From NCBI GenBank assembly GCA_002699105.1, contig PABJ01000178.1, positions 1 to 38,098 of the forward strand: a stretch of 38,098 nucleotides of DNA, given 5' to 3'. This document shows, in pieces, positions 1 to 38,098 of this stretch (positions within the stretch are counted from its first letter, which is position 1; every line of letters starts with the position of its first letter). Origin of the DNA: Ectothiorhodospiraceae bacterium (GTDB lineage Bacteria; Bacteroidota; Ignavibacteria; SZUA-365; GCA-2699105). Both the position numbers and the translations under genes were made by a program. The notes under the pieces were generated by a model. It had not been told where the DNA came from, made no database searches, and worked only from the letters and a program-made list of their open reading frames with translations.

Positions 1-5
1 AGGAC

Positions 6-1343
6 GTGAAGTTCAGTTATTCGCTGTACGGCGACCCCGCTGTGGCGAGTGCGCGGAGCAACTACGTCGAGAATATGATCCACACGAACGGCAAGTTCGA
101 TGTGAACAAGGCGATTACGGTCGTCAACGATACGACGATCATCTTCCACTTCACTCACAAGTATCCGCAGCGGTTGTTCCATCTCAACCTTTCGCCGATC
201 CCGAAACACATTTACCGGAATGCCGACCGTGCGACGTTGCGCTCGAATCCGGCAAACGAAGATCCCGTGGGCGGTGGGCCGTACTACGTAGCGAAATGGA
301 TCAGGCAGCAGGAAATCACATTGGCCAGCAACGAACGCTGTAAACTGCCTGCACCGGGTGTACTCGAAAACGTCGTAGCACGCGTGATTACCGAACCAAC
401 AACGCGCCTTACAGAGTTGAAGAAAGGTACTGTCGATCTGATGTGGCCGGTCTATCCTGAGGATGTGGATGAGCTGCAGCGCGATTACCCGGATATCCGG
501 CTGGAAACCCTTCCGCCGCGCGGGTACGAATACATCGGCTGGGCAAATATCGATTTCGACCAGTACCGCGAAAGCAACGGCAAGAAGATTGTGCCCCATA
601 AGCTCTTCGGCGATAAGCGCGTCCGTCAGGCGTTGACCTACGCCATCGACCGGTACAGCATCATGAAAGCCAAGTTGAAGGAATACGGCGAGATCGCCGT
701 CAGCGATATTTCGCCGATCTTCCGTTGGGCGCTCAATAACGAGCTCAAGCCGTACCCATACAACCCCGACTATGCGCAGGAACTGCTGAGCAAGGCCGGC
801 TGGAGCGACACGGACGGCGACGGCATCCTGGATAAGAACGGCGTGAAGTTCGAATTTACCCTTCACTACAATGCCGGCAACAAACGCCGCGAGTATGCCT
901 GTACCGTGGCACAGGAGAATCTGAAGCAAGTCGGCATCAAAGTGAAGATCGAAGCAGTCGATCCCGTCGTGTTCTTCGATAAGATCGGCAACAAGGAACT
1001 GGACGCGTTCATGGCCGGATTTTCTGTCGGTCTCGCGATCGATCCTACGGATCGTTGGGGCGATATCCACAACCCCTTCAACAACACCGGCTTCTCGCAT
1101 CCGCGCGTCGACGAGTTGATCAATCTGGCGCTTCATTCAGACAGCAACGCAGAGGCTGCACCGTTCTGGAAGGACCTGCAGTTCATCCTCCATCAGGAGC
1201 AGCCCTGCACGTTCATGTACTGGATCAAGGATATCGTCGGCGTCAACCGCCGTTTGAAGAATACCAATATCAATGTACTCGGTCCACTCGATAGAATGTG
1301 GGAGTGGAGAATCGGCGATCCTCAGGGATACGCGACGTATTAA
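6..1343 (+). CDS. ABC transporter substrate-binding protein, family 5 (peptide/dipeptide type), 5' end truncated by window
   Basis: ORF with SBP_bac_5-like segments (VRQALTYAIDR, DTDGDGILDKNG, NVLGPLDRMWEWRIGDP); followed directly by DppB- and DppC-like permeases. The GTG at 6 is only the first possible start in the window. Confidence 0.88.
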   Translation: MKFSYSLYGDPAVASARSNYVENMIHTNGKFDVNKAITVVNDTTIIFHFTHKYPQRLFHLNLSPIPKHIYRNADRATLRSNPANEDPVGGGPYYVAKWIRQQEITLASNERCKLPAPGVLENVVARVITEPTTRLTELKKGTVDLMWPVYPEDVDELQRDYPDIRLETLPPRGYEYIGWANIDFDQYRESNGKKIVPHKLFGDKRVRQALTYAIDRYSIMKAKLKEYGEIAVSDISPIFRWALNNELKPYPYNPDYAQELLSKAGWSDTDGDGILDKNGVKFEFTLHYNAGNKRREYACTVAQENLKQVGIKVKIEAVDPVVFFDKIGNKELDAFMAGFSVGLAIDPTDRWGDIHNPFNNTGFSHPRVDELINLALHSDSNAEAAPFWKDLQFILHQEQPCTFMYWIKDIVGVNRRLKNTNINVLGPLDRMWEWRIGDPQGYATY

Positions 1344-1377
1344 GAGCACGGATACTGAATAATAAAGCGGAATCGCC

Positions 1378-2355
1378 ATGGCACTCTATATCTTCAAGAG
1401 AGTCCTCGGAGCGATTCCGCTTTTATTTGGATTGCTGACGATTACGTTTTTCGTCATCCAACTCGCTCCGGGCGACCCAACCGCACTCTATCTTCAGGGC
1501 GACGCCGATCCTGCCATTGCCGAACGGCTCCGCACGAACCTCGGTCTTGATCAGCCGCTCCACATACGCTATGTGAAATGGCTCGGCAGCGCCGTCACCG
1601 GCGAGCTTGGAGTATCGTTCAGCAAGCATAAAAGCGTGACGGCCGTCCTTGCCGATACAATTCCGCAAACGCTCCTGCTGACCTCGTTCGCGCTATTATT
1701 CAACATTGCACTTGGCGTCCTCCTTGGTGTTATCACAGCTGTGAAACGCGGCACAAAGATCGATACGATAACAAACGTCTTCTCGCTCATCCTGTATTCT
1801 GTGCCGGAATTTTGGCTGGCGCTCATGCTGATCCTCACCTTCTCCGAACAGATACCAATCTTCCCCGCGTCGGGAATTCATTCGCCGTTTGCCGACCGGC
1901 TGCCGACGCTGCACTACCTCTGGGATGTGATTCAGCACATGGTGCTCCCTGTCTTTGTGCTGGGGATCGCTTCGGCAGCCGCGACGGGACGATTCTTACG
2001 GGGCAGTCTCCTCGAGGTGATAAACCAGGATTATATCCGCACTGCGCGCGCGAAGGGTATGCCCGAATCCCGTATCATCTGGAAACACGCGCTGCGCAAT
2101 GCGCTCATTCCCATTATCACAATTATCGGTATGTCGCTGCCGTTTCTCCTCGGCGGTGCTGTCATCGTCGAGACAATATTCGGATGGCCAGGAATGGGGA
2201 GACTCACCATTGATGCGATCTTCTCGCGCGACTACCCGCTGATAATCGGCTGTACTCTGGTTTCGGGCGTGCTGGTGATTCTGGGCAATCTATTCGCGGA
2301 TGTGATGTACGCCGTTGCGGATCCCAGAATTCGATTTACGGGGACGAAGGAATGA
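1378..2355 (+). CDS. ABC transporter permease, DppB/OppB-like
   Basis: Typical DppB N-terminus (FKRVLGAIPLLFGLLTITFFVIQLAPGDPTALYL) and EAA loop (DYIRTARAKGMPESRIIWKHALRNALIP). Confidence 0.93.
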   Translation: MALYIFKRVLGAIPLLFGLLTITFFVIQLAPGDPTALYLQGDADPAIAERLRTNLGLDQPLHIRYVKWLGSAVTGELGVSFSKHKSVTAVLADTIPQTLLLTSFALLFNIALGVLLGVITAVKRGTKIDTITNVFSLILYSVPEFWLALMLILTFSEQIPIFPASGIHSPFADRLPTLHYLWDVIQHMVLPVFVLGIASAAATGRFLRGSLLEVINQDYIRTARAKGMPESRIIWKHALRNALIPIITIIGMSLPFLLGGAVIVETIFGWPGMGRLTIDAIFSRDYPLIIGCTLVSGVLVILGNLFADVMYAVADPRIRFTGTKE

Positions 2356-3827
2356 GATACAGGCAGCACTCCATACTTTCTTTTATTGTGCGTAATGTGC
2401 CTGGTATCGGGCAATATCTGCATGGGCGGAAGATGTATGGTATAACCGTCTTCCTTGCATTCCTGTTCTTCCCGATGGTTATACTGTTGAATCTCGATGA
2501 TGTGGTCGCCGGGTTTGTGTCGTTTTTCCTTTCGCTGACACTGCTCGGCCTCGATCCCAGTATGAAGTCGAGCATCCTTCGGCCTGAACTCGTCGAACAC
2601 TGGGTCGCGGCACTTTTTGCGCTCACCGCACCAATGCTGATCTGGTCCTACGAGCGGAAATTTTATCTCCGTACGGTCTACGCTCCTGAGAAGTACGAAT
2701 CCACGCCGTCCGATCTTGCCTGGTCGCAATTCCTGAAGCAGCGCGGTGCGGTTGTTGGGTTTGTCGTCATTCTCGCGCTCTACAGCATCGCATTTCTTTG
2801 TCCGTACATCGCGCCATACAATCCGACGACCTTCCAGAGCGGCGTTGTCACGCAGTTCAGGGAGCCGCTTTCTTCGATTCTCGCTCTCAGGTTGCGCGAT
2901 GAGGGAGACAAAGGCGTCATCACCCCAACGATACGAGACCTGGGCGAATTCCCGAAAATGTTCCGGACGCTGGAGGGCTTGAACGAATCGTTGATAAGCG
3001 AAGAAGAAGCCCACTTGCTGTATATCGATGCATATCGGATAGAAGCCGATCAGGTAATAGCGACCATCGGGAAGGAGAGCAAAACCGTCCCGATCTCGCG
3101 CCTCGCGGGCACAGAACCCGATGAGTTTCTCGTTGAAGAATTTCACCTTCTCGGAACCGACAGCTACGGCCGCGACCTGCTCAGCAGAATCATCTACGGA
3201 TCGCGTGTCTCCTTATCCCTTGGTTTCATAGCCGTGCTGCTATCCGTGACGCTAGGAACGATTGTAGGCCTGTTTGCGGGCTATTTCGGCGGCAGGGCGG
3301 ACTCCTTCACAATGCGGTTTGTAGACGTTCTGCTCGCGTTTCCGTCGCTGTTCCTGATTCTCGTCATCATCGCCGTGTTCGAACAGGCGAATGTTCCGCG
3401 CATCATGCTCATCGTGATTGTACTCGGTCTATCCACATGGATGGGCGTTGCCCGACTGGTGCGAGGGGAGGTGCTCTCGTTAAAAGAGCGCGACTTCATC
3501 TTTGCTGCGAAGGCGCTCGGGCTGAGTCACTGGCGTATTCTGACACGCCATATCCTGCCGAACTCGCTGACCCCAATCATCGTGAATGCGTCGCTGCGTA
3601 TCGGCGGTATCATTCTACTCGAAGCTGCCCTCAGCTACCTGAACCTCGGCGTGCAGCAGCCGACGGCCAGTTGGGGGAATATCATCTACGAAGGGAAAGA
3701 CTTCCTCTCGAATGCCTGGTGGATCAGCACGCTGCCCGGTTTTGCCATCGTTGCTACTGTGGTGAGCTTCAACCTCATCGGCGACGGCCTGCGGGATGCC
3801 CTCGATCCCATGCTCAAGAATTCGTAA
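2352..3827 (+). CDS. ABC transporter permease, DppC/OppC-like, with N-terminal membrane extension and large insertion
   Basis: HLLGTDSYGRDLLSRIIYGSRVSL and EAA loop (ERDFIFAAKALGLSHWRILTRHILPNSLTPI) are DppC hallmarks; 4-nt overlap with upstream permease. Confidence 0.9.
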   Translation: MRYRQHSILSFIVRNVPGIGQYLHGRKMYGITVFLAFLFFPMVILLNLDDVVAGFVSFFLSLTLLGLDPSMKSSILRPELVEHWVAALFALTAPMLIWSYERKFYLRTVYAPEKYESTPSDLAWSQFLKQRGAVVGFVVILALYSIAFLCPYIAPYNPTTFQSGVVTQFREPLSSILALRLRDEGDKGVITPTIRDLGEFPKMFRTLEGLNESLISEEEAHLLYIDAYRIEADQVIATIGKESKTVPISRLAGTEPDEFLVEEFHLLGTDSYGRDLLSRIIYGSRVSLSLGFIAVLLSVTLGTIVGLFAGYFGGRADSFTMRFVDVLLAFPSLFLILVIIAVFEQANVPRIMLIVIVLGLSTWMGVARLVRGEVLSLKERDFIFAAKALGLSHWRILTRHILPNSLTPIIVNASLRIGGIILLEAALSYLNLGVQQPTASWGNIIYEGKDFLSNAWWISTLPGFAIVATVVSFNLIGDGLRDALDPMLKNS

Positions 3828-3888
3828 AGCTCATACCGCTTGTTATATTACCCCATAGGTATTTTCCGCTATTTCGGAGCAGAATGCA

Positions 3889-4113
3889 ATGACAAACGTT
3901 GAACAACAAAAGCTGATCAAAGAGCTTCGCGACGTCGAGCAGAACATGAGCAAAGACGATTACGAAGAATTCGTCATGTACAGAAAGCGAAACTACGACG
4001 ACGAAGATCTCGATGTGCAGTCCAAGAAACGGCTCCAGTACATGTACGAAGAGTACGTCGTCAACGCACGGAAAGTGCAAAAGGAGAACCCGCTCGATAA
4101 GTTGTTCGGGTAA
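3889..4113 (+). CDS. Small charged hypothetical protein (74 aa)
   Basis: ORF between two same-strand genes, 8 nt before the MCE gene; highly charged Lys/Glu/Asp/Tyr-rich; no family recognised. Confidence 0.55.
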   Translation: MTNVEQQKLIKELRDVEQNMSKDDYEEFVMYRKRNYDDEDLDVQSKKRLQYMYEEYVVNARKVQKENPLDKLFG

Positions 4114-4121
4114 GTCTGCGA

Positions 4122-5018
4122 ATGAATAGACAACGCAAAACAGAAATTCGTGTTGGGGCAACAGTCCTCGTTGGGCTCGCCATTCTTCTTACGGCATTCT
4201 CCGTCTTCAAAGACTGGGACATACTGTCGGATTCGTATTCGCTGCGCATCAGCTTCCCGACTTCGGCAGGCTTGCAGTCCGGTGACAAAGTGATGCTGAA
4301 CGGCGTGGAAGTAGGGGAAGTGGAATATGTGCGCCTGGAGGATGATCATGTGATTGTAGGAGCGATGATCTCCGAAGGACAGCAAATCGATGCCGAATCG
4401 GTGCCGCGGATTCAGATGCTGGAGCTTATGGGCGGCAAGAAGATAGAGATCGCCCAGGGTAACTCAGGTCAATACCTCGAACCCGGCGAGACGCTTGAAG
4501 GCATTGTCGATCCCGATATTCCCGGTGCCCTCCAGCGTGTCGGTGATCTTGAAGGCAAGATCGTGGAGATCACGAACAGCACGAATGAACTCCTGCACAA
4601 TGCGAACAACATCATCGGCGATGAGCAGTTCGTTGATCAGCTCAAACGCACCGTTGTTGATATGCGCGCGCTGGTCTCCGATGTGCGCGGCATGATAGCA
4701 GAGAACCGCAGCGAGTTGCACAGCATTGCATCATCGAGCGATAAGTTGTTGAAGAAGACTGACTCGCTACTCACCGAATATGAGCCTCACGTCAAGACAA
4801 CGCTAGAATCGACGGATACGCTGCTCGTGAACACGAACGATCTCGTCGTTGAGCTGCGTGCGACCGTGCAGGAGTTGCGCGAAACGAACTCGGTTGCGAA
4901 TGCGTTGCTGTTCGATGAAGAATTGAATCGACGGTTCGATACACTGCTGACAAAAGTCGATAGCGTCTTCACGCTTATCCTCATCGAGGAAGGCGTACCT
5001 ATCAAAGTTGGTTTCTAA
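4122..5018 (+). CDS. MCE/MlaD family protein
   Basis: N-terminal TM then MCE-like domain (YSLRISFPTSAGLQSGDKVMLNGVEVGEVEYVRLEDDHVIVGAMI), followed by a long helical C-terminus. Confidence 0.88.
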   Translation: MNRQRKTEIRVGATVLVGLAILLTAFSVFKDWDILSDSYSLRISFPTSAGLQSGDKVMLNGVEVGEVEYVRLEDDHVIVGAMISEGQQIDAESVPRIQMLELMGGKKIEIAQGNSGQYLEPGETLEGIVDPDIPGALQRVGDLEGKIVEITNSTNELLHNANNIIGDEQFVDQLKRTVVDMRALVSDVRGMIAENRSELHSIASSSDKLLKKTDSLLTEYEPHVKTTLESTDTLLVNTNDLVVELRATVQELRETNSVANALLFDEELNRRFDTLLTKVDSVFTLILIEEGVPIKVGF

Positions 5019-5038
5019 CAGGACAGATATCTCAATCT

Positions 5039-5812
5039 ATGGAATACAAGCATCTACTCGTATCGAAAGAAAACAGCATCGCGGTTGTGCAGCTAAACCG
5101 CCCGGAAGTACTCAACGCGCTGAACCTGCGCCTGATGGATGAACTCGTCCATGTGCTCACCGCACTCGATAACGACGACGAGGTCCGGGCAATAGTCCTG
5201 CATGGAAACGAAAAAGCCTTCGCTGCGGGTGCGGATATCACGGAGATGTCCGAGGCAGGCGCAATCGAAATGCTGATACGCGACCAGTTCACAAAATGGG
5301 ACAAGATCCGGAAGGTTAAAAAACCATTGATAGCTGCGGTGAGCGGCTTCGCGTTGGGAGGCGGATGCGAGCTCACGATGATCTGCGATATTATCATCGC
5401 CTCGGAGAGCGCGCGGTTTGGGCAGCCGGAGATCAACATTGGCGTGATGCCAGGCGCAGGCGGCACGCAGCGTTTAACGCGCGCGGTAGGGAAGCAGAAA
5501 GCCATGGAGATGGTACTGACTGGTAATCATATCACTGCGCAGGAGGCTCTGGAATACGGTCTGGTATTGCGCGTTGTCCCCGTCGAACTGTACTTGAAGG
5601 AAGCGCTTCACCTGGCGAAGGAAATTGCTTCCCGTCCGCCGATGTCTGTCCAGCTTGCCAAAGAGAGCGTGCTGAAATCGTTCGACACAACGATAGAGGG
5701 AGGACTGGAGTTCGAGCGGAAAAACTTCTACCTGCTCTTCGCAACTGAAGACAGCAAAGAAGGAATGAAAGCGTTCAAAGAAAAGCGCAAAGCCGACTGG
5801 CAGGGGAAATAA
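5039..5812 (+). CDS. Enoyl-CoA hydratase/isomerase family protein
   Basis: Crotonase motifs: NRPEVLNALNLRLMDEL, AFAAGADITEM, AAVSGFALGGGCELTMICDIIIAS, GQPEINIGVMPGAGGTQRL. Confidence 0.95.
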   Translation: MEYKHLLVSKENSIAVVQLNRPEVLNALNLRLMDELVHVLTALDNDDEVRAIVLHGNEKAFAAGADITEMSEAGAIEMLIRDQFTKWDKIRKVKKPLIAAVSGFALGGGCELTMICDIIIASESARFGQPEINIGVMPGAGGTQRLTRAVGKQKAMEMVLTGNHITAQEALEYGLVLRVVPVELYLKEALHLAKEIASRPPMSVQLAKESVLKSFDTTIEGGLEFERKNFYLLFATEDSKEGMKAFKEKRKADWQGK

Positions 5813-5831
5813 CGCACAAACTGCGTTTTTT
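5811..5831 (+). terminator. Intrinsic terminator overlapping the stop codon of the enoyl-CoA hydratase
   Basis: AACGCA-CAAAC-TGCGTT stem-loop followed by a T run (5826-5831). Confidence 0.6.
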
Positions 5832-6001
5832 CGCCCATACGGTTTGATTTTTCCCAAAATCGACGCATCTTAGCTCTCGTAGCTATCCTACTTATTAACA
5901 CACGGTTTTACCAGCGGGCAGATATCGTGCAATCGGCATGGTACGTCGCTGATGTGACAAGTAATTGAGATAAACCAATTTATCATACAAAGGAGTTTAG
6001 C

Positions 6002-6589
6002 ATGAATCTTGTCGAGCGCGCGAAAAATATCCTTATGGCTCCGAAAGAAGAGTGGGCCGTCGTGGCCGGCGAAGAAGCCAATCAAGGAAACATCATCACC
6101 ACCTACGTTCTTCCAATGGCCGCACTTCCGGCGATCGCAACCGTCATCGGTTCGTTGTTCTTTGGCAGTGTGGGCATGGCATTTGGTATTGGAACAGCCG
6201 TTGTTCAGTACATCGTCTCGATTATCGGTACGTTCGTTACTGCGCTGGTCGTCAATGCACTTGCAAACAGCTTCCAGTCCGAGCAGGACTCTGGACGGGC
6301 AATGCAGCTCGTCGCCTACGCAAGCACCGGCTCATGGGTCGGCGGTATACTGAACATCATTCCCTTCATCGGATGGCTCGGCGGTCTTGCAGGCGGTATC
6401 TACTCGATCTACTTGCTGTATCTCGGCTTCCCGCACACGATGAAAACACCGCAGGATAAGGTCATTGTGTACATGATCGTCACGATCATTGTGCTCATTA
6501 TCATTTATATGATTCTCGGCGCTATCCTGAGCGGTATACTGTTCGCCATTATCGGCGTCGGCGCAAGTTCGATGATGGGCGGTTTCTAA
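6002..6589 (+). CDS. YIP1 family integral membrane protein
   Basis: N-terminal LVERAKNILMAPKEEWAVVAGEEA and about five hydrophobic segments typical of bacterial Yip1-domain proteins. Confidence 0.8.
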   Translation: MNLVERAKNILMAPKEEWAVVAGEEANQGNIITTYVLPMAALPAIATVIGSLFFGSVGMAFGIGTAVVQYIVSIIGTFVTALVVNALANSFQSEQDSGRAMQLVAYASTGSWVGGILNIIPFIGWLGGLAGGIYSIYLLYLGFPHTMKTPQDKVIVYMIVTIIVLIIIYMILGAILSGILFAIIGVGASSMMGGF

Positions 6590-6611
6590 ACTCCCTTCAC
6601 ACCTGAATATG

Positions 6612-6639
6612 AAACAGCCGCCCATTTGGGCGGCTGTTT
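6612..6639. terminator. Bidirectional terminator hairpin between convergent genes
   Basis: Perfect 12-bp stem AAACAGCCGCCC-ATTT-GGGCGGCTGTTT between the YIP1 gene (+) and the malic enzyme gene (-). Confidence 0.8.
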
Positions 6640-6680
6640 ACGTTTCTGCTGTTGCCGAAAAGTGTAGGCGGGGTTCTCCG

Positions 6681-8951
6681 CTAGCGAAGTTTGAACTTAT
6701 TCGGCTGGGCGTCTACCACCGCGATGGCAACCATATCCAGGATCTCGTTCACTTCGCAGCCACGCTGCAGAATATGAACCGGCTTTTGAAGGCCGAGCAG
6801 CACAGGGCCGATTGCCTTTGCATGCCCAAGTCTGACGAGCAGTTTGTAGGCAATGTTTGCTGCGTCGAGGTCGGGGAAGATGAGGATGTTCGCCTGCCCC
6901 TGCAGGGTGCTGAAGGGGAACGCCTCATCGATGATTTCCGGCACAACGGCAGTGTCGGCCTGCATCTCACCATCGATCATGAGGGACGGCATTTTATTAC
7001 GAACGATCTCGGTCGCTTTGATCATCTTGCTCGGCGAATCGCCCTTCGCACTGCCGAAGTTACTGTACGAGAGCATCGCAACCCGCGGTTTGATATCGAA
7101 GTACGTAACGAAGTTGGCCGCCTGCAGCGCGATATCCGACAGCGTTTCAGGGTCGGGATTGATGTTGACGGCGGTATCGGTCAGGAAGAAAGACTTGTTC
7201 CCGAACGAAAGAATATACAGGGCGGAGACGCGCTTGTACTGCGGATCCTTCCCGATGATCTCGAGCGCCGGCCGTATCGTTTCTGGATACGCGGCGGTGT
7301 AGCCGGAAATCATTCCATCCGCATCGCCCATGTGGACCATCATCGAACCGAAGTAATTTCGGATGCGGGTCAAGCGCTGTTTCGCAGTGTTGCGGGTTAC
7401 ACCCTTACGCCGACGCAGATTATGGTACTCGTCGATGTAGTTTTCGATATGCTGATACTTGCGCGGGGTCACGATATCGATGCCTTCAAGCTCGCAGTTG
7501 TGCTCGTGGGCGATCCGTTCGATATCCTCCTTTTCGCCGACAAGAATCGGCTTCGCGATGCCTTCATCCACGCTGAGCCGGGCAGCTTTGATGATCCGCC
7601 ACTGATCGCCTTCAGGGAAGACGATCTTCTTCGGCACGTTGTGCGCTTTGTAGTAGATCGGTGTCATAACGACCTGTGAGCGTCCCATGCGCAGATCGAG
7701 ATCGTGCGCATATTGGTCGAAGTCGTGAATAAGCGTGCGCGCCACGCCCGTTTCCATTGCGGCTTTCGCCACGGCTGGGGCAACCCAAGTCAAGACGCGG
7801 GGATCGAACGGCTTCGGGATGATATAATCACGACCAAAGCTCATTTCTTTCACGCCATAAGCGCGCTTCACGCCGTCGGGAACTTCTTCTTTGGCGAGCT
7901 GTGCCAGGGCATACGCCGCCGCACGTTTCATCTCCTCATTGATGGCTTTCGCGTGGACATCAAGCGCACCGCGGAAGATAAACGGGAACCCAAGCACATT
8001 GTTGACCTGGTTGGGGTAGTCGCTGCGGCCAGTTGCCATGATGACGTCCTCACGGGCTGCGACGGCGTCTTCGTAACTGATTTCCGGATCGGGATTCGCC
8101 ATGGCGAAGATAATTGGATTCTTCGCCATCGAGCGCACCATGTCCTGAGACACGAGGTCAGCTCCGGAGAGCCCGACGAACACATCTGCGCCTTTTATGG
8201 CATCTTCCAAGGTGCGTGCATCGGTTTCGGCCGCCATTAATTCCTTGAACTCGTTCATGCGCTCCTCGCGGCCCTTGTAGATGACGCCGGTCGTATCGCA
8301 CATGATGATATTCTTGGGGTTCACACCGAGGGAGATGTGGAATTTCGCGCATGCGATTCCGGAAGCCCCTGCACCATTGTAAACAACCTTGATCTTCTTG
8401 ATATCCTTGCCGGAGAGCTCTATTGCATTGAGCAATGCGGCACCGCTGATAATTGCCGTGCCGTGCTGGTCGTCGTGGAACACCGGTATATTTAATTTCT
8501 TCTTCAGCGCTTCTTCGATATAGAAGCACTCCGGCCCTTTGATGTCTTCAAGGTTGATGCCGCCGAAGGTCGGCTCCAGCACTTCGCAAGTGCGGATGAT
8601 CTCGTCGACGTCCTTCGAGTTGAGTTCTATATCAAACACGTCGATATCAGCGAAGGTCTTGAACAACACGCCTTTGCCTTCCATCACCGGTTTACCCGCT
8701 TCCGCACCGATATCGCCCAGCCCGAGCACGGCCGTGCCGTTCGATATCACTGCGACGAGATTGCCTTTGGCAGTGTACTTGAACACGTCTTCGGGATTCT
8801 TGTGGATTTCCCGGCATGGTTCTGCAACGCCGGGGGAATAGGCGAGCGAGAGATCGCGTTGCGTATCGCACGGTTTTGTCGTGACGACTTCGATCTTCCC
8901 TTTGCGTCCCCTGCTGTGATAATCGAGTGCGTCTTCTTTTCTGATTTTCAT
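6681..8951 (-). CDS. maeB: NADP-dependent malic enzyme with C-terminal phosphotransacetylase-like domain
   Basis: Malic enzyme motifs ([55 protein letters not shown]) plus C-terminal PTA-like region ([28 protein letters not shown]...). Confidence 0.95.
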
Positions 8952-9044
8952 AGAATGACTCCGCTGAGGTGGTGCTTTAATCTATCGTGGGAGGTGGTTT
9001 TTTGTATGAGAGATAGCTCTTGGGCGGAATAAGCTATTTCCCTC

Positions 9045-9076
9045 CAAAACTAGGAAATTTTTCACGAATTGACAAC
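9045..9076 (-). promoter_or_regulatory. Candidate Bacteroidota-type promoter of the malic enzyme gene
   Basis: On the minus strand GTTG (9076-9073), 20-nt spacer, TAGTTTTG (9052-9045); resembles TTTG-N19/20-TAnnTTTG about 95 nt upstream of the ATG. Confidence 0.4.
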
Positions 9077-9102
9077 GACCGGAGTACAATGAATCGCCCA
9101 GA

Positions 9103-10134
9103 TTACGGAAGAAATTCCGTCATAGCATTGAAGACGTGGGCCGGGAGGATTTCCGTCATACAGCGAAAATGGCCTTTGGGGCAGTGCGATTTGCCGATAT
9201 GAGTGCATGGCCGGCAGGGAAGTCCCTCGGTCTCCAACACGGCCGAGGGAGAGTTGTAGGGGAAGAAGCCGAACTGCCGTACAGTCGAGCCGAATATGGC
9301 AACAACCGGGACGGAGGATGCAGTTGCCATGTGCATCAACCCGCTATCGTTCGCGACGACGAGGGAGCACTGGCGCATGGCTGCTGCGGTCTCCAGCAAT
9401 GTGAAATCACCGCAGAGATTGCGGACCTGCACAGAATCCACCGACTCCAATTCCTGCCCGAGCTTTCTATCGGCCGGGCCGCCGAACACTGCAATAGAGC
9501 AGGACGTATTCTCCAGCACACTCGTGCAGAGCTTCAACCAGTATTCCTCCGGCCACTGCTTTGTGAAATGCTTTGCTCCGGGACAAAATCCGATAATTGG
9601 TGAGGATGTCCATACATCACCCGCTCTGATCCGGTTGCTGATTCGTTCGAGGATGGGATCAGGCACGGCGATCTCGGGGCCGAGGGTGTCGGGCTGCAAC
9701 CCAACATCCTTCCCGGTTGCGATGTAACGTTCGGGGACTGGCACAACTTCTTTGTAGGTATCCGTCTTCATGCCGACAAGGAGTATCCACTGCAGGGTCG
9801 GTTTGTTGATGATGCGGAGCTCGCCTTTCAATCCGCTGCGCAGAAAACGGGACCGGAAATTATCGTGCAAATCGAATATCAGGGTGTATTCGCAGGCGTC
9901 GAGTTCTCGATTGACGCAGTGCAGATGGTCGTTGCCCTTCTCGGCATCGACTTCGACGAGCTTTGTGATATACGGGGAATGGCGGACGAGATCGGCATAC
10001 TCGTGGCGGGTTGCGAACACGACTTCTGCATCCGGATATGCTGCATGCAACCGGCGTAAAAATGGCGTCGTCAGGATGATATCGCCGATGGAACTAAGCC
10101 GCAGGATCAGTGTTTTAATGGTTGTTCCCGCCAC
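9103..10134 (-). CDS. Glycosyltransferase family 9 (heptosyltransferase-like)
   Basis: LILRLSSIGDIILTTPFLRRLHAAYPDAEVVFATRHEY, GFCPGAKHFTKQWPEEYW, VVANDSGLMHMATASSVPVVAIFG, CPKGHFRCM. Confidence 0.92.
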   Translation of the reverse strand: MAGTTIKTLILRLSSIGDIILTTPFLRRLHAAYPDAEVVFATRHEYADLVRHSPYITKLVEVDAEKGNDHLHCVNRELDACEYTLIFDLHDNFRSRFLRSGLKGELRIINKPTLQWILLVGMKTDTYKEVVPVPERYIATGKDVGLQPDTLGPEIAVPDPILERISNRIRAGDVWTSSPIIGFCPGAKHFTKQWPEEYWLKLCTSVLENTSCSIAVFGGPADRKLGQELESVDSVQVRNLCGDFTLLETAAAMRQCSLVVANDSGLMHMATASSVPVVAIFGSTVRQFGFFPYNSPSAVLETEGLPCRPCTHIGKSHCPKGHFRCMTEILPAHVFNAMTEFLP

Positions 10135-10213
10135 GGTGAAAAGGATACGCTACTTATTGGTAAAGTATTACCACGGCGAGGTATATGCAAGAAGCAAGCA
10201 CAATTGTAACCCC

Positions 10214-11752
10214 ATGACACCCAAAGAACTTCTCTCACTTAAGACCGTTGGTGCGCTGCGCGAAACCGGCTATAACGTCCTCCCCGTAAAAGACGAGATG
10301 AGGAATAACCTCATTACACGGCTGAAAAACCGCGACGAACTGTTTCCCGGAATTCTCGGCTATGAGGATACGGTCGTTCCTTCTCTCGTGAACGCGATTC
10401 TATCGAAGCATGATATTATTCTGCTCGGACTGCGCGGCCAGGCGAAGACACGCATCGTACGCATGCTGCCAACACTCCTCGACGAATACGCGCCTATCAT
10501 CAAAGGCTCCGAACTCAACGAGAGTCCGTTTTACCCGATCACCAAGTATGCCGTGGATCTTGTCGTCGAGCATGGCGATGAGACGGAGATCGAGTGGATT
10601 CCACGCGAGCAGCGGTACGGTGAGAAGCTCGCAACACCCGACGTCACAATCGCAGATCTTATCGGCGATATCGATCCGATAAAAGCGGCAGCGCAGCGGC
10701 TGCACTATTCGCACGAAGGCGCGATTCATTTTGGGCTCATTCCAAGGACAAACCGCGGTGTGTTCGCAATCAACGAACTGCCCGATCTTCAGCCGCGAAT
10801 CCAGGTCGGGCTATTCAATATTATGCAGGAAAAAGACATTCAGATTCGCGGCTTCAACGTCCGCATACCGCTGGATGTGGTTGTGGTGTTCACAGCGAAT
10901 CCTGAAGACTATACCAACCGCGGCAACATCATTACGCCACTGAAGGACAGGATAGATTCGCAGATACTTACGCACTATCCGGAGGATATCGAGCACGCCA
11001 TTCAGATCACTGCACAGGAAGCCTGGGTGAGCCGCAACCACGAATCCGATATCTTCATACCTCCGTATTTCAAAGAGATAATCGAGATGACGGCCTTCCA
11101 GGCGAGGAAGAGCGAATTTGTCGATCAGCAGTCCGGCGTCAGTGCGCGCCTTACGATCTCTGCGATGGAGAACCTCATCTCCAATGCAGAACGCCGTTCG
11201 ATCGAGAGCGACGACAAGGTCGTCATGCCCCGCATCTGCGACCTGCTCCGCACGCTTCCTTCAATGACTGGGAAACTCGAACTGGTGTACGAAGGTGAGC
11301 AGGAGGGGACGGTCAAGGTGTCTAAATTGCTCATAGGGCAGGCTATCAGAAAAGTGTTCTCCGACTACTTTCCCGATCCCCTGCACAAGCAGAAGAAGCT
11401 CAAGATCCAGCGCGAGGAAAGCCGCGAAAGCAAAACGCACAGCGATCCCGTGTATGGTCAGATCATCGAATGGTTCGAGCAGGGGAACGCGATCTCGCTT
11501 TCAGACGATCTTCCCATCGACGAATATTACGACGAGCTGATCAGGGTGAAAGGCTTGCTTGAACTCACGCGGAAGCACATGAAGTTCGAGCGCAACGATA
11601 AGTACGAAATGGCATCGGCGATGGAGTTCGTGCTCGAAGGCCTCCACCAGCATTCGCGCATTGCGAAAGGCGAAGCCGAGGGCGCGATATCGTACCGCGA
11701 TATGGTCGGGACGCTTTTCACATCCATTCCCGACGACGACGAAGATTTTTAA
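10214..11752 (+). CDS. MoxR/Mg-chelatase subunit I-like AAA+ ATPase
   Basis: The track ORF starts at 9770 but runs antisense through the GT9 gene; the ATG at 10214 (MTPKELLSLKTVG) is the plausible start. Contains P-loop-like GLRGQAKT, FAINELPDLQPRIQVGLFNIMQEKDIQIRG, VVVFTANPEDYTNRGNIITPLKDRI. Confidence 0.88.
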   Translation: MTPKELLSLKTVGALRETGYNVLPVKDEMRNNLITRLKNRDELFPGILGYEDTVVPSLVNAILSKHDIILLGLRGQAKTRIVRMLPTLLDEYAPIIKGSELNESPFYPITKYAVDLVVEHGDETEIEWIPREQRYGEKLATPDVTIADLIGDIDPIKAAAQRLHYSHEGAIHFGLIPRTNRGVFAINELPDLQPRIQVGLFNIMQEKDIQIRGFNVRIPLDVVVVFTANPEDYTNRGNIITPLKDRIDSQILTHYPEDIEHAIQITAQEAWVSRNHESDIFIPPYFKEIIEMTAFQARKSEFVDQQSGVSARLTISAMENLISNAERRSIESDDKVVMPRICDLLRTLPSMTGKLELVYEGEQEGTVKVSKLLIGQAIRKVFSDYFPDPLHKQKKLKIQREESRESKTHSDPVYGQIIEWFEQGNAISLSDDLPIDEYYDELIRVKGLLELTRKHMKFERNDKYEMASAMEFVLEGLHQHSRIAKGEAEGAISYRDMVGTLFTSIPDDDEDF

Positions 11753-11773
11753 CGCCCGAAGAAAGGGAAACCA

Positions 11774-12871
11774 ATGCAGGTACTGTATTCACGCTGGATA
11801 GAGCAGAAGGATTCGTACGAACAGCGTATGGAAGACTTGATCTCGCTGTTCAACTACATCCTGATGCAGGTTGAAGGCGACATTGAGGAAGCCCTCGAGT
11901 GGATGCAGTACGTGGATCAAAAACAGCCGCTGTTTTCCGAAGACCTCACGATGCAGGATTTCGTTGATGAACTGAAACGCCGGGGATATATAGAGCCGGA
12001 CGGCGAGGGAGGGCTGATCGTCACGCCGAAAGGGAATCAGCGCATCAGGAAGGATGCATTGAACGATATCTTCCTCGGTATGCGCAAAAGCGCATTCGGC
12101 ATGCACGAGACTCCGCATCTCGGCTCGGGCGTTGAGCGGGTGAGCGAGACCAAGCAATTCCGCTTCGGGGATGCGCCTTCCAATATCGATCTCACATCCA
12201 CGCTCAAGAATGTCTTCAAGCGAACCGGCATCGAAGAATTTGATCTGCAGGAAGACGACGTTGAGGTGTACGAAACAGAGCACATGACCTCTGCTGCGAC
12301 AGTCTTGATGCTGGATATCTCGCACAGTATGGTGCTCTATGGCGAGGACCGGATCACGCCTGCGAAGCAGGTAGCGCTTGCACTGTGCGAGCTCATCCAG
12401 AGCCGCTATCCGAAAGACCGCCTGGATATTTTGCTTTTCGGTGATGATGCCAGGCAAATATCGTTGACGGAGTTACCGTTCGTGAACGTCGGTCCGTACC
12501 ACACAAACACACGGCAGGGACTGCGGCTTGCCCGGAGCCTCCTCAAGCGCTCAGGCAGCGCCAATAAGCAAATCTTCATGGTGACAGACGGTAAACCGTC
12601 TGCGATTTTTGAGGAATCCGGGCGCATCTACAAGAACTCGTTTGGGCTTGATCCCAAGATCGTGAATAAAACTCTCGACGAGGCCGTCGCCTGCCGCCGC
12701 GAACGGATCGTCATCTCCACATTCATGGTCGCACGCGACCCTTACCTTGTCAACTTTGTGGAAGACCTCACGAAAGCGAACAACGGAAGAGCGTATTTCA
12801 CCGGATTGGGGAAGCTCGGCGAATATGTGCTTATCGACTACATTCGCAATCGTCGCAAAGAGGTACGATAA
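11774..12871 (+). CDS. VWA domain-containing protein (CoxE/chelatase subunit D-like)
   Basis: MIDAS DxSxS motif ([28 protein letters not shown]), [11 protein letters not shown]; directly follows the MoxR-like ATPase. Confidence 0.88.
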
Positions 12872-12941
12872 AATACCTTGCGGAATTCTGGCAAGTTCTT
12901 CACTTTCGGAGTAGTAGCTTGTTTCCTTTGTTTTTGTAGGT

Positions 12942-13466
12942 ATGTATCTCATGTTGCAATCCATCCTTAAACGGCACGTACATCTCGCACTCACCGTGCT
13001 ATTCGCACTTGTCCTGGCTTCCTGTTCCGACGATGATAACCCGGTCGATCCCAACCCCTGGCCCGATACATCGAGCGAATATTCCGATATCGAGAAGGAG
13101 ATTTTCGATCTGGTGAACGATTACCGTGCAGAAAATGGACTTCCCACATTTTCGGTAGATGCCGCCATCATCGTGCAGTGCCGTTCGCACAGCCGCGATA
13201 TGGGAAAGGGAATCGTACCGTTCGGGCATGACGGTTTTGACGCACGAATCGACGAAATCAGGAAGAGTATGAACGTCCGCGGTGGTGCGGAAAATGTGTA
13301 TTTCAGGAGCAGCGAATCGGGGGTGGCTTCCGCCACTGTGAACGCCTGGAAGAACAGCGACGGTCACAACAAGAATATGCTCGGCGACTATAACGTAGCC
13401 GGTGTCGGCGTGGAGGTTAACTCGAACGGCAACGTCTATGTGACGATGATTCATATCAAGAATTAG
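12942..13466 (+). CDS. CAP/SCP-domain (YkwD-like) lipoprotein
   Basis: Lipobox-like LVLASC; CAP-like EIFDLVNDYRAENGLPTFSVDAAI, RSHSRDMG, ENVYF, NAWKNSDGHNKNML. Confidence 0.88.
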   Translation: MYLMLQSILKRHVHLALTVLFALVLASCSDDDNPVDPNPWPDTSSEYSDIEKEIFDLVNDYRAENGLPTFSVDAAIIVQCRSHSRDMGKGIVPFGHDGFDARIDEIRKSMNVRGGAENVYFRSSESGVASATVNAWKNSDGHNKNMLGDYNVAGVGVEVNSNGNVYVTMIHIKN

Positions 13467-13469
13467 CAT

Positions 13470-13982
13470 ATGGAGCGTGAACCTTCAGAACATTTATCGA
13501 CTGGTCTTTACCCCTCGCCGTACGGGATTATTCGGTATGCAGTCAAAGACGGCAAGCTTCAATGGCTACAGTTCGATGATGACAGATTTTTCCTGAAGGA
13601 ATACCTCGCGCATCAAGGAGATGCATCGGCGGCGCAGGGCGATGATGACCGTGTCACCGAGGCCTTAACAATGTATTTTGAGGGCAAGCAGTGGCAGGTC
13701 GGTATCGAACTGGCCCCCGAGGGGACGGAATTCCAGCATGCGGTTTGGGCGTCTGTTCGCAATATTCCATACGGGACCACTACCACATACGCAGATATTG
13801 CCGTCGAAATCGGCCGGCCGGATGCTGTGCGCGCTGTCGGTGCTGCGATCGGGAAAAACCCTATTCTCATCCTAATTCCCTGTCACCGCGTCTTGTCATC
13901 CCATGGATCACTGACGGGTTATGCAGGTGGTCTTGAAAAGAAACTCTCCCTCCTTCGCCACGAAGACGCTTTGCTACTCTAA
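13470..13982 (+). CDS. ogt: Methylated-DNA--protein-cysteine S-methyltransferase
   Basis: Active-site motif IPCHRVLSSHGSLTGYAGGLEKKLSLLRHE; FQHAVWASVRNIPYGTTTTYADIA. Confidence 0.95.
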   Translation: MEREPSEHLSTGLYPSPYGIIRYAVKDGKLQWLQFDDDRFFLKEYLAHQGDASAAQGDDDRVTEALTMYFEGKQWQVGIELAPEGTEFQHAVWASVRNIPYGTTTTYADIAVEIGRPDAVRAVGAAIGKNPILILIPCHRVLSSHGSLTGYAGGLEKKLSLLRHEDALLL

Positions 13983-14017
13983 GCTATCCGCAATTGTGGC
14001 ATCTCCGTTACCATGTA

Positions 14018-14048
14018 TTTGCACTTGACCGGGAAAATTGTATCTTCC
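14018..14048 (+). promoter_or_regulatory. Candidate Bacteroidota-type promoter upstream of the DksA/TraR-like gene
   Basis: TTTG (14018-14021), 19-nt spacer, TATCTTCC (14041-14048). Confidence 0.45.
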
Positions 14049-14110
14049 AGTGTCGAGGAAATCCGTATTGTACAAGGAGGAGTAGAACCACTATACCAGG
14101 GGGTTATTGA

Positions 14111-14449
14111 GTGTTAAGTCAAAAGAGAATTGATGAACTCGAAGAGATCATCGTTTCGAAGATCGCACATATCTTGCATGATGTGTACGGGGAAAAGACC
14201 GATGACTTGAGTGTACAAAATGTCCGCGGGAAGTTAATGTTCAAGGGCGATCCGCACTTGAACGAACTTCGGCTCGCGTTGGAGCGCATCCAGCGCAAGG
14301 AATACGGTATCTGCATTTTCTGTAAGGGGGAAATCGGGTACGATATTCTGTACGAATTGCCCACAGCACATTTTTGCCGTAACTGCGCGGATTCATTGGT
14401 CCAGCGGCGAAATGCCGCCGTTTCAGGGAAACGAGTCTACGGTTCATAA
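14111..14449 (+). CDS. DksA/TraR family C4-type zinc finger protein (GTG start)
   Basis: Zinc finger CIFCKGEIGYDILYELPTAHFCRNC near the C-terminus preceded by a helical region, as in DksA/TraR proteins; in-frame TGA immediately before the GTG. Confidence 0.85.
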   Translation: MLSQKRIDELEEIIVSKIAHILHDVYGEKTDDLSVQNVRGKLMFKGDPHLNELRLALERIQRKEYGICIFCKGEIGYDILYELPTAHFCRNCADSLVQRRNAAVSGKRVYGS

Positions 14450-14495
14450 CGAACCGGCCACCCATACATCCTGCCGCCACCCAGCTCGCGCTGAG

Positions 14496-15530
14496 CTAGG
14501 CTCGCAACAGTCTGTTCAACGCCCGCGTAAGAATTTCTGCATGAACGAGTGGAAGTGCCTCCATGCGGAGGTAGTATGCCTGCACCGAATCAAGCATTTT
14601 TGAAGAATCGGCCAACCGTACTGCGTCCTTCTCCGTGGTGAGGAGTACATCGCATTTCGAGTCCACGACTGCTTTTACGAGTTCCCTCAGTTCGTCGTGT
14701 GTATAACGATGGTGATCTGGGAAAGTCCGGAATTCCGCTACCTCCAGTCCAGTCTCCAAACACGTTTGTTTGAACTCTTCCGGGTTCGCAATCCCGCAAA
14801 ATCCGAATACACGTTTTCCATGTAAAGTATCGATGGCCTGATCATCTTCGCTGCCAAGCTGCCGGAGCGCCGCAGGCGAAAATGACATTCCGGCCGTATC
14901 CCCGGAGTAGTATTTGCGAATCCGCTGCTGCGCTGCATCCGCTGCTCTTTCATCACTGCACCGTGTCACAAGGAGCAAGTCCGCTCGCTGTATGCCCTCG
15001 GCAGCTTCGCGCAAGCGACCCAGCGGCAGGACGCGTTGTTCTTCTAGCTGCTCCCCGCAAGGAAGGAGAACGATATCCAAGTTGCGGCCGCACCTTCTGT
15101 GCTGGAACCCGTCGTCGAGGACGATGAGTTCAGCACCCAGTTCTTCCTTCGCAAGCTGTGCGCCACGTACTCTGTTTTCATCTACAACCACGCTTGCGCC
15201 ATTGCACCGTAGAGCGAGCTGAACGGGTTCATCGCCGCCTTGCGCTGCATCAACGATTGGGCCTTCACCACTTGAGACAATAACCGTTCCCTTCGTCTCC
15301 CGTTTGTAGCCCCGGCTCACTATTGCGGTACGTAAACCCTGCTCGAGATAATAGCGCGTTATCCATTCAACGACCGGTGTTTTCCCAGTCCCTCCGACCG
15401 ACAGATTCCCGACCGATACGACGGGTATGCCAATCTCGTATGTTTTGAACACACCCCGGTTGTAGCACCAGTTGCGCATCCGCATGACAGAAGCATAGGC
15501 AGGAGACAGTATCCCGAGCACTGGATTCAT
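14496..15530 (-). CDS. lpxK: Tetraacyldisaccharide 4'-kinase
   Basis: PVVSVGNLSVGGTGKTPVVEWI, ELIVLDDGFQHRRCGRNLDIVLL, VFGFCGIANPEEF, FPDHHRYTHDEL. Confidence 0.96.
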   Translation of the reverse strand: MNPVLGILSPAYASVMRMRNWCYNRGVFKTYEIGIPVVSVGNLSVGGTGKTPVVEWITRYYLEQGLRTAIVSRGYKRETKGTVIVSSGEGPIVDAAQGGDEPVQLALRCNGASVVVDENRVRGAQLAKEELGAELIVLDDGFQHRRCGRNLDIVLLPCGEQLEEQRVLPLGRLREAAEGIQRADLLLVTRCSDERAADAAQQRIRKYYSGDTAGMSFSPAALRQLGSEDDQAIDTLHGKRVFGFCGIANPEEFKQTCLETGLEVAEFRTFPDHHRYTHDELRELVKAVVDSKCDVLLTTEKDAVRLADSSKMLDSVQAYYLRMEALPLVHAEILTRALNRLLRA

Positions 15531-16153
15531 GTAACCTCCTCGCGCAATTCTGCGTACGCGTTGCGCATTGCAGTTTCGATCTCGCGGCGCAGTTCTTCAA
15601 GCGGTTCTCCTGTGAGTTCGTTTGGGATGAACACCGGGTCCGAAAAGGAGATGCCCGCGCGAGTAAAGGGCAGTGGTACTTCGAACCGGTCCCAACTTCG
15701 CAATACTTTCTTCTTGCGGTACGCAACCGTGCAAAAGAACAAAGGCACGCCCTTCGTCTGCGCGACGCGGACGGCGCCCATCCTCAATTCATGCATAGGT
15801 CCGCGCGGACCGTCCGGAGTGATGCACAGTGTGTGACCGCGCTCTACGAGGTCCCGCATTTGCTGCATAGCATCCTTGCTGCCCTTGCTCGAAGAACCGC
15901 GCACGACGGTGTATCCCCATTGTTCCAGAATTCCGGATAGAATCTCACCATCCTTGCTTTGCGATACGAGTGCGGCAGCTTTCGTCTTGCGTGCCCACCA
16001 CCACGGAAAAAGCATAGAGCCGTGCCAGAATGCGAATACGAACGGTTTGCATTCGTCAACAAATTGCTGGATAGGGGCGGCGTTCCGCATTGTGATCCGG
16101 AGCGAACGGAGCAGCAGCGGAATGAGAAATGCCAGGAGACGGCTTTGCCACAT
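15527..16153 (-). CDS. Lysophospholipid acyltransferase family protein (DUF374-like)
   Basis: FAFWHGSMLFPWWW, VSQSKDGEILSGILEQWGYTVVRGSSSKGSKDAM, ITPDGPRGPMHELRMGAV; 4-nt overlap with lpxK. Confidence 0.92.
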   Translation of the reverse strand: MWQSRLLAFLIPLLLRSLRITMRNAAPIQQFVDECKPFVFAFWHGSMLFPWWWARKTKAAALVSQSKDGEILSGILEQWGYTVVRGSSSKGSKDAMQQMRDLVERGHTLCITPDGPRGPMHELRMGAVRVAQTKGVPLFFCTVAYRKKKVLRSWDRFEVPLPFTRAGISFSDPVFIPNELTGEPLEELRREIETAMRNAYAELREEVT

Positions 16154-16162
16154 GGAGAGTGC

Positions 16163-16954
16163 TTAGAGCTCGTACATATCAGGGCGGCGGTCGGAGAATA
16201 TATCGTTCCACTTGGAAAATGATTTCTTCAGAGATTTCTCCGGATCGATCTCCGCAATAATCCGACCTTCGGTCGTTTCATCGGTGGAGGCGAGAATGCT
16301 GCCGTTGGGGGCTGTGATTTGACTCTTCCCGTGAAAGGTCAGGCTTTCTTCGCCGCGGGTTTCCGTACCTGTTCTGTTCGCAGTGATGGTGAAGATCTTG
16401 TTCTCTACAGATCGTGTCTGCATGACAGGGCCCCACATTGAAGGCGGAGCGACGAGATTCGACGGATGGGCAACGATCTGCGCGCCTTTGAGTGCCAGCG
16501 TGCGTACGGATTCCGGGAAGCGCCAATCGTAGCAGATCATCACACCAAAACAGACACCGTTATAGCAGTAGACAGGGAACGGACGGTCGCCTTCGGAAAA
16601 GTGGATTTTTTCTTCCGCGAACAGGTGGATCTTCCGGTAAATATCCCACATGCCATCCGGTAAGACGGTGATGCAGGAATTGAACAACCGGTCTCCGTCG
16701 CGCTCAACGAACCCAGCAACGATTGCTGCGTCGAGTTCTTTTGAAAGCGAACGGATAAGGGTACAGAACGGCCCGTCCTCCGTCTCTGCAACGGATGCTG
16801 CCTGCTCGGTATCATGAAAAAAATAGCCGGTCGTGCAAAGCTCCGGCACTATAAGCAGGTCGGCATCGCAGTTGCGGAGATATTCTTCCACACGGGCGAT
16901 GTTCTTATCGACGTTGAGGAATTCAGGCTGGAATTGTAGTGCTGCGACTTTCGT
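16163..16954 (-). CDS. Carbon-nitrogen hydrolase (nitrilase family); apparent ACG start
   Basis: Catalytic E-K-C context: VPELCTTGY, YRKIHLF, GVMICYDWRFPE. Homology-like N-terminus (M)KVAALQFQPEF begins at ACG (16954-16952) 7 nt after GGAGGA; the track ORF uses an internal GTG at 16891. Confidence 0.88.
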   Translation of the reverse strand, partial: TKVAALQFQPEFLNVDKNIARVEEYLRNCDADLLIVPELCTTGYFFHDTEQAASVAETEDGPFCTLIRSLSKELDAAIVAGFVERDGDRLFNSCITVLPDGMWDIYRKIHLFAEEKIHFSEGDRPFPVYCYNGVCFGVMICYDWRFPESVRTLALKGAQIVAHPSNLVAPPSMWGPVMQTRSVENKIFTITANRTGTETRGEESLTFHGKSQITAPNGSILASTDETTEGRIIAEIDPEKSLKKSFSKWNDIFSDRRPDMYEL

Positions 16955-16968
16955 GGTATTGTCCTCCG

Positions 16969-17241
16969 TTATGCGTTGTTTTCGTATATCGTCGGATCGA
17001 AGTCCTTGTAAATATCAAGCTTGGGTTCGTAGAACAATATGTTCATGTCCTCGTCCCGGATCGTCCCGCCCGATGGATAATAGTAAAAAGTAGCCATCGT
17101 CGCGGTTTTTTCCTTCGATGGTCTGCGAATTCCGTCGATGTAGAATCGCATTTCGTACGCCCCGAGGAACTTGGGTGCATTTGCAATCTGAGCGATAACA
17201 TGCTCGACTGAGTAAGTGTAGATATCCGGTGCTGCTTCCAT
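16969..17241 (-). CDS. Hypothetical protein (90 aa)
   Basis: ORF tightly packed between the OmpA/PD40 and nitrilase genes (2-nt gap upstream); no family recognised. Confidence 0.6.
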   Translation of the reverse strand: MEAAPDIYTYSVEHVIAQIANAPKFLGAYEMRFYIDGIRRPSKEKTATMATFYYYPSGGTIRDEDMNILFYEPKLDIYKDFDPTIYENNA

Positions 17242-17243
17242 AT

Positions 17244-18839
17244 CTACAAAATGGTAAACTCAACCCTTCGGTTCCGCTGGCGGCCTTCCTCAGTCATATT
17301 GGGCGCAATCGGTTTGGCCTCTCCATACCCGACAGCCTTCAGGCGTTCTGCACCGATGCCCCGCGAAATCAGGTAATCGACGACAGCTTGGGCACGATTC
17401 TGCGAGAGTTCGATATTGTACTTGTCCGTCCCGACGCTATCCGTATGCCCTGCGATCTCGATCTGCATGGTAGCGTTGTTCTCCATGAAGGTTGTGAGCC
17501 TATCGAGTTCTGCCTTCGATTCCGGCCGCAGTGTTGCGGTGTTGAAATCGAAAAAGATATTCTTCAGGGTGAAGGTCGTCCCGGCGGTTGCGGGCTTTAA
17601 TGTAAGTGGCCGTTGAATCTCGTCATAGCTTTCGAGGTTCTTCAGATCGATGTTTTCGCTCACCGCGAAATACCCGTCCGCGTCCGCTCGGAATCCATAG
17701 ATTTCTCCTGCAGGGAGTGCAATCTTATATGCGCCGGTAGCAGGATTGACGCTTGCAGTGCCCATCTCCTTGCTGTCCCGAAGGCGCTCATAGACAATCG
17801 TCGCAGGAATGACGTTGCCTTGTTCATCTTTAACCTCGCCGGAGACGATAAGAATGGGGTTCGGTGCGACGCTTTTAGCGAGCTTCACGCGGTAGATATC
17901 GCTTTTCCCGTATCCGAATGGAAGGTCTCCTACCCCCGTTGGGTCGGATGTAGAAACCACGTAGCCGAACTCTCCTTCACCGGGAACGGTGAAGTACGCA
18001 TCCCAGCCGGCGGTGTTGACGGGGTGGCCTACATTGCGGGGCGTTGTCCAGCGTTTCCATGTCTCATCCAATCTTCTGGACATGTACACATCGTTCTTTC
18101 CCATACCGCCATCGCGCGCACTCGAAAAGTAGAGCGTCAGCCCATCCGATGCGAGATACGGAGTGATATCGTCGGTGACGCTGTTAATGTCCGGTCCGAG
18201 GTTTTCGGGCGCGCTCCATGTGCCGTCATCGTTCTTGAAGCTCACATACAGGTCTCGTCTGCCGTTCGTCGGCGAGCGATACCCTTCTACCGGCGCTATC
18301 GACATTATGAGCGTGTTAGCGTGAGGGGAAATTGTGTATTCGGAAAACTGCTGGGTGTTCGAAAATTCCTCGAACTGCACCTGTTCCGGTTCGCTCCAAC
18401 CCTCCGCTGTGCGATACGATATGGATACGCCCTGCTTCATCGCTCCACGGGGCAGGTACACGTTTCCGAGCAGAAGCGAATTGTTATCTGGAAGTACACC
18501 GCAAACGTAGTTGTAGTTCTTATTATTCAGCGGTGCGCCGATGTTCACAGCCTCCTGCCAGTCCCCGTTTTTATCCCGTACGCTGTACCAGATGTCGTCC
18601 TTGTACCGGAGTTTTGCATCTGCGGCGTAATCGGGGTCTTCAATGTTTTCGGGATGTCCCTTTCGAACGAAATAGAGGATATTACCGTCGGGCGAGATGA
18701 GCGGATATACTTCATCGTATGCAGAATTCACGCCGGGTCCGAGGTTTATCCGGCTCTCTTTCAGCACCTCCTGCGCGGGCAGAGAAAGCGGAAAGCTGCT
18801 CGCCAAAAGGCATATCAGATATAGTACTTTGCGTTTCAT
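17244..18839 (-). CDS. OmpA family protein with PD40-like repeats and carboxypeptidase-regulatory-like domain
   Basis: Signal peptide, PD40-type repeats (YPLISPDGNILYFVR, PYLASDGLTLYFSSARDGGMGKNDVYMSRR), OmpA C-terminal domain (IEIAGHTDSVGTDKYNIELSQNRAQAV...RQRNRRVEFTIL). Confidence 0.93.
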   Translation of the reverse strand: MKRKVLYLICLLASSFPLSLPAQEVLKESRINLGPGVNSAYDEVYPLISPDGNILYFVRKGHPENIEDPDYAADAKLRYKDDIWYSVRDKNGDWQEAVNIGAPLNNKNYNYVCGVLPDNNSLLLGNVYLPRGAMKQGVSISYRTAEGWSEPEQVQFEEFSNTQQFSEYTISPHANTLIMSIAPVEGYRSPTNGRRDLYVSFKNDDGTWSAPENLGPDINSVTDDITPYLASDGLTLYFSSARDGGMGKNDVYMSRRLDETWKRWTTPRNVGHPVNTAGWDAYFTVPGEGEFGYVVSTSDPTGVGDLPFGYGKSDIYRVKLAKSVAPNPILIVSGEVKDEQGNVIPATIVYERLRDSKEMGTASVNPATGAYKIALPAGEIYGFRADADGYFAVSENIDLKNLESYDEIQRPLTLKPATAGTTFTLKNIFFDFNTATLRPESKAELDRLTTFMENNATMQIEIAGHTDSVGTDKYNIELSQNRAQAVVDYLISRGIGAERLKAVGYGEAKPIAPNMTEEGRQRNRRVEFTIL

Positions 18840-18967
18840 ATACTCTACGGCTAAAAATCGATGATTTATCCCAGCATTGCAACCGGCAAAGCGAAGGTTG
18901 CCTTATCTTATACGCTTTGAAAATGGAATTCGTTCTTCTAGCTTAGGCATATGAAACATCGGAAGTC

Positions 18968-21394
18968 ATGGCTGCAATAACTGGTCGCAGGAAATTCTGG
19001 TACGGCGTACTGGGATCGCTGCTGGTGCTTATTGTGGCAGCCGGCCTTGTCATGTATTACATCCTCATCCGTTCACTGCCGCAGACGGAAGGCACTGCGA
19101 TTGAGCCCGGTGTGCAGTTTGCGGTCGAAGTGTACCGGGATGAATACGGCGTCCCACACATTCTGGCACAAACGGATCCGGACGCGTACTTCGCTATCGG
19201 GTACGTGCACGCGCAAGACCGGCTCTGGCAGATGGATATCGGGCGGCGGTTCGGGCAGGGACGTCTTGCCGAAATCCTCGGTCCGCGCCTACTGGCGGCG
19301 GATAAAATGATACGCACGATCGGCATAGCACGCATAGCTGATACGCTCTCCCGCAATGTATCCCCGCAGACGAGCCAGATGCTGCAGGCGTACGCGAATG
19401 GTGTCAATGCCTATATCGAACGCAATCGCGGAAGGCTCCCGATCGAGTTCGATGCTCTAGGATACGAGCCTGAGCCCTGGACGCCGACGCATTCGTTGAT
19501 CATCGCACGGCTCATGGGGTGGGAACTCGCACTATCGTGGTGGGCCGATTTGACAATGGCCGATCTCGTAACGACGGTCGGTATCGAGAAGGCAGTGGCG
19601 GTATTCCCGCCCCAGAATTACGGCCCGTTCGATACGACAAAGGTTCGAAAGGCGTTCGACTCTGAGGATACGCGGTTGTTTCAGGAGACGTATCAAAACG
19701 TGATGGCGATGCTTCGGAAAACCGGCCTCGGCGGCGGAAGCAACGGCTGGGCTGTCACCGGGGATAGATCCGTTTCGGGCAATGCCATCCTCGCAAACGA
19801 TCCGCATTTGCAGCAGTCGCAGCCTGCCCGGTGGTATATCATGCACGTAGTAGCACCCGGGATGAATGTTGCTGGTGTTTCCGTTGCAGGGGCACCTGGG
19901 ATTGTGGCGGGGCACAATACGAAGATTGCCTGGGGGCTGACAAACACCATGGCGGATGATATCGATTTCTATGTCGAGCGGATAAACAGGATGGATTCGA
20001 CCTACATCGGGATCGACGGCGTGAAGCAGATGAAGGTCAGCATGGATAGTATTATCGTGAAGGACAGCGTCCCGGTCGAATATTACCGTTACGAAACGGA
20101 ATGCGGTCCCATTATCTCCTTCCTCGAAGACCGCGAAGGCCGTTTCAGGCGGGAAGACTACGAGGATGCGGTCTCAATCCGATGGACAGGCTATGAACTC
20201 AGCGATGAAATCCTTGCGATAAACCTGCTGAACCGCGCTTCCAACCGAGACCAGTTCGAATCGGCGCTCGAGAGCTTTGGTTCGCCGGTCATCACCTTCG
20301 TCTATGCCGATACGTCCGGTATCGTCGGCAGGCGCTCGGCGGGACTGATACCCATACGCCCGAAGGAATACGGAATGCTGCCAGCTTCTGCCGACGATGC
20401 CGCTGCGCGATGGAAGGGCTTTATTCCATTCGATCAACTGCCGGGCAGCTTCCAGGATACGGGCTACGTGGCGGCGGCCAACACGGCGCCGGAGCCCTTG
20501 CCGCCGTATTACATCGGCGCAATATGGGAGGACGAAAGCAGGTACCGACGTATAAGCGAACTCCTTCGCGAGCAGCCCTCGTTCATTGCAGCCGATTTTG
20601 AACTTATGCACATGGATCACATTTCGCTCTATGCGGATACGCTCCGTGATATGTTTGTCCAAGCGCTGCGCACCGACCCTACGCGGTCCCTCGACGGCAC
20701 GTGGCTGATGAACTCCCTCGCTAACTGGGATCTCCGCATGTCGCCTAATTCCGTGCCTGCATGCGTATTCAACGTCACCTATCAGAAGCTGATGGAACAG
20801 ACATTCCGGGACGAAATGGGCGACGAGTTGTTCGACCGCTACGTCTCGCTGGCCAATGTGCCCACCCGCGTCTTGAAAGCGCTGGTAATCGATACAACTG
20901 ATTCGATATGGTTCGATAACGTGGAAACGCGCGGAAGAGAATCGAAAATAGGCATGATCAGGCGCAGCTTGCGTATAGCGATACAGGAACTCCGCGAACG
21001 GCTCGGATCGGATATGTCGCAATGGAAGTGGGGCCGGCTGCACTCGATAACATTCGAACACCCGTTCGGCATGGTGGAACCCCTGGATAAGGTGTTCAAC
21101 GTCGGTCCGCTTACCATCGGCGGAACGAATACCACGATCAACAATACAGAGTATAACTTCCGCGAGCCGTACGATGCCCGTGTGACCGCATCCATGCGCT
21201 TTATCGTCGATATGGGAGCAACGGACTCTTGTTATATCATCCTGACGACGGGCCAATCGGGGCAGCCGCTAAGCGACCACTATGCGGATCAGGCGGGACT
21301 GTGGCAGAACGGTGCGTATCATACGCTCATCACAAATCCCGAACATATACGCGGACGACCCTGGCAGAGATTGCTGCTCCAGCCTGCTCAATAA
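18968..21394 (+). CDS. Penicillin acylase (Ntn hydrolase) family protein
   Basis: YRDEYGVPHILAQTDPDAYFAIGYVHAQDRLWQMDIGRR; Ntn nucleophile region GGGSNGWAVTGDRSVSGNAILANDPHL; C-terminal GQSGQPLSDHYADQAGLW. Confidence 0.94.
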   Translation: MAAITGRRKFWYGVLGSLLVLIVAAGLVMYYILIRSLPQTEGTAIEPGVQFAVEVYRDEYGVPHILAQTDPDAYFAIGYVHAQDRLWQMDIGRRFGQGRLAEILGPRLLAADKMIRTIGIARIADTLSRNVSPQTSQMLQAYANGVNAYIERNRGRLPIEFDALGYEPEPWTPTHSLIIARLMGWELALSWWADLTMADLVTTVGIEKAVAVFPPQNYGPFDTTKVRKAFDSEDTRLFQETYQNVMAMLRKTGLGGGSNGWAVTGDRSVSGNAILANDPHLQQSQPARWYIMHVVAPGMNVAGVSVAGAPGIVAGHNTKIAWGLTNTMADDIDFYVERINRMDSTYIGIDGVKQMKVSMDSIIVKDSVPVEYYRYETECGPIISFLEDREGRFRREDYEDAVSIRWTGYELSDEILAINLLNRASNRDQFESALESFGSPVITFVYADTSGIVGRRSAGLIPIRPKEYGMLPASADDAAARWKGFIPFDQLPGSFQDTGYVAAANTAPEPLPPYYIGAIWEDESRYRRISELLREQPSFIAADFELMHMDHISLYADTLRDMFVQALRTDPTRSLDGTWLMNSLANWDLRMSPNSVPACVFNVTYQKLMEQTFRDEMGDELFDRYVSLANVPTRVLKALVIDTTDSIWFDNVETRGRESKIGMIRRSLRIAIQELRERLGSDMSQWKWGRLHSITFEHPFGMVEPLDKVFNVGPLTIGGTNTTINNTEYNFREPYDARVTASMRFIVDMGATDSCYIILTTGQSGQPLSDHYADQAGLWQNGAYHTLITNPEHIRGRPWQRLLLQPAQ

Positions 21395-21420
21395 TGGACC
21401 AAAAATGCTGAGGCACTAAT

Positions 21421-22182
21421 ATGAATGATTCAGCTAGCATGTATTCCGAAGCTCTAATCACAGCGCTTATGAACGCCGACTCCGTCGCCGTCTTGACTGG
21501 AGCGGGGGTATCGGCCGAGAGCGGCGTGAAGACATTCCGCGACCCGGACGGTCTGTGGATGAAATTCAAACCGGAGGAACTCGCGAATTTCGACGCATTC
21601 ATGCGCAACCCGGAGCTGGTGTGGGAATGGTACAACCACCGGAAAGAGATCGCGGCTTCGGTCAAGCCGAATCCGGGGCACTACGCGATAGCCGAGATGG
21701 AGTCGCTGTTCAAAGAGTTTACCCTCATTACACAGAATGTGGACGATCTGCACCGTCGCGCGGGGACATCGAATCCCATTGAATTACACGGCAACATCAC
21801 GCGGAGCTTCTGCATCGATTGCAACAAGTTCTATGACAAAGTGGAAGTGAGCGAGCAGCAGAAAATTCCGAAGTGCGATTGTGGAGGGATGATACGTCCG
21901 GACGTCGTGTGGTTCGGTGAGATGCTGCCGATGAACGCTATCCAGACGGCAACAGCAGCTGCCCAGGATGCGGATGTGTTCTTTTCTATCGGCACGTCGG
22001 GTGAGGTGTATCCGGCTGCACAGTTGCCGGGCATTGCACGGCAATACGGCGCGTACGTCGTTGAGGTGAACCCCGGCAAAACCAGCATCTCCTTCCAAAT
22101 GAACGAATGCCTCCTCGGCCCGTCGGGAGTGGTGCTGCCTCCGATCATCGAGGAGTTGAAGCGCCGGAAATTGAGCGCGTAG
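21421..22182 (+). CDS. cobB: NAD-dependent protein deacylase (sirtuin, SIRT5/CobB-like)
   Basis: GAGVSAESGVKTFRDPDGLW, TQNVDDLHRRAG, ELHGN, Zn Cys set (CIDC...CDCGG), RPDVVWFGEMLP. Confidence 0.94.
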   Translation: MNDSASMYSEALITALMNADSVAVLTGAGVSAESGVKTFRDPDGLWMKFKPEELANFDAFMRNPELVWEWYNHRKEIAASVKPNPGHYAIAEMESLFKEFTLITQNVDDLHRRAGTSNPIELHGNITRSFCIDCNKFYDKVEVSEQQKIPKCDCGGMIRPDVVWFGEMLPMNAIQTATAAAQDADVFFSIGTSGEVYPAAQLPGIARQYGAYVVEVNPGKTSISFQMNECLLGPSGVVLPPIIEELKRRKLSA

Positions 22183-22257
22183 CAGTATATGATAATCTTC
22201 TTATAACAGCCTTGTATAGCTGGATTCGCTATATTAACGCTGTGACATTCCATCAAA

Positions 22258-23688
22258 ATGCATACTATGAGTCTTAGAAGAACGAAAATCGTTTGTACAA
22301 TCGGTCCTGCCTCCGATTCCAAGGAAATGCTCGTGAAGCTGATCGAGGCCGGGATGGATATTGCCCGTCTGAACTTCAGCCACGGCAGCCACGAAGTCCA
22401 TCAGCAAACGTATGAGAACATCCGTGAGGCGGCGCGGGAAACCGGAAAGCCCGTAGCCATCCTCCAGGACCTCCAGGGCCCCAAGATCCGTACCGGCAAA
22501 GTGGAAAACGGCGCGGTAGAGCTTACCGAAGGCCAGGAGTTCGTCCTCACGATGGACGACCTCGAATACGGCAACGCGCATCGCGTCTCTGTTAGCTACC
22601 CCGAACTGGCCAACGAAGTTCGCCCCGGGTTTGAAATCCTCCTCGACGACGGATACCTGAGCCTGAGTATCGTGCGGATTGAGGGGAACGATATAATCAC
22701 AACGGTGGTGAAGGGCGGTACGCTCAAGGACCGCAAAGGGATCATCACACCGGGCGCTCACATCAGTGCACCCTCCATGAGCGAGAAGGATGTCGAGGAT
22801 CTCAAATTCGGACTTGCACTTGGCGTCGATGCGGTGGCGCTTTCCTTTGTGCGTTCTGAACGCGATGTCCTCGAACTGAAAACCACGATGAAGCTCTTTG
22901 GTCGGCAAGTACCCATCGTTGCAAAGATTGAACGCTACGAAGGGATCGAAGATATCGAGGATATCATCGAAGAATCCAATGCGATAATGGTTGCCCGCGG
23001 CGATCTCGGTCTTGAAATGCCTGCCGAAGACGTGCCCGCGCTTCAGAAGCATATCATCAAGCGCTGCAACTTCTACGGGAAGCCGGTCATAACGGCAACG
23101 CAGATGCTGGAATCGATGATCGAAAATCCGCGCCCCACAAGGGCGGAGGCGAGCGATGTCGCCAACGCAGTCATCGACGGCTCCGATTGCGTTATGCTGA
23201 GCGGGGAGACCAGCGTTGGAAAATACCCGATAGAGGCTGTCGAATACATGAATCGAATCATCCGGAAGGCAGAGGAGTTCCATCGGGATAGCGCGGTCGA
23301 ATACGACGTGCCGAAGGATATCGAATGGAACGTCGCCGATGCGATCGGAAAAGCCTGCAAGATGATCTCCGACCAGGTGGGAGCCGCCGCAATCGTCAGC
23401 GTCACCGGATCAGGAGGCACGGCGAAGATCATCGCAAAATATCGCCCTGATATTCCCATTCTCGCGCTAGCGGGCTCAGAGGAGATCGTACGTCAGCTGG
23501 CGTTCGTATGGGGTGTCCAGGCGACAATGTTCGAACCGCAAGCCGACACAGAAGAGCGCGTGGAAAGCATCAAGAAGCTTGTCCTGCAGCATGGCGTTGC
23601 AAAGGAGGGCGATTATGCCATTCTCACCGCCGGTTTACCGGTGAAAAAACGCCTTTCGACGAACATGCTCCGCGTTGTACAGCTGTAG
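22258..23688 (+). CDS. pyk: Pyruvate kinase
   Basis: RRTKIVCTIGPASDS, GMDIARLNFSHGSHE, QDLQGPKIRTG, MVARGDLGLEMPAEDVPALQKHIIKRCN, MLESMIENPRPTRAEASDVANAVIDG. Start could also be the in-frame ATG at 22267. Confidence 0.96.
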   Translation: MHTMSLRRTKIVCTIGPASDSKEMLVKLIEAGMDIARLNFSHGSHEVHQQTYENIREAARETGKPVAILQDLQGPKIRTGKVENGAVELTEGQEFVLTMDDLEYGNAHRVSVSYPELANEVRPGFEILLDDGYLSLSIVRIEGNDIITTVVKGGTLKDRKGIITPGAHISAPSMSEKDVEDLKFGLALGVDAVALSFVRSERDVLELKTTMKLFGRQVPIVAKIERYEGIEDIEDIIEESNAIMVARGDLGLEMPAEDVPALQKHIIKRCNFYGKPVITATQMLESMIENPRPTRAEASDVANAVIDGSDCVMLSGETSVGKYPIEAVEYMNRIIRKAEEFHRDSAVEYDVPKDIEWNVADAIGKACKMISDQVGAAAIVSVTGSGGTAKIIAKYRPDIPILALAGSEEIVRQLAFVWGVQATMFEPQADTEERVESIKKLVLQHGVAKEGDYAILTAGLPVKKRLSTNMLRVVQL

Positions 23689-23729
23689 GCGTCCCCACTC
23701 TCGTATTAGGTAATACTCTCTTAATTTCC

Positions 23730-23737
23730 TACATTTG
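23730..23737 (+). promoter_or_regulatory. Candidate Bacteroidota-type -7 element upstream of the carboxyltransferase gene
   Basis: TACATTTG matches TAnnTTTG; TTAG (23706-23709) lies 20 nt upstream as an imperfect -33 element. Confidence 0.3.
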
Positions 23738-23784
23738 TTGTCTGTAATTCCGGTAATTCACCGGATATCCGTCAACAAGCACTC

Positions 23785-23801
23785 ACCGGCATTATGCCGG
23801 T
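23785..23801. other. Small hairpin in the pyk/carboxyltransferase intergenic region
   Basis: ACCGGCA-TTA-TGCCGGT perfect inverted repeat followed by TCTTT; possible weak terminator or 5'UTR structure. Confidence 0.4.
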
Positions 23802-23837
23802 TCTTTGTAGTCAGTACATTCACGAAAGGTCATCCAC

Positions 23838-25382
23838 ATGTCCTTGAAAAAGAAAATTGTCGACTTCTTCACGAGGAAGTCGCAGGTCGTAGAAGGCGGC
23901 GGCGAAAAGGCCATCCAGAAGCAGAAAGGGATGGGAAAACTCACCGCGCGCGACCGCATCAAAGCCATCCTCGACGATGGCTCATTCCATGAGTACGATC
24001 TCTTCGTCGAGCATAAATGCGAAGACTTCGGCATGGATAAGAAGCAACTCCCGGCAGACGGGGTCATCACCGGCACCGGAACGATTTTCGGCCATCCGGT
24101 ATGTATTTACGCGCAGGACTTCACCGTCGCAGGCGGCTCACTCGGCCTGATGCACGCTCGAAAGATTACCAAGATCATGGATCACGCGATCAAGCTTGGT
24201 ATTCCGCTTATCGGCATTAACGATAGCGGCGGTGCACGCATTCAGGAAGGCGTCAACTCTCTCGCAGGGTACGGTGAGATATTCTACCGTAACACGCTGG
24301 CTTCCGGGGTTATACCGCAGATCTCCGTCATCCTCGGTCCATGCGCAGGCGGCGCGGTGTATTCACCAGCTCTTACAGATTTCGTCTTCGTAGTCGATAA
24401 CATCTCGAAGATGTTCATCACCGGACCCGAGGTCATCAAGACGGTACTGGGCGAGGAGATCAGCATGGAAGAGCTCGGCGGCGCGCGGATCCAGAACGAA
24501 ATCTCCGGCAATGCGCATTTCTTTGCGATGTCCGAAGCCGAATGCTTCGAGCAGATCAAGAAACTCGTGACCTACATACCTTGGAACAACGGCAAGAAGG
24601 CTGATCCGTTCCCGGTAAAACCGCCCGATCCGACTACCGATATCGCATCCATTATTCCTGAGGACCCGCGTCAACCGTACGATGTCCGCGATATCATTCG
24701 TGCATTCAGCGATGACTCGGACTTCTTCGAGATTCAGGCCATGTGGGCGCAGAATATCGTCATCGGATTCGCACGCTTGAACGGCAAAACGGTGGGAATC
24801 GTCGGGAACCAGCCGCTGGTACTCGCCGGTGTGCTTGATGTAGACTCGTCCGATAAGGCAGCCAGGTTCATCCGCTTCTGCGACTCGTTCAACATTCCCG
24901 TTATTACTCTCGTCGATCTGCCGGGATATCTTCCGGGCGTCGATCAGGAGCATGCTGGTGTTATCCGCCACGGTGCAAAGGTGCTTTATGCCTACAGCGA
25001 GGCGACGGTACCAAAGATCACTGTAATCCTCAGAAAAGCGTATGGCGGCGGCTACATCGCCATGTGTTCGCGGCACCTTGGGGCAGACTTCGTCTTTGCC
25101 TGGCCGAGCGCTGAGATCGCGGTCATGGGGCCTGAGGGCGCTGCAAACATTATTTTCAAGAAGGAGATCCAGGGTGCTAAGGACCCCGATGCAATGCGTC
25201 AGGCAAAGGTCCAGGAATACACCGAGAAGTTTGCAAATCCGTATATCGCTGCAGCAAATGGCCATGTAGACGCGGTGATTGAACCGGAAGAAACGCGCGA
25301 TTACCTGCTGCATTCCCTCAGCATTGCAATCGATAAGTCCGAACTTCGTCCCAAGAAGAAGCATGGAGTTCCGCCGTTTTAA
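23838..25382 (+). CDS. Acyl-CoA carboxylase / methylmalonyl-CoA carboxyltransferase, carboxyltransferase subunit
   Basis: GKLTARDRIKAILDDGSFHEYDLFVEH, GGSLGLMHARKITKIMDHAI, GINDSGGARIQEGV, GPCAGGAVYSPALTDF, VDLPGYLPGVDQEHAGVIRHGAK, AYGGGYIAMCSRHLGADF. Confidence 0.95.
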   Translation: MSLKKKIVDFFTRKSQVVEGGGEKAIQKQKGMGKLTARDRIKAILDDGSFHEYDLFVEHKCEDFGMDKKQLPADGVITGTGTIFGHPVCIYAQDFTVAGGSLGLMHARKITKIMDHAIKLGIPLIGINDSGGARIQEGVNSLAGYGEIFYRNTLASGVIPQISVILGPCAGGAVYSPALTDFVFVVDNISKMFITGPEVIKTVLGEEISMEELGGARIQNEISGNAHFFAMSEAECFEQIKKLVTYIPWNNGKKADPFPVKPPDPTTDIASIIPEDPRQPYDVRDIIRAFSDDSDFFEIQAMWAQNIVIGFARLNGKTVGIVGNQPLVLAGVLDVDSSDKAARFIRFCDSFNIPVITLVDLPGYLPGVDQEHAGVIRHGAKVLYAYSEATVPKITVILRKAYGGGYIAMCSRHLGADFVFAWPSAEIAVMGPEGAANIIFKKEIQGAKDPDAMRQAKVQEYTEKFANPYIAAANGHVDAVIEPEETRDYLLHSLSIAIDKSELRPKKKHGVPPF

Positions 25383-25384
25383 TC

Positions 25385-25702
25385 ATGAGCAATCCAGAAG
25401 AATACACTACGCTTATTATCGACGACGCAACGTACCAGACCAAGTACACAAAGAAGTACGAGCGCCGAAAAAAGTACGCAGCTGCAAATCCCGATCACAT
25501 CCTGGCATACATACCCGGAGTCATCCAGGAAATCAACGTGAAAGTTGGTGATACGGTGAAGTGGGGTGATAAGCTGCTCGTCCTTGAAGCGATGAAGATG
25601 CGCAACGACGTCGTCGCACCGAAAGACGGCGTTGTGAAAGCCATCAAAGTAAAGACAGGACAGATGGTCCCGAAGAACCACCTGCTCATAGAATTACACT
25701 AG
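25385..25702 (+). CDS. Biotin carboxyl carrier (biotin/lipoyl-attachment) protein
   Basis: Biotinylation motif LEAMKMRNDVVAPKDGVVKAIKVKTGQMV; follows the carboxyltransferase by 2 nt. Confidence 0.92.
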   Translation: MSNPEEYTTLIIDDATYQTKYTKKYERRKKYAAANPDHILAYIPGVIQEINVKVGDTVKWGDKLLVLEAMKMRNDVVAPKDGVVKAIKVKTGQMVPKNHLLIELH

Positions 25703-25724
25703 CGGCAATACGTCGCGAAAGGTT

Positions 25725-25753
25725 AAAAGCCGATGCAGTGCATCGGCTTTTTT
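25725..25753. terminator. Intrinsic terminator between convergent genes
   Basis: AAAAGCCGATG-CAGTG-CATCGGCTTTT stem-loop with T6 tract on the plus strand and A-run counterpart on the minus strand. Confidence 0.85.
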
Positions 25754-25771
25754 AATGTGGTAAATATCACG

Positions 25772-26527
25772 CTAGATAGAAGTAGCCGCCGCCTCGTCAA
25801 GCCACCAGTCGATTGTACCATCGATCGGTTTGACGAGGGAAGAAGGGAGCACCGCCGATGGTTCTCCCTTCATTATTTTTCGTAGAGTCTCAGCTTTTGA
25901 ATCCCCCGTCACGATAAACGAAATCCTTCGAGCCCGGTTAATGAGCGGGAGCGTGAAAGTTATTCGCTGTTGACCGGAATCGGGGTGGATGGCAAGGGCG
26001 CAGAGTTTTTCCGATTCGCGTAGGGTTTGCGCTTCAGGGAATAGCGACGCGGTGTGTCCGTCCGTACCCATGCCGAGGAAAATCCAATCGAAGACAGGCA
26101 CTTCATCGCGATGTTTCTTCACGTGACTGCGGATTTCACGTTCGTACCTGCGAACCTCTGCTTCAGGAGTGAGCTCGCCGTACATCCGATGGATATTAAG
26201 CACCGGGACTTCGAGCTTTTGCAGCAATGCCTCATATGCCATACGGAAGTTGCTCTCCTCATGCACCGGTGGAACGCAGCGCTCATCGCCCCAAAAACAA
26301 TGCACGTACCTCCATATCCCTCGATCTTCCAGGGAGCCATTCGCCAACTCCTGATAAAGAAGCTTGGGTGTCGTCCCGCCGCTAAGAGCTAGAGAGAGCG
26401 TCTCCTGATTCCTAAGCTCCCCATGTACGTGCGAGTAGAAATCCGCTGCAAACGCTTCAACAAGTGCCTGCGGATCGCGAAAGACCTTGATGTGTTCTTC
26501 CCGGTTAGAGTTCACAGTATTCTCCAT
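25772..26527 (-). CDS. pgl: 6-phosphogluconolactonase
   Basis: LSLALSGGTTPKLLYQEL, FWGDERCVPPVHEESNFRMAYEALL, DWIFLGMGTDGHTASLFPEA. The ORF track start (26647) lies inside zwf; ATG at 26527 (MENTVNSNREEH) is more plausible. Confidence 0.93.
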   Translation of the reverse strand: MENTVNSNREEHIKVFRDPQALVEAFAADFYSHVHGELRNQETLSLALSGGTTPKLLYQELANGSLEDRGIWRYVHCFWGDERCVPPVHEESNFRMAYEALLQKLEVPVLNIHRMYGELTPEAEVRRYEREIRSHVKKHRDEVPVFDWIFLGMGTDGHTASLFPEAQTLRESEKLCALAIHPDSGQQRITFTLPLINRARRISFIVTGDSKAETLRKIMKGEPSAVLPSSLVKPIDGTIDWWLDEAAATSI

Positions 26528-28034
26528 CGCTGCTGAGATTCTCACAGGGATAGCGCCAGTCGAGGTCCGGCGATTCGAAAATGCTCTTTGCTTCTTTAGG
26601 TCCCCATGTACCTGCAGGATAGCCGTAGAGCTTCTGGTCGCCGTCATCTTTCCAGGCGTCCAGTATCGGTTCGACGAAACGCCAACATGCTTCTACAGCA
26701 TCGCTGCGTGCGTAGAGAGTTGCATCGCCGAGCATGCAGTCGAGCAGCAGGCGCTCGTATGCTGACGGGAGGGACCCCTCGGCGATATTGGCATACTTGA
26801 AGTCCATGCTCACCTGCTGGATCTGGAAACCGGCCCCCGGCACCTTCATCCCATACTTCAGCAGAATTCCCTCGTCCGGCTGTATGCGGATGACGAGTTG
26901 ATTGCACTTCACGTTTTCATTGCTATCGCGGGAAAAGATGTAATGCGGCGTCCGTTTGAAGTGTATCACCACTTCCGAGACGCGGGTGGGGAGATGTTTG
27001 CCTGTCCGTAAGTAGAACGGTACCCCACCCCAACGCCAGTTATCGATATGAAGCTTGAGTGCCACAAAGGTTTCTGTCCGGGATTCCGGATCGACTTTCT
27101 CTTCGTCCCGGTAGGCTTTCAGCGTGTTCCCATCCACAGTGGACTCGGTGTATTGGCCGCGAACAACATTCTTCGCCACCTTGTCCCCGGTGATGGGGCG
27201 GAGCGAGTGGAAGACCTTCACGGTCTCGGATCGTACGGAATCCGCGTCGAAGACTGCCGGCGGTTCCATCGCGATTGTGCCGGTCACCTGGAGGAGGTGG
27301 TTCTGCACCATGTCGCGCATAGCGCCCGAATGATCGTAGTACCCGCCGCGTTTCTCCACACCGACGCTCTCGGCAGAGGTGATCTCCACGCGGTCGATGT
27401 AGTTGCGGTTCCACAGAGGTTCGAAAATCCCGTTTGCAAAGCGCAGCGCCATGATGTTCTGCACCGTCTCCTTGCCCAGGTAGTGGTCGATCCTGTAGAT
27501 CTGGTCTTCCTGGAACGCATCCTGGAGCGTGGCGTTGAGCTCGAGCGCTGAATCCAAATCATGCCCGAACGGCTTTTCTACGATGAGCCGTTTCCAGCCG
27601 CGCGCTTCATTCTGCATATCGTGCGCAGCCAGATTCTTGGCTATGACAGGATACATTGCAGGCGGCACGGAGAGGTAGTAGATGATATTCCGCGGCATCG
27701 ACCTCTCGTCGCAGATTGAAGCGAGCCTGTTCTTAACTTTTGCGAATGCTTCCGTGTTCTTCGTGTCGATGCCGGTGTAGTACATCGCTTGGAGAAACGA
27801 CTGTGCTTCACCCTTGGATGCATCCTCGATATCGCCGAAATCTTGCAGCGACTGCTCCACGTGCCCGCGGAATTCCTCGTCTGAATATTCAGTGCGGCTG
27901 ACGCCCAGCACTGCAAAGCGTTCCGGCAGCAGCTTTTTATGGTGCAGAGTGAAGAGCGCGGGAATGAGCTTCCGTTTCGTCAAATCCCCTGAAGCCCCGA
28001 AGATGACGATGACACAGTCCTTGGGCTGTTCCAT
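26505..28034 (-). CDS. zwf: Glucose-6-phosphate 1-dehydrogenase
   Basis: VIFGASGDLTKRKLIPALFTL, IVEKPFGHDLDSA, YRIDHYLGKETVQNIMALRFANGIFEPLWNRNYID, PFYLRTGKHLPTRVSEV. Confidence 0.97.
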   Translation of the reverse strand: MEQPKDCVIVIFGASGDLTKRKLIPALFTLHHKKLLPERFAVLGVSRTEYSDEEFRGHVEQSLQDFGDIEDASKGEAQSFLQAMYYTGIDTKNTEAFAKVKNRLASICDERSMPRNIIYYLSVPPAMYPVIAKNLAAHDMQNEARGWKRLIVEKPFGHDLDSALELNATLQDAFQEDQIYRIDHYLGKETVQNIMALRFANGIFEPLWNRNYIDRVEITSAESVGVEKRGGYYDHSGAMRDMVQNHLLQVTGTIAMEPPAVFDADSVRSETVKVFHSLRPITGDKVAKNVVRGQYTESTVDGNTLKAYRDEEKVDPESRTETFVALKLHIDNWRWGGVPFYLRTGKHLPTRVSEVVIHFKRTPHYIFSRDSNENVKCNQLVIRIQPDEGILLKYGMKVPGAGFQIQQVSMDFKYANIAEGSLPSAYERLLLDCMLGDATLYARSDAVEACWRFVEPILDAWKDDGDQKLYGYPAGTWGPKEAKSIFESPDLDWRYPCENLSSDGEYCEL

Positions 28035-28036
28035 TG

Positions 28037-28939
28037 TTATTCGCCTTTCTTCTTAACCGCGTGGCCGCCGAACTGGTTGCGGAGTGCAGCGAGCATGCGA
28101 TACGCAAAGGAATTATCCTGGCGGGATTCGAAGCGCGCAAACAGGGCCTGTGTGATGACCGGCGCCGGTACGTCGAGATCGATTGCTGCCTGGATCGTCC
28201 AGCGGCCTTCGCCGCTATCGCTTACGTAGGGCTGGAGCGAAGCAAGCTTTGGATCGTCGGCGAGCGCGAGTTCGGCGAGTTCAAGCAGCCATGAGCGGAT
28301 AACACTTCCATACTGCCAGACGCTGCTCACAGCCTTCAGGTCGATATCGAATTTCGACTTCTCCATGATTTCGAAGCCTTCAGCATATGCCTGCATCATG
28401 CCGTATTCGATTCCGTTGTGGACCATTTTCACGAAATGACCGGCGCCGTTGGTTCCGCAGTACTGGTAGCCTTTCTCGGGAGCGAGGGTTTTAAGGATTG
28501 GTTCGACATGGGCGCAGGGTTCTTCGCTGCCGCCGTACATCAGGCAGTAGCCTTCGGTAAGTCCCCAAACGCCGCCGCTTGTCCCGCAGTCGATATAGTG
28601 AATGCCCTTCGCCTGGATGCGCTCGGCGCGAGCTTCAGTATCCTGCCAATTGGAGTTACCGCCGTCGATGATAATGTCGTTTTGATTGAGGAGGGGAAGG
28701 AGGGCATCGATGTTTTCATCAACCGGCGCGCCGGATGGGACCATAAGCCATACTATCTTTCGTTCCGGCAACTTGCCGACGAGGTCTTCAAGCGAGGTTG
28801 ATGCAACTGCTCCTTTTTCTGCGGCTTCATCGATCTTCGGCTGCGATCGATTGTAGACGACGACTTCATGCCCATCGCGGAGAAGTCTCTCCACCATATT
28901 GGCTCCCATTTTTCCGAGACCTACAAAACCGAGTTTCAT
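28037..28939 (-). CDS. gnd: 6-phosphogluconate dehydrogenase (decarboxylating), short form
   Basis: LGFVGLGKMGANMVERLLRDGHEVVVYNRS, DGGNSNWQDTEARAERIQAKGIHYIDCGTSGGVWGLTEGYCLMYGG, GAGHFVKMVHNGIEYGMMQAYAEGFEI. Confidence 0.95.
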   Translation of the reverse strand: MKLGFVGLGKMGANMVERLLRDGHEVVVYNRSQPKIDEAAEKGAVASTSLEDLVGKLPERKIVWLMVPSGAPVDENIDALLPLLNQNDIIIDGGNSNWQDTEARAERIQAKGIHYIDCGTSGGVWGLTEGYCLMYGGSEEPCAHVEPILKTLAPEKGYQYCGTNGAGHFVKMVHNGIEYGMMQAYAEGFEIMEKSKFDIDLKAVSSVWQYGSVIRSWLLELAELALADDPKLASLQPYVSDSGEGRWTIQAAIDLDVPAPVITQALFARFESRQDNSFAYRMLAALRNQFGGHAVKKKGE

Positions 28940-28989
28940 TTTCTATCCTTACATAGCTGTTTGTACGATTGGTGGTGAATCCAAATACG

Positions 28990-31044
28990 TTATGAACGCC
29001 GTTGCTCTGAGCGCTCTATGGTCCTTTTGGCGACGTCAACAATACCGTCGACGGTCAGGCCGAATTCCTTCAGCACATCCTTGACCGGCGCCGATGCCCC
29101 GAAATCGCGCAATCCGATAATGCTGCCGATGCCGCGGCGGCCGGTATAGCGGCGCCAGCCGAATGTCGAGCCGGCTTCGACAGAAACCCTCGCATCGACT
29201 TCCGGCGGAATGACGGAGTCCTTGTACTCGTCGTCCTGGTCTTCGTAGAGGGACCAGCAGGGCATGCTTACCACACGCGCTTTAATACCTTCGCTCAGAA
29301 GCCGTTCGTATGCTTTCAGACAGAGCTGCACCTCGGAGCCCGTAGCTATGAGAACCAGCTCCGGTGTTCCTTCGCAATCGGCAAGGACGTATGCGCCGCG
29401 AAGCGCATTATCCGCGGAGGCGTACTTCTCTCTATCGAACGTCGGTATGCCCTGCCGCGTCAGCACCAGCGCCACGGGTCGGTTACGAAGATTCAGGATG
29501 TGTTTCCACAGCACGCTGACTTCGTTCGCATCCGCGGGGCGGATGACTTCGACATTCGGGATTGCCCGCAGGGAAGCGAGATGTTCGATCGGTTGATGGG
29601 TGGGACCGTCTTCGCCAAGTCCGATGCTGTCGTGCGTGAAGATATATATGACGGGCTGATCCATCAGTGCGGATAGCCGAAGCGAAGGCCGCATGAAATC
29701 CGAGAACACGAGGAAGGTCGATACATACGGACGTAAACCGCTGAGGGCCATACCGTTGGCAATGGCACCCATCGCGTGCTCGCGCACACCAAAGTGTAGA
29801 TTCCGGTGCTTGTATTCGCCTTTCGCGAAACTGCCCTCATCTTCTATAAGTGTCTTTGTCGACGGTGCGAGATCGGCAGAGCCGCCGAGGAACCACGGAA
29901 TCTTCTCCGCAATTGCGTTCAGAACCTGGCTGTTCGACTTCCGGCTGGCAAGGCCCTTTTCGTCGGCCTCAAATTCCGGCAGACAGCAATCCCACTCGGT
30001 GGGCATTCTGCCGTCCCGGATCATGCGAATCTCTTCTGCTTCTTTCGGGAAGTCTCCTGTATACCGTTCGAAGAGTTCCTCCCATTCGCGTTCCTGATCC
30101 CGCCCGCGCTCCATGATCTTTTTCTGATACTCATAGATCTCGTTCGGCACATAGAATTCCTTATCCGGATCCCAGCCGTAGTATTCTTTGGTCGCCCGGA
30201 TTTCATCTTCGCCGAGCGGGGAGCCGTGCGCTCCCGCAGTATCCTGCTTGGAGGGGCTTCCGTATGCGATGTGAGAATCTACGATGATAAGCGTCGGCCT
30301 GTCGACCTCTTCCTGTGCGATCTGAAGCGCGCGCTTGAGGAACATGAAATCATTCGCATCCCCGACACGCAGCACGTTCCAATTGTACGCCATAAAGCGC
30401 GTGGCGACGTCCTCACTGAAGGCCAGATCGGTTTCGCCTTCGATCGTGATACGGTTGTTGTCGTAGATCCACACAAGATTGTCGAGGCCGAGATGCCCGG
30501 CAAGCGACGCCGCCTCGCTGCTGACCCCTTCCATCATGCAGCCGTCGCTGGCGATTGCATAGATATTGTAGTCGAAGATTTTGTATTCCGGGCGGTTGTA
30601 GTTTGCTGCGAGCCATTTTTCGGCAATCGCCATACCGACGCTTGTCGCGACGCCCTGGCCGAGTGGGCCGGTCGTCGCTTCGACGCCGGGAGTGAGGTTG
30701 TATTCCGGGTGGCCGGGGCACTTGCTGTGCAGTTGCCGGAACTGCTTAATATCCTCGAGCGAAATATCGTACCCGCAGATGTGCAGCAGACTGTACTGCA
30801 GCATGCAAGCGTGACCTGCGGAAAGGATAAACCTATCCCGGTTCATCCAGTCCGGGTTTTTCGGATTAAATTTCATGAACGAATCGAACAGTGTGTACCC
30901 TACCGGCGCAAGTGCCATGGGCGTTCCGGGATGCCCGGAGTCCGCTTTTTGAACCGCATCCATGGAGAGGGTGCGGATCGTGTTGGTGACCAGCATCGGA
31001 ATTTCCGTGCTGTCGGGCGCCCTGTCGATTTGCTCGTTACTCAT
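28990..31044 (-). CDS. tkt: Transketolase
   Basis: TIRTLSMDAVQKADSGHPGTPMALAPVGYTLF, GPLGQGVATSVGMAIAEKWL, IYDNNRITIEGETDLAFSEDV, THDSIGLGEDGPTHQPIEHLASLRAIP. Confidence 0.97.
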   Translation of the reverse strand: MSNEQIDRAPDSTEIPMLVTNTIRTLSMDAVQKADSGHPGTPMALAPVGYTLFDSFMKFNPKNPDWMNRDRFILSAGHACMLQYSLLHICGYDISLEDIKQFRQLHSKCPGHPEYNLTPGVEATTGPLGQGVATSVGMAIAEKWLAANYNRPEYKIFDYNIYAIASDGCMMEGVSSEAASLAGHLGLDNLVWIYDNNRITIEGETDLAFSEDVATRFMAYNWNVLRVGDANDFMFLKRALQIAQEEVDRPTLIIVDSHIAYGSPSKQDTAGAHGSPLGEDEIRATKEYYGWDPDKEFYVPNEIYEYQKKIMERGRDQEREWEELFERYTGDFPKEAEEIRMIRDGRMPTEWDCCLPEFEADEKGLASRKSNSQVLNAIAEKIPWFLGGSADLAPSTKTLIEDEGSFAKGEYKHRNLHFGVREHAMGAIANGMALSGLRPYVSTFLVFSDFMRPSLRLSALMDQPVIYIFTHDSIGLGEDGPTHQPIEHLASLRAIPNVEVIRPADANEVSVLWKHILNLRNRPVALVLTRQGIPTFDREKYASADNALRGAYVLADCEGTPELVLIATGSEVQLCLKAYERLLSEGIKARVVSMPCWSLYEDQDDEYKDSVIPPEVDARVSVEAGSTFGWRRYTGRRGIGSIIGLRDFGASAPVKDVLKEFGLTVDGIVDVAKRTIERSEQRRS

Positions 31045-31065
31045 ACACCATTGTTGATAGATAGA

Positions 31066-31842
31066 TTACACGCTGTGATGGATTGCCAGAGCCGCGCCGA
31101 CGATCCCTGCATCGTTCTGCAACTCCGCCACGACAATGTCGGCGGCTGTGTTGAGCAGCGGGATGAACATCTGGCTCTCGGCCGAAACGCCGCCGCCGAT
31201 GATGAACACATCCGGCGAGCAGAGGCGCTCCAGCTTTGCAAAGTACACATTCAGGCGTTCCGCCCAAGCCTCCCACGATAGGCCTTCGCGCTCGCGTGCT
31301 ATGGTAGATGAACGCGATTCTGCAATTTCGCCGTTAATCTCGATGTGACCGAACTCCAGGTTTGGGACCAGCGTCCCGTCGATGAACATTGCGGTGCCGA
31401 TCCCCGTCCCCAGTGTGACCATCATTACCGCGTAGCCTTTCTTTTCCAGGTAGGCACGGCCCGCTCCGAATCGCATTTCAGCGACGCCTGCGGCGTCGGC
31501 ATCATTAATGACCGCGACGCCGTCGGGGGAGAAGGCCTTCATCTTTTCCATAATGTTCACGCCGACCCAATCGCCGTCGAGATTTGCAGCGGTAAGCACC
31601 TTCCCGTGTTTGATAACGCCGGGAAAACCGCAGCCGATCTTTCCGCTCCAATCGAAGTGCGCGATCATCTCCTCAATGACAGCAAAGATCGCCTTCGGGG
31701 TTGAGTCTTCCGGCGTGTGGATTTTATGCCGGGGTTTCAGCAGCTCGCCGGTTTTCATATCGACCGGGGCACCTTTTATACCGGTTCCGCCGATGTCAAT
31801 CCCAAGGATAGGCTCGCTGCCCGCATGCTCGTGCAGATTCAT
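31066..31842 (-). CDS. ppgK: ROK-family kinase, probable polyphosphate glucokinase
   Basis: [97 protein letters not shown]; pattern resembles PpgK rather than generic GlcK. Confidence 0.85.
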
Positions 31843-31871
31843 GTATTAGGCTCGATTATTCGGAATAAACT

Positions 31872-31891
31872 AGATGAGCTGACACTCATCT
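31872..31891. other. Small hairpin between the DUF547 gene and the ppgK operon
   Basis: AGATGAG-CTGACA-CTCATCT inverted repeat without a strong T tract; possible weak terminator. Confidence 0.35.
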
Positions 31892-31906
31892 CAACAGTAG
31901 GAAAAG

Positions 31907-32644
31907 CTACTGAGAATTCAAAGACCAGTCGTAGCGCAGGTAGTCGATGGAGGGCTTATTCTTCTTGATATACGCGGCATCGCTGTCGCTCATATACTTT
32001 TCCGCGACGGCACGGACGGAGCCGAACTTCTTCTCAAAATCGTCCGAGAACCATTTGAAGATCTCCGACAGCTTGAGCGTATTGGCAGCCTTATCGAGTT
32101 TGTTCTTCGAGGGGTCGCGAAGAAAAGTCCGGGCGTTCTCCTCGAGCTGCCTGTACACCGTTCCCGGCGTGTATGCCTTGCGGATGAGTTTCGGGCAGCT
32201 CTGAGCGGCACAGACAACGCCGAAATGTATCAGCGCGCCGCCGAGGGGAATAATGTGATCATATTCGAGCTTATCGAGCGTCATCTTTTCTCCGGCAATG
32301 GAGAACTTCTTCTTTTTGAAAAACCCGTCCACATCCATCGGCGAATCGAGAGGCATGTGATCGATGACGTTCTTAATGACGAGCGCATTATATGCATTGA
32401 TATAGAACGCCAGCATTTCGTTGTCTGAAAACTTCTTTGTGTCGGCCTTGCCGATAGCAGCCACGTACTCTTTGAACGATTCGCTTTTGGCGAATCCAGG
32501 GTAGTTTACCATCCCGTCGCGGTCGACATACCGCTTAAGGAGTCCGTCAAACGTGGAATGATCGAAGCCTTGCGAGAATGCAGATGCAGCGAAGGTAATT
32601 CCTATTATAATTAAGGCGGTGGTTACACGGTTGTTCATCATCAT
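31907..32644 (-). CDS. DUF547 domain-containing exported protein
   Basis: N-terminal signal-like segment; DUF547-like core (LAFYINAYNALVIKNVIDHMP..., IHFGVVCAAQSCPKLIRKAYTPGTVYRQLEENARTFL). Confidence 0.87.
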   Translation of the reverse strand: MMMNNRVTTALIIIGITFAASAFSQGFDHSTFDGLLKRYVDRDGMVNYPGFAKSESFKEYVAAIGKADTKKFSDNEMLAFYINAYNALVIKNVIDHMPLDSPMDVDGFFKKKKFSIAGEKMTLDKLEYDHIIPLGGALIHFGVVCAAQSCPKLIRKAYTPGTVYRQLEENARTFLRDPSKNKLDKAANTLKLSEIFKWFSDDFEKKFGSVRAVAEKYMSDSDAAYIKKNKPSIDYLRYDWSLNSQ

Positions 32645-34923
32645 GCAGCTTTTTTCTGATCGTTATTCTGAATCACGGGTAGTTCGAAGGAGAGCGTATC
32701 GACGGGGCAGACGGTGACGCAGATACCACATCCGATACATGAACTTGTACTGTTATCGAGCGTTTCCTGTTTCGTGGCGTATGCCATCACATCAATGCCC
32801 ACCTGGCAGTAGCGAGAGCATTCGTTGCACGAGATGCATTTCTCGTTCGAATAAATCGCGAACTTGCTGAGACCTACCTTGGTATAGCCATTTGAAATCC
32901 ACTGCATCATCTTGGCAAGCGGGCACCAGTACCGGCACCAAACTTTCCCGCCAAGGAAGGGATACAGCGTCACCGGCAGAATGCCGATTAGCCATATATC
33001 GACGAAGATGCGATAGATAGATATCGACTCCTTGGCTGTCCCTGCGAGCCCCATATAGATATCCTTTCCCAGCATCACAAGGGTCACAGCCACCGCGAGT
33101 ACAAGGATCGCGGTTCCCATCCATTCGAGTTTGATGGAGGTTCTTCCTTTGGGTGCAAGGTGCCTCCACCTGTCGCCGAACGTCTCTGCGAGCCCGCCGC
33201 AGCCGCATATCCAGGAGCAATAGCGCTTTCCGTGCCAGAGCACGAACGTGGGGATAATTACGAAGGAGAGCAACACGCCCCAGACGATCCACACCTGGTG
33301 TGGATTATAGAAAAACGTATAGAAGAACAGCGGCCATGCGTACACGATTCCATAGCTTCGCCACGACTGATCGGCGAACACCTGATCCTGCGATAGTCCG
33401 CCGAGCCACTGGAATTCCAGTGCCCATTGGAAAAGGAACTCGGGAATGATAAAGAAGAAGAGCCACTGAAAACCGATGAGGCTGATATACCGCCACACCT
33501 GGAATCGGTCTTTTCTATCGAGGCCCCAGCGTTTCAGAGCCTGCACGCCGAAGATTGTCATGAGCGCAGTGTAGAGCACTGTGTACCAAAAGCTCCATGG
33601 CCGGTCGGCAAAGGTCAGCGCATCGTAGCCCCAGTTCGTAAACGGCCAGAACTCCTGCCCCTCTCCGGCCTTGATTCCGTACACTGCATAGCATATCATA
33701 AACGATATGCCGAGCCATGCCCATTTGTCCCCATTTTTGCCGAGGACAATGAGTGCGGCGGCTCCGGCCACCACCGCAATGACGCCCGACCATGCCGAGA
33801 TTGTCAAAAATGCATCGGGAACGACCTCAGTCTGCCCGCCCGCAAACCACAGTCCGGTCATAGTGAAGAGGGTAAGGAGCAGGGAGCGGAGCAGGCTGCC
33901 GTTCCATTCGTTTTCAAGCTTCAATCCGAGCGACTTCAAAAACTTGGCGGGAAACTCAGCGCCAATCAACACGAAGGAGTGATCGGCCTTCACGGTTTGT
34001 TCCTCCTGGCTGCCGCCGGAATCGACGGAGAGGACGGCCTCTTTTCCATCGAATCGCTTCACGTCCGAGTTGAGAATCGGTGTTATACTCCCGTCTGCGA
34101 TAGCGCTATCGAGCGCTTGCTGGTTATCCTTAAATATTCGGCTGAACTCTCCGCGCCGGTAAGAGAGCGTGACCCGATTTTGTTCTGACAATGTCAGTGC
34201 AGCTTCCACCGCACTGTTTCCGCCTCCGACTACCAGAATATCCTCATCGGAATACTTCTTCGGGCTGTAGAGCATGTGGTACACGCATTCCTGCTCTTCG
34301 CCTTCCACACCAAGCTTTCGGGGATTGCCGCGCTGCCCTGTAGCGAGTATGACATAGGATGCCTTGTAGGTATCCCGTTCGGTCTCAACAGTAAACACCC
34401 GATCGTTGCGTTGGACAGAAACAACGCCTTCATTCGTGTGGATGTTCAAACCGTTTTCTTCAACGATCTGATTCCAGCGCTGGATGAGGGTTTCTTTCGT
34501 GGCGCCATCTAGCCAGAGCTTGCCTTTGGGAGGTGTTTCATCCGGCTCCGCATAGACCCATTTCCCTTCGGGGAAATTCTCGATCGTGTTCGCGATCTTT
34601 TCCTTCTCGAGCAGGAGGCAGGACATCTCCTTATCCTTCGCAGCCAATGCAGCGTTGAGACCCGCCGCTCCGGCCCCGATGATGATCACATCGTATGTAT
34701 CCTCGCCGGCTGCCTTTGGCTTTTTCAGAGCGGAGATATGCTCGATCACCTGGTAGCCCTGCTCCATCGCCAGTTTGATAACGGGTGCGCCCGCGAGATC
34801 GCCGACCACGAACAGTCCTTTGACGTTCGATTCGAGATTCTTATCGACCTCAGGCCGTTGGCTGGGACCGTTCGCACTTGCGAAAATCGTCTCTTCGAAC
34901 CAGTGTTGGATTTTCTTAAACAT
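32641..34923 (-). CDS. FAD/NAD(P)-binding reductase (apparently circularly permuted) fused to a polytopic NapH/NosR-like 4Fe-4S ferredoxin domain
   Basis: NVKGLFVVGDLAGAPVIKLAMEQGYQVIEHI (N-terminal), then YDVIIIGAGAAGLNAALAA, DILVVGGGNSAVEAALTL, several TM helices, CSWICGCGGLAE, WCRYWCPLAKMMQ, CISCNECSRYC and CIGCGICVTVCP. Confidence 0.9.
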   Translation of the reverse strand: MFKKIQHWFEETIFASANGPSQRPEVDKNLESNVKGLFVVGDLAGAPVIKLAMEQGYQVIEHISALKKPKAAGEDTYDVIIIGAGAAGLNAALAAKDKEMSCLLLEKEKIANTIENFPEGKWVYAEPDETPPKGKLWLDGATKETLIQRWNQIVEENGLNIHTNEGVVSVQRNDRVFTVETERDTYKASYVILATGQRGNPRKLGVEGEEQECVYHMLYSPKKYSDEDILVVGGGNSAVEAALTLSEQNRVTLSYRRGEFSRIFKDNQQALDSAIADGSITPILNSDVKRFDGKEAVLSVDSGGSQEEQTVKADHSFVLIGAEFPAKFLKSLGLKLENEWNGSLLRSLLLTLFTMTGLWFAGGQTEVVPDAFLTISAWSGVIAVVAGAAALIVLGKNGDKWAWLGISFMICYAVYGIKAGEGQEFWPFTNWGYDALTFADRPWSFWYTVLYTALMTIFGVQALKRWGLDRKDRFQVWRYISLIGFQWLFFFIIPEFLFQWALEFQWLGGLSQDQVFADQSWRSYGIVYAWPLFFYTFFYNPHQVWIVWGVLLSFVIIPTFVLWHGKRYCSWICGCGGLAETFGDRWRHLAPKGRTSIKLEWMGTAILVLAVAVTLVMLGKDIYMGLAGTAKESISIYRIFVDIWLIGILPVTLYPFLGGKVWCRYWCPLAKMMQWISNGYTKVGLSKFAIYSNEKCISCNECSRYCQVGIDVMAYATKQETLDNSTSSCIGCGICVTVCPVDTLSFELPVIQNNDQKKAA

Positions 34924-34958
34924 CTGCCGCAGGTGCTTTCATGATAGTTGTGGTTGGA

Positions 34959-35645
34959 TTACGATGGATCATTTGATAGTCCGGCGCGTTGGACATCGGA
35001 ATCTGAATCCGGTTCGAGTTCGTTGCCGCATTTGGAGCAACGGTTTGCGGAAGGGTGATTCATGTTTCCGCAGCTACTGCACTGAATAGAACTGCTCGTG
35101 GTACGAACCTTCTGGAGATGCGGAGGCAGATCAACTTCCTCTTTGCGCTCTTTCATCGCGATGACCGCAAAGCCGATAACGTTTACTATGAGTCCTGCGA
35201 AGAACCACAGCACGGCCGGGTAGCCTTTCTTCACTGCTATGGTAGCCGAACCCGCCGCACAAAGCAGTGAGCAGGCGATGAGAACACCGAACCAGAACCA
35301 GCCCAACCCCATACCGCCGTTACCGGGCACTGCTTCTTCGCTGAAGAGGCCGCCCCTGGCCTGCATCGACGCGAAGTATTTGGAAGGATTGGCGAGGAAT
35401 GTTCCTATCTCAGCGCGGTGGACTGCGACGCGCCTGCCCTTGTAGAGAAATGCATAATCCTCCTCCGATACAGGACTTCCACACACGATGCACCGGTCGC
35501 TATCGCGCACCTCGAGCCTGGTAAGCTCTTCGAGAGTGAGCGCGGTATCGCTCTGGCCGTAACTTGGCGAAGAAGTGATAAGCGAGCTCACTGCGACGAT
35601 CGTCGCAAGCAGCAGCGATCTGCCTGATGTGGCGGAGATGAGCAT
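34959..35645 (-). CDS. Exported/membrane protein with periplasmic CxxC domain, two TM segments and C-terminal zinc ribbon
   Basis: Signal-like N-terminus; DRCIVCGSPVSEEDYAFLYKGRRVAVHRAEIGTFLANPSKYF (YHS/NosL-like appearance); TMs; CSSCGNMNHPSANRCSKCGNEL. Confidence 0.75.
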   Translation of the reverse strand: MLISATSGRSLLLATIVAVSSLITSSPSYGQSDTALTLEELTRLEVRDSDRCIVCGSPVSEEDYAFLYKGRRVAVHRAEIGTFLANPSKYFASMQARGGLFSEEAVPGNGGMGLGWFWFGVLIACSLLCAAGSATIAVKKGYPAVLWFFAGLIVNVIGFAVIAMKERKEEVDLPPHLQKVRTTSSSIQCSSCGNMNHPSANRCSKCGNELEPDSDSDVQRAGLSNDPS

Positions 35646-35688
35646 GTGGTTACATGTTGTTGCTTTTGAAATGCGTCGTATGAGGACC

Positions 35689-36516
35689 TTAATGGCTTAC
35701 AGAGAGGCCCGCTGTATATGCAAGGGCGGAAAGCGCATTCTGCACCAGCGTGCCCGATGCAGCACCGACCGATAGTGTAAACGATTCCGTCAAGGCATAC
35801 CCGACCTCCAGACCGTACGAAAGGTAGCGCTGGTTATTCGGGTAGAGGCCGGTCAGTTCACCCGGCTGAAAGCTGTTGTCGCCGTCGCGGAGCGGCTGAA
35901 TTCCTGCAACCTTTAGCATGACGATGACATCGTCGAGAGGGCGGTACCCGGCGTCGAGTCCATACCTGATCTCGTTTCCGTAGCTGCCACCGCGGATGTT
36001 GACCCCCATGGAGGCAGATATCCATCCCGGAATGGGGTACAGCGAGTAGCCATATTCCAAACCCGCGTATTCGCTCCACACACCGTACCCGGTTCGCAGG
36101 CCCGACTCCACTTTGTCATCACCGAGAGGTACGCCCAAAGCCAGCACACCCGCAAGAGCTGCACCGCTTCCTTGCCACAAGCCTATCCGTACACCGATAT
36201 CTCCATCGGAGATGCCGGTATTCTCGCCGGGCGTTTGGGAGGTGTTTTCCGTTTCGCTGAGCTTCAGTGAACGGTAGAAGGGCAAGTATGTGAACACAGT
36301 GATGTTATTCGTAAGGCCGTATTCGCCGTAGAAGAACAGTGTGTTGTCTTCCAGTGTGGCAACGGGGATCTTCATCGTTTCCGTGTAATACTGATCGCCC
36401 TTCACAATCTGGATACCGAGTTTGTAGTACCCGCTCCCTTCTTCCTGCGGCCAGCCCCCAGCCAGGACGGCGTGCTGAATGGAAAGGAGCGCAACAACAA
36501 ATAAAATTCGTTTCAT
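35689..36516 (-). CDS. Predicted outer-membrane beta-barrel protein
   Basis: Signal peptide (MKRILFVVALLSIQHAVLA); alternating aromatic/Gly beta-strand patterns (FFYGEYGLTNNITVFTYLPFY, YLSYGLEVGYALTESFTLSVGAASG). Confidence 0.72.
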   Translation of the reverse strand: MKRILFVVALLSIQHAVLAGGWPQEEGSGYYKLGIQIVKGDQYYTETMKIPVATLEDNTLFFYGEYGLTNNITVFTYLPFYRSLKLSETENTSQTPGENTGISDGDIGVRIGLWQGSGAALAGVLALGVPLGDDKVESGLRTGYGVWSEYAGLEYGYSLYPIPGWISASMGVNIRGGSYGNEIRYGLDAGYRPLDDVIVMLKVAGIQPLRDGDNSFQPGELTGLYPNNQRYLSYGLEVGYALTESFTLSVGAASGTLVQNALSALAYTAGLSVSH

Positions 36517-36672
36517 CGAAGGTCTCTTGATGTCTGTTTTTCACCGACCACAGCTCTCCATCTACAGACTACGTGGCAGGCGTTTACCGATGTTGATATA
36601 GGTTAGAAGATAGGCCTTTCGAATGACAATGTGCCATTCTTTGAGTGGAAGATTTCCGGAATGACAGCCAGC

Positions 36673-36993
36673 TTACCTTTCGGAGGGTTCTCCGTTGGAA
36701 AGCGCTGCAGAAATTCGGGCTTTTGCATTGTCTGGAAGACAAGGAAGGTCATAGCGAACATCATTAAAACGCTCGTCTGATACCGTGTGGATATACTCGC
36801 GTAGCCATTTCATGCTGCCGTCGAATGCCTTACAGTGTTTGCACATCAGCATGTGCAATTTGATGATGATTCTGTACTTGAGCCGCACTTCGGTATCCAT
36901 CGTGACGGATACCCAATTCCCTATTTTGGTGCATTCAAGGACATCACGTACCGATAGCCCCTCGAAGGGCATTTCGCGTATTGGTTCCCCCAT
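36673..36993 (-). CDS. Small zf-HC2/anti-sigma-like zinc-binding protein
   Basis: KLHMLMCKHCKAF matches the Hx3CxxC zinc-binding anti-sigma pattern; 106 aa. Confidence 0.5.
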   Translation of the reverse strand: MGEPIREMPFEGLSVRDVLECTKIGNWVSVTMDTEVRLKYRIIIKLHMLMCKHCKAFDGSMKWLREYIHTVSDERFNDVRYDLPCLPDNAKARISAALSNGEPSER

Positions 36994-37136
36994 TGCTGTA
37001 CCGTGTTATAAGTGTATCAAATTATTCGATAGTGTTCTATCGTTGTTCATCTACGTACAATGGTCGTACTGACCTCCGCTACATTACAGCCATTGAGCTC
37101 AACAATTTTGCGGTCGCGCTGAGGATGGAAATCACA

Positions 37137-38018
37137 CTATTCTGGAATGGAGTTGGTCGTATCGTCCGGTACGTAGACTTGTCGATCCGATCGTTGCCTC
37201 ATGCGACTCCAAAACGACTCATCACGCTCGCCAGTCTCTAGAATAAAGAACTCGACCCGCCGGTTCCGGGCTCTTCCTCTTTCCGAGTTATTCAGTGAAA
37301 CCGGCTGTGTTTCACCATAGCCCTTCGCTTGAAGCCTGCTGGCATCAACACCTAGATTGACGAGAATCCGCTGGACTGATTCGGCGCGCCGCTGCGAGAG
37401 ATCAATGTTATAGTCATCCGAAGCCAGGGAATCAGTATGACCTCTGATCTCCACCCGTAGATCGGGATAGAGGTTGAACAGCTTTGCGTTTTCTTCAAGG
37501 ATAGGATACGATTCGACGCGCAAGGAATCGGAGTCCAATTCAAAGTTCACATTGAACAAAGTGAGGATCATGCCTTCACGGAGCGTATCCCCGGAATTCT
37601 GGCGTAGATACTCCAGCCCGGTGTTTGGGGATGCCGTGTAGTTCACTACGCTCAATGTGTCTGGAAGGTCGGGTGGTTCGTAAACGATTTCTGGGCAATC
37701 GGCAACTTGGTCCGGACATCCATCGGTATCGTCTACTCCGTTCAGATCCTCTGTGAGGAGCGGGCATTTATCGATATCGTCATATATCCCGTCGCCATCT
37801 GTATCACGATTCAAGGGATTCGTCGATGTATTTCGAAGCTCAGCGAAGTCTGACAAGTTATCCAGATCAGTGTCTTGGGACAGAGGATTTGTTTGGTGAA
37901 GGCCCCACGTCCGCTCTGTCGCACGTCGTGATCCCAGGGATGTTTCTCGACAAAATCCAAGTACGAGCCGGTCCCTTCGCTCTCCCCCCCTTCCCTCATA
38001 TTTCGTGTTGTCTGACAT
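37137..38018 (-). CDS. OmpA family protein with thrombospondin type-3-like repeats, no visible signal peptide
   Basis: TNPLSQDTDLDNLSDFAELRNTSTNPLNRDTDGDGIYDDIDKCP repeats; OmpA domain VEIRGHTDSLASDDYNIDLSQRRAESVQRIL...RARNRRVEFFIL. Confidence 0.82.
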   Translation of the reverse strand: MSDNTKYEGRGGERRDRLVLGFCRETSLGSRRATERTWGLHQTNPLSQDTDLDNLSDFAELRNTSTNPLNRDTDGDGIYDDIDKCPLLTEDLNGVDDTDGCPDQVADCPEIVYEPPDLPDTLSVVNYTASPNTGLEYLRQNSGDTLREGMILTLFNVNFELDSDSLRVESYPILEENAKLFNLYPDLRVEIRGHTDSLASDDYNIDLSQRRAESVQRILVNLGVDASRLQAKGYGETQPVSLNNSERGRARNRRVEFFILETGERDESFWSRMRQRSDRQVYVPDDTTNSIPE

Positions 38019-38098
38019 GTCCCTCCCCTATATCTTGCATGTCTTTTTGAAGGAACCAACTGATAAGGAGCTCGCATTGCTCAGTGAACTGGAGGAGC

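Follow-up and report, generated by a model that had tools for sequence, protein, structure and literature searches.

A widespread protein family joins an apparently circularly permuted YpdA-like flavodomain to a NapH/NosR-like membrane iron-sulphur module

The locus described here lies in a window of 38,098 nucleotides (the whole stretch of DNA that was analysed), in which a single open reading frame with no internal stop codons encodes a protein of 760 aa. Its parts and its neighbours are as follows.

32641..34923, minus strand: whole gene, 760 aa, putative permuted YpdA-like flavodomain plus NapH/NosR-like membrane Fe-S module (intact ORF, Pfam and NCBIfam matches, alignment of 65 full-length proteins)
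34726..34863, minus strand: residues 21-66, N-terminal segment RPEVDKNLESNVKGLFVVGDLAGAPVIKLAMEQGYQVIEHIS, candidate relocated C-terminal FAD-domain segment (YpdA profile match, hhalign, pLDDT)
33904..34698, minus strand: residues 76-340, FAD and NAD(P) Rossmann core (Pyr_redox_3 3.5e-47; YpdA 7a7b 3.4e-29; Foldseek)
32953..33894, minus strand: residues 344-657, membrane region of approximately 8 helices (AlphaFold2 model helices, hydropathy)
33199..33219, minus strand: first Cys motif, C569-SWI-C573-G-C575, a CX3C without Pro (3 Cys invariant, n = 65)
32923..32937, minus strand: second Cys motif, C663-RYW-C667-P, CX3CP (2 Cys invariant, n = 65)
32686..32856, minus strand: residues 690-746, 2[4Fe-4S] ferredoxin domain (Fer4/Fer4_21 matches; eight Cys invariant)
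34959..35645, minus strand: upstream partner, 228 aa, with signal peptide, CxxC domain, QxRGxLF motif, two TM helices and C-terminal zinc ribbon
31907..32644, minus strand: DUF547 protein, overlapping the fusion gene by 4 bases (Pfam DUF547 1.5e-22)
31066..31842, minus strand: polyphosphate glucokinase (NF045942 over cut-off)
28990..31044, minus strand: transketolase (TIGR00232 over cut-off)
28037..28939, minus strand: 6-phosphogluconate dehydrogenase, short form (NF007161 and TIGR00872 over cut-off)
26505..28034, minus strand: glucose-6-phosphate dehydrogenase (TIGR00871 over cut-off)
25772..26647, minus strand: 6-phosphogluconolactonase (TIGR01198 over cut-off; start codon uncertain, ORF overlapping the glucose-6-phosphate dehydrogenase gene)

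Downstream of the fusion gene, the genes for DUF547, glucokinase, transketolase, 6-phosphogluconate dehydrogenase, glucose-6-phosphate dehydrogenase and 6-phosphogluconolactonase follow in this order on the same strand, with gaps of 2-64 bases. A terminator-like site (31872-31891) is located between the DUF547 and glucokinase genes, and a promoter scan gave results at chance level.

Pfam searches with the 760-aa protein returned Pyr_redox_3 at residues 80-336 and Fer4 domains at about 690-743. The best NCBIfam matches were YpdA (TIGR04018, 169.5 bits against a curated cut-off of 339.9, residues 78-340 only) and NapH/MauN (TIGR02163, 58.8 bits against 213.05, residues 550-747, the best family for the membrane Fe-S half), both far under their cut-offs; thioredoxin reductase (TrxR; TIGR01292) reached 98.5 bits against 343.45. 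Similarly, the best solved-structure match was YpdA (Bdr) 7a7b, with residues 78-339 aligned on 5-267 of 328 and no counterpart of YpdA's last ~60 residues downstream of the core, and the top Foldseek matches of the flavodomain were also YpdA. The view put forward in the original prediction, that this domain is closer to YpdA than to TrxR, is upheld by both sequence and fold. Foldseek with the full-length model matched the flavodomain only, and a comparison of the membrane Fe-S half with the Protein Data Bank gave a match confined to the ferredoxin part. The motifs that the prediction had quoted are present, the first of them beginning at residue 24 and not 27, and the C-terminal end of the flavodomain indeed lacks a second GD motif: past the core, the chain runs into TM helices and Fe-S motifs. 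The protein resembles the bacillithiol disulfide reductase YpdA/Bdr (7a7b, 7a76; TIGR04018) in the fold and sequence of its FAD/NAD(P) core and in an NAD domain without the CxxC redox motif of TrxR, but its counterpart of the C-terminal FAD segment stands at the N-terminus, so that the colinear FAD-NAD-FAD order of YpdA is broken, and the flavodomain is joined to membrane Fe-S.

Searching GTDB genomes with the alignment of the fusion proteins brought up 523 relatives, many of them probably matching by the Fe-S half only. We kept the best 80 of the 523, 71 of which were intact enough for alignment, and 65 full-length proteins entered the final alignment. The search for proteins with the same order, which had been suggested as a check, thus yielded at least 71 intact permuted fusions at 56-69% identity from about a dozen phyla (Calditrichota, Latescibacterota, Kapaibacteria, KSB1, Planctomycetota, Acidobacteriota, Ignavibacteriota, Actinomycetota, Verrucomicrobiota, Elusimicrobiota and others), and every relative that reaches the N-terminus has the segment ahead of the core. 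The permuted fusion is a widespread family and not a singleton. Three permuted subtypes were distinguished: the fusion of the window type; a divergent fusion seen in Bacteroidota and in Pseudoalteromonas, where its RefSeq name is merely "NAD(P)-binding domain-containing protein"; and a stand-alone form of ~445 aa in which an N-terminal TM helix and a 2[4Fe-4S] ferredoxin precede segment and core and which terminates 8-17 aa past the core. An artefact of assembly or a frameshift, fusing a truncated upstream flavoprotein to the gene, had been named as one circumstance that would undo the prediction. It is refuted by the repetition of the order in dozens of independent assemblies, including a complete Pseudoalteromonas replicon, and in the stand-alone relatives.

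Neither Pfam nor NCBIfam has a family that matches the N-terminal segment. Using a profile built from 29 ordinary YpdA proteins of the same phylum, we found that profile positions 1-264 match residues 77-339 and that positions 268-303 separately match residues 23-56, a short match that is weak in single sequences. In a de-permutation test, the N-terminus of each protein was placed behind its own core and the product rescored on the YpdA profile, with shuffled N-termini as controls. For P0001 the score rose from 157.4 bits for the core to 167.2, and every one of the 65 proteins gained (0.6-15.3 bits, on average +7.1), against a mean of +0.01 with shuffled N-termini. Profile-profile comparison of residues 1-75 with the C-termini of YpdA and TrxR had been proposed, and hhalign does pair the N-terminus of the fusion with the C-terminal end of YpdA at E 4e-5 (0.47 for a reversed control). 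Within the segment, G41, D42 and G45 are invariant among the 65 aligned proteins. AlphaFold2, run with 65 sequences, gave a model with mean pLDDT of 87 and pTM of 0.79 in which residues 21-70 stand at about 84-97 and confidence is low across the Fe-S half, ferredoxin domain included. Strand 37-39 of this model would have to pair with the core, since residues 1-75 hold no other strand of three or more residues. Four independent lines, namely the de-permutation gain, the profile-profile match, the order conserved in three subtypes from many phyla and the confidently modelled fold of the segment, support the predicted circular permutation of a YpdA-like flavodomain. A segment swap, in which a piece of another, GltD-like flavoprotein filled in for a lost C-terminus, appears improbable: the fusion segment also aligns with the C-termini of GltD (E 5e-4) and TrxR (E 1.3e-4), but all profiles tried matched YpdA best, clearly so for the segment of the stand-alone form (E 5.6e-9 against 1.7e-5 for GltD and 1.6e-4 for TrxR), and we rejected GltD and TrxR as its source on these weaker matches. 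A tree built from 130 cores places the permuted proteins on one side of a branch with 100/100 support that separates them from YpdA; adding TrxR lowers the support for the permuted branch to 78/54. A single origin of the permutation is favoured. Literature searches on permuted flavoproteins, NosR/NapH fusions and DUF547 clusters returned nothing relevant, and none of the literature searched described a permuted protein with the thioredoxin-reductase fold.

Conservation of the cysteines differs between the two halves. The Fe-S half has 13 Cys, eight of them in the ferredoxin domain, and none varies among the 65 proteins. The flavodomain contains only C102 and C213, both variable, and the position of C213 is mostly occupied by H, Q, R, K or N in relatives. 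The lone Cys213 had been read as standing where TrxR has its CxxC; given its lack of conservation it has no special standing, a redox-active role for it was dropped and thiol chemistry is therefore unlikely, as is bacillithiol disulfide reduction by a flavodomain that, unlike YpdA/Bdr, has no conserved Cys. On the nucleotide side, R256 is invariant (n = 65) and R262 is found in 64/65, in the region where Arg residues of TrxR bind the 2'-phosphate of NADPH. The membrane half shares with NapH/MauN, NosR and CcoG the TM helices, the CX3C(P) motifs and the C-terminal 2[4Fe-4S] domain with its eight invariant Cys and Fer4 matches. It differs from these membrane ferredoxins in having its own NAD(P)H flavodomain and in its motifs: only one is CX3CP (663-668), the other (569-575) being CX3CxC without Pro, so that the pair of CX3CP motifs of NapH is not found. 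The loops bearing the Cys motifs are rich in K and R and on that account probably cytoplasmic.

Two further types of flavoprotein resemble the window protein in part. GltD/NfnB/HdrA-type flavoproteins combine an FAD/NAD(P) domain with 4Fe-4S in one chain and split electrons to single carriers. GltD has its GD segment at the C-terminus. In the window protein, the Fe-S belongs to the membrane module. YumC/IruO, ferredoxin-NADP reductases of TrxR type, have the same fold and pass NADPH electrons to an Fe-S protein, but they are soluble and unpermuted with the ferredoxin separate. Ferredoxin-NADP reductases of this type were among the structure matches of the flavodomain.

Sugar-phosphate genes also flank 10/80 relatives (L042, L061, L066, L067, L068, L079, L083, L086, L110, L111), which fall into roughly half a dozen unrelated groups, some being close relatives, and 0/25 stand-alone loci; in L145 a glucose-6-phosphate dehydrogenase gene lies directly downstream of a divergent fusion. 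This link is a minority association and suggestive. The fusion gene adjoins oxidative pentose-phosphate genes, and for this reason we infer a preference for NADPH. A DUF547 gene is also found near several relatives. The upstream partner is more constant, a homologue lying immediately upstream in 60/74 loci with enough sequence, and neither Pfam nor NCBIfam covers the whole protein; the original prediction had overlooked it. Its CxxC domain is YHS/TRASH-like in some relatives (YHS match in 2/11 members, best E 5.5e-4). CcoG, which has two tetranuclear Fe-S clusters and lies in the membrane, is reported to be a cupric reductase with unknown physiological donor (PMC7558416). By analogy, one could picture an NADPH-driven enzyme that reduces metal ions, Cu(II) for instance, at the membrane or across it, served by a metal-binding partner. 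We regard this as rather unlikely, since the partner's Cys are gone in several relatives (e.g. L040, L041), its resemblance to NosL, which we had considered as an identity for it, is not significant (E 1.5), and CcoG is not among the listed family matches of the 760-aa protein, for which it may serve as a useful analogy and not as an identification.

The stand-alone permuted forms occur in a different setting. Cytochromes c with 10-58 CXXCH motifs lie no more than five genes away in 20/21 scored loci, some of them matching MtrC/MtrF-like domains. A number of loci (L149-L154, L162, L223-L237) show the stand-alone permuted flavoprotein with its ferredoxin amid giant multihaem cytochromes with up to 58 CXXCH, possibly representing extracellular electron transfer operons of Bacteroidota. 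The membrane Fe-S half is also found alone (~500 aa, L155-L161); in 7/7 loci read its neighbour is an NAD(P)H flavoprotein of another kind that is not permuted, and these loci often also contain NAD kinase, DUF547 or glycosyltransferases.

We interpret the window protein, with a probability of roughly two in three, as an NAD(P)H dehydrogenase of the membrane that probably uses NADPH; a conduit from NAD(P)H to membrane Fe-S within one polypeptide is the best functional reading of its sequence. NADPH generated by the adjoining oxidative pentose-phosphate enzymes would reduce FAD in the permuted YpdA-fold flavodomain, from which single electrons would pass through two cytoplasmic [4Fe-4S] clusters and two membrane-proximal CX3C sites to the membrane and on to quinone or a periplasmic acceptor, with the conserved upstream partner involved. 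A narrower version, which we hold to be possible and less likely, makes the quinone pool the acceptor of a non-pumping NADPH:quinone reductase that clears excess NADPH, with the partner as an assembly or regulatory factor. The probably cytoplasmic position of all Cys motifs, the annotation of NapH as a quinol dehydrogenase subunit (NCBIfam) and the NADPH-making enzymes encoded close by agree with it, but the maintenance upstream of a partner with an exported-looking domain and the company of multihaem cytochromes c around the stand-alone forms fit it poorly.

The permutation itself would have opened the chain within an FAD-domain loop, giving new ends to which Fe-S modules attach, the new C-terminus bearing membrane Fe-S in the fusion and the new N-terminus a ferredoxin in the stand-alone relatives. 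It is tempting to propose, if only tentatively, that one ancient permutation of a YpdA-like protein gave rise to a modular NADPH intake unit, wired in many phyla to different membrane conduits, either a membrane Fe-S module of NapH type that has its own partner protein or a ferredoxin with giant multihaem cytochromes. The fusion looks like an unrecognised route for NADPH electrons into or across the membrane, and the permutation suggests a way to open a flavoenzyme at one loop and add Fe-S modules. The fusion may also bring an NAD(P)H donor of its own to a class of membrane ferredoxins whose physiological donors are unclear, as is the case for CcoG (PMC7558416). The divergent relative in cultured Pseudoalteromonas, represented by WP_007378779.1 of Pseudoalteromonas sp. 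Bsw20308, makes the question open to experiment.

Two further observations concern the surroundings of these genes. Positions 35689-36516 of the window encode a 275-aa protein, found in the window only, which has no family match and is possibly an outer-membrane barrel. Divergent fusion genes of three loci (L146, L148, L241) lie within glycosyltransferase clusters, and L146 also contains what is presumably an ArsS-type radical SAM gene.
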